Assembly: GCF_023921805.1 (NCBI RefSeq)
Contig: NZ_CP074197.1
Span: forward strand, 496,001 to 560,000
DNA: 64,000 nt
DNA from: Ruminococcus sp. FMBCY1
GTDB taxonomy: Bacteria > Bacillota > Clostridia > Oscillospirales > Acutalibacteraceae
Direction of reading: 5' to 3'
In this document: one piece after another, positions 1 through 64,000 of the stretch
How the letters are laid out: the number at the start of each line of letters is the position of its first letter
Numbering within the stretch: the first letter of the stretch is position 1
Position numbers and translations under genes: made by a program
Notes under the pieces: model-generated
What the model was told of the DNA's origin: nothing
Seen by the model: only the letters and a program-made list of their open reading frames with translations
Database searches by the model: none

Positions 1-194
1 AAAAAGCAAAGCGTATTTCGAGTGTTGCCCTGTGTGCTTATGCTTTTAACGGTTCTTCCGATTACATCCGTAACCGTAAATGCATTACAACAATTAAGAC
101 GGGCGCAACCGTGATTTATACAATTTCATTTACTGCAATTGTCGCTTTGCTTGCCTTTGCTGTATTGAAGAAAAGAGGACGCATTGAAAAATAA
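1..194 (+). CDS. C-terminal end of a membrane-anchored surface protein (partial)
   Basis: The reading frame is open from the window edge (first full codon at base 3) to TAA at 192-194. The last 30 or so residues form one hydrophobic segment (TISFTAIVALLAFAVL) followed by a basic tail (KKRGR), the layout of a C-terminal membrane anchor or stop-transfer segment. No LPXTG-like motif is visible before it. The next gene starts inside its last codons, so the two are probably co-transcribed. The function cannot be told from this fragment. Confidence 0.6.
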   Translation, partial: KAKRISSVALCAYAFNGSSDYIRNRKCITTIKTGATVIYTISFTAIVALLAFAVLKKRGRIEK

Positions 195-687
195 AAAAAT
201 ATATATTGCAATTATAGCGGCACTTATTGTTGCAATCGGAGCGCTAAGCGCAGTATTAATCTACAATAACATAAACTCTCAACCTGCCGCACCCACACAG
301 GGTGTGGTAGGGGAGATACGCACTGATTGGGATACAGGCATAGACGAAAACTCAAAAGGCAGTGACAATACCCAAAAAACAGGCGTGCAGATACCCGGCT
401 ACAGCACTGCTGAAATGAATGCGGGCGATACCTCTCTGCACATCAGTATCGGCAATCCAAAGTCAAACACCTGCGGCTTATACGCAACGCTAAGGCTTTC
501 CGACGGAACTGTGCTTTATAAATCGGATTTGCTTGAACCCGGCAGCGGTCTTACAGATGTACCGCTTTCAAAGTCGCTTGAGAAAGGCGAGTATCAAGCA
601 ATGGTTTTGTATGAATGTGTAACTCTTGACGATTCGCATCAAAAACTCAATTCGGCGGAATCGGAGTTTACACTTAAAGTTAAGTAA
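184..687 (+). CDS. Secreted or membrane-tethered hypothetical protein
   Basis: A 167-residue protein not recognised as a known family. It starts at TTG 184 behind AGAGGA (174-179) and overlaps the upstream gene. Residues 5-27 are a hydrophobic N-terminal helix with no clear lipobox cysteine, so it is probably a membrane-tethered extracellular protein. A Ser/Thr/Gln-rich linker follows, and then a predicted beta-rich domain whose two Cys residues lie in CGLY and YECV. It belongs to a short run of four surface or membrane genes read in the same direction. A role in assembling the next secreted protein is possible but is only a guess. Confidence 0.6.
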   Translation: MKNKKIYIAIIAALIVAIGALSAVLIYNNINSQPAAPTQGVVGEIRTDWDTGIDENSKGSDNTQKTGVQIPGYSTAEMNAGDTSLHISIGNPKSNTCGLYATLRLSDGTVLYKSDLLEPGSGLTDVPLSKSLEKGEYQAMVLYECVTLDDSHQKLNSAESEFTLKVK

Positions 688-729
688 AATACCGATAAAT
701 TCGGTAAAAATAAAGAAAGAAGTGTTTAT

Positions 730-1341
730 ATGAAAAAAATAAAATTTATATCGGCAATTATGGCGGCTATGCTCGCCGCAACAGGCGTGGTTTCCGTATC
801 GGCGGCAACCCTTACAAACGAAAATCCCGATTCTTCCACAGAAGTTACCGCAAGAATTGAGGGTACACAGCCGGGAGATGTAAGCTATGTTATTACAATC
901 CCCGATATGGTTGATTTCGGCACTCTTGCACAGCCGCAGACAGATACACAGAGCAACAAGTATCTCAACTTTGATGTGACTGCAACAGAGCTTAAACTTA
1001 ACGATAACAACTTTGTATCTGTTTATATTAACGGTCAGGACATTGACGATAAGTTCTATATTACACAGAAAGACGCAACCAACCCGTTCAAAATTAAGTA
1101 TGATATTTATTCGGAAAAAGTAAATGACGATAATGTTGCCGACAAAATCGCTATCAATGACGCAGGTGCTCCGGGTGCAAACGGTTTCCACTTTACAACC
1201 TTCAGCGCCGATTCACAGGGTCAGGTTCAGGAGGGTACACTTGTACTTAATCAGCAGGCACTCTACGGACAAGACCTTGACGCTATTGCAGGCAATTACA
1301 GCGGTACAATGACATTCCACAGCTCAATTGTAACAATATGA
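730..1341 (+). CDS. Secreted beta-rich surface protein
   Basis: A 203-residue protein with a clear signal peptide (MKKIKF, hydrophobic core, cleavage probably after VSVSAA, near residue 26). The mature part is rich in Thr, Asn, Asp and Val and has no Cys. It contains strand-like stretches (SYVITIPDMVDFGTL near residue 55) and ends in YSGTMTFHSSIVTI, resembling the final strand of fimbrial or WxL-type surface proteins. The family resemblance is loose and I do not assign it. It is flanked by two membrane-tethered proteins in the same operon, which fits a cell-surface structural role. Confidence 0.55.
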   Translation: MKKIKFISAIMAAMLAATGVVSVSAATLTNENPDSSTEVTARIEGTQPGDVSYVITIPDMVDFGTLAQPQTDTQSNKYLNFDVTATELKLNDNNFVSVYINGQDIDDKFYITQKDATNPFKIKYDIYSEKVNDDNVADKIAINDAGAPGANGFHFTTFSADSQGQVQEGTLVLNQQALYGQDLDAIAGNYSGTMTFHSSIVTI

Positions 1342-1348
1342 TTATGAA

Positions 1349-1645
1349 ATGACTGATTTTAAAAAATTGCTTAGTGCAATTGCGGTTTGTACGGTGATTG
1401 CCGCAGTCTTTATAACGGCTACCGTTTCGGTAACGGCAAGGGATGAGGGCAGTACGCAGATTACGGCTAACATTTTATCGCCGACAACTCAACCGTATTC
1501 CACAGTCCCGACCGTACCCGTACAGGATAACACGAGTATGGTAACGGGAACACAAACATATTTGCTGATAGCCTTGCTGTTGTGCATTGCATTGCTTGCA
1601 TTTGTTATATTATTATTTTTTATTCACAATAAACATATGAGGTGA
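1349..1645 (+). CDS. Small two-helix membrane protein of the surface operon
   Basis: A 98-residue protein with an N-terminal hydrophobic segment (residues 6-30), a Thr/Pro-rich extracellular linker of about 40 residues, and a C-terminal transmembrane helix (YLLIALLLCIALLAFVILLFF) ending in a short basic tail. The layout suits a membrane anchor. It starts 8 bases after the upstream stop, and its own stop lies within the ribosome site of the next gene, so the group is one operon. No family is recognised. Confidence 0.55.
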   Translation: MTDFKKLLSAIAVCTVIAAVFITATVSVTARDEGSTQITANILSPTTQPYSTVPTVPVQDNTSMVTGTQTYLLIALLLCIALLAFVILLFFIHNKHMR

Positions 1646-1647
1646 CT

Positions 1648-2178
1648 ATGAAGGTATTTAATTGTATTTTGGGTATTCTGACTGTTCTTGCGTCAATCTA
1701 TTGCATATTTTATCCCGGACTTACATTTCTTAACATCGGTTGGATTGTAACGATAATTCTCGGATTATGGGGAATTTCCTCAATTGTTTCGTATGCAGCT
1801 TCACGCAACGACGGTAATAATAAAGAAAAAGCTTTAATGGGAACTTTAGGTCTTATAGCAGGCATAGCTGCGGCGGTTGTGTCTGCGCTCGCAATGTTTA
1901 TGCCCGGCATAAGAGTGATGTTTGATATATTAATCCTTGCGATTTTTGCGGTATGGCTTATTGTAGACGGAATCTCCTCTATAGCAACATCATTCAAGGT
2001 TAAAAAATCAGGTTCAAGTGTATGGGTACTTCCGCTTATATGCGGAGTGCTCGTACTGCTTGCAGGCTTATACGGAATATTTAATCTTATATTCACAGCG
2101 CAAACACTCGGACTGTTTATGGGCATTTTGCTTATGACATACGGTATAAGACTGATTCTTTCGGCATTTAAAAATTAA
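1648..2178 (+). CDS. DUF308/HdeD-like membrane protein
   Basis: About 176 residues with six hydrophobic segments, small-residue-rich helices and short loops, as in the DUF308 (HdeD) family. The biochemical role of this family in Firmicutes is not established. I chose ATG 1648 over GTG 1642 because GAGGTGA (1639-1645) then lies at normal distance. This is the last gene of the surface operon and is followed by a strong terminator. Confidence 0.65.
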   Translation: MKVFNCILGILTVLASIYCIFYPGLTFLNIGWIVTIILGLWGISSIVSYAASRNDGNNKEKALMGTLGLIAGIAAAVVSALAMFMPGIRVMFDILILAIFAVWLIVDGISSIATSFKVKKSGSSVWVLPLICGVLVLLAGLYGIFNLIFTAQTLGLFMGILLMTYGIRLILSAFKN

Positions 2179-2208
2179 TTTGCTATCCACTCATTTCCCT
2201 TATATAAA

Positions 2209-2256
2209 ACAACAGCCTCTCGGTGTTTTTACATCAAGAGGCTGTTGTGTTTTTTA
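2209..2256 (+). terminator. Rho-independent terminator
   Basis: A 12-base stem (ACAACAGCCTCT paired with AGAGGCTGTTGT) around a T-rich loop, followed by GTTTTTTAT. It closes the surface operon. It also lies beyond the 3' end of the convergent MATE gene and may serve both directions. Confidence 0.85.
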
Positions 2257-2289
2257 TATTTGGTACTGTTGTAAATGTTGGAGTAATAT

Positions 2290-2330
2290 CGGTAAATTAT
2301 ATTTTAGCAGATTGCTTTATCAATCAATTA
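2290..2330. repeat. 41-base dispersed intergenic repeat, copy A
   Basis: Starts with CGGTAAATTA, then ten unrelated bases, then GATTGCTTTATCAATCAATTA. The same layout, with exactly the same length, occurs at 23031-23071, where the second half is a perfect 7-base stem. Both copies lie just downstream of a terminator. Confidence 0.6.
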
Positions 2331-2337
2331 CGCTCAA

Positions 2338-3720
2338 TTACGCTTTTTCTTTACCCTTATTTGCAAATCTTTTTGACGGTCTGTAGATAATCAACGCTAT
2401 AAATATCAGCACTGCCGTTGTAGCTAAGCTGACAGGGTAAGCGGTCATTATCGTTACAAAAGTTCTGTTTGCGGGGAATACAGTATTTATCCATATTATT
2501 CGCAGCACGCACACGCCTACGGTAGTGAGAATTGCAGGAACAAGTGAAAATCCGAATCCTCTTAAGTATCCCGACATTACCTCATACAGCATTGAGAATA
2601 TGTAAGCTATAAAAATAATTACAAGTCTTGTATAGCCTATTTCTATTACTTCGGGGTTGTTGTTGAATATTGACAGCAAAAATTTTCCTGTTATAAGCAC
2701 TATAAGTATTGCCGTGCCCGATGCAATTGCGTCTTCGATAAGACAAAGAAAAAGAGTTTTTTTACAACGGTCAAGCTTATTTGCGCCAAAGTTTTGTCCG
2801 ACAAATGTTGTGCAAGCCTGACTAAACGAGTTCATTACATTGTAAGCGATAATCTCTATGTTGAATGCCGCACTTGACGCCGCAATTACAACAGTGCCGA
2901 GGCTGTTAATCGCACCTTGAATTACAATATTCGCAACGGCAAACACCGCACTCTGTATGCCTGCGGGAAGTCCTATCTGCATAATTTTCGCAAAGACTTT
3001 TCCGTCAATTCTTAGCTTTTTAAATTCTACTTTTATGTATTTGTCGCTTTTTACGAGCTTTATATAAAGAATACCTGCGCTCACAACATTTGCAAGCACT
3101 GTTGCGGTTGCTACTCCGTTTACCGACATTTTAAGTACGATTACGAAGAACAGATTAAGCAGTACATTCAAAATTCCCGACAGCGTAAGCGCAATAAGCG
3201 GCATTTTGGTTTCGCCTATACTTCTGAAAATCGCCGCCTCAAAGTTGTACAGCAGTATGACAGGCATTCCGAGAAAATATATTCTCAAGTACAACAGTGC
3301 AAGCTCAAGCACATCATTTGGCACATTAAGCGCCGTAAGCAACGGCTCGGCTATAAGTTCGCCGATTATCGCAACCAATACACCGCCGATTACCGACACT
3401 ACCATTGAGGTATGCACCGCCTTTTGTACGGTCTGTTTGTCATCTCGTCCTATGGCATTTGCTATTACAACATTTGCGCCGAGCGCTATGCCGATAAATA
3501 AGTTCAGTATCAGACCAATAATCGGGCTGTTTGCTCCTACAGCCGCTACCGCTGCGGTTTTGTCGGTTTGTGCAAAGTTGCCTACGATTGCTATATCTGA
3601 CGCATTAAAAAGCTGTTCAAGTATTCCCGTTGCCGCAATCGGCAGGGCAAAAACAGGCAGTTTGTTCCATATACTGCCGTTGAGCATATCAAGTTTTTGC
3701 TTTTTTAATTCTTTTTCCAT
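2338..3720 (-). CDS. MATE family multidrug/Na+ efflux transporter
   Basis: A 460-residue membrane protein with about twelve hydrophobic helices in two related halves. Features typical of MATE exporters include the N-terminal WNKLPVFALPIAATGILEQLF segment, the helix reading ASDIAIVGNFA, and the second-half GANKLDRCKK loop with VGQNFGA before it. The family exports cationic drugs or metabolites using a Na+ or H+ gradient. The length is normal and the frame intact. A canonical promoter lies upstream on the minus strand, back to back with that of feoAB. The substrate is not predictable. Confidence 0.92.
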   Translation of the reverse strand: MEKELKKQKLDMLNGSIWNKLPVFALPIAATGILEQLFNASDIAIVGNFAQTDKTAAVAAVGANSPIIGLILNLFIGIALGANVVIANAIGRDDKQTVQKAVHTSMVVSVIGGVLVAIIGELIAEPLLTALNVPNDVLELALLYLRIYFLGMPVILLYNFEAAIFRSIGETKMPLIALTLSGILNVLLNLFFVIVLKMSVNGVATATVLANVVSAGILYIKLVKSDKYIKVEFKKLRIDGKVFAKIMQIGLPAGIQSAVFAVANIVIQGAINSLGTVVIAASSAAFNIEIIAYNVMNSFSQACTTFVGQNFGANKLDRCKKTLFLCLIEDAIASGTAILIVLITGKFLLSIFNNNPEVIEIGYTRLVIIFIAYIFSMLYEVMSGYLRGFGFSLVPAILTTVGVCVLRIIWINTVFPANRTFVTIMTAYPVSLATTAVLIFIALIIYRPSKRFANKGKEKA

Positions 3721-3761
3721 TCAATCCACCTTTTTGTTTCACATAAATTCATACTATATAG

Positions 3762-3790
3762 ATTATATTCCTTATTTTTACATTTTTCAA
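3762..3790 (-). promoter_or_regulatory. Sigma-A-type promoter for the MATE gene
   Basis: Read on the minus strand: TTGAAA (-35, 3785-3790), a 17-base spacer, and TATAAT (-10, 3762-3767), about 40 bases before the MATE start. Confidence 0.7.
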
Positions 3791-3801
3791 CTGTTAAATG
3801 G

Positions 3802-3830
3802 TTGCATATAGACATAAGGTTTATTATAAT
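3802..3830 (+). promoter_or_regulatory. Sigma-A-type promoter for feoAB
   Basis: TTGCAT (-35, 3802-3807), a 17-base spacer and TATAAT (-10, 3825-3830), about 70 bases upstream of the feoAB start. I found no convincing Fur-box palindrome overlapping it. Confidence 0.65.
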
Positions 3831-3899
3831 ATAAGGAAAGAAAAATTATGAAATGAAAAAATGAAATGAACATTTGCATTTATAGGGGTGGCATTATTT

Positions 3900-6284
3900 A
3901 TGGAAATGGATAAACTAAAGCCAAAACAAAGTGCTTTTATTACAAGGGTTGGCGGTGACGGAGCATTAAGACACCATTTGCTTGATATGGGACTTACACC
4001 CGGCACTGAAATTACTTTGCAGAAAATAGCGCCGATGGGCGATCCGATTCAAATTGAAGTGAGAGGCTATGAGCTTACGCTCCGACTTGATGAGGCTAAG
4101 AAAATTGAAATTGAAAACATACACGAACGAAAAGTTGTTGCCGACAGCAAACCGCAAAGGCATAAATCTATTCCGCATCCACGAGTAGGCGAGCTTGGCG
4201 AGGCAAACGATTATCATATTCACGATGAAAGCAAAGCACTGCCGAAAGACAGCAAACTTACATTTGCGCTTGCAGGAAACCAAAACTGCGGCAAAACCAC
4301 TTTGTTTAATCAGCTTACGGGCGCTAATCAGCATGTGGGCAATTTTCCGGGTGTTACCGTAGACAGAAAAGACGGCACAATTAAAAATCACCCTGAGGCA
4401 ACAGTTACCGACTTGCCGGGTATTTACTCATTGTCGCCGTATTCGAGCGAAGAAATAGTTACACGAGATTTCTTGATAAAAGATAAGCCGAGCGGAATTA
4501 TAAATATTGTAGACGCCTCAAACCTTGAGCGAAATCTATGCCTTACTATGCAGCTTATGGAACTTGGTATTCCTATGGTGCTTGCGCTGAATATGATGGA
4601 CGAGGTGCGAGAAAACGGCGGAAGTATCAGAGTAAACGAGCTTGAGCAAATTCTCGGAATACCTGTTATTCCTATTTCAGCCGTAAAAAATGAGGGTATA
4701 GACGAGCTTGTAAGTCACGCACTTCATGTGGCAAGATTTATGGAAAAGCCGGGGCGAATAGATTTTTGCACAGACAGTGTAGATAAAAAAGACCCTGTCG
4801 GAGCGGTTCACCGCTGCATACACGCCGTAGTGCATATGATAGAGCCTGAGGCAAAGCAATCGGGACTGCCGCTGCGATTTGCCGCAACAAAGCTGATAGA
4901 AAACGATGTGCCTATTGAAAAGCTACTTAACCTGACCGATGACAAAAAGCAGGCATTTGAGCACATTGTATCCGTAATGGAAGATGAAACGGGACTTGAC
5001 CGAGAGGCCGCCATTTCAAATATGCGATTCAGCTTTATAGAAAAAATGTGTCAAAAAACAGTTGTCCGTCCGCACGAAAGCAAAGAGCATAAGCGAAGTA
5101 TGAAAATTGACCGATTGCTTACGGGCAGATATACCGCTATTCCTTGCTTTATTGCAATTATGGCACTCATATTCGTTATGACCTTTAACCTTGTGGGCGC
5201 ATGGCTCTCTGACCTAATGAGTTTAGGCGTAGATTCTGTTATATCGCTTATAGACAACGCACTCACCGCCGTACAGATTAACCCTGTTGTGCATTCGCTT
5301 GTGGTAGACGGCATATGCAACGGTGTGGGCAGTGTAATCAGCTTTTTGCCTACAATCGTAACTCTGTTTTTCTTTTTGTCTATTCTTGAGGATACAGGTT
5401 ATATGGCAAGGGTTGCCTTTGTAATGGATAAGCTGTTAAGAAAAATAGGACTGTCGGGCAGAAGTTTTGTGCCAATGCTTATAGGCTTTGGCTGTTCTGT
5501 TCCTGCAATTATGTCAACACGAACACTCTCAAGCGAAAGAGATAGAAAAATGACAATCCTGCTCACTCCGTTTATGAGTTGCAGTGCAAAACTGCCGATT
5601 TATTCGCTGATTATAAGCGTATTTTTCCCAAGGCAGTATCAGGCGCTTGTAATGGTGGGACTATACATATTCGGCATTATTTGTGCCATTATTTATGCTT
5701 TGATTTTAAAAAGCACAAAGTTCAAGGGCGAGCCTGTTCCGTTTGTAATGGAGCTGCCTAATTACCGACTTCCATCGGCAAAGAGCGTTGTGCATCTCAT
5801 TTGGGAAAAGGCAAAGGGATTTATAGAAAAGGCATTTACAATTATTTTTGTAGCGTCAATTATAATTTGGTTTTTGCAGACCTTTGACGCAAGATTTAAT
5901 GTTGCCGAATCACCCGAACAGAGCCTGCTTGCAATGATTGGCAGCTTGGTTGCTCCTATTTTTGCTCCGCTCGGATTTGGCGATTGGCGAGTATCAACAG
6001 CTCTCATTACAGGCTTTACAGCAAAAGAAAGCGTTGTGTCTACACTTACTGTACTTATGGGCGGAGATGCCGAGCTTGTAAGTACATTGTTTACTCCTTT
6101 TACCGCCGCTGTATTCCTTGTATTTACTTTGCTTTACACTCCTTGCGTTGCCGCTATTGCAACCGTAAAGCGAGAAATGGGCGGCACTAAGGCGGCTGTC
6201 GCAACTGTTATTATTCAGTGCGCAATCGCATGGTGTGTGGCTTTTCTTATTCACGCAGTCGGTCTTGCCTTTGGCTTGGCTTAA
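3900..6284 (+). CDS. feoB: FeoA-FeoB fusion, ferrous iron transporter
   Basis: A 794-residue Fe(II) permease. Residues 1-80 are a FeoA-like SH3 domain (MGLTPGTEITL, GDPIQIEVRGYELTLR), normally a separate protein, fused to FeoB. The GTPase domain has G1 GNQNCGKTT (near residue 128), the switch region GNFPGVTVDRK and G3 DLPGIYS, followed by NMMD-type recognition. From about residue 400 come the polytopic membrane domains with the FeoB gate signatures GFGCSVPAIMSTRTL and TPCVAAIATVKREMG. ATG 3900 is preferred, with GTG 3888 as the alternative. The gene forms an operon with the Cys-rich peptide just downstream. Confidence 0.95.
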   Translation: MEMDKLKPKQSAFITRVGGDGALRHHLLDMGLTPGTEITLQKIAPMGDPIQIEVRGYELTLRLDEAKKIEIENIHERKVVADSKPQRHKSIPHPRVGELGEANDYHIHDESKALPKDSKLTFALAGNQNCGKTTLFNQLTGANQHVGNFPGVTVDRKDGTIKNHPEATVTDLPGIYSLSPYSSEEIVTRDFLIKDKPSGIINIVDASNLERNLCLTMQLMELGIPMVLALNMMDEVRENGGSIRVNELEQILGIPVIPISAVKNEGIDELVSHALHVARFMEKPGRIDFCTDSVDKKDPVGAVHRCIHAVVHMIEPEAKQSGLPLRFAATKLIENDVPIEKLLNLTDDKKQAFEHIVSVMEDETGLDREAAISNMRFSFIEKMCQKTVVRPHESKEHKRSMKIDRLLTGRYTAIPCFIAIMALIFVMTFNLVGAWLSDLMSLGVDSVISLIDNALTAVQINPVVHSLVVDGICNGVGSVISFLPTIVTLFFFLSILEDTGYMARVAFVMDKLLRKIGLSGRSFVPMLIGFGCSVPAIMSTRTLSSERDRKMTILLTPFMSCSAKLPIYSLIISVFFPRQYQALVMVGLYIFGIICAIIYALILKSTKFKGEPVPFVMELPNYRLPSAKSVVHLIWEKAKGFIEKAFTIIFVASIIIWFLQTFDARFNVAESPEQSLLAMIGSLVAPIFAPLGFGDWRVSTALITGFTAKESVVSTLTVLMGGDAELVSTLFTPFTAAVFLVFTLLYTPCVAAIATVKREMGGTKAAVATVIIQCAIAWCVAFLIHAVGLAFGLA

Positions 6285-6296
6285 CGGAGGGCGAAT

Positions 6297-6437
6297 ATGG
6301 ATATACCGAGTATTATAATTTTAGTAATTGTAGCTCTTTTGGTTATTCTCGCCGTAAGAAAAGCTAAAAAGGATAAGATGATTTCAAAGTGTGGCGGTAA
6401 TTGCTCAGCCTGCACGCTAAAATGCAATAAAAAATAA
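6297..6437 (+). CDS. FeoB-associated Cys-rich membrane protein
   Basis: A 46-residue protein. It has one N-terminal transmembrane helix (residues 4-20) and a basic stretch, then a Cys cluster of the form CGGNCSACTLKC near the C-terminus. This is the size and shape of the FeoB_associated family, which sits directly after feoB in many Firmicutes. It starts 12 bases after the FeoB stop behind GGAGGG. An iron-handling or FeoB-complex role is inferred from context. It has its own terminator immediately downstream. Confidence 0.85.
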   Translation: MDIPSIIILVIVALLVILAVRKAKKDKMISKCGGNCSACTLKCNKK

Positions 6438-6440
6438 TTT

Positions 6441-6474
6441 AAGCAAGGCGGTTTAATTTCCGCCTTGCTTTTTT
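6441..6474 (+). terminator. Rho-independent terminator of the feo operon
   Basis: A perfect 11-base stem (AAGCAAGGCGG / CCGCCTTGCTT) with an 8-base loop and a run of six T. Confidence 0.92.
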
Positions 6475-6514
6475 GTGATTACCAAATGGCATAGCAAGCA
6501 ATTTGAAATAGGCA

Positions 6515-6544
6515 TTAGACATTTGTAAAACAAAGGAGTATAAT
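6515..6544 (+). promoter_or_regulatory. Probable promoter of the flavodoxin gene
   Basis: TTAGAC (6515-6520), an 18-base spacer and TATAAT (6539-6544), about 50 bases before the ATG. The -35 is weak. Confidence 0.5.
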
Positions 6545-6593
6545 ATAAATACAGTTTAAATACAAGCTGAATTTCTTTGAAAGGTTGATTATA

Positions 6594-7061
6594 ATGAAAA
6601 AGTTAATAGCATATTTTTCGCCAAGCGGTAACACTAAGGCAATGGCAGAAAAACTTGCAAAGGCAACAGGCGCAGACTTGTTTGAAATCAAGCCGCAGAC
6701 GCCTTACACAAGAGCCGACCTTGACTGGACAAACAAAAACAGCCGTTCATCTATTGAAATGAATGACAAGAGCTTTCGTCCGCAGATTGCTCAGCTTCCT
6801 AACAGCCTTGCAAATTACGATACTATTTTTATCGGTTTCCCAATCTGGTGGTATGTTGCTCCAACAATTATCAACACATTTGTAGAAAATGTTGACTTAG
6901 ACGGTAAAAAGGTTATTCCGTTTGCAACTTCCGGCGGTAGCGGAATGGGTAAGACTTTGGCAAATCTAAAGCCGAGCTGCCCGGGCGCAAATTGGGTAGA
7001 GGGCAAAGTAATCAACGGTATGAGCGAAAAAGCCCTTGCCGATTGGGCAGAAAAACTTTAA
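6594..7061 (+). CDS. Flavodoxin
   Basis: A 155-residue single-domain flavodoxin. The FMN phosphate loop is FSPSGNTKAMAE at residues 8-19. Also present are the aromatic FMN-stacking segment FIGFPIWWYVAP (near residue 78) and the strand-loop FATSGGSGMGKT (near residue 105). These match the Flavodoxin_4-like NAD(P)H-quinone or electron-transfer flavodoxins common in clostridia. ATG 6594 has GAAAGG at good distance; an in-frame TTG nine bases earlier is less likely. The redox partner is unknown. Confidence 0.88.
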   Translation: MKKLIAYFSPSGNTKAMAEKLAKATGADLFEIKPQTPYTRADLDWTNKNSRSSIEMNDKSFRPQIAQLPNSLANYDTIFIGFPIWWYVAPTIINTFVENVDLDGKKVIPFATSGGSGMGKTLANLKPSCPGANWVEGKVINGMSEKALADWAEKL

Positions 7062-7078
7062 TTTAATAAGGTAAAGCT

Positions 7079-7390
7079 ATGCATAGGCTGTATGAGTGTT
7101 GGTGCGGCGGAGAAAACTATGACGGCGCACGACCATGTAATTTTGATTGGGTAAAGCACCTTAGAGAGGAATGTGAAAAGTACAATGTCACTTTTTGCTT
7201 TATAGAAACGGGTACTGTGTTTATCAAAGACAGCAAAACTTATCTTATGCCGAAAAAACAGCTTCAAAGCAAGATGGCTTATAAATCTAAAATGAATTTA
7301 AGCGAAAAACCGATCGAATGGAAACTTTGCGATAACTTCGGTGACAAAATCCCGAAAAATAAGCTCTATGTGCCATTAAGCGAAAATTAA
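7079..7390 (+). pseudogene. C-terminal fragment of a DUF5131 (Gp37/Gp68-like) protein
   Basis: An open frame of 103 codons that resembles only the last part of DUF5131 proteins. It contains VWCGGEN-like glycines, DGARPCNFDWVKHLREEC, the strand FCFIETGTVFIKDSKTY and the tail QSKMAYKSKM. Family members are usually about 250 residues and start with a Cys-rich radical-SAM-like half. Nothing of that half is seen here; 7062-7078 is only a short gap after flavodoxin. It is either a remnant or an independently translated C-terminal domain. The frame has no internal stops, so expression cannot be excluded. Confidence 0.5.
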
Positions 7391-7417
7391 AATACAGATA
7401 AATATTTTACATTATGC

Positions 7418-7447
7418 TTGACAGTGTATGATTATTTTTTATATAAT
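7418..7447 (+). promoter_or_regulatory. Promoter of the NSS transporter gene
   Basis: A perfect TTGACA (7418-7423), an 18-base spacer and TATAAT (7442-7447), 30 bases before the ATG. Confidence 0.75.
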
Positions 7448-7476
7448 TGTAACAGTTTGTTTTTAGGAGAGTTTCT

Positions 7477-8832
7477 ATGGAAAGAGAAAGTTTTAAGTCA
7501 CGGCTTGGATTTATTCTTGTAAGTGCGGGCTGTGCAATCGGCATCGGCAATGTTTGGAGATTCCCGTATGTTGCAGGTGAAAACGGCGGCGGTCTTTTTG
7601 TTTTGCTTTACCTCGTTTTCCTCGTTCTTATGGGTATTCCCGTATTGACAATGGAGCTTGCAGTGGGCAGAGCAAGCCGAAAAAGCGCCGTGCTCGGCTA
7701 CAAAAAACTTGAAAAGCCAAAAAGCAAATGGCATATTCACGGTTGGTTCTGTATGCTTGGCTGTTATCTGCTGATGATGTACTACACAACCGTTTCGGGG
7801 TGGATGACAAGCTATTTTTACAAATTTGCAACAGGCACTTTTGAAAGCGGAATGACCTCTGAGCAAGTCAGCGGTGTATTCTCTCAGTTGCAGTCAAACC
7901 CGATTGAAATGGTTATATGGATGGCTATTATTACCATACTCGGCTTTTTGGTGTGCAGCAGAGGTATTCAAAAGGGAATAGAAAAGGTGAGCAAGGTTAT
8001 GATGATTGCTTTGCTTGTGCTCATTCTCGCACTTGCCGTAAACAGCATTTTGCTTAGCGGTGCAGGCGAGGGACTTAAGTTTTATCTTGTTCCCGATTTT
8101 GAAAAAGTATCCGAAATAGGTATCGGCAACATTGTTTCCGCCGCTATGAATCAGAGCTTTTTCACACTCAGCCTCGGCATTGCGGCTATGGAAATCTTCG
8201 GCAGCTATATGTCTAAGGACAATACTCTTCCGGGCGAGTCCGTGAAAATCTGCGCACTCGATACTTTTGTGGCAATTATGGCGGGACTTATTATTTTCCC
8301 TGCGTGTTTCTCATACGGAGTTGAGCCCGACCAAGGCCCTGCACTCATATTCATTACCTTGCCAAATGTATTTGTAAATATGGCAGGCGGAAGAATTTGG
8401 GGCACACTGTTCTTTTTGTTTATGACTTTTGCGTGTTTTTCAACTATCATTGCCGTTTTTGAGAATATCATTTCGTTCTGGATTGATATGTTCGGCATCA
8501 GCCGTAAGAAGTCGGTAGTCATAAATGCGGTTATTATTCTTATTGCAAGTTTGCCTTGTGTGTTCGGATTTAATATTTGGAGCGGTTTTGAGCTGTTTGG
8601 TCAGAATGTTCTCGGTATGGAGGACTTCCTTGTAAGCAATATTTTGTTGCCTGTCGGCTCGCTTATTTATCTGCTGTTCTGCGTTACAAAATTCGGTTGG
8701 GGATTTGACAATTACCTTACTGAATGTAATACAGGCAAGGGTATGAAATTTGCAAGATTTTTAAAGCCTTATTTCCAATTTGTACTCCCGATTCTTGTGC
8801 TTATTGTACTTGTACAGGGCTTTATAAAATAA
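7477..8832 (+). CDS. NSS/SNF-family Na+-dependent amino-acid transporter
   Basis: A 451-residue symporter with about eleven to twelve transmembrane helices, the usual number for bacterial NSS proteins. Helix 1 carries the family signature GIGNVWRFPYVAGENGGG (residues 22-39), which supplies Na+ and substrate contacts in LeuT-like folds. Helix 6 carries the unwound FFTLSLGIAAMEIFGSY stretch. The likely substrate is an amino acid or related amine, and the specificity cannot be read. The gene is monocistronic, with a strong promoter and its own terminator. Confidence 0.93.
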   Translation: MERESFKSRLGFILVSAGCAIGIGNVWRFPYVAGENGGGLFVLLYLVFLVLMGIPVLTMELAVGRASRKSAVLGYKKLEKPKSKWHIHGWFCMLGCYLLMMYYTTVSGWMTSYFYKFATGTFESGMTSEQVSGVFSQLQSNPIEMVIWMAIITILGFLVCSRGIQKGIEKVSKVMMIALLVLILALAVNSILLSGAGEGLKFYLVPDFEKVSEIGIGNIVSAAMNQSFFTLSLGIAAMEIFGSYMSKDNTLPGESVKICALDTFVAIMAGLIIFPACFSYGVEPDQGPALIFITLPNVFVNMAGGRIWGTLFFLFMTFACFSTIIAVFENIISFWIDMFGISRKKSVVINAVIILIASLPCVFGFNIWSGFELFGQNVLGMEDFLVSNILLPVGSLIYLLFCVTKFGWGFDNYLTECNTGKGMKFARFLKPYFQFVLPILVLIVLVQGFIK

Positions 8833-8842
8833 TTTAAAATCA

Positions 8843-8887
8843 AATCTCCCGATATTGCATTAATCTTGCGTATCGGGAGATTTTTTT
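8843..8887 (+). terminator. Rho-independent terminator
   Basis: AATCTCCCGATA pairs with TATCGGGAGATT around a 16-base loop, followed by T7. Confidence 0.88.
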
Positions 8888-8999
8888 GTCTAAACAGTTA
8901 GTTAAACCGTAATTCTAAAATTCTCAAAAATATTTTCAGAAAAATTATTGCAATTAGTGCAACTTTTACCTTTTTTGAAATGTAATTGAGGTGATAATT

Positions 9000-9359
9000 T
9001 TGAAAAACATTAAAAACTTTTTTACATTACCAAACGAGGTTTTCTGCCTTATGCTCACTTCGTCTGAGCTTGCCGTTCTAAGCTATCTTGTGCGTTGCAG
9101 TGACGATACGGGAATGTGTTTTCCGTCGGTACACACCATTGCAACCGCCTGCGCAATGTCAGACAATACAGTACGCAAGTGTGTGCGAAAACTTGAGGAC
9201 AGAGAGATTATCTCAAAGTCCGGCGGCTTTCGTGCGAGCAAATTCGGCAAGGAGCAGAACACTTCTTTTATATATGAACTCAACCCGAGTTTTTACAACG
9301 AAGGTTTTGCAAGAGCAAATCTTGTGGATTATTTTACAAAGAGAAACGCTCAACCTTAA
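9000..9359 (+). CDS. Winged-helix DNA-binding protein (HTH_36-like)
   Basis: About 119 residues. The core resembles the N-terminal helix-turn-helix domain of phage and plasmid replication initiators. It has LTSSELAVLSYLVRCSD, then CFPSVHTIATACAMSDNTVRKCVRKLEDREII as the HTH with recognition helix, and a wing (SKSGGFR). TTG 9000 is chosen because GAGGTG (8988-8993) then sits six bases away. No replication C-terminal domain is present, so it is more likely a stand-alone regulator or a relic of an integrated element. It has no obvious operon partner. Confidence 0.65.
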   Translation: MKNIKNFFTLPNEVFCLMLTSSELAVLSYLVRCSDDTGMCFPSVHTIATACAMSDNTVRKCVRKLEDREIISKSGGFRASKFGKEQNTSFIYELNPSFYNEGFARANLVDYFTKRNAQP

Positions 9360-9590
9360 AAAATCAATGCAGTAGGGTGCTTAAAATTTTGAGGATAACC
9401 GCTTTATTTTTTGCACCTGCCTGCTTCATAATCTGAACCCTAATAAAACTAAATAAAGAAAACTTATTAAAAAATACTAACTGAACATTCGCAGTCGGTC
9501 GCCGATTGTGAGTGCTTTTTGTATTTTCTCCGTTTAAGTATTTTACTGCAATATAACAGTGAATTTTATATGCTGAAAAGCATTATTTTT
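9360..9590. other. Intergenic stretch without a gene
   Basis: AT-rich and stop-rich in all frames. I see no hairpin with a T-run and no known RNA here. It is followed by a dispersed repeat and then by rnpB on the other strand. Confidence 0.5.
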
Positions 9591-9676
9591 AAAAAAATTG
9601 AGTAAACTTTTTTGGAGGATAATTTAGCGTTAGCTAAATTTCAATGCCCGACCGACACTCCGCTAAACCATAATTT
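9591..9676. repeat. Long dispersed intergenic repeat, copy 1
   Basis: About 86 bases nearly identical to 23383-23474. It starts AAAAATTGAGTAAACTTTTTT and contains the stem-loop AATTTAGC-GTTA-GCTAAATT. It ends with CCCGACCGACACTCCGC and TAAACCATAATTT. Copy 2 has a short extra CTTTTGG-type insertion and one G/C change. Confidence 0.85.
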
Positions 9677-9711
9677 ACTAATGCTGACATTCAGAACAGA
9701 ACGCAAAAAGC

Positions 9712-9742
9712 AAAAAAATAAAAACCACTGCAAAAATGCAGT
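9712..9742 (-). terminator. Terminator of rnpB
   Basis: Read on the minus strand: ACTGCA-TTTT-TGCAGT followed by GG and a T-rich tail (TTTTTATTTTTTTG), starting 15 bases past the predicted rnpB 3' end. Confidence 0.75.
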
Positions 9743-9756
9743 AGTCTTTAAAAAAT

Positions 9757-10101
9757 ATGACTGTATCTGTAAGCCGGGTTCTGTCGTGAACAGCTATCTA
9801 TCTTGGCAGCCCGTTGCCGGAACTGCTCAATGCCACCTCCTAAGGACACGCCGAGCAAGCGTATAATGTCCTACCACGGTGTTGCTTCAAATAGGGTTTA
9901 CACGGCAGATAACTCTCGCTATCTCCGGTGAGCTCTTACCTCACCTTTCCATCCTTACCACAAAAGTGGCGGTAATTTTCTGTTGCACTATCCCTGGAGT
10001 CGCCTCCGGCGGCCGTTAGCCGTTATTTTTGCTCTATGAAGCCCGGACTTTCCTCGCAAAACGCCTTTCGGCAATTTCCCGCAGCTGTTCAATACACTCA
10101 T
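9757..10101 (-). ncRNA. rnpB: RNase P RNA
   Basis: Catalytic RNA that removes tRNA 5' leaders, encoded on the minus strand. The universally conserved 5' block GAGGAAAGTCCGGGC and 3' block ACAGAACCCGGCTTAC are both present, at the right separation for a bacterial RNA of about 345 nt. The ends were placed by P1 pairing: the 5' strand (complement of 10092-10101) pairs with the 3' strand (complement of 9757-9766) with one mismatch. A canonical promoter lies just upstream and a terminator just downstream. Confidence 0.95.
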
Positions 10102-10108
10102 ATCTATA

Positions 10109-10137
10109 ATACTATATGATTTTTTGCAAAATGTCAA
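10109..10137 (-). promoter_or_regulatory. Promoter of rnpB
   Basis: On the minus strand: TTGACA (10132-10137), a 17-base spacer and TAGTAT (10109-10114), seven to eight bases before the RNA 5' end. Confidence 0.8.
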
Positions 10138-10158
10138 CTTAAATTTTCATAAAATAGC

Positions 10159-10187
10159 TTGATATATCCGATTTTTCAGTTTATAAT
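10159..10187 (+). promoter_or_regulatory. Promoter of the malic enzyme gene
   Basis: TTGATA (10159-10164), a 17-base spacer and TATAAT (10182-10187), 32 bases before the ATG. It is divergent from the rnpB promoter. Confidence 0.75.
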
Positions 10188-10219
10188 AAATAAAGATTTG
10201 TAACAAAGGAGAGTTTATA

Positions 10220-11392
10220 ATGGACATAAGACAGAAATCACTCGAAAAGCATTACGAATGGAACGGTAAAATCGAGGTAGTATCAAGAGTTCCTATTTCT
10301 AATGCCGAGGATTTATCTCTTGCATATACACCGGGTGTTGCCGAGCCTTGCCTTGAAATTCAGAAAGATTACGACAAGTCTTTTGAGCTTACAAGAAGAA
10401 ACAATCTTGTTGCAGTAGTAACAGACGGTACAGCGGTTCTCGGTCTTGGCGACATCGGCCCCGAGGCAGGTATGCCTGTTATGGAGGGCAAATGCGCTCT
10501 CTTTAAAGAGTTCGGCGATGTTGACGCATTTCCTATCTGCGTAAGAAGTAAAGATGTTGACGAAATCGTAAATGCAATTTACCTTATCAGCGGTTCATTC
10601 GGCGGTATTAACCTTGAGGATATTGCCGCTCCCCGTTGCTTTGAAATTGAGAAAAAACTTAAGGAAAAGTGCGATATTCCGATTTTCCACGATGACCAGC
10701 ACGGTACAGCCGTAATCGTTGCCGCAGGACTTATCAATTCTTTAAAGCTTGTAGGCAAAAAGTTTGAGGACATAAAGGTTGTTATGAACGGCGCAGGCGC
10801 AGCAGGCATTGCCATTGCCAAGCACCTCCTCAATATGGGTGTTAAGAACATTACTCTTTGCGACAGTAAGGGTATCATCTGCAAGGGTGACGAAAGACTT
10901 AATGCCGTTAAGCGTGAAATGGCAGAGATTACAAACCTTGAGCATATGACAGGCACACTCGCAGACGCTATGAAGGGCGCAGATGTATTTCTCGGTATTT
11001 CAGCCGCAGGCTGTGTAAGCGAAGAAATGGTTGCTTCTATGGCAAAAGACCCAATCCTCTTTGCTATGGCTAATCCTACTCCTGAAATTATGCCTGACCT
11101 TGCCAAGAAAGCAGGCGCTGCCGTTGTAGGTACAGGCAGAAGTGACTTCCCGAACCAGATTAACAATGTTCTCGCTTTCCCGGGCATTTTCAGAGGTGCT
11201 CTTGATTGCCGTGCAAGCGACATCAACGAAGAGATGAAAGTTGCCGCTTCATTTGCAATCGCTTCACTCGTAAGCGAAAGTGAGCTTAATGCCGACTACA
11301 TTCTTCCCGAGGCTTTCGATAAGAGAATCGGTAAGACTGTTGCCGAGGCTGTTAAAAAAGCCGCTATCGAAACAGGCGTTGCAAGAATTTGA
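10220..11392 (+). CDS. NAD(P)-dependent malic enzyme (oxaloacetate-decarboxylating)
   Basis: A 390-residue enzyme that converts malate to pyruvate and CO2 with NAD(P)+ reduction, linking C4 acids to pyruvate. The N-terminal malic domain has the catalytic Tyr in LAYTPGVAEPC (near residue 36), VTDGTAVLGLGDIGP and the metal-binding IPIFHDDQHGTA. The C-terminal NAD domain has the glycine loop GAGAAGIAIA (near residue 192) and FAMANPTPEI. The size fits the short bacterial class without a phosphotransacetylase domain. It is monocistronic. Cofactor preference is not determined. Confidence 0.95.
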   Translation: MDIRQKSLEKHYEWNGKIEVVSRVPISNAEDLSLAYTPGVAEPCLEIQKDYDKSFELTRRNNLVAVVTDGTAVLGLGDIGPEAGMPVMEGKCALFKEFGDVDAFPICVRSKDVDEIVNAIYLISGSFGGINLEDIAAPRCFEIEKKLKEKCDIPIFHDDQHGTAVIVAAGLINSLKLVGKKFEDIKVVMNGAGAAGIAIAKHLLNMGVKNITLCDSKGIICKGDERLNAVKREMAEITNLEHMTGTLADAMKGADVFLGISAAGCVSEEMVASMAKDPILFAMANPTPEIMPDLAKKAGAAVVGTGRSDFPNQINNVLAFPGIFRGALDCRASDINEEMKVAASFAIASLVSESELNADYILPEAFDKRIGKTVAEAVKKAAIETGVARI

Positions 11393-11408
11393 TAAATGTA
11401 TAAATTTA

Positions 11409-11436
11409 CGGGGCTGTCGAAAGGCAGTCCCTTTTG
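11409..11436 (+). terminator. Probable terminator
   Basis: An imperfect GGGCTGTC-GAAA-GGCAGTCCC hairpin followed by TTTTGT, 17 bases after malic enzyme. Confidence 0.65.
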
Positions 11437-11439
11437 TAT

Positions 11440-11468
11440 TTGAATTTTTTGTAATTATATAGTATAAT
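11440..11468 (+). promoter_or_regulatory. Promoter of the cyclase-phosphatase-queH operon
   Basis: TTGAAT (11440-11445), a 17-base spacer and TATAAT (11463-11468). The first start codon follows closely. Confidence 0.7.
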
Positions 11469-11500
11469 AGATGTATTAAGACAAAAAGTTGGTGCATAGC

Positions 11501-12091
11501 TTGATAATTCACGATATTTCAAGGGATATTCTCACAAGCAAGGTCTACGAGGGCGACCCGCAGACCGAGGTAAACAGAATAAAAAGTATTGAAAACGGCG
11601 ATGATTACAATCTTTCTGCCATTAGTATGAGCACCCACACAGGCACTCATATTGACGCTCCTCTGCATTTTTCGAGCGACGGCAGTTCTATATCCAAAAT
11701 GCGCCTTAATACCTTTACGGGCAAATGTACGGTAGTTACCGTCAACGGTATTCTTACGGGCGAAGATATGGACAAAATTCTTGCGCACAGCCGTAAGAAA
11801 CTGCTTTTGCACGGCAACTGCAAGGCTTTTGTGTCTGCTTTTGCCGCCAGAGTGCTCGCTGACAGCGATGTGGTTATGATTGGCACGGACGCACAGTCAA
11901 TCGCACCCGAATATGACGAGAACGAAACGCACAAAATCCTTGCCGAGGCAGGCATTGCGATTTTGGAAAACCTTGATTTATCGGATATAGCAGACGGCGA
12001 CTATGAGCTTTTTGCATTTCCTATTAAGCTTGGCGGTCTGGAGGCGGCACCTTGCCGTGCAATTTTGTTTGAACAGGAAAGAGGTCTTTGA
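11501..12091 (+). CDS. Cyclase family protein (kynurenine formamidase-like hydrolase)
   Basis: About 197 residues of the metal-dependent cyclase/arylformamidase family. The signature is STHTGTHIDAPLHF, whose His and Asp residues bind the divalent metal; a later GTDAQSIAP and the C-terminal KLGGLEAAPCRAILF are typical of the fold. The physiological substrate is unknown, since many members hydrolyse N-formylkynurenine or act on other amides or lactones. The start is uncertain: TTG 11489, GTG 11492 and TTG 11501 are in frame without a strong ribosome site. I prefer 11501 because IIHDISR then begins the protein as in homologs. It abuts the phosphatase gene. Confidence 0.75.
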   Translation: MIIHDISRDILTSKVYEGDPQTEVNRIKSIENGDDYNLSAISMSTHTGTHIDAPLHFSSDGSSISKMRLNTFTGKCTVVTVNGILTGEDMDKILAHSRKKLLLHGNCKAFVSAFAARVLADSDVVMIGTDAQSIAPEYDENETHKILAEAGIAILENLDLSDIADGDYELFAFPIKLGGLEAAPCRAILFEQERGL

Positions 12092-12092
12092 T

Positions 12093-12752
12093 ATGGTAAA
12101 AATGGTAGTATTTGATTTGGACGGCACACTTGTAAATTCTCTTGTTGACCTTGGTATTGCCACCAATGAGGGACTTAAACAGGCAGGCTTGCCTGTACAT
12201 CCTATGGAGAATTACAATCATTTTGTAGGCAACGGCAGAGAAATGCTTGTAAAGCGTGCAATGGGCGAGAAAAGCGAAGATAAGGCACTTTTTGATACGG
12301 TTATGAACGGATTTAACACTTACTACGGCGCTCACAGCAACGACCATACAGCCGAGTACAAGGGCTGTACCGAACTTTTGGAGCAGCTCGACAAAAACGG
12401 CATTATGACGGCCGTACTTTCAAACAAACCCGATGAATTTGTAGGCGCTATCCTTGCAAAAGTATTCCCGAACCATAAGTTTACCGAGGCTTGGGGCAAC
12501 AAAAAGGAATATAAGTGCAAACCCGACGGCGAGGCTTTAAACGCAATTTTGAGCAAGCACAATGTAAAGCAAAGCGAGTGTATTTATATCGGCGACAGCG
12601 ATGTTGATGTGTTCACCGCAAAGAATGCAGGCGTAAGTATGCTTGGCGTTGAATGGGGATTCAGAGGCAGGAAAGAGCTTACGGAGGCAGGCGCTCCGCA
12701 GGTTGCCGCAACCGCCGACGAACTTTTGAATATGATTTTGGCACAGAAATAA
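12093..12752 (+). CDS. HAD-family phosphatase, phosphoglycolate phosphatase-like
   Basis: A 219-residue haloacid dehalogenase-type phosphatase. Motif I is VFDLDGTLVNS (residues 5-15), with Asp7 the nucleophile and Asp9 the acid/base. Motif II is AVLSNKP. Motif III/IV is the Lys in KCKPDGE and YIGDSDVDVFTAKNAG. The alpha-helical cap between motifs I and II matches Gph-like enzymes. The true substrate may be phosphoglycolate or another small phosphate ester. It begins one base after the cyclase stop and is followed by queH nine bases on, so the three genes form one operon. Confidence 0.85.
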   Translation: MVKMVVFDLDGTLVNSLVDLGIATNEGLKQAGLPVHPMENYNHFVGNGREMLVKRAMGEKSEDKALFDTVMNGFNTYYGAHSNDHTAEYKGCTELLEQLDKNGIMTAVLSNKPDEFVGAILAKVFPNHKFTEAWGNKKEYKCKPDGEALNAILSKHNVKQSECIYIGDSDVDVFTAKNAGVSMLGVEWGFRGRKELTEAGAPQVAATADELLNMILAQK

Positions 12753-12761
12753 GGACGAACG

Positions 12762-13388
12762 ATGAACAAGGTAAATTATCAGAAAATTCTTGACGGAATA
12801 ATCTCAAATCTTCAAAAGACAAATACTGTTCCGACACTGCTTTTGCATGTCTGTTGTGCGCCTTGTTCAAGCTATTGTCTTGAGTATTTGTCGCAGTATT
12901 TTAAAATCACGGTTTTCTTTTATAATCCCAATATTTCTGAAAAGGCTGAATATCAGCACAGATTAAACGAAGAAAAACGCTTTATTTCCGAAATGAATTT
13001 TAAGTACCCCGTAAATATTATTGAGGGCGAATATTCTCCTTTAGAATATTTTTCTGCCGTAAAAGGTCTTGAAAACGAACCCGAGGGAGGGGAAAGGTGT
13101 AAAAAATGCTTTGAACTGCGCCTTGAAAAGACCGCCCGCATTGCCCGGGAAATGAATTTCGATTACTTTACAACCACTTTGACGATAAGTCCGTTGAAAA
13201 ACGCACCGTTACTGAATCAAATAGGTGAGCGTTTTGCTGATGTTTACGATGTAAAGTGGTTAAACAGTGATTTTAAGAAAAAAGAGGGTTACAAACGCTC
13301 AATCGTACTTTCTGCCGAGCATAATTTGTACAGACAGAATTACTGCGGCTGTGTTTTTTCAAAGCGTGAGGCGGCGGAAAAAGAATAA
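12762..13388 (+). CDS. queH: Epoxyqueuosine reductase QueH
   Basis: A 208-residue enzyme for the last step of queuosine biosynthesis, reducing epoxyqueuosine in tRNA. It has the QueH cysteine pattern: VCCAPCSSY near residue 30, CKKCFELRLEKTA near residue 112, and a C-terminal YCGCVFS. These ligate an iron-sulfur cluster and metal. The central FYNPNISEKAEYQHR and TTTLTISPLKN are typical of the family. It is the last gene of the cyclase-phosphatase operon, and a functional link between the three is not obvious. Confidence 0.93.
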   Translation: MNKVNYQKILDGIISNLQKTNTVPTLLLHVCCAPCSSYCLEYLSQYFKITVFFYNPNISEKAEYQHRLNEEKRFISEMNFKYPVNIIEGEYSPLEYFSAVKGLENEPEGGERCKKCFELRLEKTARIAREMNFDYFTTTLTISPLKNAPLLNQIGERFADVYDVKWLNSDFKKKEGYKRSIVLSAEHNLYRQNYCGCVFSKREAAEKE

Positions 13389-13432
13389 ATTTACAGAATT
13401 TTGAAAAAGTTTGAAAAAAATTCAAAAAAATC

Positions 13433-13461
13433 TTGACAAACGGCTGAAAAAATGGTATAAA
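13433..13461 (+). promoter_or_regulatory. Promoter of the first tRNA-Ser
   Basis: A perfect TTGACA (13433-13438), a 17-base spacer and TATAAA (13456-13461), 31 bases before the tRNA. Confidence 0.8.
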
Positions 13462-13492
13462 ATATATCGTTGCGTAAGATAATCGGCAATAC

Positions 13493-13581
13493 GGAGAGAT
13501 GTCCGAGTGGTTTAAGGAGCTAGTCTTGAAAACTAGTGATCCCGCAAGGGACCAAGGGTTCGAATCCCTTTCTCTCCGCCA
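13493..13581 (+). tRNA. tRNA-Ser (anticodon UGA), copy 1
   Basis: An 89-base class II tRNA. The acceptor GGAGAGA pairs with TCTCTCC, the anticodon loop is CTTGAAA (anticodon TGA), and there is a long variable arm (GATCCCGCAAGGGACC). The T-arm contains GGGTTCGAATCCC, and CCA is encoded. Its sequence is identical to the copy at 13715. Confidence 0.97.
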
Positions 13582-13653
13582 CTTGATTGCCGATTTTCTT
13601 ATCGCTTTATATATACGGTTTAAAATATTTTATATAAAAATTTATTTTAACTG

Positions 13654-13682
13654 TTGACAAATATATCACAAAGTGATATAAT
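13654..13682 (+). promoter_or_regulatory. Promoter of the second tRNA-Ser, with an overlapping dyad
   Basis: TTGACA (13654-13659), a 17-base spacer and TATAAT (13677-13682). The spacer and -10 contain the perfect dyad TATCAC-AAA-GTGATA, which the first tRNA promoter lacks. Confidence 0.75.
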
Positions 13683-13714
13683 AAATATCGTTGAGTTGTG
13701 ATAACATTCAATAC

Positions 13715-13803
13715 GGAGAGATGTCCGAGTGGTTTAAGGAGCTAGTCTTGAAAACTAGTGATCCCGCAAGGGACCAAGGGTTCGAATCCCTTTCTCTCCG
13801 CCA
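13715..13803 (+). tRNA. tRNA-Ser (anticodon UGA), copy 2
   Basis: An identical 89-base duplicate of the tRNA at 13493, including the encoded CCA, but with its own promoter. The flanking sequences are unrelated except for the short ATACGGAGAG junction. Confidence 0.97.
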
Positions 13804-13835
13804 TTTATTCAATATTTTTTGTAGTTTAACTACAC

Positions 13836-13925
13836 GGAGGATTACTCAAGTGGTTAAGAGGCTCCCCTGCTAAGGGAGTAGGTCGCTAACGCGGCGCGAG
13901 GGTTCAAATCCCTTGTCCTCCGCCA
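13836..13925 (+). tRNA. tRNA-Ser (anticodon GCU)
   Basis: A 90-base class II tRNA. The acceptor GGAGGAT pairs with GTCCTCC, and the anticodon stem-loop CTCCC-CTGCTAA-GGGAG gives anticodon GCT. There is a long variable arm and an encoded CCA. It is 32 bases after copy 2 and probably co-transcribed with it. Confidence 0.96.
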
Positions 13926-13966
13926 AAGGATAGTCTGAGGTTTTATACTTCAGACTATCCTTTTTA
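13926..13966 (+). terminator. Terminator of the tRNA-Ser cluster
   Basis: A 13-base stem AAGGATAGTCTGA / TCAGACTATCCTT followed by T5, directly after the encoded CCA. Confidence 0.92.
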
Positions 13967-14301
13967 TTAACTAACAAAAGTTTTTTGGCGTTCAGTAAAA
14001 ACTTTCCTCGACAATGAACAGGTGTAGGTATTTAACGCTTTCATACTCTACAGTCTATGTCACACTATCTCCCAACAGGGTGATTGTTTTATGCGAACTT
14101 TCACAAGTTGGCTCGAATAGAGTCTTTTTATCTCTATTCCTTCACACTTTTGTCAGGCTCACATTATTTTGTATTGTATCGCACTTTTAGACTTTATGTA
14201 GAAAAGTCGGGTTTTAATTATTATCATAGTATTAAAGGCTGTTACAAAATTTGTAGCAGCCTTTTCTTAGTTGAATTTTTGATTTTAAGTTGTAATTTTT
14301 G
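13967..14301. other. Gene-free stretch with two hairpins
   Basis: No convincing coding frame. Two strong hairpins stand out: GAATAGAG/CTCTATTC at 14115-14139, and AAAGGCTGTTACAAA/TTTGTAGCAGCCTTT followed by TTTTC at 14234-14265. The second resembles a terminator, and a decayed relative lies at 19280-19312 on the other side of the island. From 14268 the sequence duplicates 17877 onward. Confidence 0.5.
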
Positions 14302-14352
14302 CTAATTAATTGGAATTTGCTTTAAACAATATTTCTTATACCAACTATTATC
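14302..14352 (-). pseudogene. Remnant C-terminus of a second copy of the 355-residue protein gene
   Basis: On the minus strand this encodes DNSWYKKYCLKQIPIN and a stop. The intact gene at 17910-18977 ends DNARYKGYSLKQIPIN with the same stop context. The homology continues without a gap into the downstream non-coding DNA (14268-14301 against 17877-17909). Only the last 16 codons remain, so a duplicated unit was mostly deleted. Confidence 0.8.
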
Positions 14353-14380
14353 CGCTGATATTAATCTACTGTTCTATGAC

Positions 14381-14926
14381 TTATAGCAAAGCCATAGAGC
14401 TTCCAAAACTTGCAAATGAAAATAGGAAATAATACGGTGCAGTTGTAATAGTTAAAATAAAAACCGAATAGAATTTTTTTGGCTTGCTTAATTCGGATTT
14501 TCTGAACACGAAAAAGTAATACATAATACAGCTTGCTATGAGAGAAACCGCAATCAAGGCAAGAATAATGTAAAAGCTCTCAGCAAATGCTTGATTGTTA
14601 ACGCCCAAGTATGAATATTGAGGATAAATGGCATAGATGAACAGACAGAAGTAATACTGCAGAAATGTTATACCATCAATTTGAATTACAGAGATATTTG
14701 TAGTATTGCTTAAAATTATTAAAACTAAAGAAACAATGCCAATCGCTGCTAAGTCAGCCACAATGCCAAATATATAGGTATCTCTCTTCATCTGAGAAGT
14801 TATGTATTCATCGCCAAACTTAACCGAAAGGAGGTATGTAACATAGCCGGAAATTATAAGCTTGCCTAAAAATATTAATCCAAAGAAAAATAAAAATACT
14901 GTTACTACCATAAATGTAATATTCAT
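14381..14926 (-). CDS. Hydrophobic paralog 1, candidate immunity protein
   Basis: A 181-residue membrane protein with about five hydrophobic segments and no recognised family. It shares layout and motifs with three other genes in this island. An early KFGDE...MKRDTYIFGIVADLAAIG segment is followed by FFVFRKSELSKPKKFYSV and the C-terminal TITTAPYYFLFSF. It starts at ATG behind AGGTGA, directly downstream of toxin-tip remnant A. The strict tip-then-hydrophobic-gene order, repeated four times, suggests an immunity partner. That function is inferred. Confidence 0.7.
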   Translation of the reverse strand: MNITFMVVTVFLFFFGLIFLGKLIISGYVTYLLSVKFGDEYITSQMKRDTYIFGIVADLAAIGIVSLVLIILSNTTNISVIQIDGITFLQYYFCLFIYAIYPQYSYLGVNNQAFAESFYIILALIAVSLIASCIMYYFFVFRKSELSKPKKFYSVFILTITTAPYYFLFSFASFGSSMALL

Positions 14927-14938
14927 TAAATCACCTAC

Positions 14939-15100
14939 TTAATTTGATTTTAGCTTTTTGTAAACATAATTAGGAATAAATCTATTTTTATTTTCATTAA
15001 GTATATTTCTTCGATGTTCATAGTAGCTATAAAAATTCCCCCTCAATAAAGTTTGCATTGATACTTGTACGCAATTATAATCAAAAAGATTATAAATTAT
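14939..15100 (-). pseudogene. Toxin-tip remnant A
   Basis: A minus-strand frame without a start. It reads YNLFDYNCVQVSMQTLLRGNF, then FIPNYVYKKLKSN and stop. It aligns with the intact tip at 16896-17225 (DLDGYNCVQSSMDILLQGTF ... FHPNKVYNKLINC). Everything upstream of the YNCVQ motif is missing and replaced by a different frame. It ends 12 bases before paralog 1. Confidence 0.75.
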
Positions 15101-15299
15101 CTATAATGTTGGTTATGTTCTCTGGCTTATATTTAATCAGCGTTTTCCAAAGGTTCAACCTTTCATCAATACCATCTTTGGAAGCATAAACCATCATTAG
15201 TGTAAATATATCTTCTTCATCATAATCTTGTTTTCCTCTGCTCTTAGTAAGATAATTATGTTCAACTATTCGTGAAAAACCTCGGTTATCAAATTGTAT
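15090..15299 (-). pseudogene. Truncated soluble protein remnant, possibly a second immunity gene
   Basis: A minus-strand open frame of 69 codons without an early start. It begins IQFDNRGFSRIVEHNY and ends WKTLIKYKPENITNIIDNL and stop. The composition is that of a real alpha-helical soluble protein (Asp/Glu/Lys-rich, MMVYASKDGIDERLNLW). It overlaps the 5' edge of tip remnant A in another frame. It looks like the 3' end of a gene that lost its front half in a recombination event. No family is recognised. Confidence 0.55.
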
Positions 15300-15323
15300 T
15301 TATAAAAAGGATTTTATTATATA

Positions 15324-15833
15324 TCAATTATAAAATAAAGTAGGAGAAATCAGGAAATAGTATGGAGCAGTCATTAACACAAAAATCAGCAAAGTACAGA
15401 TTTTTTGCTTTTTTGTAAGATCCGGGTTTCTGAAAATTGTAAAATAATCAAAAAACAAGCTGATAAGTGCGGATATTGCAATTGTCACCAGAATAAAAAT
15501 AAATGAAATGAAAAATGAATTCTGTTGGGAATAATCAGGCGCATACATAAACGAGAAAAGACTCATACTAAAATACACAACATAATTTTCAAAACCTGAA
15601 AAATAACTCGGCAAATCACTCAAATTCTGAATAAAGCCAATCACAATCATACTAAAAGATGCTATTAGATCAGCAAACACTCCATTGCGGTAAAGTTTTC
15701 TCCTGATTTCTTTATCAATTATTTTTTCTCTAAACAAAGCGTTATCCACGCATTTCGCCAACAGTACCATAAAATATTTTGGCAAAAGCAAAACTATGAG
15801 AAAAACCGGTAATATATATAAAATTATATCCAT
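15324..15833 (-). CDS. Hydrophobic paralog 2, candidate immunity protein
   Basis: A 169-residue membrane protein and the second member of the island's paralog family. The shared signatures are EIRRKLYRNGVFADLIASFSM near residue 45, YFTIFRNPDLTKKQKICTL near residue 130, and the terminal LMTAPYYFLISP. It has about five hydrophobic segments. It follows the decayed toxin tip B and the orphan Rhs core end. Protection against the adjacent tip is inferred from gene order alone. Confidence 0.7.
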   Translation of the reverse strand: MDIILYILPVFLIVLLLPKYFMVLLAKCVDNALFREKIIDKEIRRKLYRNGVFADLIASFSMIVIGFIQNLSDLPSYFSGFENYVVYFSMSLFSFMYAPDYSQQNSFFISFIFILVTIAISALISLFFDYFTIFRNPDLTKKQKICTLLIFVLMTAPYYFLISPTLFYN

Positions 15834-15839
15834 AGTAAA

Positions 15840-16042
15840 ATAACCTTTCGTTATTTAATTTTTTTAATTCACCGAATATATTGTTTGAAATGAATTCTAA
15901 GTTGTATGACTCTATTTTATTTTTATATTTAACATACTGCTTATTAAATTATTAAACGAGCCTTCTAATAAAACTTCTATTGACACTTGAACACAATTAT
16001 AACTATCTAAATCATATCCTCTATTTAATTCGTAATTGATGT
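15840..16042 (-). pseudogene. Toxin tip B, frameshifted off the Rhs core end
   Basis: On the minus strand the frame NYELNRGYDLDSYNCVQVSIEVLLEGSF aligns with the tip at 16896-17225. It is out of frame with the Rhs core gene that runs into it: relative to the other copy, one base is missing just before AATTACGAATTAAATAG. A second shift follows, because KYKNKIESYN (matching KYKDKIKSIYGN) is in another frame, with a stop at 15912-15914. The tip is therefore dead, although its neighbour paralog 2 is intact. Confidence 0.75.
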
Positions 16043-16327
16043 ATCAAATAATCTAACCGCATTACCGAATTGTACCCAATAAGCGTCTGTACCCTCAGGG
16101 TCTCTTTGATTTACAGGATTATTGTTGCAGTATGCAAACATATTTGTTCCAAAGATATTTGATTGAGTGTCACAATACATATCTGCATTTAAAAATCTGC
16201 CTGTAACCGGATCATAGTAACGGCTCTTGAGATAATACAAACCGGTTTCACTGTCATACACATATTCTCGATAACGGAACGGATTTATATTTGCAAGATC
16301 ACAGTCCGAGGTATGTGCTTTAGTCAT
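16025..16327 (-). CDS. Orphan Rhs-repeat-associated core end
   Basis: A 100-residue frame. Residues 17-80 match the Rhs/YD-repeat-associated core that ends polymorphic toxins: FRYREYVYDSETGLYYLKSR, YYDPVTGRFLNADMY and FAYCNNNPVNQRDPEG. After this conserved boundary the toxin tip should follow, but the frame runs out within 20 residues (FDTSITN) because of a one-base deletion. The long N-terminal Rhs shell is absent. This is the layout of an orphan core-tip cassette, which can serve as a donor for tip exchange by recombination at the core. No full Rhs gene lies in this window. Confidence 0.8.
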   Translation of the reverse strand: MTKAHTSDCDLANINPFRYREYVYDSETGLYYLKSRYYDPVTGRFLNADMYCDTQSNIFGTNMFAYCNNNPVNQRDPEGTDAYWVQFGNAVRLFDTSITN

Positions 16328-16351
16328 ATCAGAGTCAATAATTTAAAGTTT

Positions 16352-16876
16352 TTACACGCTATATAATATCATAATAATAAAATTCAAAATATTTCCGAAC
16401 GGAATTAACAAAAAATATGGAGCCGACATAATTGCAATAAGTAATGAATATCGTTTCTTTTTTTCTAATAAATCAAGATTTTTAAATATAAAAAATCTGC
16501 AAAGTAAGAATATTATTACAGATGATAAAAATATGGTCGAAATAGTAAATAATATACTCTGTAAATTTGAATAGTTAGTTCCTGTTGTTATCATATATAT
16601 AAGTAGTATAACGGAATTTTGTACTGCATATTTAATGGATTCACCTAAAATTACAGGAAATAATATCGAAAGAATAACCATTGAAATCGATTCTGCTAAA
16701 AAGCAACAGCCTAAAATTTTCCAAATTGTATTATTGTATTCACTACTTAGAAGTGGCTTTGGTAATTTGGAATTAATTATATATACAGATACGCAATTTG
16801 CTAAAATTGTTTCCAAAAATGCTATAACGATTATAAAAAGCAGTGTAATAATCGGAGAGCATATGTAATCAATCAT
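16352..16876 (-). CDS. Hydrophobic paralog 3, candidate immunity protein
   Basis: About 174 residues and about five hydrophobic segments. This is the most diverged member of the family: FFIFKNLDLLEKKKRYSLL and the C-terminal IMSAPYFLLIPFG correspond to the FIFKK..LSK and TTAPYYF motifs of the others. I prefer the ATG at 16876 (minus strand) over GTG 16885 because AGAGGTG then lies eight bases upstream. It follows the intact tip gene 16896-17225 by about 20 bases, so the pair is very likely co-translated. Immunity function is inferred. Confidence 0.7.
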   Translation of the reverse strand: MIDYICSPIITLLFIIVIAFLETILANCVSVYIINSKLPKPLLSSEYNNTIWKILGCCFLAESISMVILSILFPVILGESIKYAVQNSVILLIYMITTGTNYSNLQSILFTISTIFLSSVIIFLLCRFFIFKNLDLLEKKKRYSLLIAIMSAPYFLLIPFGNILNFIIMILYSV

Positions 16877-16895
16877 ATTTAACACCTCTAAACTT

Positions 16896-17225
16896 TTAAC
16901 AATTAATTAATTTGTTGTAAACTTTATTGGGATGAAAATCACGCTTAAATACATTACCATATATACTTTTGATTTTATCCTTGTATTTTTTACTTTCACT
17001 ACTAAAGGTTCCTTGAAGTAATATATCCATTGAAGATTGAACACAATTATATCCATCTAAATCATATTCTCTATTTAATTCGTAATTAGTGGTATGTAAA
17101 TCATTAAGCCATTCATTGCCAGTCCTATAATCACGGGCTATTTGACAAACATCATAAATTACTATGCGTTTACCGTTTTCGTAGCAAGTGAATTTTAAAT
17201 TATTGGCATTTGACCAAGAATACAT
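16896..17225 (-). CDS. Stand-alone toxin-tip-like protein (tip C)
   Basis: A 109-residue protein and the only intact copy of the tip sequence repeated in this island. It contains TNYELNREYDLDGYNCVQ followed by an amphipathic helix. An invariant Asn-Cys pair before a helix recalls the nucleophile of NlpC/P60- or LRAT-like papain-fold enzymes seen in Rhs tips. That resemblance is a hypothesis: no His partner is certain, though His residues occur in LHTTN and FHPN. It has no Rhs core in front and no signal peptide. It lies directly upstream of paralog 3. Confidence 0.55.
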   Translation of the reverse strand: MYSWSNANNLKFTCYENGKRIVIYDVCQIARDYRTGNEWLNDLHTTNYELNREYDLDGYNCVQSSMDILLQGTFSSESKKYKDKIKSIYGNVFKRDFHPNKVYNKLINC

Positions 17226-17258
17226 TTTTGTTAACTTTTTATAATCACATTTACAATA

Positions 17259-17804
17259 TTAAATTTTTGCTAATGGATCAACTAATGGTCCGAATGAAAT
17301 CATAAAATAATACGGAGCTGTAGTAATAGCCAATATACCCAAAGAACATATTTTTTGCATTTTGCTTAAATTAGATTTTTTAAATATAAACAAGTAATTA
17401 ATTAGTAATCCTATCAAAGCCGAAAGAATAATTAAGTATAATAGAGGCTGAACAGAATAAATATACCAATCAACATCAGAAGCAATGGTTGAGTAATCAG
17501 GATATACTGCAATATAAAAAATATAAAAAATACAATTATATATGGTTATATCGTCAAATTTCAAAAAACTATCATACTCCAACAGATTTTGAATAATCAA
17601 AATAAGTGGTAGAATAACAACAGATAATAAGTCAGATATAAAGCCACAAATTATAGTCTTCTTTTTCATTTCTTTTGTAAAGTTGCTTTTACACAAAGTA
17701 TTTGAAAGTATTTCTGAAGTTATAAAACAAGTTACACATTTAATAGCAATAGAAATGACTAAAAATAAAAAGCAAATCATAACAAACATAAAAACATAAT
17801 TCAT
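17259..17804 (-). CDS. Hydrophobic paralog 4, candidate immunity protein
   Basis: About 181 residues with five hydrophobic segments. It is closest to paralog 1: NFTKEMKKKTIICGFISDLLSVV near residue 45, YLFIFKKSNLSKMQKICSL and the C-terminal LAITTAPYYFMISFG. The ATG (minus strand, 17804) is chosen over an upstream GTG because AGAGGTG is then well spaced. It follows tip remnant D, completing a fourth tip/hydrophobic-protein pair. Confidence 0.7.
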   Translation of the reverse strand: MNYVFMFVMICFLFLVISIAIKCVTCFITSEILSNTLCKSNFTKEMKKKTIICGFISDLLSVVILPLILIIQNLLEYDSFLKFDDITIYNCIFYIFYIAVYPDYSTIASDVDWYIYSVQPLLYLIILSALIGLLINYLFIFKKSNLSKMQKICSLGILAITTAPYYFMISFGPLVDPLAKI

Positions 17805-17816
17805 TAAAAACACCTC

Positions 17817-17880
17817 TTAACATTAGCTTGTTTTTTTAATTCGTTGTAGATATAATTAGGTACACAAGCCTTTTTTTAGT
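17817..17880 (-). pseudogene. Toxin-tip remnant D
   Basis: On the minus strand, ACVPNYIYNELKKQ aligns with the last residues of tips A (FIPNYVYKKLKS) and C (FHPNKVYNKLIN). Only about 20 codons survive, between the stop of the 355-residue gene and paralog 4. The junction with the duplicated non-coding block at 17877 marks a deletion end point. Confidence 0.65.
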
Positions 17881-17909
17881 TAAATTTTGATTTTAAGTTG
17901 TAATTTTTG

Positions 17910-18977
17910 CTAATTAATTGGAATTTGCTTTAAACTATATCCCTTATACCGAGCGTTATCCATTCCTCGTGGCAGTAAATAGTCTTTTCTGTAGCAATAA
18001 AGATAATTTTCTGTTGCAAGCAAATCGTCAAATACACATTCATCAGAAAGCTTCTTTTTAGTTCCGGTGTCTATATCGACCTCCCACAAACCGTTATTTT
18101 CATCCTCAACGGTTGTTCTTACTATATTCCACTCTGACTTTTCAGCCGAAAAATAAATTTTATTATTATTGTAAGTAACTGATTGAACATAATTATGTAA
18201 GGCTGCTCGTGATATTTCTCCGGTTTTTAAATTGTATTTTAAGAAAGTACATTCTTCAGAAGTGTTTATCAGATCTTTGCAGCAATATAAAAAGTAATCA
18301 TTAATAATAGCCGGCTCGTCCAAGTTACTCAATGTACTATGTTCGAAGTGTGATTTCTGCAAATATGTATCCACATCATATTGAAAAATTTCATATTTGT
18401 ATTCATTTTTTGTAATAACATTAAGTGTATTGCTGTTTATAGAAATATAGAATATTTCACCGATATAATCTATTTCTTTCCTGTCGTTTATATTCTTAGC
18501 ATCAACAATTACAAGTTTCTTTTTGTCAACTGAATATAAAACCCTGTCGCCATCAAAGAAAAGGATTTGGCTTTGTTCATCTAATTTTTGCTTTTCTTGT
18601 GTTGCGTGATTTTCCATATACAAACTGCCGTCATCGCAATAAACTTCAATATTCTCTATTCTTTGCGAAGTAATTGAAGTTGAAACATTTTCTTTTCTGT
18701 CAGAATAATAAATATCAGCCCTAAAATACATAGGGTCTTTTACATATAAATTGCCGTCCTTATATACCATATAATCATCTGACATAGGAAACCTTTTACC
18801 GTTATAAATACGCATACTGTTACAACCGTATTCATAGCTGTTATAATACGAAGTATCGCTATCCGGTTTAAGGTCAACTTTTTCTTTGCTCAAAACAAAA
18901 AATGCAATAATCAAAAGTAAAGCAGATAATATAATTAAACATATGATTAACGGCGACAATTTCTTTTTTACTTTCAT
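17910..18977 (-). CDS. Membrane-anchored beta-propeller-like protein (DUF5050/TolB-like)
   Basis: A 355-residue protein with a single N-terminal membrane helix (residues 8-30) and a long extracytoplasmic domain. That domain is built of repeated strand-turn units such as DGDRVLYSVDKKKLVIVD, NNNKIYFSAEKSEW and LWEVDIDTGTKKKLSDE, typical of DUF5050 or TolB-like propellers. It starts at ATG behind AAGGAGAAAGTGATATT. It precedes the tip/hydrophobic-protein pairs, and the tail of a second copy lies at the other end of the island, so it was part of the duplicated unit. The role is unknown. Confidence 0.6.
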   Translation of the reverse strand: MKVKKKLSPLIICLIILSALLLIIAFFVLSKEKVDLKPDSDTSYYNSYEYGCNSMRIYNGKRFPMSDDYMVYKDGNLYVKDPMYFRADIYYSDRKENVSTSITSQRIENIEVYCDDGSLYMENHATQEKQKLDEQSQILFFDGDRVLYSVDKKKLVIVDAKNINDRKEIDYIGEIFYISINSNTLNVITKNEYKYEIFQYDVDTYLQKSHFEHSTLSNLDEPAIINDYFLYCCKDLINTSEECTFLKYNLKTGEISRAALHNYVQSVTYNNNKIYFSAEKSEWNIVRTTVEDENNGLWEVDIDTGTKKKLSDECVFDDLLATENYLYCYRKDYLLPRGMDNARYKGYSLKQIPIN

Positions 18978-19029
18978 AATATCACTTTCTCCTTAGAAAT
19001 TTACAAATACAGTAATCATTATGTATTAA

Positions 19030-19182
19030 TTAGTCTGAAACTTTTAATATATCAAATTCATAACAGCTACAATTTAATTTATTCTGCCAAAACACAGATA
19101 AGGCTGTATTCGTAATAATTTGTTTATTAACGGTTCCGTGAAATTTACCAGTAACATTTCCATATTTAACCTCAGCATAATT
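19030..19182 (-). pseudogene. Remnant open frame of unknown origin at the island edge
   Basis: Fifty codons on the minus strand without a good start. The frame begins NYAEVKYGNVTGKFHGTVNK and ends CSCYEFDILKVSD. The composition looks like genuine coding sequence for a beta-rich protein, and it ends in a proper stop 53 bases before the start of the 355-residue gene. It may be the end of another lost toxin or immunity gene. I cannot assign it. Confidence 0.4.
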
Positions 19183-19826
19183 CTACCATACAAAAGATAA
19201 ATAAGCAACGACAATTAATCAATTTGCATAAATTCATCTAATTGCACTATGTATTATTGTTTTAATTGTGCAATATTTTAGGCTGCTACAAATTTTGTAA
19301 CAGACTTTTAAAATCTTATTTTATCTTTCACAATTTCATTTATCTTTTTACTGTTTTCTTATCTTGAAATTGCAAAAACAGATGATCATAGCTTACATCT
19401 AATTTTTTCACAAGCCTTTTATATTATCAATGCTATGCAAACTATTTTAAATTTCATATTAATTCGTCCTTTCATTTATATATACCAAATAGTTATTAGC
19501 TTACTGTAATCTCGGCTTTGTAGATTTTACCATCTATTTCTGCTCTGCACTTCGTTTGAAAATATACGGAGAGTAAAATAAGAATACAAACAGACAAGAA
19601 ATAACTACTACGAGAAACTTGCGGCGTGAGCCATATTTTTTGTCCGATTCAAATAAAAAATAAATTTATTTACTATGCTTGTTTCTTGCATATATTATAA
19701 AGCGTTTCTTTGTTATAATAACTAAAAATACTGCGGTTAATTTGTTAAAATAAAACATATATTTTTGTGGAGTATTTTGGTATAATTAAATGGAAATCAA
19801 ATACTTGGAAAGGACGGATTTCGTTT
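19183..19826. other. AT-rich gene-free stretch upstream of the amylase
   Basis: Stops are dense in all frames. The imperfect hairpin CTGCTACAAA/TTTTGTAACAG at 19283-19312 is related to the terminator-like hairpin at 14234-14265. A TATAAT occurs at 19781-19786 close to the amylase start, but I see no convincing -35 at the right distance. Regulation of the amylase is therefore not readable. Confidence 0.4.
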
Positions 19827-22800
19827 ATGAGTAAACTTAAAAAGCTGACAAGCATTGTGCTTGCGGCAACTATCGTTTCTTCTGCATCTGCAATGGCATT
19901 GACCGCATCCGCAGCTGAAAATGATAATGCGGTTTCCGCAGCGGACAATAATCTGCAAAGAAATGTTCAGGACGGCGTAATTTTACACGCTTTTAACTGG
20001 TCGTACAAAACAATTAAGGAAAACCTGCCTGCAATTGCAGCAGCCGGTTATTCTACAGTTCAGACTTCACCTGTTCAGCAGCCGAAAGACTACTCAACAT
20101 CAAGAGATGTTACAGGTCAGTGGTGGAAACTTTATCAGCCTGTAAGCCTTTCTGTAGCTAAAAACGCATGGTTCGGTACAAAAGACGAACTCAAAGACCT
20201 TTGTACAGAGGCTGAAAAGTACGGTATAAAAATTATTTGCGACATTGTTTCTAACCATATGGGCAATGAAAGCGAAGATACACCTAATGTTGTAAGCTCA
20301 CAGGTTAAAACATATGATCCTGAAATTTACGACAATGCAAGTGCTTTCTTCCGTAACAACGATATTGTTGCATCAGACAGCAGTGTAAAAAATGTAGTTC
20401 AGGGACATGTTACTTCCTGCCCTGACCTCAACACAAACAGCAAAGTTGTTCAGGATAAGGTTATCTCACTCCTTAAGGAATGTATCGACTGCGGTGTTGA
20501 CGGTTTCCGTTTTGATGCGGCAAAACACATTGAAACTCCCGATGACGGTGACTATGCTTCTGATTATTGGAAGAACATTACAGAGTCTGCAGGCTCATAT
20601 TACAAAGCAAAAACAGGCGACAATCTTTATATTTACGGTGAGATTCTTAACAACTGCGGTTCCGGCAGAAGTTACAGTTCTTACACAAAGTACATTAATG
20701 TAACAGATAACAAAACAGGTGACTCTGTACTCGCAAATGTGGTAAAAGGCAAGGCATCAAATGCCGCAAACTCAAGCTACAAGTCAGGCGTTGACGCTTC
20801 CGATGTAGTTCTTTGGGCAGAGTCGCACGATACATACGAGGGCGATTCGGGTGCAGGCGGTATCAGCAATACCTCTAAAGTATCTGACGAAAATATCACT
20901 AAAGCATGGGCTATCATAGCCGCAAGAAAAGACGCTACTTCTCTTTACTTTGCCCGTCCGGGTGCATCGTTAATGGGTGAGGCAGCAGGCGATATAACTT
21001 ATAAGAGCACAGCTGTTTCTGAAATTAATAAGTTCCATAACCTCTTTGTTGGTCAGAGTGAAAAACTCGGTGCCGTTGACAATGTAGCTTATGTTGCAAG
21101 AGGCACAAGCGGTATTGTTCTTGCTAACTGCGACGGCAACGAAAAGTCTGTAAGTATTTCAGGCACAGGCCTTGCAAACGGTACTTACACAGATACAGTT
21201 TCAGGCGCTAAATTCACTGTAGCTAACGGCGTTCTTACAGGTAATATCGGTTCAACAGGTGTAGCTGTTGTTTACAACGGCACAACAACTCCGAGAAATA
21301 CTTGTTCTGTAGAGAGCGGTGATTTCAAGGGCGACACACTTACACTCAACCTCGGTCTTGACAACGCAGCATCAGGTACATACTGCATTGACAATTCTAA
21401 GCCTGTAACTTACACAGGTGACATTGCAATCAGAGTAGGTTCAGACTACGCTTACGGCGAAACAATCAACCTTACTCTTACAGCAACAGACGGCAAAAAT
21501 ACAACAACCACTACTTACAAATATACCAAGCAGAAATCTGCAAGTTCAGGTGTGTATGTATTCTTTGCTTCTGAAAAAAGAGAAACAAGCTCAAAATGGA
21601 AAGCTCCTTACTATGTTTACATCTACGACGAGGAATCTTCAAAGGAAGAAACTTATAAGGCATCAAACTGGCCTGGTACAAAGATGAACTATGATAAGGC
21701 AACAGGTTATTACTATGCAGAAGTTCCTACAACCTGTATTGCAACAGATGCAGATGAAAACGAGTCTGAGTCAAATTTTGACCTTGCACACTCTGCAAAC
21801 ACAAGAGTTATCTTCTGCGACAGCTCAAATGTAAACTCTGCTCCTCGTCAGTATCCGTCGGAAAAAGGCCTTAAATTAAAAGGAACTTCTAGAATTTTCG
21901 GTCTTACAAAGACAACTTCATGGGAAGAAACAACACTTGTACCTACAGTTGAATCACAGCCTGCAACCGAAGTTACAAGAGGCGACAAAACATATAAATA
22001 CGGCGATGTAAACACAGACGGAAAATTTAATGTTCAGGATGTAACCTCACTCCAGTTTATTGTTGCAGAGTCCGTAAAGCCGTCACAGCTTATATATGCA
22101 TTGAGCGATGTTACAGCTGACGGTGTTGTAGATATCAGAGATGTAACAATGATCCAGAGATATATTTCCGGTATTAGAGAGGACACAGGCAAAACAGGCG
22201 AAGTTTATAAGGCTGAACAACCTACACAGCCTACACAGCCTGCAAAACCTACAGAGGCAACCAAGCCTTCTACACAGCCGACAACTGCTCCCGCACCTTC
22301 TACTTACACACTTTACTTAAAGACACAGCTTCCTTGGATGACATCAATGGGTACAAATCTCTATGCTTTTGATAACAATACAAAGAAGTCTTATCTGCTT
22401 GAGCAGGATACCGACGATTATCCGAATGTATTTAAGGCAGAGGTAGCAAACACACTTACAAGTGTTACTTTCTACAGAGCATTAGATATGGTTGACGAAA
22501 TGACAAAGGCGTCAAGTTCAGGCCCTGTATACAACGCTTGGGCAGCAACTGTAAGCAGCACAAACAATTGCTACAACCTTGAAAGCGTTGATGAAGCAAC
22601 AGACAAAGCAACTGCAACAGTCGGTCCGTATGTAAAAGAAGAGGCTCCCGAATGGACACTTGATGTAGTATATTTTGATAATTCAAAAACAAAGTGGGGA
22701 GAAGTTTATATTTACGGTTGGGGCAACGGTCTTTACGAAGAGGCATATAAAATGACTCAAATTGAGGGCACAGACATCTGGAAATACGAACTTCCCGAAC

Positions 22801-22943
22801 CTATTTATCCGGGTACAGAAAGTTTCCTTTTTAAGAATACAGAAAGCACTTGGGTTAAAAAGACTAAGAATGTAAAGGTTGTAGAAGGTAAAAATCTTTA
22901 CGACGGAAAAGCACAGGCTTGGTCAGGCACTTACGAAGAGTGA
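19827..22943 (+). CDS. Secreted dockerin-bearing alpha-amylase (GH13), amylosome component
   Basis: A 1,038-residue enzyme that hydrolyses internal alpha-1,4 bonds of starch. The signal peptide spans about residues 1-31. The GH13 domain (about 45-480) resembles Bacillus AmyE. Its nucleophile is Asp230 in VDGFRFDAAKHIE, its acid/base Glu272 in YGEIL, and its stabilising Asp335 in AESHDTYE. A CBM26-like starch-binding domain follows (about 605-710). A type I dockerin comes next (about 725-785), with two calcium loops DVNTDGKFNVQD and DVTADGVVDIRD. Then come a Thr/Pro/Gln linker and two more beta domains, the last (VYFDNSKTKWGEVYIYGWG) CBM26-like. Dockerins bind cohesins on scaffoldins, so the enzyme likely joins a cell-surface amylosome. 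The ATG at 19827 gives a clean signal peptide. Confidence 0.95.
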   Translation: MSKLKKLTSIVLAATIVSSASAMALTASAAENDNAVSAADNNLQRNVQDGVILHAFNWSYKTIKENLPAIAAAGYSTVQTSPVQQPKDYSTSRDVTGQWWKLYQPVSLSVAKNAWFGTKDELKDLCTEAEKYGIKIICDIVSNHMGNESEDTPNVVSSQVKTYDPEIYDNASAFFRNNDIVASDSSVKNVVQGHVTSCPDLNTNSKVVQDKVISLLKECIDCGVDGFRFDAAKHIETPDDGDYASDYWKNITESAGSYYKAKTGDNLYIYGEILNNCGSGRSYSSYTKYINVTDNKTGDSVLANVVKGKASNAANSSYKSGVDASDVVLWAESHDTYEGDSGAGGISNTSKVSDENITKAWAIIAARKDATSLYFARPGASLMGEAAGDITYKSTAVSEINKFHNLFVGQSEKLGAVDNVAYVARGTSGIVLANCDGNEKSVSISGTGLANGTYTDTVSGAKFTVANGVLTGNIGSTGVAVVYNGTTTPRNTCSVESGDFKGDTLTLNLGLDNAASGTYCIDNSKPVTYTGDIAIRVGSDYAYGETINLTLTATDGKNTTTTTYKYTKQKSASSGVYVFFASEKRETSSKWKAPYYVYIYDEESSKEETYKASNWPGTKMNYDKATGYYYAEVPTTCIATDADENESESNFDLAHSANTRVIFCDSSNVNSAPRQYPSEKGLKLKGTSRIFGLTKTTSWEETTLVPTVESQPATEVTRGDKTYKYGDVNTDGKFNVQDVTSLQFIVAESVKPSQLIYALSDVTADGVVDIRDVTMIQRYISGIREDTGKTGEVYKAEQPTQPTQPAKPTEATKPSTQPTTAPAPSTYTLYLKTQLPWMTSMGTNLYAFDNNTKKSYLLEQDTDDYPNVFKAEVANTLTSVTFYRALDMVDEMTKASSSGPVYNAWAATVSSTNNCYNLESVDEATDKATATVGPYVKEEAPEWTLDVVYFDNSKTKWGEVYIYGWGNGLYEEAYKMTQIEGTDIWKYELPEPIYPGTESFLFKNTESTWVKKTKNVKVVEGKNLYDGKAQAWSGTYEE

Positions 22944-22966
22944 TTTTAAAGTTTAAATTCTAATTT

Positions 22967-22998
22967 TGCGGGCATACCAAAAGTATGCCCGCATTTTT
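22967..22998 (+). terminator. Rho-independent terminator of the amylase gene
   Basis: A perfect 11-base stem TGCGGGCATAC / GTATGCCCGCA with loop CAAAA, then T5. Confidence 0.93.
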
Positions 22999-23030
22999 AT
23001 GTAAAAATTTTGATTTTTTATCAAAAATTG

Positions 23031-23071
23031 CGGTAAATTATTGTTCGGCTGATTGCTTTATCAAGCAATTA
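23031..23071. repeat. 41-base dispersed intergenic repeat, copy B
   Basis: CGGTAAATTA, ten variable bases, then GATTGCTTTATCAAGCAATTA, with a perfect ATTGCTT-TATC-AAGCAAT hairpin. It has the same length and order as 2290-2330. Confidence 0.6.
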
Positions 23072-23382
23072 TAAAAGTTTGGTCGACCTTTTCAAAGGTC
23101 GTGGGTGTGGGCAAAGTCCACAAATACTTTCCGCTTACGCAATCTGACGATAGCCAAACAGCTTGCTGTTTGGCGGCTTGAACGCAACGGCATTAGCCTT
23201 TAAAAATGCGATAGCAACAAGAAAGCCATTCAATAAACAATAAATAAGCAAATTTTTTTCTAAAAGGCTACCGCCTGTTTTTTTAAACTCGGTGCAAGCA
23301 CGCAAACAGCGTGGCTGTTTGCGCCTGATAAATTGTTATATCGGAAGACTTTTATGCGCACTGCCCAAACCCGCAATTTTTG
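23072..23382. other. Gene-free stretch with serial hairpins
   Basis: No coding frame is supported. Successive strong stem-loops occur: GACCTTT-TC-AAAGGTC (about 23090), CCAAACAG-CTTG-CTGTTTGG (about 23153) and GCAAACAGC-GTG-GCTGTTTGC (about 23301). The last two share the CAAACAG stem. The stretch lies between two dispersed repeats and could be a structured RNA or a decayed element. Confidence 0.45.
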
Positions 23383-23474
23383 AAAAAATTGAGTAAACTT
23401 TTTTGCTTTTGGGAGGATAATTTAGCGTTAGCTAAATTTCAATCCCCGACCGACACTCCGCTAAACCATAATTT
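23383..23474. repeat. Long dispersed intergenic repeat, copy 2
   Basis: Nearly identical to 9591-9676: the AAAAATTGAGTAAAC start, the AATTTAGC-GTTA-GCTAAATT hairpin, and the CCCGACCGACACTCCGC end with TAAACCATAATTT. It carries a short extra segment near position 23405-23412. Confidence 0.85.
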
Positions 23475-23514
23475 CCCAATATTAAAAAACAGACCAAAAA
23501 TTTTTATTTATCTC

Positions 23515-23545
23515 TTGACTTAAAGTCAGCTTTAAGTATTATAAT
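23515..23545 (+). promoter_or_regulatory. MerR-type promoter with 19-base spacer and operator dyad
   Basis: TTGACT (-35, 23515-23520) and TATAAT (-10, 23540-23545) are 19 bases apart, too long for unaided RNA polymerase. The spacer holds a perfect dyad ACTTAAAG-TCAG-CTTTAAGT (23518-23537). Long spacer plus central dyad is the hallmark of promoters activated by MerR-family regulators through DNA twisting. It drives the carboxymuconolactone-decarboxylase gene. No merR gene lies in the window. Confidence 0.85.
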
Positions 23546-23616
23546 ACTGATAAAGAAGTGATAATTTTATATCGCTGTAAAATAATACTTTTTATTTTAA
23601 ACTTGGAGGTATGATT

Positions 23617-24126
23617 ATGGCTGTAAAACAAACCGCAGGCAGAGATTCGCTCGGAGAATTTGCACCTAAATTTGCAGAACTTAATGACGATGTACTTTTC
23701 GGTGAAGTATGGTCAAGAGAAGATAAACTTTCACTTCGTGACCGCTCACTCGTAACAGTAACCGCACTTATGGCACAGGGATTAACCGACTCATCCTTTA
23801 AATATCACCTTATGTCAGCAAAAAAGAACGGTATTACAAAAACGGAAATTGCAGAAATTCTCACACACGCCGCATTCTATGCCGGCTGGCCAAAGGCTTG
23901 GGCAGCATTCAGAATGGCTACCGAAGTATGGGCTGATGATGCGGAAGATTTGAGCGAAAAGGAAAAATATCAGCAGTCAATTCTTTTCCCGATTGGCGCA
24001 CCTAATGACGCATTTGCAAAATATTTTATCGGTCAGAGCTATCTTGCACCGTTGTCTACAGCACAGGTCGGTATTTATAATGTAACTTTCGAGCCGAAGT
24101 GCCGTAAACTGGATTATGTAGCATAA
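23617..24126 (+). pseudogene. Carboxymuconolactone decarboxylase-cupin gene truncated by the ICE
   Basis: The 169-codon frame has an intact CMD/AhpD-like domain: GEFAPKFAELNDDVLFGEVW, then the helical core LRDRSLVTVTALMAQG and HLMSAKKNGITKTEIAEILTHAAFYAGWPKAW. It continues into FPIGAPNDAFAKYFIGQSYLAPLS and NVTFEPKCR. In the two-domain family this point leads into a cupin with metal-binding histidines (the NNWHIHH region). Here it instead changes to KLDYVA and stops. The break coincides with the start of ICE-like sequence, so the cupin half should lie beyond the other ICE end. ATG 23617 fits GGAGGT spacing better than 23611. Whether the truncated protein folds is unknown. Confidence 0.85.
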
Positions 24127-24227
24127 GAGTGTATAGCGTGTCTGTAGTCTGATTTTTGCCATAAATAAGTACAGGATACACAGAGAATAGAAAAGAATGT
24201 GTATTCAGTTAAATAAGAAATAGATAG

Positions 24228-24268
24228 CTGGTATGAGAGAACAAGGAGTCTTTCATACCAGTTTTTTT
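24228..24268 (+). terminator. Terminator just inside the ICE left end
   Basis: CTGGTATGA pairs with TCATACCAG around a 16-base loop, followed by T7. It would stop chromosomal read-through from the truncated decarboxylase into the element. Confidence 0.85.
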
Positions 24269-24326
24269 GTGGGAAAAGGGATAGGTTGCACAGGATCTGC
24301 CAGGAGATTTCAGTAGGTTTGGTGAA

Positions 24327-24354
24327 TAGCTTTCTCCCAGAAGTGTGGTATAGT
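24327..24354 (+). promoter_or_regulatory. ICE promoter-like motif, copy 1
   Basis: TAGCTTTC (24327-24334), 12 bases, GGTATAGT (24347-24354), 44 bases before the next start. The same pair of blocks, similarly spaced, precedes two other ICE genes (29083 and 48352). The right block acts as a plausible -10 (TATAGT), but the left block does not match the sigma-A -35. Confidence 0.55.
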
Positions 24355-24398
24355 CTTGTGCTTGGAACAGGAAAACTACACAGAAGGGAGACACCGAT

Positions 24399-25007
24399 AT
24401 GACAGCACAGCCAGATATCATCTGGAATGAGCAATGTTTGGGGATACGGATAGGAGAACAGGTTTGCACCTATCTGAAAAAGCATGATGCGGAATACCAG
24501 AGACTGCAAAATAAAATACTGGAACTTACAGAGAGGTATCCAGTAATAGAAACATTTATGGAGTCGAATCAGGCAATCAGTCTAACGACAGAAGAGCATA
24601 AGGCAGTGCATCAATATTTCCGACTGGAAAGCGAAAAGGAAATGATAGAAGAACAGTACCATTTTTATATGGGACAGGCTCAAATGATCTCCTATGGAGC
24701 AATGCTTGGAAAAATTAAAAAAGCAATATTGGGAAATGATGACGGTGACACAAAGAAACTGCTGGAGTTGCTGCTGGATACCTGGATTGATGAGGTTGAA
24801 GATCAGCTGAAAGAAAATACAGTGTACCAGGGAATGCTTGAAAAAATATCGAAATATGAAGAACAGGTTCAGACAATGGGATTATCAAAAGAAAAGCGAA
24901 AAACAATAGACAAATACGTTACTGAAGTTAGTGAGAGATGGATATTATATGCGGAATCTTTATATCAGGCTGGCATGCAGAAAATTCTGGAACTATTAAA
25001 TTTGTAA
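24399..25007 (+). CDS. Hypothetical helical protein at the ICE left end
   Basis: A 202-residue protein not recognised. It is almost entirely alpha-helical and charged, with heptad-like stretches (ESEKEMIEEQYHFYMGQAQM near residue 80 and DEVEDQLKENTVYQ near residue 130), and has no signal peptide, Cys pair or obvious catalytic motif. It starts at ATG behind AGAAGGGAG. It is the first gene of the element, preceded by the shared ICE promoter-like motif and followed by a bidirectional terminator. A regulatory or structural role in the element is possible. Confidence 0.6.
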   Translation: MTAQPDIIWNEQCLGIRIGEQVCTYLKKHDAEYQRLQNKILELTERYPVIETFMESNQAISLTTEEHKAVHQYFRLESEKEMIEEQYHFYMGQAQMISYGAMLGKIKKAILGNDDGDTKKLLELLLDTWIDEVEDQLKENTVYQGMLEKISKYEEQVQTMGLSKEKRKTIDKYVTEVSERWILYAESLYQAGMQKILELLNL

Positions 25008-25021
25008 AAAAGGGACGGATA

Positions 25022-25054
25022 AAATGGGGAAGCACGAAAGGAACTTCCCCATTT
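25022..25054. terminator. Bidirectional terminator between convergent genes
   Basis: A perfect stem AAATGGGGAAG / CTTCCCCATTT, A-rich on one side and T-rich on the other, between the helical protein gene and the minus-strand regulator. Confidence 0.85.
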
Positions 25055-25061
25055 GTCACTT

Positions 25062-25313
25062 CTATTCATCTTTGCCATCAATGAGAAATATGTATGAAAC
25101 CTGAAAGATTTCAGCAATGGCTTTTAATTCAAGATCAGTGACATAACGCTTGTTTGTTTCGATTCTGGTGATTACATTTTTATCCATATCGTAACCAGCT
25201 AACTGGAGTTTATAGGCAAGATCACGCTGAGACATATTGTGGGTCTTGCGAAGTTCAATCAATCGCTGGCTAATCAGATTCTTCTCACCAGACTGTGTCC
25301 TTGGCTTTGGCAT
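25062..25313 (-). CDS. XRE-type helix-turn-helix regulator
   Basis: An 83-residue DNA-binding protein. The HTH reads ISQRLIELRKTHNMSQRDLAYKLQLAGYDMDKNVITRIE; the DLAYKLQ and KNVITRIETNKR helices form the DNA-reading pair. The tail LKAIAEIFQVSYIFLIDGKDE is typical of small Cro/CI-like regulators. The ATG at 25313 (minus strand), giving MPKPRTQ, is chosen over the longer frame because AGAGGAAGAG precedes it. It is divergent from the 116-residue gene, so it may control both. Targets are unknown. Confidence 0.82.
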   Translation of the reverse strand: MPKPRTQSGEKNLISQRLIELRKTHNMSQRDLAYKLQLAGYDMDKNVITRIETNKRYVTDLELKAIAEIFQVSYIFLIDGKDE

Positions 25314-25445
25314 CTTAAATCTCTTCCTCTCTGGTAAAAGGATGGCTTGTCTCACTTTTTGCACCATCTGTATTGATTTTAACGATTGGACAAGGTAGAA
25401 TCGGTTGTAAAAGTGAGACAAGGAAAGAAGAGAAGGGAGAAATAT

Positions 25446-25796
25446 ATGGAGCAGGCAAAAATAGAGCAGCTTGCATTTTTATATCTATGCAGCGAGCATG
25501 ATAAAAGGTTATTGCTGAAAAAAGAAAAAATGCCGTTAGCTGATTTTGACAGGTTGACCTACTTGATTTACCATTTAGGTTTTAAGGAATATCATATAAA
25601 AGTATGGATGGAATTTGCTGGGGACTTCCAAAAGGAATGGGATTGCCTGGAAGCACTTCAGGAAACAGGTGGGTGTGTTGGAAACATAGATAGTACAGAA
25701 TCAGAAGTTAAACTCCATGAGATGTGGATTCAGGATTTTTGCAAAAGCACACCAAAAGAGATCGGAGAGTGGATACAAGACCTAGATTATAAATAA
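25446..25796 (+). CDS. Hypothetical small soluble protein
   Basis: A 116-residue acidic protein, not recognised. It is helical with several Trp (VWMEFAGDFQKEW, EMWIQDFC, GEWIQDLDYK) and two separated Cys. It starts at ATG behind GAAGGGAG and lies divergent from the XRE regulator. It probably belongs to the accessory block at the left end of the element. Confidence 0.6.
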   Translation: MEQAKIEQLAFLYLCSEHDKRLLLKKEKMPLADFDRLTYLIYHLGFKEYHIKVWMEFAGDFQKEWDCLEALQETGGCVGNIDSTESEVKLHEMWIQDFCKSTPKEIGEWIQDLDYK

Positions 25797-25914
25797 AAAA
25801 TATGATATCATTAGTGGTAGAAATCGAATTTTGTTAGGAAATGATACAATAATGAGTAGTGATAAAGAAATTGCTCATAGCATTGCGATATATATAAAGC
25901 TATAGGGGGATGTT

Positions 25915-26685
25915 ATGACAGAACAGCAGTATAAGGATTTATTGATAGCAACAGCAAAGATGAGTGATTATGAACATAAAGATGAGGTGGTGGAGGCGCT
26001 TAAAGTTGCTTCTGTTTCATTTCAAAAGGAATGGGCTTTTACATATCATTTGCCAGATCATCGTCAAGAGTATATTATTATTAGCGTTGTTCCAGATAAA
26101 TTAATTGTCTTGAAAGAACATGAAGATTTTGTTGATGATTTGTGCAAACAGGTTTATGAACCAAACGATTATAATGAGTATAGCGGATTGGTATTAAAAC
26201 CCGGAATACTTAATATTGCACCAGAAGAAGTAAGCCAAGAGATACTTTTTGATGATATACAAAATCGGATAATTGATGAAATTCGAGAAGCAAAGTTCTC
26301 AATTTGGATAGCAATGGCATGGTTCACCAATAAAAAAATATTTGATGAATTATTGAAAAAAAGAAATGAAGGGTTAGATGTAAAAATTATTATTGATAAT
26401 AATCGTGTTAATAAGGAGAAACCTTCGTTCACTTTGGAAGATCACTTTGAGGTTTATCGGGTGGATGTGATGTCAGAGCGGTACAAAAATATAATGCATA
26501 GGAAGTTTTGTGTGATCGATTTAGAAGTTGCAATGCACGGTACTTTCAATTGGACAAACGCTGCAAACTATAATAAGGAACATTGGGATGTAGATCATAA
26601 TAGAGAAACAGCAAAAACATTTGCAGAAGAATTTGTGAAAATGAGAAGAGATGCTGAATTGTCGATGTTGTGGCTTGATTTTTGA
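25915..26685 (+). CDS. Phospholipase D-fold protein (single HKD motif)
   Basis: A 256-residue protein. The C-terminal half is a PLD-like domain. It begins with ILFDDIQNRIIDEIREAKFSIWIAMAWFTNKKIFDEL, and the catalytic motif MHRKFCVIDLEVAMHGTFNW near residue 195 has the His, Lys and Asp of an HKD site. Single-HKD proteins dimerise to form one active site, and several are nucleases. The N-terminal 100 residues are unassigned. It starts at ATG behind AGGGGGA and is followed 13 bases later by an unknown gene, so the two probably work together. A defence or DNA-processing role is inferred from the family and its ICE-cargo position. Confidence 0.8.
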   Translation: MTEQQYKDLLIATAKMSDYEHKDEVVEALKVASVSFQKEWAFTYHLPDHRQEYIIISVVPDKLIVLKEHEDFVDDLCKQVYEPNDYNEYSGLVLKPGILNIAPEEVSQEILFDDIQNRIIDEIREAKFSIWIAMAWFTNKKIFDELLKKRNEGLDVKIIIDNNRVNKEKPSFTLEDHFEVYRVDVMSERYKNIMHRKFCVIDLEVAMHGTFNWTNAANYNKEHWDVDHNRETAKTFAEEFVKMRRDAELSMLWLDF

Positions 26686-26698
26686 ATGGAGTATGTTC

Positions 26699-27478
26699 AT
26701 GGATTTAAAAGAATTTTATTTTCAAAATATAAAGGAATCCGAATACCATTATCGTTTTCTGGAATCTGTTAAAAAGGTAAATTATACATATAATATTTTT
26801 TGTGGTGAAGAGGAAACTCAGAATTATCAATTTGAGATTTATGATGTTGAAGAAGCAATAACTAAATTTAAAGAACTGTGTCAGCCAGATGTTGATTTTT
26901 CAGGTGAAAATAAATGTTGGTTTTATCTAATAACATATTATCTACATATGCTCGGTTATGAGATAAAAGAGTTTCCTAGAATACTAGCAAGACCCCCTGT
27001 TGATCCAACAGACTTTACATATAGAGATATTAGAAATCGAATTATTGCTCTAGGTGGAGATGATAATGGAACTGTTCGTTATGCGACTAGAAGAACCTTT
27101 GTAGCAGATCTGACATTTGAGCAAAAGTCTTGTAATATTGAGGTGAACGATTCTATAAATCAGAAATTTATTGAAATTTCTACTAGACAGGCATCTTTCA
27201 ATAGTATGCATATAGATGAAAAAATTGCTGAGATTGCAAACCTTATTGAAAACCTGTTGAAACAAGATGGAAAATTTATCACACCAGAATATGAAGATGT
27301 ATGTTGTGGCTTCATTGACGATACGATAGTAAAGAATTATAGAAAGAAAATGCAGTGCTTTAGACATTGCACAGATGAAGCAATAGAGGAAAGAAAGACA
27401 TACTCCGAAGAACAAAAAAATTTCCTTGTTGATTATGGACTTACAATGGTAAAAGCTATTCATGAATTGGTGAAATAA
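26699..27478 (+). CDS. Unknown partner of the PLD-fold gene
   Basis: A 259-residue protein with no recognised family. Visible features are a long helical segment with conserved-looking SFNSMHIDEKIAEIANLIENLL (residues 175-200), a Cys pair in EDVCCGF, and a charged C-terminal helix bundle. There is no membrane segment or nucleotide-binding loop. ATG 26699 is preferred to ATG 26693 by spacing from TGGAG. The gene shares the high A+T of the PLD gene and differs from the GC-richer conjugation genes, consistent with acquisition as a two-gene cargo. Confidence 0.6.
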   Translation: MDLKEFYFQNIKESEYHYRFLESVKKVNYTYNIFCGEEETQNYQFEIYDVEEAITKFKELCQPDVDFSGENKCWFYLITYYLHMLGYEIKEFPRILARPPVDPTDFTYRDIRNRIIALGGDDNGTVRYATRRTFVADLTFEQKSCNIEVNDSINQKFIEISTRQASFNSMHIDEKIAEIANLIENLLKQDGKFITPEYEDVCCGFIDDTIVKNYRKKMQCFRHCTDEAIEERKTYSEEQKNFLVDYGLTMVKAIHELVK

Positions 27479-27583
27479 AGAATAGTAACATAGGCAGCTA
27501 GTAGGAACATTTTAAAGCAGTATTTATGTGCTACAAGAACAGAAATAGAGAATCCAAATTATAAATTAATTAAAAGTGATAGC
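27479..27583. other. Short gap after the cargo pair
   Basis: No gene is seen. It is AT-rich and leads into two successive terminators. Confidence 0.4.
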
Positions 27584-27630
27584 ATACAGTTATGCATATT
27601 TGTTTGTAAATATACATAACTGTATTTTTT
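27584..27630 (+). terminator. Terminator 1 upstream of parM
   Basis: A long AT-rich hairpin (ATACAGTTATG with CATAACTGTAT, inner TATTT/AAATA pairing), then T6. It closes the PLD cargo operon. Confidence 0.85.
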
Positions 27631-27635
27631 ATTAC

Positions 27636-27666
27636 GGGCAGGGCTCTTCGGGGTTCTGCCCTTTTT
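27636..27666 (+). terminator. Terminator 2 upstream of parM
   Basis: GGGCAG-GGC-TCTTCG-GGG-TT-CTGCCC followed by T5. It is a second, GC-rich terminator directly after the first, insulating the conjugation region. Confidence 0.8.
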
Positions 27667-27738
27667 CTCTTTTTCCAGACCAAAAGACCACCTGCTGGAA
27701 AAGAACAAGAAAAACCAGAAAGGATGTGGTGACTTATC

Positions 27739-28644
27739 ATTATAGGAATTGACCATGGATATTATGCCATAAAAACTCCCCATGTATGTTTCCCGACCGG
27801 ACTGACCGGATACGATTACGAGCCGTATACCATGCAGAATGTCCTGCAGTACAATGGGAAATTTTATGTGTGTGGAACCGGGCGGCAGACGCTGGTGAGA
27901 AGTAAGACTTCCAATGACAATTATTATCTTTTGACAATGGCAGCCATTGCCCAGGAAATCCGCTATCGCCGGGGAGAGCGGAAAACAGATGTAGTTCTGG
28001 CAGCCGGTCTTCCACTGGCAAGTTTTGGCAGGGAGAAAAAAGGCTTCCGGGAATATCTGTTTCGGAAAGAGCAGCCTCTGCGTTTCCGGTACGAGGATGA
28101 GAGCTATGAGATCCGGATTCAGGATGTAAAACTGTTCCCACAGGGATACTCAGCCCTGGCTCTCCACCCGGAATGTGTTCGGGACGAGCCTTCTGTTCTT
28201 CTCGCAGATATCGGTGGCTGGACCGTAGACCTGATGCGGCTGGACAACAGTGTTCCAAATGCCGCTACCTGCCGCAGCCTGGAACTTGGTGTGATCCGGT
28301 GTGTGGATGAGATCACCGAGCAGGTACGCAGAAATACCGGACTGTCTGTAACGGATATTCAGATCGAACGTGTTCTGAACGGCCAGAGCTGCAGCATGGA
28401 CCCGGCCGCAAAAGAAATCATTGTCCGGCAGGGAAGGCTCTACACGGAGAAAATACTGTCTGCAATTATGGAAGCCGGGTTCGATCTGAAGGCAATTCCG
28501 TCCGTGATCATGGGCGGCGGAGCCAGCATTCTGAAACGGCACGTGACACCGCAGGACGGGCTGTGTCGGCAGATTTACCTGACAGACGTACACGCCAATG
28601 CTTCCGGCTATGAGCGGATTGTGGGGCAGATGTGCGCGAAGTAA
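27739..28644 (+). CDS. ParM-like actin-fold segregation ATPase
   Basis: About 301 residues of the ParM/StbA actin-like family, which polymerises to position plasmid or ICE DNA. IIGIDHGYYAIKT at the N-terminus is the phosphate-1 loop, ADIGGWTVDLMRL (near residue 158) phosphate-2, and MGGGASILKRH (near residue 257) the adenosine motif. The next gene overlaps its end, as ParR does. No ATG, GTG or TTG exists between an in-frame TGA at 27730 and residue 30. Translation probably starts at ATT 27739 (or the adjacent ATC or ATA), behind GGTGA at 27728. Confidence 0.85.
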   Translation: MIGIDHGYYAIKTPHVCFPTGLTGYDYEPYTMQNVLQYNGKFYVCGTGRQTLVRSKTSNDNYYLLTMAAIAQEIRYRRGERKTDVVLAAGLPLASFGREKKGFREYLFRKEQPLRFRYEDESYEIRIQDVKLFPQGYSALALHPECVRDEPSVLLADIGGWTVDLMRLDNSVPNAATCRSLELGVIRCVDEITEQVRRNTGLSVTDIQIERVLNGQSCSMDPAAKEIIVRQGRLYTEKILSAIMEAGFDLKAIPSVIMGGGASILKRHVTPQDGLCRQIYLTDVHANASGYERIVGQMCAK

Positions 28645-28925
28645 AGAGACCCGTTTTCTCGTTCCGCCTGAACCTTGATAACCCAGATCACAAAAAGGCA
28701 TGGGAGATCCTGCAAAGTGTTCCAGATGGACAGAAGAGCAGCTATCTGGTTCAGGTGATCTTAAAAGATCAGGAAAACAATCAGCTGGAGAAAAGCATCC
28801 GGCAGGCAATCCGGGAAGAACTGGCAGGTGTTTCCATTTCTGGCTCCGGGGAGAGTGTTTCAAAAAAGGAAGAAATCCCGTCCCAGATGCTGGATTTTCT
28901 CTCCGGGCTTGAGGATGCATTCTGA
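28632..28925 (+). CDS. ParR-like centromere-binding protein
   Basis: A 97-residue basic-to-acidic protein starting at GTG 28632 and overlapping parM by 13 bases. The N-terminus KRPVFSFRLNLDNPDHKKAWEILQSVPDGQKSSYLVQVIL has the strand-helix-helix pattern of ribbon-helix-helix partners of ParM. The C-terminus is a flexible acidic region ending in QMLDFLSGLEDAF, a likely ParM-contact peptide. Function is assigned by position and fold pattern. Confidence 0.7.
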   Translation: MREVKRPVFSFRLNLDNPDHKKAWEILQSVPDGQKSSYLVQVILKDQENNQLEKSIRQAIREELAGVSISGSGESVSKKEEIPSQMLDFLSGLEDAF

Positions 28926-29082
28926 AAAAGTCAAGTCTTTCCTGGTGATAAAATAGCCAAATTTCAAGCAGTCAAATTAGTATAAATCACGGATTTTTGA
29001 AAGGGGTGATGCCTATTGAATGTTATTGGATCTGCATCCTTTGGGAGCTTTTGAGAGCCTCATATTCGTTGGGTATTGTGAA

Positions 29083-29111
29083 TAGCTTTCTGTCACGTTT
29101 TAGGGTATGTT
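29083..29111 (+). promoter_or_regulatory. ICE promoter-like motif, copy 2
   Basis: TAGCTTTC (29083-29090), 13 bases, GGTATGTT (29104-29111), 32 bases before the RHH gene. It is preceded by GTGAA, like copy 1. Confidence 0.55.
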
Positions 29112-29143
29112 GTATGTAGAAAAAAGAAAGGAGAACGAACACA

Positions 29144-29716
29144 ATGGAGATGAAAAACATATGCGGAAAAATCCCGGTAGAGCTGCATGAAAAGCTAAAA
29201 CTGGAAGTCGAAGAGTTAGGAATCAGCATACCAAAATACCTTGAAATGGTAATCGAAGAACACATGACAAGAAAAGGAGAAAAGACGAACATGGCAGATT
29301 TAAGAACAGTAGCAGTACAGGTAACCGAGGATTTATTTTCCAGACTGAAAGCAGTCCTCGCCAGGAATGGCATGAAACAGAAAGACTTCTTAATCGGGCT
29401 TATCGAAGATGCAATCGAAAAAGAAGAAGTCAAATGGAAAGCAGAGTCAGAGGAAGCCGAAGAAACAGAAATGGAAGATCCTGAGACTGCGAAATCAGAA
29501 CCGGATGAAGAGTCAGTAGAACCTGAAGCAGAAGAGCCTGAGACAGAAGCACTGGAAGCTGAAGCAGACGGAGAAATGACAGAACCGGACGAAGCTGAAG
29601 CAGATGAAGAGCCGACAGAGCCAGAAAACGAAGAGCCAGCGGAAGCAGAGCCAACAGAACTGGAAACCGAAGAAGCAGAAGAATCTGAGCCAGAGGAAGC
29701 GGAATCAGAAGAATAG
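29144..29716 (+). CDS. Tandem ribbon-helix-helix-like protein with long acidic tail
   Basis: 190 residues. Residues 1-45 (CGKIPVELHEKLKLEVEELGISIPKYLEMVIEEHM) and 50-95 (VAVQVTEDLFSRLKAVLARNGMKQKDFLIGLIEDAI) are two successive Arc/MetJ-like units. Residues 100-190 are a low-complexity tail of Glu, Ala, Thr and Pro repeats (EPEAEEPETEALEAE and similar), strongly negative. A DNA-binding head with a DNA-mimicking tail suggests a regulator or anti-restriction/partition accessory, though this is not established. It starts at ATG behind AAAGGAGAA and is followed by a terminator-like hairpin before the methyltransferase gene. Confidence 0.65.
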   Translation: MEMKNICGKIPVELHEKLKLEVEELGISIPKYLEMVIEEHMTRKGEKTNMADLRTVAVQVTEDLFSRLKAVLARNGMKQKDFLIGLIEDAIEKEEVKWKAESEEAEETEMEDPETAKSEPDEESVEPEAEEPETEALEAEADGEMTEPDEAEADEEPTEPENEEPAEAEPTELETEEAEESEPEEAESEE

Positions 29717-29749
29717 ACATCACAAAACAGAAACCAAGAGACGGAAACG

Positions 29750-29776
29750 GTGCAGAGAAATCTGCACTGTTTTTTT
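29750..29776 (+). terminator. Terminator-like hairpin between the RHH and methyltransferase genes
   Basis: A 7-base stem GTGCAGA / TCTGCAC closed by a GAAA tetraloop, followed by TGTTTTTTT. An in-frame GTG lies within the stem, but initiation there would be occluded. It may partially end RHH transcription and attenuate downstream genes. Confidence 0.75.
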
Positions 29777-29791
29777 CGCAGCGAAGGGAGG

Positions 29792-31093
29792 CTGATAGCC
29801 GGAACAATTCGATTTTTTGACCTGTTCAGTGGAATCGGAGGATTCCGAGAAGGGCTGCACAGGGCAGGGGGCTTCACCTGTGTCGGACACTGTGAAGCAG
29901 ATGCATATGCAGACCACAACTACCGGGTGCTGTTTGATACGGAAGGAGAGTGGTTCTGCAATGACGCAAGAAATATTGAAACAGAACGAATGCCGGACTT
30001 TGATCTTTTATGTGCGGGATTTCCTTGCCAGGCATTCTCAATCGCTGGACGAAGGGAAGGATTTGCCGATGCAAGAGGAACCCTTTTCTTTGAAGTTGCC
30101 AGACTGGTTGCAGACAAACGACCTGCGTATTTTCTCCTTGAAAACGTACCCGGTCTGCTTTCGCATGACAAAGGGCGGACGTTTCACACCATCCTCAGTA
30201 CGCTATCTGAACTGGGGTATCATGTCGAATGGAAAGTGCTTAACAGCAAGGATTTCGGAGTCCCCCAGTCAAGGAAGCGGGTGTATATTGTCGGATATCT
30301 TGATGGAAGATGTGCCGGAAAAATATTACCTTTCCCAAAAGCAAATGGAACAGCTCTTATACAAGTCCATGCTGGCAAACAGGGAGAAAGAGTCTACGCA
30401 GAAGAAGGACTGAGCTGCACGCTGACCAGCGGGGCTGGTGGTATGGGCGGCAAGACCGGATTATACGAAGTTGGTATCCCAATCAAGGAAAACACCCGAA
30501 AAGGATACAAGATGGCCTACGAGGGGGACAGCATCGATCTCGGATATCCGGGAATCAACAGTCGCAGGGGGAGAGTCGGGCATGAGATCGCCCATACCCT
30601 GACGACCGGAAACCAGCAGGGAACACTGCATTTTGTAGATATCTCCCCTCCGCCGCTGGTGACAGACGTTGCAAGATGTCTGAATACCAGACAGGATTCC
30701 AGCATCCATAACCACAGAGGCGAAAGTTCCGGGGTGCTGGTGGAAGAACCGCCAAGGGCAGTACTGACACCGGCCAAGGAAAAAGTCCGCCAGAATGGAA
30801 GAAGGATGAAAGAACCGGAAGAGCCAATGTTCACCATTACGGCAACTGACCGTCATGGAGTGATTTACCACGGCAGAATCCGCAGGCTGACGCCAAGGGA
30901 GTGTCTGCGGCTGCAGGGATATCGGGATGGTCAGATTTCCAAGATGGAAAAAGAAACATCGGATAACCAGCTTTACAAGCAGGCCGGTAATGGTGTCACT
31001 GTCAATGTCATTGAAGCAATAGGCAGAAATTTGAAAGCAGTAGATGAAGAGATCCAAAGCGGCTCACCTGTTCCAGAAGCGAAGGGTGGGTGA
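29792..31093 (+). CDS. DNA (cytosine-5-)-methyltransferase
   Basis: About 430 residues. The C5 methyltransferase motifs appear in order: I FFDLFSGIGGFREGL, IV GFPCQAFSIAG with the catalytic Cys, VI LLENVPG, VIII PQSRKRVYIVGY, and IX-X near the end (RLTPRECLRLQGY and QAGNGVTVNVIEAIG). A target-recognition region lies between about residues 190 and 340. No restriction gene is adjacent, so it is probably a solitary protective methylase. The start is unresolved: the strong AAGGGAGG at 29784-29791 is followed only by CTG 29792, ATA 29795 and ATT 29807. GTG 29750 lies in a terminator stem. Confidence 0.9.
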   Translation: MIAGTIRFFDLFSGIGGFREGLHRAGGFTCVGHCEADAYADHNYRVLFDTEGEWFCNDARNIETERMPDFDLLCAGFPCQAFSIAGRREGFADARGTLFFEVARLVADKRPAYFLLENVPGLLSHDKGRTFHTILSTLSELGYHVEWKVLNSKDFGVPQSRKRVYIVGYLDGRCAGKILPFPKANGTALIQVHAGKQGERVYAEEGLSCTLTSGAGGMGGKTGLYEVGIPIKENTRKGYKMAYEGDSIDLGYPGINSRRGRVGHEIAHTLTTGNQQGTLHFVDISPPPLVTDVARCLNTRQDSSIHNHRGESSGVLVEEPPRAVLTPAKEKVRQNGRRMKEPEEPMFTITATDRHGVIYHGRIRRLTPRECLRLQGYRDGQISKMEKETSDNQLYKQAGNGVTVNVIEAIGRNLKAVDEEIQSGSPVPEAKGG

Positions 31094-32049
31094 AGCAGAT
31101 CGACCTAAAAGACCAGTATTTTGGTACAGAGATTGAGATGACAGGTATCAGCCGCTATGATGCGGCTGTTGCGATTGGAAGAATGTTCGGAACAGAGCCA
31201 TATCATATCCGTTCTTACGATTCCTGGTGTGTAAAAGATTCAGATGGAAAAACGTGGAAATTTTCAAGAGACAGCAGTATCGACTGTGAAAGGCTGGCAA
31301 ATGGTACTGTAATAGATGCCGATGGAGATTATTCGACAGAAATGGTATCCCCGAAATTGGAATATTCGGAAATGGGGAAACTCCAGGAAGTGGTGCGGTG
31401 TGTCAAAAACGCAGGTGCTTTTGTCAATTCATCCTGTGGCATGCATGTCCATGTGGACGCATCCAATCATACACCAAGGAGTCTGAAAAATGCACTGACG
31501 ATCATGTACTGCAAAGAGGATATTCTGTTCAAAGCCTTAAATGTACAGACGAGAAGGGAAGATGAGTATTGCCAGAAAGTCCGTCCTATGGTATTGGAGA
31601 AGATCCGCCGGATGCCAAACAGCACCATCACGATGGAAAAATTCAAAAGGGCATGGTATGAGGGAAATGACGGAAGCTCCGAGCATTACAACTGGACAAG
31701 GTATTATGCCTTAAACCTACATGCTGTTTTTTCCAAGGGAACACTGGAATGGCGTTGTTTTGAAAGCACCCTCCATGCAGGAAAAGTCCGGTCGAATATC
31801 ACACTGGCACTTGCCATATCCGCACAGGCGATCAACCAATCTTGTACCCATGCAAAAAAGACGGAGATCGGGGATAACCCGGCATTTACGTTCCGCACCT
31901 TTCTGCTCCGCCTCGGATTGATCGGGGACGAATACAAAAATGTGCGGAAGCATCTGCTTGCCAATCTGGACGGGGATAAGGCATGGCGGTATGACAAAAG
32001 TACCTATGCCTGTCTGCAGAATCCAAGACGGACAGATGATGCGAGATAA
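31090..32049 (+). CDS. Amidoligase-like protein (COOH-NH2 ligase family)
   Basis: A 319-residue protein starting at GTG 31090 and overlapping the methyltransferase stop. The segments YFGTEIEMTGISRYDAA (residues 9-25), the acidic SRDSSIDCER and DYSTEMVSPKL pair, and SSCGMHVHVDAS (near residue 115) are characteristic of the putative amidoligase family. That family is glutamine-synthetase-like, using Glu/His metal ligands to form amide bonds, possibly peptide or protein modification. Many clostridial ICEs carry such a gene at this place. Its substrate is unknown. Confidence 0.82.
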   Translation: MKQIDLKDQYFGTEIEMTGISRYDAAVAIGRMFGTEPYHIRSYDSWCVKDSDGKTWKFSRDSSIDCERLANGTVIDADGDYSTEMVSPKLEYSEMGKLQEVVRCVKNAGAFVNSSCGMHVHVDASNHTPRSLKNALTIMYCKEDILFKALNVQTRREDEYCQKVRPMVLEKIRRMPNSTITMEKFKRAWYEGNDGSSEHYNWTRYYALNLHAVFSKGTLEWRCFESTLHAGKVRSNITLALAISAQAINQSCTHAKKTEIGDNPAFTFRTFLLRLGLIGDEYKNVRKHLLANLDGDKAWRYDKSTYACLQNPRRTDDAR

Positions 32050-32134
32050 CAGAATAATGAGAACAGACAGGCCGGGTGGAAACATCCGGCTGTTCTTATG
32101 CAAAATGAAGAAAAAGAAGAAAGAGGTAGAAAAC

Positions 32135-35100
32135 ATGAAGAGTAAATATCGATTCAGGCGAATCCTTTCAGGGGTGATGGCGGCAGTCACCATCTTATCC
32201 ACGGTCATTTCACCGCTGACGGTGTATGCTTCGGAAGAGCCGAAAGCGGCGGAACCGCCAGCGTATGAATCCGTAAAGGATCAGCTGGATGAAAACGAAG
32301 TGGTAAAAGCCACCGATCTGGAGCTGGAAGTCGGACAGGACTTTGATGTTTCCACGGATTTTACAAATTTGGAAATCAAGGACGAAAGCAAAGTCAAAGT
32401 GACATTCCAGAAAGCAGAGAATGACGCCGGGGAGAACTTCAGCACCAGCCATGCAGACACTTACCATGCCGTTTATTATGTGGAGCCAGTCAACCAGAAC
32501 CACCCGGTTTATCAGATTGGGAGAAACCTGATCGTAAAAGAGCCTGTGACAGCAGCTCAGAGTGAACCGCAGACAGAACAGGCAGTTACCGAAGAGGATA
32601 CAGGTTCTGATGATGAGGAAGCTGCCTCGCAGGAAGAAACTGAGACAGTGCCTGTAGAGACAGAAATTGTTGAGCCGGAGACAGCTGAATCTGAAACAGA
32701 AGAACCGGAAGAAACAGAACCCGAATTTCAGGACGGACTTTCCGAATCCGAGTTTGATGCTGCATTAGAGGAATCCGAAACGGAAAATACAACCGATGAA
32801 GAATCCGGGCTGACACTCAGCGATGTTCTGGAGCAGGCAGGGGAACAGGATATTGACCTGATGGCAATGGAAGATGGGGAAACCGTTTCATTCAGCGCAG
32901 TCAATACCAGTACAAGAGCAACACAGGACGTAGATGTGACAAGAGGGGCTGCATACTATTATGCAGACTACGGTCTGGGTTCCTATGTAACTTATAAATA
33001 TACCGTAAAATTTGGAAACGTGTCTGCAACTGCCTACTGTGTGCAGCCGTCCAAGGCAGGACCTGGGGATGGTGTCTATAAGATCACCAAACTGGGTGAC
33101 AGCAAAGCACTGGCAAAAGTATGCTACTACGGCACAAAAGCATCCGGCGAAAATGGATTTTTCTCAGAGAAACATCCTGATTTTTCCGCTGGAAAACAGT
33201 TTATCATTGTCCATCTGGCTGCGTCTTATGCCAATAACAGTAGTGACGCTTTTTCCGGTACGAATGCAACCGGACAGGCTCTGGCAATGGAACTCTACAA
33301 TTATTGCATGAGCCAGCCGGAGATACCGGAAGTGGACATGAGTTTCTCCAATGCAAATGTTACCGCATATATCAGCGGCAACAGCCAGAGAACAGAAGAG
33401 ATCACCTTCAAGGCATCCGAACTGCAGACCATCACCATGAAGCTGCCGTCCGGTGTCAAACTGCATAATGTGACAACGGGAAAAACAAGCAGTGCAGGTG
33501 CATCCGTGGAGATCTGCGGCGGTACCAAATTCTACTTATCTGCACCGCTGACACAGGCAGTGAATGTCAAAGGGGAATGGTCTGTCACCATGAAGGGAAG
33601 CATCATCAAAGATTATTCCGCTTATAAGATCACAACCGGAAGCGAGACACAGGACCTTGCCCTGGTATTTGGCGAGGGTGTGACCGATGAGAAATATGTA
33701 GATTTTAAAGTATCATGGGTAAAACAGGCAACTCTGGAGATCGTAAAGAAAGACCGTAAGAGCAACAAAGCCATCGCAGGTGCAGTTTATGGCGTTTATA
33801 GTGACAAGGATGGAAAGAACCTGATCACAAAGATGCCGGCCACAGATGCCAACGGAGCTTCCAGCGTTACGATCACCAAAACACAGGATACCGTATACCT
33901 GAAAGAGATCTCCGTACCAAACGGATATCTGCTGGATACCAAAGCCTACGATGTGAAACTGGTCATCGGGGATACCGTAAAACAGACCGTTACCGATGCA
34001 GAGCAGATGGCAAGCCTGACCGTTTACAAATTAGGCGAAGTCCTGACCGGAGCAAAGGTGACCGATGATGGTGTTTCCTTTGTTTATACAGAGCAGAAAC
34101 AAAAAGGCGCGGTTTACAACGTTTATGCTGCAGAGGAAATTGTATCCGCAGACGGAACAATCATCTACAAAAAAGATGCACTGGTTAAAGCCGGACTCAC
34201 CACCGGGGATGACGGAAGTGCCACACTGGATAAGCTATATCTGGGGAAATATGTGGTAAAAGAAATGCAGGCACCACAAAATCTGGTATGCACTGGTGAA
34301 AGCCAGGAGATCACCCTTTCCTATGCCGGAAGTAATGTGGAAAAGGTCATGGGAAGCGTGACATTCAAAAATGACCGCCAGAAAGCAAGCGTGAGTGTAT
34401 ACAAACAGGATAAAGAAACCAGGAAATATCTTCCGGGCGGCACTTATGGTCTGTATGCCGGAAATGACATCAAAGCAGCGGACGGAACCATTGTGGTCAA
34501 GAAAGATACTCTCATTGAGAAAGCAGTGACCGGAACAGACGGAAAAGCCGTATATCAGGCAGACCTGCCAATCGCCAACAGCTACTACATGAAAGAGCTG
34601 GGTGCACCAGCTGGATATGTGAGAAACGGCGAGGATGTGTACTCCTTTACCTTCCAGTACACAACAGACAAAGAGGCAACGGTTTCTTTCAACCATACGT
34701 TCCAGAATGAGCGGATCAATGCGAAGATCAAACTGGTAAAAGAGGATTCCGAAACCGGAAAGACCGCACAGGGAGATGCAACACTTGAGGGTGCTGTTTA
34801 CGGATTGTATGCCCGTGAAGATATCGTACATCCAGATGGACAGACAGGTGTTCTTTACCCGGCAGGAACACAGATTGCAACCCTGACTACGGATACAGAG
34901 GGAAATGCAGAAGTCGCAGACCTCTATCTCGGAAAGTATTACGTTAAAGAACTGACTCCGCCTGTCGGATATCTGGCAGACACGGAAGAACATGATCTGG
35001 AGTGTAATGACGAGGGAGATCTGGTTCAGACGGTAGAACGTACCGCAACTTCTCTGGAAGATGTGATCAAACAGCCGTTCCAGGTCATTAAAGCAGCCAA

Positions 35101-38100
35101 CAATGGTAAGACCGATGCCGATCTGTTAAAAGGTGTGGGATTCAGTGCATATCTGGAGAGCAGCCTGAAGAAAAATAAGGACGGTTCCTATGACTTTGCA
35201 TCTGCTACTCCGGTCGTGCTGACCGCAGACGGACAGACAGAAATGTTCACGGATGAGCGTGGATATGCATGCTCCATTCCGCTTGCATACGGAACCTACA
35301 TTGTAAGGGAGACCACCACACCGCACAACTTCAAACCAGTCGATGACTTTAAGGTTGTGATCTCGGAAAACAATCCGGATCAGCCGCAGGTATGGCGTGT
35401 GCTTCTGGACGAAGAGTTTGAAGCAAAATTAAAGATCGTCAAAAAAGATGACGAGACAAAGAAATCGGTCCTGGTTCCGAATACCGAGTTTAAAGTATAC
35501 AATCTGGATAACAAGAAATATGTGGAACAGGTGACCACCTACCCATCTACTACGGTACATAAATCTTATTTTACGGATGAGAATGGATACCTGATCCTGC
35601 CACAGAATCTGGCTTGTGGAAATTACCGCATCGAAGAAGTGATTGCACCGGATGGATACACCCACAGTGCCAATACCGTGGAAATCAAGGTAGACAGCGA
35701 TACCGCATACCAGGAAGATCCGGTCAGCGGTGACCTGATCATCGAGGTGGAATTCGAGAACCACCCGGCAAAAGGCAGACTGACCATCCACAAGGAAGGA
35801 GAAGTAGTCAAAGGTTTTGACAAGGATTTCACCTATGAGGAAGCCAGCCTTGCAGGAGCCGTGTTTGAGGTTTATGCCGCAGAAGATATCTATACCGCAG
35901 ACCATCAGAAAGATGAGAACGGCAACCGTTATCTGGAATATGCCAAAGACACACTGGTGGCAACGGTGACAACTGATGAAACCGGAAGTGCCGTAATCGA
36001 GAATCTTCCGCTCGGAACATACCGGGTAGAAGAGAAAAAAGCACCGGAAGGCTACACCTGGAATGCCAAAGGGGAAGAGGTAACCTTTACCTATGCCGGA
36101 CAGGATACCCCGGTCGTAGACGAAGAAGTGACATTTAAAAATGAACGCCAGAAAGTAAGCATCACCGTGGAAAAACAGGACGCAGAAACCGGAAGCGTGG
36201 TAGCCGGAGCTGTATTTGGACTTTACAATAAGAAGGAAATCAAATCAGGCAACAAGGTCATCGTGAAAGCAGATACCTTATTACAGGAGATCACAAGCGA
36301 TGAAAAAGGACAGGCACACTTTACCCTGGACCTGCCGCTTGGAACTTATTATGTAAAAGAGATTTCCGCACCGGACGGTTTTGTATCCTCTGATGAGGTA
36401 CTGGAATTTGATGCCACCTATCAGGGACAAGACATCCAGACCATTAAACTGAAATCGATTAAGAAGAACCAGCCGACGACCATCGAGGTGACAAAATCCG
36501 ATCTGACCACAGGCGTGGAGTTGAACGGAGCATCCCTTTCTGTTCTGGATGAGGATGGAAACGTGATCGACAGCTGGACTTCCGTAAAGGATGAGCCTCA
36601 TGTGATCAAATATCTGACTGTTGGAAAAACCTATATCCTCCGTGAATCCCTTGCACCGCATGGTTATTTAAAGACTACGGATGTGAAATTCACCATCGAG
36701 GATACCGCAGAAATACAGAAAGTGGAAATGCAGGACCATGTACCGAAAGCACTGCTGATCGTAAACAAGAAGGGCGAATTCCTCGATAAGATCACCCTGC
36801 TGGATAACGTCAAAGGTGTTGTGGAACATTTCTTTGAGTACATTACAGGAAGCCTGACAGACGTTACCTTCGAAATCCGTGCTGCCGAAGATATCAAAGC
36901 AGCTGATGGCGTAAGCCCGGACTATTATTCCAAGGACGAACTGGTAGCAACTGTAACTACCGATACAAACGGTGTTGCAGAAGTATCTGACCTTCCGGTT
37001 GGAAAATATTATGTCAAAGAGGTAGGCACAGCATATGGTTATATCCTGGATGAAGAACCACGATATGTAGATCTTTCCTACCGCGATCAGGATACCCCGG
37101 TTGTCGTATACGATGAGGACTGGCAGAACAACCGCCAGAAGGTGAAAGTGAACGTCCTGAAGAAAGAAAAGGATACCGACCGTGTATTAAAAGGCGGCAT
37201 CTTTGGATTGTACACTAGGAACGACATCCTGTCCGCATCTGGAAAGGTGCTGATGGAAGCAGATACCCTGATCGAGTTAAAAACAACAGATGTAGATGGA
37301 AAGATTTCCTTTATTGCAGACCTGCCGATTGACGGAACCTATTATGTGAAGGAGCTGTATGCACCGGATGGATTTGTCACCACCGGAGAAGAACAGGAAT
37401 TTGTTTTTGAGTACCAGGGAGACAAAGAAGCAGAAGTGTCCTATGAGTTCGTATTTGAAGATGAGCCGACAACCGTGGAACTTTCCAAAACCGATCTGAC
37501 CACAGGCGAGGAACTGCCGGGAGCCAGATTACAGCTGACGGATGAAAACGGGGCTGTTGTTGAGGAATGGACATCCACCAAGGAGCCGCACATCATCAAA
37601 GAACTGATTGTAGGAAAATCGTACACCCTGACAGAAACCAAGCCGGCCGATGGATATGCCACTGCGGAAAGCATCACATTCACCGTGGAGAATACTGTAG
37701 AGATCCAGAAACAGGTAATGGAAGATGATGTGACCAAAGTGGAGATCAGCAAAACGGATATTACCGGAGATACTGAGATCGAAGGAGCCAAACTGACCAT
37801 CACAGATGAAAATGGCAATATCGTAGAAACCTGGACTTCCGGTAAAGAGCCGCATTATATCGAAAAACTTCCAATCGGTAAATACACCCTGAAAGAAGAG
37901 CAGGCTCCAAACGGTTATGTCGTTTCGGAAGAGATCACCTTCGAGGTGGCAGACACCACAGAGATCCAGAAGGTAGCCATGAAAGATGATACCGCAAAGG
38001 GACGTCTGATCATTGAGAAAACGGACAAGGATACCGGAGCTGCACTGAAAGGTGCGGAATTTGAATTGAGGGATGCCGATGGCAAAGTGGTAGAAACCCT

Positions 38101-38464
38101 GACCACTGATGAAAACGGTCATGCAACCAGCGGACTGCTTGCAATCGGAACTTATAAGGATGGCAAATTTGATAAGGCAGCCACTTATTATCTGGTTGAG
38201 ACCAAAGCACCGGAAGGATATCAGCTGGATGAGACCAAGCATGAAGTGACATTTACTTATGTAGATGACAAAACCCCAGTGATTGAAGTCATCCAGAAAG
38301 TGACGAACGAGAAGCTGCCGGAGGACACCCCGTCTGTAAGTAACCCGAAAACAGGCGATGACACCAACCTCTGGATTCCGGCCCTGTGCCTGATCCTTTC
38401 CACAGGCGGTCTGATCGGCATGGGTGTGGCATCCAGAAGAAAGAAGAAAAAAGGGGGCAGATAG
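32135..38464 (+). CDS. Giant thioester/CnaB-repeat surface adhesin with NPKTG sorting signal
   Basis: A 2,109-residue cell-wall protein. It has a signal peptide (about residues 1-38, ending VYAS), then a spacer with a Glu/Thr-rich stretch (about 145-235). A thioester domain follows, with Cys302 in AYCVQP and probable partner Gln381 in TGQALAM, which can bond covalently to host targets. About fourteen successive CnaB/SpaA-type beta domains follow. Each starts with a K-x-D/E strand (for example LTIHKEGEVVKG, VELSKTDLTTGEE) and ends in the E of a YYVKE-like strand, consistent with isopeptide-stabilised modules. The C-terminus NPKTG, a hydrophobic helix and RRKKKKGG form a sortase signal. A class B sortase lies two genes downstream. 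ATG 32135 is preferred to 32105. Confidence 0.93.
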   Translation: MKSKYRFRRILSGVMAAVTILSTVISPLTVYASEEPKAAEPPAYESVKDQLDENEVVKATDLELEVGQDFDVSTDFTNLEIKDESKVKVTFQKAENDAGENFSTSHADTYHAVYYVEPVNQNHPVYQIGRNLIVKEPVTAAQSEPQTEQAVTEEDTGSDDEEAASQEETETVPVETEIVEPETAESETEEPEETEPEFQDGLSESEFDAALEESETENTTDEESGLTLSDVLEQAGEQDIDLMAMEDGETVSFSAVNTSTRATQDVDVTRGAAYYYADYGLGSYVTYKYTVKFGNVSATAYCVQPSKAGPGDGVYKITKLGDSKALAKVCYYGTKASGENGFFSEKHPDFSAGKQFIIVHLAASYANNSSDAFSGTNATGQALAMELYNYCMSQPEIPEVDMSFSNANVTAYISGNSQRTEEITFKASELQTITMKLPSGVKLHNVTTGKTSSAGASVEICGGTKFYLSAPLTQAVNVKGEWSVTMKGSIIKDYSAYKITTGSETQDLALVFGEGVTDEKYVDFKVSWVKQATLEIVKKDRKSNKAIAGAVYGVYSDKDGKNLITKMPATDANGASSVTITKTQDTVYLKEISVPNGYLLDTKAYDVKLVIGDTVKQTVTDAEQMASLTVYKLGEVLTGAKVTDDGVSFVYTEQKQKGAVYNVYAAEEIVSADGTIIYKKDALVKAGLTTGDDGSATLDKLYLGKYVVKEMQAPQNLVCTGESQEITLSYAGSNVEKVMGSVTFKNDRQKASVSVYKQDKETRKYLPGGTYGLYAGNDIKAADGTIVVKKDTLIEKAVTGTDGKAVYQADLPIANSYYMKELGAPAGYVRNGEDVYSFTFQYTTDKEATVSFNHTFQNERINAKIKLVKEDSETGKTAQGDATLEGAVYGLYAREDIVHPDGQTGVLYPAGTQIATLTTDTEGNAEVADLYLGKYYVKELTPPVGYLADTEEHDLECNDEGDLVQTVERTATSLEDVIKQPFQVIKAANNGKTDADLLKGVGFSAYLESSLKKNKDGSYDFASATPVVLTADGQTEMFTDERGYACSIPLAYGTYIVRETTTPHNFKPVDDFKVVISENNPDQPQVWRVLLDEEFEAKLKIVKKDDETKKSVLVPNTEFKVYNLDNKKYVEQVTTYPSTTVHKSYFTDENGYLILPQNLACGNYRIEEVIAPDGYTHSANTVEIKVDSDTAYQEDPVSGDLIIEVEFENHPAKGRLTIHKEGEVVKGFDKDFTYEEASLAGAVFEVYAAEDIYTADHQKDENGNRYLEYAKDTLVATVTTDETGSAVIENLPLGTYRVEEKKAPEGYTWNAKGEEVTFTYAGQDTPVVDEEVTFKNERQKVSITVEKQDAETGSVVAGAVFGLYNKKEIKSGNKVIVKADTLLQEITSDEKGQAHFTLDLPLGTYYVKEISAPDGFVSSDEVLEFDATYQGQDIQTIKLKSIKKNQPTTIEVTKSDLTTGVELNGASLSVLDEDGNVIDSWTSVKDEPHVIKYLTVGKTYILRESLAPHGYLKTTDVKFTIEDTAEIQKVEMQDHVPKALLIVNKKGEFLDKITLLDNVKGVVEHFFEYITGSLTDVTFEIRAAEDIKAADGVSPDYYSKDELVATVTTDTNGVAEVSDLPVGKYYVKEVGTAYGYILDEEPRYVDLSYRDQDTPVVVYDEDWQNNRQKVKVNVLKKEKDTDRVLKGGIFGLYTRNDILSASGKVLMEADTLIELKTTDVDGKISFIADLPIDGTYYVKELYAPDGFVTTGEEQEFVFEYQGDKEAEVSYEFVFEDEPTTVELSKTDLTTGEELPGARLQLTDENGAVVEEWTSTKEPHIIKELIVGKSYTLTETKPADGYATAESITFTVENTVEIQKQVMEDDVTKVEISKTDITGDTEIEGAKLTITDENGNIVETWTSGKEPHYIEKLPIGKYTLKEEQAPNGYVVSEEITFEVADTTEIQKVAMKDDTAKGRLIIEKTDKDTGAALKGAEFELRDADGKVVETLTTDENGHATSGLLAIGTYKDGKFDKAATYYLVETKAPEGYQLDETKHEVTFTYVDDKTPVIEVIQKVTNEKLPEDTPSVSNPKTGDDTNLWIPALCLILSTGGLIGMGVASRRKKKKGGR

Positions 38465-38465
38465 G

Positions 38466-38963
38466 CTGAAACAATTATATTTTGCGTATGGAAGCAACAT
38501 GGATCTGGACCAGATGGCATATCGGTGCCCAAAGGCGGAGGTGGTAGAAACCGTCCGCCTGGAGGGGTATCGGCTGACCTTTGCAGCCGCAGGAAGCGGT
38601 CTTGCCACCATCTTCCCGGAAGAGGGAAGCCATGTGGACGGCGTCCTCTGGTCACTGACCGGGGACTGCGAAAAGAGCCTGGATCTTTATGAAGGCTATC
38701 CTGATTTTTACGACAAACAGGAAATCACCGTCAAGAATAAAGGCGGAAGAGAGATCAAAGCCATTGTCTATATCATGACAAAAGATTACATGCAGAACTT
38801 TAATCCGCCCGGACGGTCGTACCTGACTGGGATCTTAAAGGGCTGCAGACAGAACCAAATCCCGACAGAGCCGATCCTGAAAGCAGCAAGGAAACCGCCT
38901 GTGCCGGGAAAGACGCAGAAGAGTCAGCCAAAGAAGCAGAGAAAAGCCGGACAGGAACGATGA
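38466..38963 (+). CDS. Gamma-glutamylcyclotransferase-like (AIG2) protein
   Basis: 165 residues. The N-terminus QLYFAYGSNMDLDQM is the GGCT substrate loop, and the Glu in SLDLYEGYPDFY occupies the catalytic position. The family cleaves gamma-glutamyl amines or related amide bonds, and here its target could be isopeptide-linked products, but that is speculation. The C-terminal 35 residues are a basic tail. The frame opens at CTG 38466, two bases after the adhesin stop, with GGGGG eight bases upstream. No ATG, GTG or TTG precedes the conserved YGSN, so CTG is the probable start. It overlaps the sortase gene by four bases. Confidence 0.82.
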   Translation: MKQLYFAYGSNMDLDQMAYRCPKAEVVETVRLEGYRLTFAAAGSGLATIFPEEGSHVDGVLWSLTGDCEKSLDLYEGYPDFYDKQEITVKNKGGREIKAIVYIMTKDYMQNFNPPGRSYLTGILKGCRQNQIPTEPILKAARKPPVPGKTQKSQPKKQRKAGQER

Positions 38964-39775
38964 AGAAAAAACCAAAGACAGGAATCTTACAGAGGTTTTT
39001 CAAGATCATCTGCCTTGCAGTGACGCTGACAAGTGCCGGGTTTCTGATTTACCACATGGTATATCTTCCAATGGAGAACAAAAAGCTGGTGGCAGAGCTG
39101 AAAGGGAATTTCCCGGAGCCGGAAGCTCCGGGAGCCTCAGGCTCTGAAAAGAAAGACCAACCAGCTGGAAGAAAATGCCCGGTGGCTGCGGTAGACCTTG
39201 TTTCTCTTCGGGAACAATATCTGGATGTGCAGGGATGGCTGACAATACCGGACACCGGGATTGATTACCCAGTGCTTCAGTCCGAACAGGAGAATGGGGA
39301 GTTTTACCTGAAACGGAATTACAAAAAGGAATATGACATCAACGGAAGCCTGTTTTTACAGGCAGACTGCAAAGTGTCTGAAAGTCGGAACCTTATCATT
39401 TACGGTCACAACATGAACAGTGGGGCGATGTTCGGAAATCTGGACTTATATACAGATGAAACATATTATCAGGAGCATCCCTTTGCTTATCTTCAGACAG
39501 AGGATAGCATTCAGGAATACCAAATCGTCACAGTGCAGAAAGCAGACCGGGATCTGTTCCCGTTCCAGCAGCAACTCCCTGATGCGGAGGCCGTGCAGGA
39601 ATACTTAAAAGCCGCCAAGCGGAGGGAAGTGTTCGAAACGGGGGATGATTACCTGAAGGGTATATGTGATAAGGTCTTAACGCTCATATCGTGTTCGTAT
39701 GAATGGAGCGGTGCCAGGAACATCGTCCTTGCCGTGCCGGTTTCCGGGGCAGTGTGGAGTCAGAAGTGTTCGTAA
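38960..39775 (+). CDS. Class B sortase
   Basis: A 271-residue membrane-anchored transpeptidase. It has an N-terminal helix (residues 11-32) and a catalytic domain from about residue 75: WLTIPDTGIDYPVLQ, His in IIYGHNMNSGAMFG, Cys in TLISCSYEW, and a C-terminal Arg in GARNIVLAVP. Class B enzymes cleave NP(Q/K)T(N/G)-type signals, which matches the NPKTG end of the adhesin in the same operon. It starts at ATG overlapping the GGCT-like gene. It likely anchors or polymerises the adhesin. Confidence 0.93.
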   Translation: MKKKPKTGILQRFFKIICLAVTLTSAGFLIYHMVYLPMENKKLVAELKGNFPEPEAPGASGSEKKDQPAGRKCPVAAVDLVSLREQYLDVQGWLTIPDTGIDYPVLQSEQENGEFYLKRNYKKEYDINGSLFLQADCKVSESRNLIIYGHNMNSGAMFGNLDLYTDETYYQEHPFAYLQTEDSIQEYQIVTVQKADRDLFPFQQQLPDAEAVQEYLKAAKRREVFETGDDYLKGICDKVLTLISCSYEWSGARNIVLAVPVSGAVWSQKCS

Positions 39776-39778
39776 GTA

Positions 39779-39921
39779 CCCGAAAAGTGCAGAAAATGAG
39801 ACAAATAATGACCGCACGGGCAGGGATGTGTTCAAAACAGAGAGATTATGTGAGGTTATGTATTGGGAGTATTTCAGCGAAAAGTGTCTGAAAGCCCCCG
39901 AAAAGTGCAGAATGTGAGACA
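39779..39921 (+). repeat. Spaced direct repeat upstream of metK
   Basis: CCCGAAAAGTGCAG followed by AATGAGACA-like sequence occurs at 39779-39803 and again at 39897-39921. A half-copy (GCGAAAAGTGTCTGAAAG) lies just before the second. The 255 bases between sortase and metK have no gene. The repeats could be protein-binding or partition sites. Confidence 0.6.
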
Positions 39922-40030
39922 GCTCACAACCAAGATCCGGCAGGAAGTGTTCCAAAAGGAGTGCTTTCTGCTGGATCTATTTACTTATGTGATAACGAGC
40001 TTTGACTCGTTAGAAAGGATGGTAACGATT

Positions 40031-41191
40031 ATGAAACGATTTTATACAGCAGAATCCGTAACGGAAGGACATCCGGATAAGCTCTGCGACCTGATCGCAG
40101 ACAGTATTCTGGATGCGTGTCTGAAAGAGGACGAAAATTCCAGGGTGGCCTGCGAGGTGCTGGCGACCAAAGGGAACATCATTGTGGCAGGAGAGATCAC
40201 CAGTCGATATGAGCCACAGGTGTTTGAAATCGTCAGAAAAGTGCTGGAAAGTGCAGGCTATGAAGCGGAAGGAATCCACATGGATGCCCTCATTCACAAG
40301 CAGAGTCCCGACATTGCCGGGGCGGTGGAGCGATCCAGAGAACGAAGGGCAGGGACTGTTTCTGTTCAGAGCGGACTTGCCAGCGGAGCCGGGGATCAGG
40401 GCATCATGGTGGGATACGCCTGCGATGAGACACCGCAGCTCATGCCGATGCCAGTGGTTCTGGCGAACCGCATTGTGAGGGAACTGTCTGCAAGCCGCAG
40501 AAGCGGTTATATCATGGGAATCCTGCCAGACGGAAAGGCACAGGTGATCGTGGAATACGAAGATGACAGACCTGTCCGTCTGGATACGGTCGTTGTGTCC
40601 TGTCAGCATGAAAAGGAAAAATCTCTTCGGAAGCTGGAGCATGAGATCCGGGAGAAAGTGTTACGTCCGGCACTCCGTATGCTGCCACCGGATGAGGATA
40701 CCAAGATCCTGATTAACCCATCGGGCAGATTTGTGTGCGGAGGTCTGGATGCAGACACCGGACTGACCGGAAGGAAACTAATGGTGGATACCTACGGCAG
40801 CTTGGTACCGCATGGCGGCGGTGCATTCTCCGGGAAGGATTGTTCCAAAGTTGACCGTTCCGGGGCATACATGGCCCGTTACATCGCCAAAAACATGGTA
40901 GCTGCCGGACTTGCCAGCCGATGCCAGGTGTCCCTTGCCTATGCCATCGGGGTTGCCCAGCCAGTCATGGTGCAGGTGGATACCTTTGGAACGGGAAAGA
41001 TCTGTGCGGATGACTGCCTCGCCGCAGCGATCCCTCTGGTGTTCGGGCTTACCCCAAGCCAGATCTGTGACACCCTGCACCTGAAGCGGCCGATCTACCG
41101 ACAGAGTGCGGTGTTCGGGCATTTTGGAAGAAAGGAATTCCCGTGGGAGAAAACGGATAAGGCAGAGCAGCTCCGGGATACCGTGATGTAA
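40031..41191 (+). CDS. metK: S-adenosylmethionine synthetase (methionine adenosyltransferase)
   Basis: A 386-residue enzyme that makes SAM from methionine and ATP. It has all three MetK domains: TAESVTEGHPDKLCD (ATP and Mg site), SVQSGLASGAGDQGIMVGYACDET, GGAFSGKDCSKVDRSGAYMARYIAKN and the C-terminal HFGRKEFPWEK. Several positions differ from the usual housekeeping consensus (for example KVDRSGAYMAR for KVDRSAAYAAR). This suggests an ICE lineage distinct from the chromosomal gene. It lies between two DNA methyltransferase genes, for which it could supply SAM. ATG 40031 is chosen by alignment; ATG 40019 is alternative. Confidence 0.93.
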   Translation: MKRFYTAESVTEGHPDKLCDLIADSILDACLKEDENSRVACEVLATKGNIIVAGEITSRYEPQVFEIVRKVLESAGYEAEGIHMDALIHKQSPDIAGAVERSRERRAGTVSVQSGLASGAGDQGIMVGYACDETPQLMPMPVVLANRIVRELSASRRSGYIMGILPDGKAQVIVEYEDDRPVRLDTVVVSCQHEKEKSLRKLEHEIREKVLRPALRMLPPDEDTKILINPSGRFVCGGLDADTGLTGRKLMVDTYGSLVPHGGGAFSGKDCSKVDRSGAYMARYIAKNMVAAGLASRCQVSLAYAIGVAQPVMVQVDTFGTGKICADDCLAAAIPLVFGLTPSQICDTLHLKRPIYRQSAVFGHFGRKEFPWEKTDKAEQLRDTVM

Positions 41192-42162
41192 TGCCGTGGA
41201 TTCCGGAAGAAGAGATCAAACGGGCAAGGGAGATCACCGCCATTGAGTACCTGAAGAAATACCAGCCGAACCGCCTGAAAAAATCTTCAGCCAGAAATGA
41301 ATGGGAGCTGACAGACCACGACAGCTTTAAAATCAACGAGCTCACCAGCCAGTGGCACTGGAAATCCAGAGATATCGGGGGCACCAGTGCTTTAAATTTC
41401 CTGATTCATGTAGACGGGTGTTCTTTTCTGGAGGCAGTGCAAATGCTGAAAGATGAGTATCCCACCTATATCCCTCCTCCAGTGGAAGCAAAGCCAAAGA
41501 AGCCATTTGTCCTGCCTACGGCCAGCCCGGACTGCCGCAGGGTGTTCCGCTATCTGAAAGAGCGGGGCATCAGTGGCGAGGTCTTACAGCGGTGTGTTCA
41601 TTTGGGAATCTTATATGAGAGTCTGCCCTACCACAATGCCGTGTTTATAGGCCGGGATGAAAACCAGGTGGCAAGATATGCTTTCCTGCGTGGGATTTAC
41701 GATGCCAGCGGAAAGTCTTTTAAGATGGAACAGGCCGGAAGTGAAAAGGCATACGCTTTTTGTGTTCCGGCGAAACCGGGATGCAGACGGGTTGCTGTTT
41801 ATGAAGCCTGTGTGGATGTGCTTGCCCACATGACATTGGAACAGAGACAGGGAAGCCAGGATAAGTACCGTCTGGAGCTTGGCGGGATCAGCGCACCAAA
41901 AGAAGGGCAGAGCCAGCGGAGCATGAAAAAGCCGCAGGCATTGGAACATTTTCTGTCCCAGCACCCGGAGATCACCGAGATCGAAGTGTGTACCGACAAT
42001 GACTTTGCCGGACGGTGGGCGTGTGAACATATCCGAAAAGCCTACGAGGGAAACTATCAGATCATCGAGAACCTGCCGGAGATCGAAGGGGCAGACTGGG
42101 CAGACATGGCAAAGATGGCTGCCCGTACACCAGAGAAACGGCAGAACAGAGAAGCGAGGTGA
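41191..42162 (+). CDS. DUF3991/TOPRIM primase-like protein
   Basis: A 323-residue protein starting at an ATG that overlaps the metK stop. The N-terminal region (about 1-65: EITAIEYLKKYQPNRLK, then DHDSFKINELTSQWHW) resembles the zinc-less primase-like front of DUF3991 proteins. The middle VARYAFLRGIYDASGKSF is the DUF3991 core, and VAVYEACVDVLAH with EIEVCTDNDFAGRWACEHI is the TOPRIM fold (acidic Glu and DND). Such proteins are common in Tn1549-like elements and are presumed to act in DNA processing or replication during transfer. Confidence 0.82.
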   Translation: MPWIPEEEIKRAREITAIEYLKKYQPNRLKKSSARNEWELTDHDSFKINELTSQWHWKSRDIGGTSALNFLIHVDGCSFLEAVQMLKDEYPTYIPPPVEAKPKKPFVLPTASPDCRRVFRYLKERGISGEVLQRCVHLGILYESLPYHNAVFIGRDENQVARYAFLRGIYDASGKSFKMEQAGSEKAYAFCVPAKPGCRRVAVYEACVDVLAHMTLEQRQGSQDKYRLELGGISAPKEGQSQRSMKKPQALEHFLSQHPEITEIEVCTDNDFAGRWACEHIRKAYEGNYQIIENLPEIEGADWADMAKMAARTPEKRQNREAR

Positions 42163-42166
42163 TGCC

Positions 42167-42940
42167 TTGAAAGATAAAATAGAAGTGGAAATGCTGTCAC
42201 CTCTGATGGCAGAGTTTATTCCGGACTATTCAGACATTGTGAATCTGGATGATGCGGAGCCATTGGAAGGACCTGACCTGGTGCAGTATCAGACATCCAT
42301 AGCAGAAAAGGTTGACGAGATCAACCGGCTCGGTATGCCTGACAACCAGCCATGCAACCTGATCGATTATTTTGACCGAAACAAGGACATTAAGGAAAAA
42401 GTGGAACGCATTACAATGGCGGTAAAAGAACAGGAGGGTGTTTTATATGGCTGTGCAAACCTGACAATCCGGGAGAATCTGACCCCAGAGGAATACCGTG
42501 TGGTGGGGCAGTATCTGAGAGGCCAGTACAGCGATGGCTGGGGAGAAAGTCTGGAACAACGGGAGATAAAAGTAGACGGCGGCGAATTGTATCTGCATTT
42601 TTATGTTGGTGCCGGCTCGGATTTTCTGATTCAGATGAAAGCACCGGAAAACGGTGTGCAGGAAAAGCAGCCGGAACAAAAGCCGTCCCATCCGAAGCTG
42701 AAACTCTTAGGGCATGACGGAAATATTTTCTCAATCCTTGGCGATGCCTCAAGATTGCTCAGATGTGCCGGGATGTCCGAACAGGCCAACGAGATGGCAG
42801 ACCGTGTCCACAAGAGTGGCAATTATTATGAAGCACTGGGAATCATCAGCGAATATGTGGAAACCGAACTGTCGGATCACCGTGAACAGCCCAGAACACA
42901 GAGAAAAGAAACACCGAAAAAAGAGGATACCTGCCGATGA
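42167..42940 (+). CDS. ICE-conserved hypothetical protein
   Basis: About 257 residues, starting at TTG 42167 behind GAGGTG. The N-terminal half has conserved-looking LSPLMAEFIPDYSDIVNLDD and QPCNLIDYFDRNKDIKEKVERI. The middle resembles a DUF3849-like or DUF6329-like unit often found in these ICEs (NLTPEEYRVVGQYLRGQYSDGWGESLEQREI); I do not assign one firmly. The C-terminus is charged and Pro/Lys-rich. It follows the TOPRIM gene by four bases and is followed by the DPPY methyltransferase. Confidence 0.6.
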   Translation: MKDKIEVEMLSPLMAEFIPDYSDIVNLDDAEPLEGPDLVQYQTSIAEKVDEINRLGMPDNQPCNLIDYFDRNKDIKEKVERITMAVKEQEGVLYGCANLTIRENLTPEEYRVVGQYLRGQYSDGWGESLEQREIKVDGGELYLHFYVGAGSDFLIQMKAPENGVQEKQPEQKPSHPKLKLLGHDGNIFSILGDASRLLRCAGMSEQANEMADRVHKSGNYYEALGIISEYVETELSDHREQPRTQRKETPKKEDTCR

Positions 42941-43006
42941 GCAGTTCCATAAAGAAAAGCACTTCCAGAGAAATCTGGAAAATAAGCGACCGAAAGGATG
43001 ATGCCT

Positions 43007-43819
43007 ATGGGAAATACCCTGAAACTTGAAGATCTTTTAAAACCGGACTGTGTGCCGGATGAGTCTGCCGGAGGGGAGAACTGGCGTATCCTGCATGGAG
43101 ATACCTTAAAACTGGTCAAAGGATTCCAGCCGGGGATCTTTGATGCAGTTATAACCGATCCGCCCTATGCGTCCGGGGGAACCAAGCAGAACGAACGCAA
43201 CCGCACTACCAACCAGAAATACAGCAGCATGAAAGCAGAAAATGCCCTGCCGGATTTTGATGGGGATAATAAAGACCAGCGTTCCTGGACCCACTGGATG
43301 GCAGAATGGCTGTATGATGTGCGGAAAGCCTGCAAGAGAGGGGCTCCGATCTGCCTCTTTATTGACTGGAGACAGTACCCGTCCATCACCGATGCCCTTC
43401 AGTGGGCAGGCTGGATCTGGAGAGGAACCGCAGTCTGGGATAAGGGAAACTCCCGTCCGCAGAAAGGCAGGTTCCGCCAGCAGGCAGAGTATATTGTATG
43501 GGGGAGCAACGGCCCGATGCCGATCAACCGCCCGGTGTCCTGCCTTCCGGGTGTGTTCCGTTATGGGAATCCCCAGAACCGCATCCATGTGACAGAGAAG
43601 CCTCTCCAGCTGATGAAAGATGTCATCCAGATTTGCGAGCCGGGCGGTCTGATCTTAGATCCGTTTGCCGGAGCTGGTACTACCATCCTTGCGGCGGCAG
43701 AGTCGGGCTATCAGGCGGTCGGCATTGAAGTGACGGATGCGTATTATAAGCTGGGAAGCGACCGCGTCCGCATCGCACTGGAAACATTGGAAGAAGCGGA
43801 AAACGAAGAATCGCAGTAA
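43007..43819 (+). CDS. DNA methyltransferase (N6-adenine or N4-cytosine, DPPY type)
   Basis: A 270-residue enzyme. Motif IV ITDPPYASGG (near residue 48) precedes motif I DPFAGAGTTILAA (near residue 213). This is the order of the beta class of amino-methyltransferases, between them GNSRPQKGRFRQQAEYIVWG and HVTEKPLQLM. The spacing and small size match orphan methylases in clostridial ICEs. No cognate endonuclease is seen. Three in-frame ATGs (42998, 43001, 43007) occur, and 43007 has the best distance to GAAAGG. Confidence 0.9.
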   Translation: MGNTLKLEDLLKPDCVPDESAGGENWRILHGDTLKLVKGFQPGIFDAVITDPPYASGGTKQNERNRTTNQKYSSMKAENALPDFDGDNKDQRSWTHWMAEWLYDVRKACKRGAPICLFIDWRQYPSITDALQWAGWIWRGTAVWDKGNSRPQKGRFRQQAEYIVWGSNGPMPINRPVSCLPGVFRYGNPQNRIHVTEKPLQLMKDVIQICEPGGLILDPFAGAGTTILAAAESGYQAVGIEVTDAYYKLGSDRVRIALETLEEAENEESQ

Positions 43820-43821
43820 CC

Positions 43822-43912
43822 GGATGTCTGCCAGACATCTGAAAAAAGAAAGAAAAGAATCCAGATGTCCACAAGACATCCACAGAGCCGGAATGTTTTG
43901 TGGGTGTTTTTT
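43822..43912 (+). terminator. Twin GATGTC hairpins and terminator
   Basis: GATGTC-TGCCA-GACATC (43823-43839) and GATGTC-CACAA-GACATC (43864-43880) share the same stem. They are followed by CCACA...TGTGG and a T7 run near 43906-43912. The second hairpin with the T-run is terminator-like; the duplicated stem could also be a regulator site. Confidence 0.6.
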
Positions 43913-43965
43913 TAGATCATGCCGGGCAGAGGAAACCTGTCCGGTCAGGAAAGGAGATGGTCGTA

Positions 43966-44289
43966 TTGGAACAGGCACTTGCTTATGTCTGCTGTTCTGC
44001 AGAAGAGGGAAAGGCCAAAGTACAGCGGTACTGTCGGAAGATCTACGAACTGGGATATGTGCCGATCTGCCCGCAGTACAGCTTTTCCCCATTCCTTGAT
44101 GATGGGGATGCAGAAGATATGCAGGCCATGCGGAGAATGTCCCACCAGATCTTAAGGCGGTGCAGGATGGTGGTCGTCTGCGGAAAAGAGACCACCGGGA
44201 CGATGAACACGGAGATCAGCATGGCTGACAGACTCCATATCATCTGTACCACGCTGGATGGGTTAAGCAAAATTAAAGAAAACGAATAA
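43966..44289 (+). CDS. DUF4406/DUF7768-like nucleoside-deoxyribosyltransferase-fold protein
   Basis: About 107 residues. ALAYVCCSAEEG at the N-terminus, the helix YELGYVPICPQYSFSPFLDD, and RRCRMVVVCGKETTGTMNTEISMADRL form the Rossmann-like pattern of small nucleoside 2-deoxyribosyltransferase-like proteins. The presumed catalytic Glu lies in TEISMADR. The substrate is unknown. TTG 43966 is preferred to ATG 43957, which touches the AAGGAG ribosome site. Confidence 0.65.
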   Translation: MEQALAYVCCSAEEGKAKVQRYCRKIYELGYVPICPQYSFSPFLDDGDAEDMQAMRRMSHQILRRCRMVVVCGKETTGTMNTEISMADRLHIICTTLDGLSKIKENE

Positions 44290-44321
44290 TTCCGAAAAAC
44301 GACAGGTTCAGAGGGGACGAA

Positions 44322-44388
44322 GCAAAATGCGACTGGTTTTGCAAGCATAGCGTTTGGATATCCAAACGCACTTTGGGGAGAACCCCAA
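44322..44388 (+). other. Probable origin of transfer (oriT)
   Basis: Three inverted repeats stand in a row in the intergenic DNA just upstream of the mobilisation genes. They are GCAAAA...TTTTGC (44322-44342), the perfect palindrome GCGTTTGG-ATAT-CCAAACGC (44350-44369) and TTGGGG-AGAA-CCCCAA (44373-44388). Series of hairpins near mobC and relaxase genes are the usual layout of oriT; the nick site is likely next to one of these arms. There is no T-run, so they are not terminators. Confidence 0.65.
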
Positions 44389-44431
44389 TCCCCCATACCG
44401 AGCCGTAAACAGACGAAAGGAGAACGAAAAA

Positions 44432-44809
44432 ATGTTGGGATTTATACTTGGCACAATGACCGGAGGAGTAATGGGCGTTTTTGCAATGTGTCTTTTCATA
44501 GCTGGAAAGCGTGAGGATGAGGCACTGGAGCGGTGCAGGATGAAACCAAAGGAGATCATTGACCACGGCGTGTGCATCTGTTTTGTAAACAGCCAGGGAG
44601 AGGAACTGTTCCGTCTGGCAGACGGGGAAAGCCTTGTGCAGAATGCCCCAAATGGAGAGCGGAACGTATCCACCTGCCACTATCTGGATGCCGATTCTGC
44701 TATGATTGATGGGAAAAAATGGAACCTCCTGGAATTCGCAAAAGAGATGGAAAAGAGAGGGATCATGTTCGCCCCGATGGAACTGTGCCAGGTATCGGAA
44801 AGGGGGTGA
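44432..44809 (+). CDS. DUF3789-like small membrane protein with soluble tail
   Basis: A 125-residue protein with one N-terminal transmembrane helix rich in Gly and Met (GFILGTMTGGVMGVFAMCLF). It is followed by a cytoplasmic domain (ICFVNSQGEELFRLADGESLVQ and MEKRGIMFAPMELCQVS) with four Cys. The helix matches the short DUF3789 peptides of these ICEs, while the extra domain is unassigned. It starts at ATG behind AAAGGAGAA and lies between oriT and mobC, so it may take part in mobilisation or membrane docking. Confidence 0.65.
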   Translation: MLGFILGTMTGGVMGVFAMCLFIAGKREDEALERCRMKPKEIIDHGVCICFVNSQGEELFRLADGESLVQNAPNGERNVSTCHYLDADSAMIDGKKWNLLEFAKEMEKRGIMFAPMELCQVSERG

Positions 44810-44816
44810 GGCCTAT

Positions 44817-44897
44817 ATGAAGAAAAAGATCATTGCTGCAGCCGTAGCCATTGGCGTGCTGACAGGATTCCTGATCTGGAAAAACCGTGAAATGTAA
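44817..44897 (+). CDS. 26-residue single-helix membrane peptide
   Basis: MKKKIIAAAVAIGVLTGFLI and six more residues: a basic start, one hydrophobic helix and a polar end. AGGGGGTGAGG precedes the ATG at a good distance, and it begins seven bases after the previous stop. The clear ribosome site argues for real translation. It could be a small subunit or regulator of the transfer machinery; no known family is assigned. Confidence 0.55.
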   Translation: MKKKIIAAAVAIGVLTGFLIWKNREM

Positions 44898-44935
44898 GGA
44901 AACGATCAATAACCCGTTGGAAAGCAGGTGAAGAG

Positions 44936-45241
44936 ATGAGAAAAAGAAACCATGTGATACCAGTCCGCCTCAATACAAAGGAGCTGCGTTTTCTGGAAGA
45001 GCAGGTAGAAAAAAGCGGCCTGTCCCGTGAGGAATACATCCGTTCCATTGTCATGGGCGGCGAAGTCCGGGCAAGACCCTGTGAGCATCATACGGAGCTT
45101 TTGCGGAAAATATCCGGTCTGTGCAACAACGCCAATCAGCTTGCCCATGTAGCCAACGGCTGTGGGATGGCCGGGGAAGAGAGTATCCGGGAAATGCTCC
45201 GCATGACGAAAGAGACATGGAGGCTGGTCAAAGAGGAATAG
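44936..45241 (+). CDS. mobC: MobC-like relaxosome accessory protein
   Basis: A 101-residue protein. The N-terminal RNHVIPVRLNTKELRFLEEQVEKSGLSREEYIRSIV is a ribbon-helix-helix domain. The C-terminal LLRKISGLCNNANQLAHVAN is the bacterial mobilisation (MobC) motif. It binds oriT and helps the relaxase open the DNA. It lies 7 bases before the relaxase gene and about 550 bases after the oriT-like repeats. Confidence 0.88.
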   Translation: MRKRNHVIPVRLNTKELRFLEEQVEKSGLSREEYIRSIVMGGEVRARPCEHHTELLRKISGLCNNANQLAHVANGCGMAGEESIREMLRMTKETWRLVKEE

Positions 45242-45247
45242 TAGCCG

Positions 45248-46537
45248 ATGGCATACACCAGTATCATCCCGGTCAGCCGTCTGGACAATTCCATCACGTA
45301 CATCCGAAACAAGGATAAGACCATCAAGAAAGGGCAGAGTGCCGGCTCTCTGGAAGAAGCCATCGATTACGCCATGAATCGGGACAAGACGGAGCGTTCC
45401 GTTTTTGAGGATGCCATCGGCTGCGTCTGTGAGACTGCCTATCAAGATATGGTAGCTACGAAGAAACGATACCACAAGATGGACGGAGTACAGGGGTACC
45501 ATCTGGTGCAGAGCTTTGTCAAAGGGGAAGTCACCCCGGAGCTTGCTCACCAGATCGGCATGGAAATGGCAGAAAGGCTCCTTCAGGGAAAATACGAAGC
45601 AGTCATCACCACCCATCTGAATACGGAGCATTACCACAACCACATCGTGTTTAATTCCGTGAGCATGGAAGATGGGAAAAAGTACCACAGCAACAGCAGG
45701 AGTTACTATGAGGATGTGCGGAAAGCTTCGGATGCCTTATGCCTGAAATACGGCTTATCTGTCATCGAACCGAAAAACGGCAAAGGGAAATCCTATGCAC
45801 AGTGGATGGCAGAACAGGACGGAAAGCCGACCTGGAGAACCTCGATCCGTCTGGACATCCGGGATGCTGTGGCAGAGAGCTTCACATGGAAACAGTTTCT
45901 GGAACAGATGAAGCAGAGGGGATACCAGTGGAAGCTGAACCGGAAGTACATTGCATTAAAAGCACCGGGGATGGAACGGTATATCCGTCTGCGGAGCCTT
46001 GGGAAGCATTACTCGGAAGAGAGCATCCGGCAGTGGATCTTGCAGCCCAAGAGCAGGATACCTGCTGGAAAAGAAGGAGATTCCAGATCCCCGAAAAAGA
46101 AGTTAAAAGGGATACAGGCCCTGTACTATTCCTATCTGTACCAGATGGGTGCCCTAAAGCAGAAGCCGAAAAGGATCTCCCCGGTGCTCCGGGCAGACAT
46201 CCGAAAACTGGATGCCAGGATCGAGCAGATGGAATTTCTACAGAAGCATCAGATCACTACCCGTGAAGAGCTACTCGCCTACCGCACATCGTTGGAAGAG
46301 AGGGTACAGGCACTCACGAAAGAGCGGAAGCGGCTCTACCGGAGCGAACCGGACAGTGTCAGGATCGGTCAGATCACCGAAGAACTGAAGCCGCTTCGAA
46401 AGGATATCCGCATTTGTATCCGGATCGAACAGCAGTCCCAGGAGATGGAAGAAAAGATGCGTCTGGCAGAGCAGATCCAGAGACAGGAAGAAGAACAGAC
46501 GGAGAAAAACAGAAAACCAAGAACAGAAAGCAGGTGA
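45248..46537 (+). CDS. Relaxase / mobilisation nuclease (MobA/VirD2 family)
   Basis: A 429-residue relaxase. The catalytic region lies in the first 200 residues: N-terminal SLEEAIDYAMNRDKTE, the LVQSFVKGEVTPELAHQIGMEMAERL segment, and the metal-binding three-His motif HLNTEHYHNHIVFNSV near residue 121. These are typical of the MOB_P group in Tn1549-like elements. The C-terminal 200 residues are basic and coiled. It nicks oriT and pilots the single strand into the conjugation channel. Confidence 0.93.
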   Translation: MAYTSIIPVSRLDNSITYIRNKDKTIKKGQSAGSLEEAIDYAMNRDKTERSVFEDAIGCVCETAYQDMVATKKRYHKMDGVQGYHLVQSFVKGEVTPELAHQIGMEMAERLLQGKYEAVITTHLNTEHYHNHIVFNSVSMEDGKKYHSNSRSYYEDVRKASDALCLKYGLSVIEPKNGKGKSYAQWMAEQDGKPTWRTSIRLDIRDAVAESFTWKQFLEQMKQRGYQWKLNRKYIALKAPGMERYIRLRSLGKHYSEESIRQWILQPKSRIPAGKEGDSRSPKKKLKGIQALYYSYLYQMGALKQKPKRISPVLRADIRKLDARIEQMEFLQKHQITTREELLAYRTSLEERVQALTKERKRLYRSEPDSVRIGQITEELKPLRKDIRICIRIEQQSQEMEEKMRLAEQIQRQEEEQTEKNRKPRTESR

Positions 46538-46542
46538 ACAAC

Positions 46543-47379
46543 ATGAATTATGGAGGCGATGCGGCGGACCAGATCGTCCGGTATTCCCTGGACGGCGTGG
46601 ACCACGGGCTCAGGCTTTCGGGTACGCTGGCAAAGCATCTGGCGGTGTTTGTTGCCGCCGTATTAAAAGACCAGAAGAAAACGAGGGGCAAGACCAGAAT
46701 GGTGCGGATGTTAAAGGAGAACAAGCCATTGAAGTTCTTCACTGTGCCATCTGACCGCCTGCGTGAATTCTGCAGTGAGGGCAGGAAACGAGGACTGCTC
46801 TATGTGATCATCCGGGATAAAAAGAACCCGGAGATGAGCGAGGTCATGGTCTTTGCCGATGATGCAGCCAAAGTCAACCGTGTCATGGATAAGATGAACC
46901 TTGATTTTGTAAGGAGCGAAGTCGGGGAAGCTGTCCATGAGGTAACCGCCGGAATGGAAGCACCGGAAACCGAAGCAGTACAGGAAACTGTGCAGATGCC
47001 AGAGGGCGAGGTGCAGTTTGAAATCAGCGATCTGGACGAAGCATTCCAGGTCGGTGACATGGACTTTTCTGAAGAGGAAAAGAACCAGAATCATCCCGAA
47101 AAGGAGTTTTCCGAACCGGAAAATTTTATCCCGGTGCAGGAAGAGGGGGAAGAGAATCTGTCCGGCTCTTCCTTGCACAGCAGAAATATTTCTACCGGGC
47201 AGGAAAAAGGGACTGATGCAGGGCAGAGGGAACAGGAGCGTCCCAGTGTCCGCCGGGAGCTGGAGAACATCAAACGGGAGAAAGCAGAGGAATCCCAGAA
47301 GCGGAGCCGGGAAAAGAACCGTGGACCAAGGAAAACGCAGAAGAAAGCAAGAAATAAACGAAAGGTGAAAGCGAGGTAG
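46543..47379 (+). CDS. DUF3801 (PcfB-like) conjugation protein
   Basis: 278 residues. The first 120 residues (VDHGLRLSGTLAKHLAVFVAAVLKDQ, then LKFFTVPSDRLREFCSEGRKRGLLYVII and MNLDFVRSEV) are the DUF3801 domain. That domain occurs in relaxase-processing partners such as PcfB. The remainder is an acidic linker and a Lys/Arg-rich C-terminal tail. It starts six bases after the relaxase stop and precedes the LtrC-like gene, in the standard order of this ICE family. Confidence 0.85.
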   Translation: MNYGGDAADQIVRYSLDGVDHGLRLSGTLAKHLAVFVAAVLKDQKKTRGKTRMVRMLKENKPLKFFTVPSDRLREFCSEGRKRGLLYVIIRDKKNPEMSEVMVFADDAAKVNRVMDKMNLDFVRSEVGEAVHEVTAGMEAPETEAVQETVQMPEGEVQFEISDLDEAFQVGDMDFSEEEKNQNHPEKEFSEPENFIPVQEEGEENLSGSSLHSRNISTGQEKGTDAGQREQERPSVRRELENIKREKAEESQKRSREKNRGPRKTQKKARNKRKVKAR

Positions 47380-47382
47380 GAG

Positions 47383-48321
47383 ATGGACCTGACAAAATTT
47401 TTAGGGCAGGACTCGCAGGAGCAGTCCGCCCAGCGGTTATCGAAAGAAGAATATGCCGCACAGAAAAAGCAGGAGAGGGAAGAAATCTGGGGTATGATCG
47501 ATGGAAAGGCACAGGAGGTCTTCCAGAATGGGAACTCCTTAAAAGGATTCCTTGATTTTATGGGACAGTGCAAGCCGCAGAGGACAGACAACCTGTTCCT
47601 GCTTTATGCACAGAATCCGGAGATCCGGCAGGTCAAGACCTTTGAAAAATGGAAGGAAGAAGGCAAGGTAGTCAAGACCGGAAGCAAGGGATACAACTTC
47701 ATTGTCGGACAGGAATATGAAAAGGACGGTGTCATCCAGCAGGGGTACTCCATCCAGAAAGCCTATGACATCAGCCAGATCCGTACCAAGCAGCCGGAAG
47801 AGGCAGAGCCAAAGCCGATGGACCAGATGATGGAAGCACTGCTGACCGACAGCGAGGTACGGATTCAGATCGCAGACAATCTGCCGGATAAGGTACAGGC
47901 ACAGTACATCCCGAACAAGCGGACGATCTATGTCCGAAATGGCATGAGCGAAAATGCAACGTTCCATTCCATCAGCCGGGAGCTGGCCTGTGCATCCCTT
48001 GACCATCACGATGGAAGCTACAGCCGGGCAGGGGTATCGGCACAGGCCTATTGTGCGGCGTATGTGACAGCACAGAAATACGGCGTGGATGTCTCCGGTT
48101 TTTCCTTTGACAAGGTATGCCAGATGCAGGCATTCGGACAGAAAGATCCGAAAGAACTCCGCTCCTTTATCCAGGATGTAAAGAGTGCAGCCTATTCCAT
48201 TGGCAAGCAGGTAGACCGCAACCTTGGCAAAAGCGAGCAGGAATTTATGACCGATGAATTTGCCATCCCGGAGGAAAAAACGGAGAAACCTGCCAAGAGT
48301 AAAAAGTCTCCGGAACGCTGA
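47383..48321 (+). CDS. LtrC/ArdC-like ssDNA-binding protein
   Basis: 312 residues. The N-terminal part (residues 35-120: VFQNGNSLKGFLDFMGQCKPQRTDNLFLLYAQNPEIRQVKTFEKW, then GYNFIVGQEY) is the ArdC/LtrC-type N-terminal domain that binds single-stranded DNA. The middle (IPNKRTIYVRNGMSENATFHSISRELACA) corresponds to the zincin-like region of ArdC proteins, but a complete HExxH metalloprotease motif is not present. In the family these proteins protect incoming DNA. It starts behind GAGGTAG. Confidence 0.75.
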   Translation: MDLTKFLGQDSQEQSAQRLSKEEYAAQKKQEREEIWGMIDGKAQEVFQNGNSLKGFLDFMGQCKPQRTDNLFLLYAQNPEIRQVKTFEKWKEEGKVVKTGSKGYNFIVGQEYEKDGVIQQGYSIQKAYDISQIRTKQPEEAEPKPMDQMMEALLTDSEVRIQIADNLPDKVQAQYIPNKRTIYVRNGMSENATFHSISRELACASLDHHDGSYSRAGVSAQAYCAAYVTAQKYGVDVSGFSFDKVCQMQAFGQKDPKELRSFIQDVKSAAYSIGKQVDRNLGKSEQEFMTDEFAIPEEKTEKPAKSKKSPER

Positions 48322-48351
48322 TAAAAAGGGGCTTTTCCGGCTCTTTTGCAG

Positions 48352-48380
48352 TAGCTTTCCGGGAGGAAGTGTGGTATGTT
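48352..48380 (+). promoter_or_regulatory. ICE promoter-like motif, copy 3
   Basis: TAGCTTTC (48352-48359), 13 bases, GGTATGTT (48373-48380), 37 bases before the next start. It is the third copy of the motif seen at 24327 and 29083. Confidence 0.55.
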
Positions 48381-48417
48381 GTGGTTGAGAAAAAAGAGGA
48401 AAAAAGGAGGCTCGCCT

Positions 48418-48732
48418 ATGACAAGAATGCGATATGTAAAGATGGACCGGATCATGAACCACATGCTGATCCATGCACTCCGGGAAGTGTTCCGGCAGGA
48501 AAAAGAACAGGGGCTTCCGGTGGATACCACACGGGATCTGGTTCTGAAGCTGGCAGAGCAGGAAGAGGGAAAGCTCTACCTGACAGAAGCCGAACACAGC
48601 AAATCCGTGGAAGCCTTAAACCAGCTCCGGGACACATACCTGAAAAACGGACGCTATTCCGATGGGATCGACAGCGTCCTGTTAAAGATCATGAAATCCA
48701 GATACCGCCCATACCGTGGAAGGGGAAGATGA
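48418..48732 (+). CDS. Small basic ICE protein
   Basis: A 104-residue helical protein of unknown function. Segments RIMNHMLIHALREVFRQEKEQG and the Arg-rich tail YRPYRGRGR suggest nucleic-acid or protein contacts. It starts at ATG behind AAAGGAGG and is the first gene after copy 3 of the ICE promoter-like motif. It is probably the start of the transfer-channel operon. Confidence 0.6.
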   Translation: MTRMRYVKMDRIMNHMLIHALREVFRQEKEQGLPVDTTRDLVLKLAEQEEGKLYLTEAEHSKSVEALNQLRDTYLKNGRYSDGIDSVLLKIMKSRYRPYRGRGR

Positions 48733-48762
48733 AGAAAGGATGTGGTACAAATATACAGAAAT

Positions 48763-49014
48763 ATGACACAAGAAAGAATAGAAGCCATGCGGAGAAGATA
48801 TCCGCCGGGAACCGAGGTCACGCTTAACAGCATGGAGGGGGAGAGCCACATGCCACCCGGCTTAAAAGGTAAGGTGGATATGGTAGACGATGCGGGGCAG
48901 ATCCACGTAAACTGGGAGAATGGAAGCAGCCTTGCCCTCGTTCCGGGAGTGGACAGCTTCCACATTACGGACCTGCCAAGAGCAGAGAGGCCCAAACAGC
49001 AGCCATCCCGGTAA
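48763..49014 (+). CDS. DUF4314 protein
   Basis: About 83 residues with the DUF4314 pattern: RIEAMRRRYPPGTEVTLNSM, MPPGLKGKVDMVDDAGQIHVNWENGSSLALVPGVD. It is a small beta-barrel-like domain of unknown role found next to virD4 in Tn1549-like ICEs. ATG 48763 overlaps the stop of an eight-codon frame (ATG 48740, behind GAAAGG) as ATGA, so translation may be coupled. GTG 48742 is the alternative start. Confidence 0.75.
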   Translation: MTQERIEAMRRRYPPGTEVTLNSMEGESHMPPGLKGKVDMVDDAGQIHVNWENGSSLALVPGVDSFHITDLPRAERPKQQPSR

Positions 49015-49037
49015 CAAACAGCCGGAAGTCAGACTGG

Positions 49038-50771
49038 ATGATCTGGCTTGCCGGACTGCCTGTCATCTGGTGGGTAGCAATCCTGCTTGCGGATGCCATC
49101 CAGCCGGGCAGGAATCTTTTCGAGCTGATGGAGGTTCTCACAGAAAAGCTGAACCATCCCTTCCAGTTTCATTATACGGAATATACCATCAAGTCGATGC
49201 TGGTCTGCACGTTACTTTACGCAGCTGGGATCGGCATTTTTTATTCCAGTCAGAAGAACTACCGCAGAGGGGAAGAACATGGCTCTGCCAGATGGGGCGA
49301 TGCCCGGCAGATCTGTAAGAAATATAGCCAGAAGCCGTACTCCCAGAACATCCTGCTGACACAGAACTTCCGCATTAGCCTTGACACCCACAAGCACCGC
49401 AGATGTCTCAACATTCTCGTAGTGGGAGGCTCCGGTGCAGGAAAATCCAGAGGCTTTGCCCTGCCAAACATCATGCAGTGCTGCTGTTCGATGGTCATCA
49501 CCGATCCGAAAGCCGAGCTGCTCCGAAAGACAGGCGGTCTGCTGGAAAAGAAAGGATATGAGGTGCGTGTCTTTGACCTCATCAATCCCGACACATCTTT
49601 TTGCTACAATCCATTCGAGTATGTCCACGATGACAAAGACGTGCTCCGTCTTATTTCCAATCTGATACAAAACACCACACCCAAAGGTTCCCAGTCCTCT
49701 GATCCCTTCTGGGAGAAGAGCGAAACCGCACTGCTTCAGGCACTGATGCTGTATCTGCTCCACGAAGCTCCGCCGGAAGAACAGAACTTCGCCATGATCA
49801 TGGAGATGTTAGGCTCGGCACAGGTAAAAGAAGAGGACGAGGACTACGAGTCCCCTCTGGACATTTTGTTTGACCGTCTGGAGATGCGGGACCCGGACAG
49901 CATTGCCGTCAAGCAGTATCACATTTACAAGCAGGCGGCAGGAAAGACCGCCAAGTCCATCCTGATCAGTGTAGGTGTCCGGCTGGCAGCCTTCAATCTG
50001 CCGCAGATTGCCAAGCTGACCAATACTGATGAACTGGATCTTTCCAACATGGGAGAAAGAAAAGTTGCCCTTTTCTGCTGTATCCCGGATGCAGACACCT
50101 CTTTGAATTATCTGGTAGGCATGATCTACAGCCAGCTTTTCCAGACGCTTTATTACATGGCAGACCGTGTGCATGGCGGTGCCCTCCCGGTTCCGGTCAA
50201 CTGCATCATGGATGAGTTTCCAAACGTATCCCTGCCAAATGAGTTTGAGAAGATCCTGGCAACCTGCCGTTCCCGTTCCATTTACTGCAGCATCATCATC
50301 CAGAACATGAGCCAGCTAAAGGCTCTGTTCAAGGACTCCTGGGAAAGTCTGGTGGGCAACTGCGATGAGTTTTTGTACCTGGGCGGCAATGAAAAAGAGA
50401 CACACAAATATGTATCAGAATTACTGGGGAAAGAAACCATAGACACCAACACCTACGGGCAGACCAAAGGAAAATCCGGCAGCTACTCCACCAACTTCCA
50501 GCAGAGCGGAAGGGAGCTGTTACAGCCGGATGAAGTCCGTATGCTGGATAACCAGAATGCACTTCTGTTTATCCGCGGGGAGCGGCCCATACTGGATGCC
50601 AAGTATGACCTGATGAAGCATCCCAACATCCGGTATACCGAGGACGGAGGTGCCGGCCCGTTCAATTATGCGAAAGCACCGCTGGCGCATGACGATTTTA
50701 CATTTGACGAAACAAGATATGACGATTACGAACTGCTTCTGGATGAGGACATCATCGGGGAGCTTTTTTGA
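49038..50771 (+). CDS. VirD4/TraG type IV coupling protein
   Basis: A 577-residue ATPase that links relaxosome to channel. Two N-terminal membrane helices (about 1-22 and 55-73) precede the motor domain. Walker A is VVGGSGAGKSRGF near residue 130, Walker B NCIMDEFPNV near residue 388, and the TraG-type CRSRSIYCSIIIQNMSQLK follows. In family members the all-alpha domain binds the relaxase. The start at 49038 has GGAAG ten bases upstream. Confidence 0.93.
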   Translation: MIWLAGLPVIWWVAILLADAIQPGRNLFELMEVLTEKLNHPFQFHYTEYTIKSMLVCTLLYAAGIGIFYSSQKNYRRGEEHGSARWGDARQICKKYSQKPYSQNILLTQNFRISLDTHKHRRCLNILVVGGSGAGKSRGFALPNIMQCCCSMVITDPKAELLRKTGGLLEKKGYEVRVFDLINPDTSFCYNPFEYVHDDKDVLRLISNLIQNTTPKGSQSSDPFWEKSETALLQALMLYLLHEAPPEEQNFAMIMEMLGSAQVKEEDEDYESPLDILFDRLEMRDPDSIAVKQYHIYKQAAGKTAKSILISVGVRLAAFNLPQIAKLTNTDELDLSNMGERKVALFCCIPDADTSLNYLVGMIYSQLFQTLYYMADRVHGGALPVPVNCIMDEFPNVSLPNEFEKILATCRSRSIYCSIIIQNMSQLKALFKDSWESLVGNCDEFLYLGGNEKETHKYVSELLGKETIDTNTYGQTKGKSGSYSTNFQQSGRELLQPDEVRMLDNQNALLFIRGERPILDAKYDLMKHPNIRYTEDGGAGPFNYAKAPLAHDDFTFDETRYDDYELLLDEDIIGELF

Positions 50772-50785
50772 TGGGAGGAATGCCA

Positions 50786-51145
50786 ATGAATTTACTGAAA
50801 AATAAGAAACACACAGAAATCAGGAAAGAGACCGCACCGCTGAAGATGAAGAGAGGGCAGAAGAAACTGTTTGCTCTGTATGCAGTCATGGTACTGTCGA
50901 TCTGCATTGGGGCGACCTGCGTTTATGCCGCAGGCGATCCGCTGGCAGTCGTCAATAACCTGTCCACGTTTATCTTTTCCCTGATCCGCGCCATTGGCCT
51001 GATCCTGCTGGGATTTGGTATCGTGCAGGTCGGTCTGTCCTTAAAGAGCCACGATCCAAGCCAGAGGGCAAACGGATTTCTGACACTGGCAGGCGGTATC
51101 ATCATTACCTTTGCAAAAGAGATCCTGGACCTGATCATGGGATAG
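50786..51145 (+). CDS. Maff2 family membrane protein
   Basis: A 119-residue protein with a basic N-terminus, a signal-like helix ending VYAAGDP, and two further hydrophobic helices (AIGLILLGFGIVQVGLSL and GGIIITFAKEILDLIMG). Maff2 proteins are VirB2-like small membrane subunits next to virB6 in Tn1549-type ICEs. ATG 50786 fits GGGAGGA. Confidence 0.85.
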   Translation: MNLLKNKKHTEIRKETAPLKMKRGQKKLFALYAVMVLSICIGATCVYAAGDPLAVVNNLSTFIFSLIRAIGLILLGFGIVQVGLSLKSHDPSQRANGFLTLAGGIIITFAKEILDLIMG

Positions 51146-51219
51146 TAGAAGAGTCCAGAAGGGGAGCCATGCGAAATGCCGGCTCCCTGCTCACTTTTGA
51201 GGATGGGAGGTGAAACTGT

Positions 51220-52059
51220 TTGAGTGATAACTGGATCGTACAGAATCTAAATTCTGCCTTGCAGACCTGGAGCGACAAGCTGGCTGAGATCTGGACACTG
51301 CTGACGCAAAGCCCGGAGAATTTCAAGGGCGGGGCGATCTGGAGCGTGATGACGAACATCAACGGTGGACTGAAAGCCATCGGGTACGGCCTGCTGGTTC
51401 TGTTCTTTGCGGCGGGGCTTGTGAAAACCTGTGGGAGCTTCACGGATATGAAAAAGCCGGAACATGTAGTGAAAGCCTTTATCCGTTTTGCACTGGCACA
51501 GGGAGCCGTCATGTCCGGCATGGAGCTTTTGACTGCGATCTTTTCCATTGTGCAGGGCATCGTAACAAATATCATGTCCCACTCCGGGATGGCGGGTGGA
51601 ACTGTAACGGAGCTGCCCTCGGAGATCGTGGACAAGATCGAAGCGGTGGGGATGCTGGAATCTATCCCTTTGTGGATCGTAACTTTATTAGGAAGCCTGC
51701 TGATTACGGTATTGTCATTTGTCATGATTCTGACTGTATACGGGAGAATGTTTAAGCTGTATATGTACACAGCCATCGCACCGATTCCATTGGCAACCTT
51801 TGCCGGGGAGCCAACCCAGTCTGTAGGAAAGAACTTTATCCGTTCCTACGCCGGGGTATGTCTGGAAGGAGCCATCATCGCACTGGCCTGCATCATCTTT
51901 TCGGTGTTTGCATCAAGTCCGCCGGCCATCGGGGACGCCAGCCTGTCCGCCGTGACCATTGTCTGGAATTACGTCGGGGAACTGGTATTTAACCTGCTGG
52001 TACTGGTCGGGGCAGTCAAGGCATCCGACCGTATCGTAAAAGAAATCATGGGATTATAG
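51220..52059 (+). CDS. VirB6/TrbL-like conjugation membrane protein
   Basis: A 279-residue polytopic protein with about six helices (for example GLLVLFFAAGLVKTCGSF, WIVTLLGSLLITVLSFVMILTVYGRMF and GAIIALACIIFSVFAS). The family motif YMYTAIAPIPLATFAGEPTQSVGKNFIRSYAG is visible. It forms the inner-membrane channel. The start is TTG 51220, nine bases after GGGAGG. Confidence 0.88.
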   Translation: MSDNWIVQNLNSALQTWSDKLAEIWTLLTQSPENFKGGAIWSVMTNINGGLKAIGYGLLVLFFAAGLVKTCGSFTDMKKPEHVVKAFIRFALAQGAVMSGMELLTAIFSIVQGIVTNIMSHSGMAGGTVTELPSEIVDKIEAVGMLESIPLWIVTLLGSLLITVLSFVMILTVYGRMFKLYMYTAIAPIPLATFAGEPTQSVGKNFIRSYAGVCLEGAIIALACIIFSVFASSPPAIGDASLSAVTIVWNYVGELVFNLLVLVGAVKASDRIVKEIMGL

Positions 52060-52071
52060 GAGGCGAAAAAA

Positions 52072-52509
52072 ATGGAAGAACCAAAGACACTGAGCTACGA
52101 CTGGCAGTATGGCCGGGAGGAATTATTTCTCAGGGTAGACAGTTACATGAGCGATGACAATCTCTATATCGGGCTTTACCATATGGAAGATGGATACCCG
52201 GAAAGCTTTGCAGACCTTACGGTAAACCTGCCTTTTGCTCCGCTGGGCGGTATCAATGAAGCCTATATCGACCACAATTTCAGCAAAGAAAAGCTTCGTT
52301 TTATAAAGCAGCATAAGCTGGGAACGATACAGCCGGATACCGCATCCTCCGGTTACTGCATCTTCCAGAGGGTTGCATTCGACCTGAAAAAACTGGCAGA
52401 GCTTGATCCGGAAGGAACAAAAAGATTTATGGAAAGAAATGGCATCCGGCAAAGGGATGTACCAAAACAGAAACAAAAGAAAAAACAGAGATTACAAAGA
52501 GAAAGGTAG
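52072..52509 (+). CDS. DUF4313 protein
   Basis: A 145-residue soluble protein with the DUF4313 pattern (LFLRVDSYMSDDNLYIGLYH, SFADLTVNLPFAPL, EAYIDHNFSKEKLRFIKQHKLG). It lies between virB6 and prgI as in related ICEs. The basic, Lys/Gln-rich end suggests contact with nucleic acid or partner proteins; the function is unknown. Confidence 0.8.
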   Translation: MEEPKTLSYDWQYGREELFLRVDSYMSDDNLYIGLYHMEDGYPESFADLTVNLPFAPLGGINEAYIDHNFSKEKLRFIKQHKLGTIQPDTASSGYCIFQRVAFDLKKLAELDPEGTKRFMERNGIRQRDVPKQKQKKKQRLQRER

Positions 52510-52517
52510 AAAACAAC

Positions 52518-52952
52518 ATGGAAGTGAAAATGAATAAAGAAATCCGAGACTATCAGGAGTCAATGTTCTGGGGCTTAAGCTTCCGGCAGTGCTTATTTTC
52601 GGTACTGGCGATCCTGGCAGCCCTTGGAATCTATTTTGTCACCCGGAAATATGCCGGGGAACAGGTAACCGGATGGCTGTGCATCCTTGGGGCGGCTCCC
52701 TTTGCAGCCTGCGGCTTTTTTCGTTACCACGGCATGACGGCAGAACAGTTTGCATGGGTAGTCATTAAATCCGAACTGCTGTACCCGAAGCGGCTGGTAT
52801 TTAAGTCGGAGAACCTGTACTTTTCCTGCATGGAAGAGAGCCTGCGGCTGGGTGAGAAAATGATGGGAAACGGAGCGGAACTTCTGGAAAAGAAGCGGAC
52901 GAAACAGAAGAAACCAAAGAAGCGAAGAGGAAGGGGTGATGCCTTTGATTAA
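52518..52952 (+). CDS. PrgI family (VirB3-like) conjugation protein
   Basis: 144 residues. NKEIRDYQESMFWGLSFRQCLFSVLAILAALG begins the typical PrgI front with two close helices, then FFRYHGMTAEQFAWVVIKSELLYPKRL. It docks with the VirB4 ATPase whose start overlaps its end. ATG 52518 or 52530 may start it. Confidence 0.88.
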   Translation: MEVKMNKEIRDYQESMFWGLSFRQCLFSVLAILAALGIYFVTRKYAGEQVTGWLCILGAAPFAACGFFRYHGMTAEQFAWVVIKSELLYPKRLVFKSENLYFSCMEESLRLGEKMMGNGAELLEKKRTKQKKPKKRRGRGDAFD

Positions 52953-55275
52953 AACCCTGAGTCAGACACTGAAACAGGACAAGGAAAAATTTAAAGTACC
53001 GAAGTCTGTCCAGCAGGCCATCCCGATTCGCAAGATCTGGCCAGATGGTATTTTTCAGGTGGAGAGCAAGTATTCTAGGACATTCCGGTTTACGGATATC
53101 AACTATTCCATTGCCAGTAAAGCGGACAAGACGGAAATGTTCCTGGACTACTCTGAACTTTTAAATGCACTGGATTCTGGCTGTACGGCGAAGATCACCC
53201 TGAACAATCGTAAGATCAACAAGGAAGAGTTTGAGCAGTCCCTGCTGATCCCGATGAAAGGGGACGGTCTGGACGAGTACCGGAAAGAGTACAATGACAT
53301 GCTCCTTTCCAAGATCTCCGGTACCAACAACAGTATCTACCAGGAACGCTATCTGACCATCAGCGTCCACAAGAAAAACATTGATGAAGCCAGAACCTAT
53401 TTCGCACGTGTGGGAACGGACATCATCACCCATCTGGCCAAGCTGTCCTCTATTGGGGAAGAGCTGGATGCAGAGCAGAGGCTACAGATCTTCCGGGACT
53501 TTTTCAAGGCAGACGTTCCACAGAGTTTTCCATTTGACATGAAAGCCTTTGCGAAAAAAGGACACAGCTTCAAAGACTGGATCTGCCCGGACACGATGGA
53601 ATTCCATAACGACCATTTCAAGCTGGGCGAGCAGTACGGCAGAGTCCTTTTTATGGAAGATTACGCCAGCTATGTAAAGGATGAGATGATCTCCGAACTG
53701 TGCAGCCTTGGCAGGAACCTGATGCTGTCCATTGATATCATCCCCGTACCGACAGACGAAGCGGTGCGTGAGATCCAGAACCGACTGCTGGGCGTGGAGA
53801 CAAACGTCACCAACTGGCAGAGACGCCAGAATGCCAACAATAACTTTTCAGCCGTAGTTCCCTATGACATGGAGCTGCAGAGAAAAGAGACCAAGGAAAT
53901 GCTGGACGATCTGACCACCAGGGATCAGAGGATGATGTTCGGCATCCTGACAATGGTACATATGGCAGACAGCAAGAAACAACTGGACTCCGATACGGAA
54001 ACCCTGTATTCCATTGCGAGAAAACACCTCTGCCAGATGGCAACTTTGAAGTGGCAACAGGTCGATGGACTGAATACCGTCCTGCCGTATGGCCTGCGGA
54101 AAATCGATGCAGTGCGTACCCTTACTACAGAATCCACCGCCGTCCTGATCCCGTTCCATACGCAGGAAATCATGCAGCCGGGAGGCATCTATTATGGGCA
54201 GAATGCCGTCAGCAAAAATATGCTGGTGGCAGACCGAAGGAAGCTGTTAAACGGCAACTCTTTCCGACTGGGTGTCAGCGGCTCCGGCAAGAGCTTCTCG
54301 GCAAAAGAGGAGATCGTAGACCTTGCCCTTTCCACGGAAGATGACATCCTCATCCTCGATCCGGAGTCGGAGTTTGCTTCTCTGGTGGAAGCCTTAAACG
54401 GAGAGGTCATCCGGATCTCGGCAACCTCGGATACCCATCTGAATGCACTGGATATGGATTCTGCCTATGGCAATGACCGAAATCCTCTGATTGAGAAGTC
54501 AGAATTTATCCTTTCCCTGTTTGAGCAGCTCGTAGGAGCCGGAAACCTTTCGGCAAAGGAGAAATCCATCCTTGACCGCTGCACCGCAGATGTGTACCGG
54601 GATTATATGAGGGGCGGTTACAAAGGGCAGGTGCCGACCTTAAAGGACCTGTACCGACAACTCATGCTCCAGCCGGAGGAAGAAGCCAGAGGGCTGGCTC
54701 TGTCTTCGGAACTGTTTATCAATGGCAGTTTGAACACCTTTGCCCAAGAAACCAATGTCAACACGAAGAGCCGTATCATCGACTATGACATCCGGGAGCT
54801 GGGCGAACAGCTGATGCCTCTTGGCATGCTGGTCACACTGGATTCGATTTTTAACCGTGTGATCCAGAACTGGAAGAAGGGAAAAACGACATGGATCTTT
54901 GCGGATGAGTTTTATCTGCTGTTCCGCTATGAATACAGTGCGGACTTTTTCTACCGCCTGTACAAGCGTATCCGTAAGTATTCCGGATTTGTAACCGGAC
55001 TTACCCAGAACGTTGAGGAACTTCTGAAATCCGATACCGCCCGCCTGATGCTGGCGAACAGTGAGTTCCTGATCCTTTTGAATCAGGCTACCACCGACCG
55101 GGATGAGCTGGCGGCACTTCTGAATATTTCAGACAACCAGTTATCCTACATCACCAATGTGGGTGCCGGCCATGGTCTGATCCGCTGTTCCGGAAATCTG
55201 GTGCCGTTTGAAAATTCGTTTCCAAGAAATACAAAACTGTACCGCCTGATGACGACCAAGCCGGGCGAAGCGTAA
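52945..55275 (+). CDS. VirB4/TraE conjugation ATPase
   Basis: About 776 residues. The N-terminal half is the CagE/VirB4 domain. The ATPase has Walker A LGVSGSGKSFSAKEE (near residue 445), Walker B TWIFADEFYLLF, and the C-terminal GLTQNVEELLKSDTARLMLANSEFLILL. It powers channel assembly and substrate transfer. AAGGGG is followed by GTG 52936, ATG 52939 and TTG 52945, all in frame. By spacing and by comparison with other starts in this element, TTG 52945 is likely, with ATG 52939 the alternative. Confidence 0.93.
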   Translation: MIKTLSQTLKQDKEKFKVPKSVQQAIPIRKIWPDGIFQVESKYSRTFRFTDINYSIASKADKTEMFLDYSELLNALDSGCTAKITLNNRKINKEEFEQSLLIPMKGDGLDEYRKEYNDMLLSKISGTNNSIYQERYLTISVHKKNIDEARTYFARVGTDIITHLAKLSSIGEELDAEQRLQIFRDFFKADVPQSFPFDMKAFAKKGHSFKDWICPDTMEFHNDHFKLGEQYGRVLFMEDYASYVKDEMISELCSLGRNLMLSIDIIPVPTDEAVREIQNRLLGVETNVTNWQRRQNANNNFSAVVPYDMELQRKETKEMLDDLTTRDQRMMFGILTMVHMADSKKQLDSDTETLYSIARKHLCQMATLKWQQVDGLNTVLPYGLRKIDAVRTLTTESTAVLIPFHTQEIMQPGGIYYGQNAVSKNMLVADRRKLLNGNSFRLGVSGSGKSFSAKEEIVDLALSTEDDILILDPESEFASLVEALNGEVIRISATSDTHLNALDMDSAYGNDRNPLIEKSEFILSLFEQLVGAGNLSAKEKSILDRCTADVYRDYMRGGYKGQVPTLKDLYRQLMLQPEEEARGLALSSELFINGSLNTFAQETNVNTKSRIIDYDIRELGEQLMPLGMLVTLDSIFNRVIQNWKKGKTTWIFADEFYLLFRYEYSADFFYRLYKRIRKYSGFVTGLTQNVEELLKSDTARLMLANSEFLILLNQATTDRDELAALLNISDNQLSYITNVGAGHGLIRCSGNLVPFENSFPRNTKLYRLMTTKPGEA

Positions 55276-55306
55276 GAGCGGGACAAGCCGGGACTGGAGG
55301 TGAGAG

Positions 55307-57250
55307 ATGAAGGATATCAAAACCAAAGAAGTTACAACAAAACCAAAGACCAAAAATCCTGCCTCCAGAATCCCCAAGGAGCTGATGCGGACGGCCATAC
55401 TGGAGAGCAAGGAAAAATCCCAGACCATCGCAAATGCCAGGGACAATGACATGGGAGAACAGTCCCCATCCGAATATGCCAGTGGGAAAGTCACATCCGC
55501 AGAGGAATGGGCTGCAAGAAAGACAGGCAGAACTGTAACCAGAGCCGGAAAGACAGCCGCACAGACTTCCTACGAGAAGATCAAACAGAGAGCCGCTGGC
55601 AAAAAAGAAGCAGAAAAAGAAGTGGAGAAAGAAACCGCCAGAGGAACAGGGGACACACAGACCGCCGATCCTGCTAGCCGGGAAACACCCGAGCAGAAGA
55701 GCCGGGAAGTACAGATTCAGAAAGCCCAGCGGCAAAAGGCGGTTTCAGATGCCGTCAAAACGAAAGAGCAGAAGATCCGGGCTGCCAGGGAGACACCAAG
55801 AATCCAGAACGGACAGGAGATAGCAGAAATGAAGCAACTCTCCATCCGAGAACAGAGTCGGAAGAAGGAAGCAAAAGATACAGTAAGGCAGACCGCCATC
55901 CGTCAGAAACAGCCGGAAACCATTCGGATCAAGGAAAAACCAAGGAAACAGCCGGAGCCGAAAACCATACAGAAGCGTACCATCAAGACGGCTCCCCAGT
56001 CTGCGAAGATCAGCGTCCAGCCAGAGCAGAAGCTCCGTGCGACCAGTTCCAACGCCCTGACGGTCCGGATGCAGAAGCAGATGGAACGAAGGGCAGCGAA
56101 GCAGGCGGCAAAGAAAGCTGCCATGCAGACTTCCAACAGCGTCCGCCGGATGCAGAAAACGGCAAGGGCAGGGCAGAATAGCTTCAAGGCAGCCAAGGCC
56201 GCCGTGGAAGCGGCAGCGAAAACCGTGCAGTCCATGATGGCTGCACTGGGAGCCGCCGGAGCAGTTATCGTTCTTCTCTTGGTCATCATGGTTGGAATCG
56301 TTGGCGGTGCGGCATTTTCTGGAAGCTCGGAGAGCAGCGAAGCACTCAGCCAGGAAGTCCTTTCCTATACGGCAACCATACAGAAATATGCCAACCAGTA
56401 CGGAATCCCCGAATATGTCTCCGTGATACAGGCGATCATGATGCAGGAATCTGGCGGCCGGGGGACCGATCCCATGCAGAGCAGTGAGTGCCCATACAAC
56501 ACCCGGTATTCCAACAGCCCGAATGCCATCCAGGATGCCGACTATTCCATACATGTAGGAATCCAGTATTATGCGGACTGCCTGAAGGAAGCCGGATGCA
56601 CCAGCCCCCAGGACATGGATAAGCTGAAGCTGTCCCTGCAAGGGTATAACTACGGCAACGGATACATAACGTGGGCGCTCCGAAACTACGGGGGCTACAG
56701 TGCAGAAAATGCTCTGCAGTTTTCCAATGATCAGGCTGCTTCGCATGGCTGGAGTGCCTATGGCGATCCAGAATACGTCCCTCACGTCCTGAGGTATTAT
56801 TCCAGCGGCGGATTGTTTGCCGGCCTGTTTGGAGGCAACGGCCAGATCGTATCCGTGGCACTTACCCAGCTTGGAAATGAAGGAGGCCAGAAGTTCTGGT
56901 CATGGTATGGATTTGACAGCCATGTGGCGTGGTGTGCCTGCTTTGCCAGCTGGTGTGGGGATCAGGCAGGACTGATCGAGAGCGGCAAGATGCCGAAGTT
57001 CTCCCTATGCGATGATGGGATCGCGTGGTTTCAGGGCAAGGGAAAATGGAAGAGCAGAGGATATTCGCCAGCACCTGGAACCCTAATCTTTTTTGACTGG
57101 AACGGAGATGGAACCTCAGACCATGTAGGAATCGTAGAGAAAACCGAGGGCAGTACCGTATACACGGTAGAAGGAAACTCCAGTGATGCCGTGAATAAGA
57201 GAAGCTATGATATCAATAACGGAACGATCATGGGATACGGCATACTTTGA
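55307..57250 (+). CDS. Membrane-anchored bifunctional peptidoglycan hydrolase (lysozyme-like + CHAP)
   Basis: A 647-residue, VirB1/TcpG-like wall hydrolase. Residues 1-300 are a cytoplasmic, Lys/Arg/Gln/Glu-rich region, followed by a membrane helix (about 313-340). A lysozyme-like domain starts near 355 (PEYVSVIQAIMMQESGGRG, with the catalytic Glu in MQESG) and contains QYYADCL and LQGYNYGNGYI. A CHAP/NlpC-type domain follows from about 515, with Cys in HVAWCACFASWCGD and His in SDHVGIVEKTEG. It opens the wall for the conjugation channel. Confidence 0.92.
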   Translation: MKDIKTKEVTTKPKTKNPASRIPKELMRTAILESKEKSQTIANARDNDMGEQSPSEYASGKVTSAEEWAARKTGRTVTRAGKTAAQTSYEKIKQRAAGKKEAEKEVEKETARGTGDTQTADPASRETPEQKSREVQIQKAQRQKAVSDAVKTKEQKIRAARETPRIQNGQEIAEMKQLSIREQSRKKEAKDTVRQTAIRQKQPETIRIKEKPRKQPEPKTIQKRTIKTAPQSAKISVQPEQKLRATSSNALTVRMQKQMERRAAKQAAKKAAMQTSNSVRRMQKTARAGQNSFKAAKAAVEAAAKTVQSMMAALGAAGAVIVLLLVIMVGIVGGAAFSGSSESSEALSQEVLSYTATIQKYANQYGIPEYVSVIQAIMMQESGGRGTDPMQSSECPYNTRYSNSPNAIQDADYSIHVGIQYYADCLKEAGCTSPQDMDKLKLSLQGYNYGNGYITWALRNYGGYSAENALQFSNDQAASHGWSAYGDPEYVPHVLRYYSSGGLFAGLFGGNGQIVSVALTQLGNEGGQKFWSWYGFDSHVAWCACFASWCGDQAGLIESGKMPKFSLCDDGIAWFQGKGKWKSRGYSPAPGTLIFFDWNGDGTSDHVGIVEKTEGSTVYTVEGNSSDAVNKRSYDINNGTIMGYGIL

Positions 57251-57350
57251 AAATTAAAATATAAGTTATAACCTATGAAGAGAAATTTAATATGTGTAAG
57301 TTGATTTTTTTATTTGATTGAAATTTTAATTTTATATGAAATGAAAAGAA
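57251..57350. other. Gene-free gap at the end of the conjugation block
   Basis: AT-rich, with no terminator for the plus strand visible. In related ICEs, DUF4315, DUF4366 and topoisomerase genes commonly follow the hydrolase; none is here. Confidence 0.5.
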
Positions 57351-57383
57351 CCAGTGAGAGAATCGTTAAATTTCACTCACTGG
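57351..57383 (-). terminator. Terminator of the minus-strand XRE regulator
   Basis: CCAGTGAG pairs with CTCACTGG, and on the minus strand is followed by TTCTTTTCATTTC. Confidence 0.65.
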
Positions 57384-57384
57384 C

Positions 57385-57741
57385 TCAATTTGTTTCAAAT
57401 TTCTCGGACAACTCTGTAAGTTCTTTCACCGTTTCCTGGGTGTGATGCAACAGGGTGTCACGCATTTCTGGCGGACAGCTGGAATAAAGTATTTTCATCT
57501 GATTGACACCCTCATCCTCCAGAGAAATATCTGGATTTATAAGCGTATCTAAAGAGATGTGTAGGACCTTTGCCAATGCTCTCAAAATCAAATAGGAAGG
57601 ATTCATTTTCCCTTTTTCGATATTGGCGATTTGCTTTACAGAAACATGGCTCAGATCAGAAAGTTCTTGTTGTGTCAGTTCTTTATTCTTTCGGGCTTCC
57701 CGCATTTTCTGCCCTAAAGCAGTTAAATCATCAATCGGCAT
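57385..57741 (-). CDS. XRE-family transcriptional regulator
   Basis: 118 residues. The HTH reads LGQKMREARKNKELTQQELSDLSHVSVKQIANIEKGKMNPS, followed by LRALAKVLHISLDTLI, a textbook Cro/CI-type domain. The acidic C-terminal 45 residues (SSCPPEMRDTLLHHTQETVKEL) may dimerise. It marks the boundary between conjugation block and transporter cargo and could regulate either. Confidence 0.88.
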   Translation of the reverse strand: MPIDDLTALGQKMREARKNKELTQQELSDLSHVSVKQIANIEKGKMNPSYLILRALAKVLHISLDTLINPDISLEDEGVNQMKILYSSCPPEMRDTLLHHTQETVKELTELSEKFETN

Positions 57742-57960
57742 AATCGTTCACCTCAAGAATATTGTATCGTTCCGGTTTGTACAAAGGAATAACCTTATTG
57801 TGCTTGCTAAGAGGTATGATTATGCTGATTATGTGAATGAAAAACTTCTGTTCAGATGAAGTTACACTATCTTAGTGACAAACGCAAAGTGCAGGGAGAT
57901 ATTTGATGGCGCATTCCGTAGATGTTTTACACCTAATCAAATGTGGCGAGGATATGGCTG
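57742..57960. other. Gap between regulators, no firm gene
   Basis: A short plus-strand frame from ATG 57903 (or 57906) begins AHSVDVLHLIKCGEDMAEKN, but runs through the terminator hairpin at 57972-57997 and is not convincing as a whole. It may be the stub of a lost gene. Confidence 0.35.
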
Positions 57961-57997
57961 AAAAAAATTACGAGCGCCAGAGTTCCCTCTGGCGCTC
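57961..57997 (-). terminator. Terminator of the AraC-family gene
   Basis: An 11-base perfect stem GAGCGCCAGAG-TTCC-CTCTGGCGCTC. On the minus strand it is followed by TAATTTTTTTC, and on the plus strand by ATTTTAC, so it may act in both directions. Confidence 0.85.
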
Positions 57998-58000
57998 ATT

Positions 58001-58969
58001 TTACTTTCGCTGTGCGTTTTTTCTGTACTCTAATGGCAACAATCCCGTGCTTTTTCGGAATAATTCTGCAAATCGGCTTGAAGTGGAATAGCCTACTGTT
58101 TGGGCAACTTGCCCGACTGTCAGCTCTGTATATGCCAGCAGATATTCTGCTTGGCTCATGCGCCGCTGTTGAACATATTCCGTGATGGTGCAGTCGTAGT
58201 ATTTCTTAAAACAGCTTTTGAGCTTTGTTGTTCCCATGCAGGCAATCTGTGTTAGCCGTTCCAGAGGAATATCAAAAGCATAGTGATCGCTAAGATAAGC
58301 GGCAACTATTTGGAGATTTTCAATATCCTGTTGAGAGAGCTTATGGGCTGGTTTATCAGGATGTTTCTTCTGATATTCCACCACCATTGAAACAGCTTCT
58401 GCGACTTTACCCTCATAAAAAAGTTTTGCTGCAATCCCTTCCCCGCGATAGTCTTTGATTTCTGTGAGTAACCGTGACATTTCTGGAAAGTCGGATGTTT
58501 GGTCGATCTTCCGAAATGCATCCACAGGATTGATCTGTGCCTCCGGGTACAGTTTTTTCAGGTAGTCCTCATAATATGCCGGTGCAATCTCAATCCCAAC
58601 CGAACGGATTGGAATATTTTTATGTATCAAAGCCTTGTATGGAGCGTAGCCTCCAATAAATGTTTTGATACAACCGGCAGACAGTCTACGGTATGGAGAT
58701 AATTCCTCCCCGGAAATAGAGTCATACCGAGTGATACTCAGACATTCCGGCATGGAGCATTCCAACATGAAATCTTCGTGGAAGGAAAAGTTATGGATTT
58801 TAATATCATATAAGTCTTTCTGTCCATAAGTCCAGTAGGTGCCTTCTCCAACTTCGGGAGAAAGTTTCCAGCAGTCACCTAATGCCCCATATTGCTGGTT
58901 GTCTGGGTCACGGATAAAACCGTGTTCTATCAGTAACGGTGTATAAAACTGGTCAATAATTTCAGACAT
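58001..58969 (-). CDS. AraC-family transcriptional regulator
   Basis: About 322 residues. The C-terminal 100 residues are an AraC-type double HTH: FDIPLERLTQIACMGTTKLKSCFKKYYDCTITEYVQQRRMSQAEYLL and LTVGQVAQTVGYSTSSRFAELFRKSTGLLPLEYR. The N-terminal domain is of the kind fused in YbtA/PchR-like regulators (MPECLSITRYDSISGEEL is typical of the sensing part), which respond to siderophores. ATG 58969 (minus strand) has AAGGAGG upstream. It is divergent from the ECF operon and likely activates it. Confidence 0.88.
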   Translation of the reverse strand: MSEIIDQFYTPLLIEHGFIRDPDNQQYGALGDCWKLSPEVGEGTYWTYGQKDLYDIKIHNFSFHEDFMLECSMPECLSITRYDSISGEELSPYRRLSAGCIKTFIGGYAPYKALIHKNIPIRSVGIEIAPAYYEDYLKKLYPEAQINPVDAFRKIDQTSDFPEMSRLLTEIKDYRGEGIAAKLFYEGKVAEAVSMVVEYQKKHPDKPAHKLSQQDIENLQIVAAYLSDHYAFDIPLERLTQIACMGTTKLKSCFKKYYDCTITEYVQQRRMSQAEYLLAYTELTVGQVAQTVGYSTSSRFAELFRKSTGLLPLEYRKNAQRK

Positions 58970-59083
58970 GAAAACAGGCCGCCTCCTTTTTGCAACGATT
59001 AGACGAACTTTTGAAAGGAACGGACGAACATCGCCGGAGCCTATTGAATGTTGTTCGATAAATGAGTATTGTATTAGATGATG

Positions 59084-59099
59084 GTTAGAGCTATCTAAC
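59084..59099. promoter_or_regulatory. Candidate AraC-family operator
   Basis: A perfect inverted repeat GTTAGA-GCTA-TCTAAC lies in the divergent promoter region, just downstream of the regulator's own -10. It could autoregulate the gene and control the ECF operon. Confidence 0.5.
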
Positions 59100-59102
59100 T
59101 TG

Positions 59103-59131
59103 AGAATATCACAAACCATTTGTCAAGTCAA
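59103..59131 (-). promoter_or_regulatory. Promoter of the AraC-family gene
   Basis: On the minus strand: TTGACT (59126-59131), a 17-base spacer and TATTCT (59103-59108). No equally good sigma-A promoter is visible for the divergent operon, which fits activator-dependent expression. Confidence 0.6.
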
Positions 59132-59155
59132 GACAATGAAAGGTAGGAGGTCAAA

Positions 59156-59767
59156 ATGAGTAATCAAGTAAATTCTATGAACAAAGGTCTGACAGTGAAA
59201 GACCTTGTAACAACAGGTATTTTTACTGCACTATTATTTGTTTTTGTATTGGTGGGCGGCGTCTTTTTTGCAACGAATCCTGTACTTACTTTTTTCATGC
59301 CGGCAGGAGGTGGGCTGCTTGCTGGCCCCATTTATCTTTTGCTGATTGCAAAAGTACATAAGCGTTGGAGTCTTTCTATAATGGGCGTTATCATGGGTAT
59401 TATTTGGTTCGTGACCGGTATGCACTGGGCCTTTGCGCTGGGCTATCTGATTATGGCGATTGTCGCTGACTTTGTTGCGGGTGCAGGGCAATACAAAAGC
59501 AAGAAACTCAACAGTCTGTCTTACGTCCTGTTTTCCCTCGGCGGTACTGGATCGTATATCGTTTTCTTTGCTGACCCCAACGGCTGGGCGCAGACAATGC
59601 TGGGTAATGGAACCGAACAGAGCTACATCGACACCATGCAGGCAACCGCTAACACCGGCATTCTGATTGCCATGTTTGCCGCTGCTATCATTACATCTGC
59701 GATCAGCGCCTTTGTAGGCTGCAAAATGCTGAAAAAGCAGTTTGAAAAAGCAGGTATTACAGCATGA
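59156..59767 (+). CDS. ECF transporter S component (MptD family)
   Basis: A 203-residue substrate-binding membrane subunit with about six helices (for example TGIFTALLFVFVLVGGVFFA and HWAFALGYLIMAIVADFVAG). The N-terminal LTVKDLVTTGIFTALLF resembles the entry of MptD-like S components. The ligand is not established for this family; here the neighbourhood suggests a chelated metal or related small molecule. It begins behind GGTAGGAGG and overlaps the T-subunit gene by ATGA. Confidence 0.85.
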   Translation: MSNQVNSMNKGLTVKDLVTTGIFTALLFVFVLVGGVFFATNPVLTFFMPAGGGLLAGPIYLLLIAKVHKRWSLSIMGVIMGIIWFVTGMHWAFALGYLIMAIVADFVAGAGQYKSKKLNSLSYVLFSLGGTGSYIVFFADPNGWAQTMLGNGTEQSYIDTMQATANTGILIAMFAAAIITSAISAFVGCKMLKKQFEKAGITA

Positions 59768-60489
59768 GCGGTAACCGCCACAAGAAAGGGCTTTGGCTCG
59801 ACCCACGGGCCAAGCTCTTTCTTATTCTTATGTGTGTTTTATCGTCCATGTTTGCTCCTTCACTTGCATATCAATTTGTCCTTGTTATGCTGATTGCGGT
59901 ATTGGGGGCTTTCTTTGGAAAGTGGAAATATGTCATTAAGGCTGTATGCTTTTATGCGGTCATCTGTGCCCTGACAGTTTGGATCATGGCAGAAATGACA
60001 GGCACGCTGCGGACAATGTTTATTGCCTTTTTAGGATTGTTTCATAAGGTATATGCGTGCGGAACCTTGGCCGGGATTGTTCTGACTACTACAAAAGTCA
60101 ATGAGTTCCTGTCTGCTATGAACCGTGTCCACGCACCCAAAAAGTTAGTAATTCCTATGGCAGTTATGCTACGGTACATTCCAACTATTCAAGAGGACTG
60201 GCGCTATATCACAGACGCTATGCGAATGAGAGATGTTTCACCATCTCTGGCGGGCTTTTTAACACATCCGGGCATGACGGTTGAGTGTATTTATGTGCCT
60301 TTATTGATGGCAGCTTCAAAAGCGGCGGATGATCTTTCTGTTGCTTCTGTCACTCGTGGAATTGAAAATCCCAATCCACGCACCTGTCTTGTCCAGATAA
60401 AATGCGGAATTTCCGATTGGGGCGTCATGGCCGTTGCCGTAGCTTATCTGATTTTTGAATTATGTGTGCGAGGAGGTGTGATCGGTTGA
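59764..60489 (+). CDS. ECF transporter T component
   Basis: A 241-residue energy-coupling membrane protein (EcfT/CbiQ-like). It begins LWLDPRAKLFLILMCVLSSMFAPS and shows the cytoplasmic coupling helices AVMLRYIPTIQEDWRYITDAMRMRDVSPS and MAASKAADDLSVASVTRGIE. The conserved Ala/Arg patterns contact the ATPases. Its end overlaps the ATPase gene start. Confidence 0.9.
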   Translation: MSGNRHKKGLWLDPRAKLFLILMCVLSSMFAPSLAYQFVLVMLIAVLGAFFGKWKYVIKAVCFYAVICALTVWIMAEMTGTLRTMFIAFLGLFHKVYACGTLAGIVLTTTKVNEFLSAMNRVHAPKKLVIPMAVMLRYIPTIQEDWRYITDAMRMRDVSPSLAGFLTHPGMTVECIYVPLLMAASKAADDLSVASVTRGIENPNPRTCLVQIKCGISDWGVMAVAVAYLIFELCVRGGVIG

Positions 60490-61958
60490 TTGAGTTTGAA
60501 AATGTATCGTTTTCCTATACGGGGCAGGAACATGGTGGGCTGCGCGACATCAATTTGAAAATTTCGGACGGAGAATTCGTCCTGTTCTGTGGCCGCAGCG
60601 GGTGCGGAAAAACAACGATTACAAGGCTGGTGAATGGACTGATCCCTCAGTTTTATCAGGGGGAGCTTCATGGCCGTGTGCTGGTAGATGGTCAGGAAAT
60701 CAGCAATATCCCCATGTATCAGATTGCCGCTAAGGTTGGCTCCGTTTTCCAAAATCCACGGACGCAGTTTTTCAATGTTGATACAGACAGTGAGATTGCC
60801 TTTGGAATTGAAAATGAAGCTCGCCCTCCTGAGAAATTGGCTGAGCGAGTAGAGCAGACAACTGAAGATTTGCATATTCAAAAGCTGCGAAACAGAAATA
60901 TTTTTGAGTTGTCCGGCGGAGAAAAGCAGAAAATCGCCTTTGCTTCTGTTTATGCCATGAACCCACATATTTATCTATTGGATGAACCATCCTCTAATCT
61001 GGATATGACTTCGATCCAGGAACTAAAGAAACATTTGCGGCTGATAAAAAAACAGGGCAAAACAGTTTTGATAGCGGAACATCGTCTGTACTACCTGATG
61101 GAGTTGGCTGACCGAATTGTTTATCTGGAAAAAGGAGAAATTAAAGGAATATACACCCCGGAAGAATTTTGGCAGCTATCTGAACCTGATCGTGAACACA
61201 TGGGGCTGCGAGCTGTTGATCTACAGGCGGTATTCCCGCAAAAAGCCCACTTGCCTGCGCCTACCCCTGTATTGGAGCTGCGGAATGTGACGCTCCGTTA
61301 CAAGAAGCAAACAATTTTGCATGACATTGAGCTATCCGCCGGAAAGGGCGAAGTGATTGGTGTTGTCGGCCACAACGGAGCTGGAAAGACTACATTTTCC
61401 CGCGCTCTCTGTGGGCTTCACAAAGACTGCGATGGACAATTTTTGTGGGAAAGCGAGCCGATTGAGCGTAAGGAAAGGCTGAAACGCTCTTACATGGTTA
61501 TGCAGGATGTGAATTATGAACTTTTCGCTGACAGCGTGGAGGCAGAGTGCTCCTTTGGTATACGCAATCCAGATCAAACACTGGTAAATGCAACTTTGGA
61601 GGAATTAGGTCTTACCCAATATCGGGAGCGCCATCCAAACACGCTTTCTGGCGGTCAAAAGCAACGAGTAGCTGTAGCTGTTAGCATGATTTGTGGGAAA
61701 GATCTGCTGGTATTCGATGAACCGACCAGCGGCCTTGATTTTGACAGTATGACGCAGGTGGCGGGACTGATCCGCCGGTTGTCCAATATGGGAAAGGTTA
61801 TTTTCATTGTCACCCACGATTTTGAATTTGTCTGCCGTACCTGCTCCCGTGTCCTGCATTTTGACGAAGGCGAAATGCCCGATGATGTACCAGTTACAAT
61901 GGATGCCCTCCCGAAATTGAGAGAGCTGTTCTCTGTTTCAGATGGAAAGGAGAGGTGA
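60486..61958 (+). CDS. ECF transporter double ATPase (EcfA-like)
   Basis: A 490-residue protein with two ABC domains in one chain. The first has CGRSGCGKTTITRL, LSGGEKQKIAFA and YLLDEPSSNLD. The second has VGHNGAGKTTFSRAL, LSGGQKQRVAVA and LVFDEPTSGLD. It replaces separate EcfA1 and EcfA2 subunits. TTG 60486 is chosen, seven bases after AGGAGGTG; a longer frame would enter the T-subunit gene. Confidence 0.92.
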   Translation: MIEFENVSFSYTGQEHGGLRDINLKISDGEFVLFCGRSGCGKTTITRLVNGLIPQFYQGELHGRVLVDGQEISNIPMYQIAAKVGSVFQNPRTQFFNVDTDSEIAFGIENEARPPEKLAERVEQTTEDLHIQKLRNRNIFELSGGEKQKIAFASVYAMNPHIYLLDEPSSNLDMTSIQELKKHLRLIKKQGKTVLIAEHRLYYLMELADRIVYLEKGEIKGIYTPEEFWQLSEPDREHMGLRAVDLQAVFPQKAHLPAPTPVLELRNVTLRYKKQTILHDIELSAGKGEVIGVVGHNGAGKTTFSRALCGLHKDCDGQFLWESEPIERKERLKRSYMVMQDVNYELFADSVEAECSFGIRNPDQTLVNATLEELGLTQYRERHPNTLSGGQKQRVAVAVSMICGKDLLVFDEPTSGLDFDSMTQVAGLIRRLSNMGKVIFIVTHDFEFVCRTCSRVLHFDEGEMPDDVPVTMDALPKLRELFSVSDGKER

Positions 61959-61961
61959 TCT

Positions 61962-63725
61962 ATGAAACAGAAAAAAGAAAACAGAGTAGCTTTGCTGCTC
62001 CACTGGGCCGGTGAGCAAAAAATCTGGCTGTTCCTGGCAATTTTTCTATCGGCGGTCAGCGGCCTTTGCATTATCGTCCCTTACATTGGAATTTACCGGC
62101 TGATGGACGCCACCTTCAATCATACCTGCACGCAGGAACTTGTTGTACATACCGTGGTAATGATTGCAGTGGCGGTAACTTTGCGGTTTGTCCTGTTTGG
62201 CTGTTCCGGCGTAGCAGCCCACAAAGGGGCCTATGGCGCTCTTTTCAAAGTGCGCTGCATGGTTGCAGAACACATGGCCAGAGCGCCTTTAGGGGCCTTG
62301 AATGAACGGCGCACCGGGGACATAAAAACGGTTCTGAATGAAGATATTGAAAAGTTGGAGCTGTTTCTGGCCCATAACCTTCCTGACCTTGTGTGCTATC
62401 TGGTGGGGCCGGTAGTCATCTTTATTTATCTGATGACCGTCAATATTCCTCTGGCATTGATTTCCCTGGTTCCGCTAATCCTTGCTGTTGTTGTAATGGG
62501 GATGATGTTCCGCAATACGGATGACCTGATGGAACGGGCCAATCACTCCATTACCACACTGAACTCGGTTATGATTGAGTACATCAGCGGCATGAAATTG
62601 ATTAAAGCCTATAACATGGGGAGCAAATCGTTTCAAAAGTTTTCAGACGCTATCCAGGAAGAAAACGCCATGTGGAATGAAACTTCCCGGCGCATGGGGC
62701 CACCTTATGCGGCCTTTGTTGTTATCATCGAATGTGGGATGTTGATGATGGTTCCAATCGGCGGAATGTTTTTCCTGAAAGGCTCACTGGCTGCCAGCGC
62801 ATTTTTGCTGTTCGTCTATGTAGGTTCCATGTATTTGACGGAAATACGCCCCCTACAGGAACTGGGGACTAATTTTGCCAATGTGCTGAACGCTGTTACT
62901 AAGACCAAAGAGATACTGGATATTCCAATTTATGAGGGTGGAGCGGACTTTCCCCAAAATCACGATATTGAACTTCGGAATGTTCGGTTTTCCTATGATG
63001 GCAAGACCGATGTACTGCAAGGCGTTAATCTCAAAATTAAAGATGGTGAACGCATGGCCCTTGTGGGACAGTCTGGTGCCGGTAAAAGTACCGTGATTGA
63101 GCTGATCTCTCGGTTCTATGATGTGCAGGAGGGCGAAGTGCTGATTGGCGGGAAAAATGTAAAGGAACTCAATTATGATAATATCCTAAAAAATGTCGCC
63201 ATTGTGTTCCAAAAGACCTTCCTGACCCGTGACAGCGTTTTAGAAAATATCCGCATGGGCAGTAACGCCACTCTGGAAAAAGTACGGACCGCCGCAAAAG
63301 AGGCGCAGATTGATGATTTCATCATGTCTTTGCCGGATGGATATGACACGAAGGTGGGCAGCTTCGGCTCTCGCTTCTCCGGCGGTGAAAAACAGCGGAT
63401 TGCCATTGCCCGCGCTATCCTGAAGAATGCCCCCATTTTGATCTTAGACGAGGCCACAAGCGCCTCTGACCCGGAAAATCAGATGGAGATTGACAAAGCC
63501 ATTCAAAATCTCTGTAAGGGAAAGACTGTCATTGTGGTAGCCCATCGTTTGAGCGCGTTGAAGATGTGCGAGCGTGTAGCAGTGGTTGAAAATCACACAA
63601 TTACCTATGTCGGAACCCATGAGGAAGTCCGAAAGAACAATGCTTACTATCGGAAGGCGTGGGAGGACTACGAAACAGCCCGGAATATTACTTATCAGTT
63701 GGAGGGAGGCGAGCAGCATGAGTGA
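61962..63725 (+). CDS. ABC half-transporter (YbtP/Q- or IrtA-like)
   Basis: A 587-residue exporter-type fold: six helices in the first 310 residues, then an ATPase with VGQSGAGKSTVIELI, FGSRFSGGEKQRIAIARAIL and LILDEATSASDPENQ. Pairs of such half-transporters act in siderophore import in YbtPQ and IrtAB. The paired gene follows with an eight-base overlap. Direction and substrate are inferred from the AraC/ECF neighbourhood and could equally be export. Confidence 0.88.
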   Translation: MKQKKENRVALLLHWAGEQKIWLFLAIFLSAVSGLCIIVPYIGIYRLMDATFNHTCTQELVVHTVVMIAVAVTLRFVLFGCSGVAAHKGAYGALFKVRCMVAEHMARAPLGALNERRTGDIKTVLNEDIEKLELFLAHNLPDLVCYLVGPVVIFIYLMTVNIPLALISLVPLILAVVVMGMMFRNTDDLMERANHSITTLNSVMIEYISGMKLIKAYNMGSKSFQKFSDAIQEENAMWNETSRRMGPPYAAFVVIIECGMLMMVPIGGMFFLKGSLAASAFLLFVYVGSMYLTEIRPLQELGTNFANVLNAVTKTKEILDIPIYEGGADFPQNHDIELRNVRFSYDGKTDVLQGVNLKIKDGERMALVGQSGAGKSTVIELISRFYDVQEGEVLIGGKNVKELNYDNILKNVAIVFQKTFLTRDSVLENIRMGSNATLEKVRTAAKEAQIDDFIMSLPDGYDTKVGSFGSRFSGGEKQRIAIARAILKNAPILILDEATSASDPENQMEIDKAIQNLCKGKTVIVVAHRLSALKMCERVAVVENHTITYVGTHEEVRKNNAYYRKAWEDYETARNITYQLEGGEQHE

Positions 63726-64000
63726 GCATGATGTATTGAAAAAGAACCGTAATTTTTATATTGGCGTTGGCGGGACTGTTCTGGAAGGGCTTCTCTCCGG
63801 CAGCCTGTTTATGCTGCTTTACTCTGTCATGCAGTTTTTGTGGTCGGGACAATTTGACATGAACCGTGTCCTGGTTCTGACCTGTGTGATCGCGGTGGTT
63901 TTTCTTCTTCGTATCCTGATTTACAGCTATGGCTATACCAAAGCGCAGATTGGCGGTGCAGCGGTCAGCAAAAATATTCGGCTTTTTATGGGCAACCATT
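63718..64000 (+). CDS. Second ABC half-transporter, N-terminal part (runs off window)
   Basis: The frame opens at ATG 63718 (MSEHDVLKKNRNFYIGVGG) and stays open to the edge: 94 residues with the first two hydrophobic helices (GLLSGSLFMLLYSVMQFLW and LVLTCVIAVVFLLRILIYSYG). It overlaps the previous gene by eight bases, as expected for the partner of a heterodimer. The ATPase domain lies outside. Confidence 0.8.
   Translation, partial: MSEHDVLKKNRNFYIGVGGTVLEGLLSGSLFMLLYSVMQFLWSGQFDMNRVLVLTCVIAVVFLLRILIYSYGYTKAQIGGAAVSKNIRLFMGNH

Follow-up and report, generated by a model that had tools for sequence, protein, structure and literature searches.

A predicted PLD nuclease gene and a gene of an unnamed family probably adjoin as separate cargos at the end of an ICE in Ruminococcus

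Two adjacent genes in the cargo end of a Ruminococcus sp. FMBCY1 ICE most probably represent two independently mobile single-gene cargos, one encoding a predicted PLD nuclease and the other belonging to a separate family. Anti-invader roles are the most likely ones for both, with element maintenance as an equal option for the second; we put the probability of this reading at roughly 0.7. The genes are located in a stretch of 64,000 nt (the window; NZ_CP074197.1, positions 496,001 to 560,000), and a preliminary description had proposed them as a candidate two-gene defence module. Both genes are real, their borders are correct, and the guess at a defence setting is reasonable, but there is no evidence of a two-gene module. 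A conserved pairing of the PLD family with the partner family was not found among the loci and genomes searched, a result that is firmer still than the reading as a whole. Consequently, the two-gene lead gives way to two separate one-gene questions. The features considered are the following:

25915..26685, + strand: gene for a PLD-like protein with a single HKD motif, predicted nuclease (256 aa; Pfam PLDc_2, structure model and fold match to NucT)
25915..26214, + strand: part coding for the N-terminal alpha/beta domain (about 100 aa; residues 1-100 of the model, block pLDDT mostly 73-95)
26497..26550, + strand: part coding for the HKD motif, residues 195-212 (kept in 18/18 relatives examined)
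26699..27478, + strand: gene for a 259-aa protein of an unnamed family (ORF; homologues in 20 loci of the genome collection and 28 plasmid records)
27576..27661, + strand: two adjacent hairpins with T tracts, double terminator (fold -41.2 kcal/mol, z -7.66)

Organization of the gene pair and its ICE setting

The two genes are arranged as first described, with a single-HKD protein and a 259-residue protein encoded 13 nt apart on the plus strand. The partner gene starts at the ATG at 26699, though its frame is open from 26651 and overlaps the PLD gene. From this codon, 15 homologues can be aligned (14 with M at this position, L003 with ATA), and GGAG is found ahead of it at 26688-26691. The claimed A+T richness was confirmed by a GC fraction of 0.31-0.36 over 25500-27499 versus 0.40-0.54 over 27500-33999. 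The double terminator is likewise present: two hairpins (27576-27635 and 27636-27661) are stacked after the partner gene, and none of 200 shuffled sequences was as stable; of the two, just the G+C-rich hairpin was picked up by a terminator consensus scan. In the 118 nt ahead of the PLD gene, no promoter-like site exceeded the scan threshold. Both genes are probably read on one common transcript, which would end at the double terminator.

Downstream of the pair, genes for a relaxase, a T4SS coupling protein and a TraG-like ATPase were identified, and the ICE backbone starts with an actin-like gene at 27832. Comparison with eight related elements, whose actin-like genes are 63-67% identical, revealed no counterpart of the window ORFs from upstream of this gene in the 4.7-9 kb examined, which argues that the pair is cargo added at that end and bears out its earlier placement at the cargo end of the ICE. 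In 7/8 of these elements, a tRNA gene is located about 0.5-0.6 kb before the actin-like gene. A 116-aa ORF, an HTH gene and a 202-aa ORF upstream of the pair were considered as further members and rejected, as their tblastn matches among the loci searched fall in copies of the window only. A carboxymuconolactone-decarboxylase-type gene (23611-24126) seems to be cut near 24100, judged by the domain layout of decarboxylases, in which the gene would continue past approximately this position; its far half was searched for and not found. The left boundary of the ICE may lie at this cut. Within the ICE, a 2174-aa ORF at 31940-38464 is, by eye, repetitive and similar to surface proteins, and its C-terminus is LPXTG-like.

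The two families were not found together outside the window's genome

We searched 90 loci with profiles of both families, and 66 of them matched either profile, while 24/90 matched neither, including L020 and L021 with their earlier fragment matches. The partner alone is present in 29 of the matching loci and the PLD protein alone in 33 (15 with the full architecture; the other 18 are partial or PLD-part matches and make a weaker comparison). Both families occur in only four loci, all of which are copies of the window. The loci comprise partial or split genes (L017-L019, L029, L033, L043), near duplicates that were counted twice (L009/L010, L048/L049), related staphylococcal plasmids (L025, L084, L087) and some sequences with short flanks, such as L044 with 101 nt after the gene and L013 with 51 nt before it. 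A tblastn search of the PLD protein on 20 partner loci gave no match. In a draw of 250 genomes from the bacterial family of the window, six matched the PLD protein (three nearly full length, one N-terminal part only, two PLD part only) and three the partner; among 398 genomes of the phylum, these numbers were three and one. In both draws, the two families met only in the window's own genome. Recurrent adjacency outside the window thus amounts to 0 loci and to 0 genomes beyond the window's own, and the conserved two-gene module suggested before was rejected on this check of co-occurrence.

Inspected by eye, the DNA ahead of the closest partner homologues does not resemble the end of the PLD gene, and promoter-like sequences of their own precede several partner relatives. 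Taken together with the lack of co-occurrence, this makes two separate arrivals the simplest account. In a true two-gene defence module, the partner would sense or regulate and the PLD protein would cut. The 13-nt spacing, the same strand and the common terminators could indeed reflect selection for co-expression, and a number of described systems use PLD nucleases as effectors. However, no second locus carries both families, whereas each is found alone many times, and we consider such a module very unlikely. In L044, no partner start is found within the 101 nt between the PLD stop and the end of the contig, whereas in the window the start follows after 13 nt; the inverted repeat after the L044 PLD gene is followed by A and not by T. 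As near relatives of the PLD protein are few (one found above 50%, on this contig ending 101 nt on), the two genes might conceivably be paired within that narrow group. Our favoured account is that two independently mobile single-gene cargos would have come to adjoin at the cargo end of the ICE.

The PLD protein is a predicted single-HKD nuclease

The PLD protein matches Pfam PLDc_2 over residues 119-243 (E 1.2e-21), and SACK1 (FAM83 type, same fold) is barely over its Pfam cut-off. Single-HKD nucleases are characterized by the motif layout HxK(x)4D(x)6G(S/T)xN, and the protein contains one intact motif of this layout at residues 195-212. H195, K197, D202, G209 and N212 are invariant in 11 aligned sequences, and the full motif is present in all 18 relatives examined, a conservation that suggests enzymatic activity. 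Among solved structures, Nuc, NucT and Zucchini are the best relatives. The structure model, built from nine sequences (mean pLDDT 81.4, pTM 0.52), comprises an N-terminal domain of about 100 aa with the order alpha-alpha-beta-beta-alpha-alpha-beta, followed by a C-terminal PLD fold that aligns with NucT (6ehi_B) at Z 17.2 and rmsd 2.4 over 140 residues. The PLD domain filled the list of fold matches, which hence says little on the N-terminal domain; this domain may sense or dock. NucT and Nuc are homodimers with nuclease activity, and by analogy the window's protein is probably a homodimer acting on nucleic acid, with an active site that would be formed from two HKD motifs. Cleavage would proceed through a phosphohistidine intermediate, with nucleic acid as the presumed substrate.

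A function as a phospholipid enzyme could be suspected from weak matches to cardiolipin synthase models. However, these scores are far below the cut-off, only one HKD motif is present, and the single-HKD nucleases NucT and Nuc rank top in both fold and sequence, although the solved relative Zucchini is deposited as 'mitochondrial cardiolipin hydrolase'. We rejected a lipid enzyme, the probability of which appears negligible.

Compared with known systems, the PLD fold and the single HKD motif are common to the window's protein and to NucT of Helicobacter pylori (6ehi) and Nuc of Salmonella (1byr), with Z 17.2 and 16.6, but the window's protein differs by its extra N-terminal domain of about 100 aa and reaches 38.8 bits with NucT, for which the cut-off is 211. 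Its PLD part also gave weak profile matches to DrmC of DISARM (E 2.1e-8), DpdK of Dpd (E 1.1e-4) and MkoC of Mokosh (E 1.8e-6). However, none of the partner genes of these systems, including the helicase and methylase genes of DISARM, was found among the five ORFs scanned (24399-27478), and the 20.3 bits obtained with DrmC_I are below the curated cut-off of 133. In the accessible part of the respective sources, portable auxiliary effectors of this kind are described: DrmC for DISARM and PLD nucleases for Dpd and systems related to it (PMC12458937), as well as HKD endoDNases for BREX, where they mostly appear as fusions to BrxL (PMC12839542); PLD domains are also reported in CoCoNuTs (PMC11090510). 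The likeness to the BREX enzymes, as far as they are described there, comes through a 37% identical relative in genome G173, which has a PglX remnant on one side and PglZ on the other; in contrast to their main form as BrxL fusions, no BREX gene was found beside the window's PLD gene. By analogy with these accounts, the window's protein may work like the auxiliary PLD/HKD effectors, and we do not claim its membership in those systems. Its most likely role would be that of an auxiliary anti-invader nuclease. A description of the pair was not met in the literature searched.

The PLD protein matches 126 plasmid records, 68 of them conjugative, and a scan of viral contigs confirmed 17 matches with the PLD alignment and none with the PLD protein alone. 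Relatives adjoin recombinase genes in L036, L037, L044, L045 and L093. The only relative found above 50% full-length identity (73%, in L044) comes after three serine recombinases and a small HTH gene (by eye). An 86-aa ORF at L029:1501-1761 matches the N-terminal domain only (46% across 74 residues); the flank covered does not contain a PLD part.

The partner represents a family outside the libraries used

The preliminary description had not recognised the partner, and this was corroborated: no known metabolic family was found in Pfam, NCBIfam, PADLOC, PHROGs or the PDB. In detail, the 259-aa protein matches no Pfam or NCBIfam family above the cut-off and no PADLOC model (E up to 10), hits one weak PHROG (E 0.098), and has no sequence match and only a profile match of E 1 in the PDB. 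Divergent homologues gave weak Pfam matches, all below the cut-off, and one weak PADLOC match (CARF_RelE, E 0.0054). The four family libraries searched here thus contain no model of this family. Relatives were detected at 20 loci of the genome collection, in 28/72,556 plasmid records and in 0/50,697 phage records. Viral contigs yielded one locus, in which the gene is split by an IS3-like insertion (L043:4575-6573, from the viral collection). Identities of 66-83% were obtained for fourteen aligned sequences, which come from clostridia, enterococci, Vagococcus and Aerococcaceae, followed by relatives in one Ruminococcus bin (49%) and Lactococcus (47%) and by shorter ones on staphylococcal and Aerococcus plasmids (26-32%). 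Across 23 sequences, the invariant core consists of R131-R132, E184, K188, F221-R222-H223 and E231.

The structure model of the partner is poor (pLDDT 68). Its fold search gave no PDB or viral-model match at E<=0.001, and the best row was an unrelated protein with Z 4.8, rmsd 4.4 and 90 aligned residues; for a model of this quality, a missing fold match does not amount to a new fold. HEPN RNases carry the motif R-x(4-6)-H. Around the invariant R222-H223, the only place where this motif was sought, R215 and H223 are 7 residues apart, and the low-confidence model compares with Csm6' at Z 2.2. No support for a HEPN reading was found in these surroundings or in this model.

The partner family would travel alone on Bacillota plasmids and islands with no need of the PLD protein, and its most likely role is that of a solitary anti-invader or element-maintenance factor. 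As judged from sequence, it may be a solitary defence gene. One may go further and tentatively regard the partner as the founder of an undescribed solitary anti-invader family that spread alone via plasmids, ICEs and chromosomal islands of Bacillota and tends to insert downstream of other genes, many of them for nucleases or defence proteins, with the PLD gene as a separate portable nuclease; we consider this extended version possible, though on balance doubtful. If the family does protect alone, it would represent a small portable defence gene that has been overlooked in gut clostridia, enterococci and, more distantly, on staphylococcal plasmids.

Defence genes near relatives of both families

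The idea of a role in defence held in part: the two-gene module fell away, but defence genes are found near some of each family's relatives. Model hits to defence genes are located near 5/15 PLD-family loci. LmuA of Lamassu lies 2.8 kb upstream of the relative in L032, with annotated ABC-three-component genes between them; a DSR2 gene follows about 0.55 kb downstream in L034, and PD-Lambda-3_B about 0.2 kb downstream in L045. In L038, Gabija GajB is about 1.6 kb away; the GajB model also matches in 13/14 control genomes, but the match in L038 spans almost the entire model with E 1e-216. The 37% relative of G173:C1:1894361-1898566 (L091) lies between the C-terminal remnant of PglX, which covers model positions 910-1173 and contains one stop, and the PglZ gene, overlapping the start of the latter by 4 nt; a further PglX/PglZ locus of this genome is located near 1.64 Mb. 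Outside the 5/15, the relative in L039 directly follows a McrC-like gene (by eye).

For the partner family, defence-type neighbours were found at 7/23 loci. These include an AbiJ-like PDC-S32 (L007, and L005 by sequence cluster), a DEDDh exonuclease in L022 and, assigned by cluster, in L015, an HNH nuclease together with a MvaI-type restriction enzyme (L003), and restriction-modification genes by annotation of type II (L024) and type I (L086); hits to mad2, mad3 and PD-T4-6 also occur in this set. The PADLOC candidates PDC-S32 and DEDDh/PDC-S48 are upstream neighbours of partner-family genes (L007, L022), whereas the window's partner is itself without any PADLOC match.

As a control, we used 15 random chromosomal stretches rather than other cargo (of 20 requested, 3 did not exist and 2 short ones were left out). 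Among the matches listed for the control, mad3 was hit by six proteins and each of the PD-T4-6 models by one, probably an identical protein throughout; the others were mad6, MkoA and a kinase model. We judged these hits to be housekeeping ATPases, kinases and helicases. The neighbour tallies of the three sets cover ORFs of at least 140 aa (118/143, 71/91 and 114/130 ORFs) and are limited to the 25 most frequent families out of 164, 86 and 33, with many redundant models of one protein. Because the control is random chromosome, with no correction for the mobile-element habitat, the neighbours support defence moderately. Nevertheless, a defence setting of the PLD nuclease has support. Alternatively, the PLD protein could serve the mobile element in DNA processing, entry exclusion or the clean-up of incoming DNA during conjugation. 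Plasmid-borne Nuc-type proteins might act in this way, and the many conjugative plasmid records and the recombinase genes beside relatives are in line with it; however, several relatives are embedded in, or adjacent to, genes of BREX, Lamassu, DSR2 or Gabija, and we regard service to the element as unlikely in comparison with an auxiliary anti-invader nuclease.

The surroundings of the partner genes were also inspected for position. Among the 21 partner loci with a called upstream neighbour (drawn from L002-L025, L043, L085, L086, L094 and L095, and including the duplicates L005/L007 and L015/L022, small ORFs and the split L043), the neighbour is on the same strand in 19/21, at a distance of 18-961 nt. 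It looks like the partner gene lands behind other genes. The neighbours themselves are mostly unrelated and comprise ribosomal protein S9 (L004 and L011, by eye), an IS3 transposase, and AbiJ-like, DEDDh and HNH proteins.
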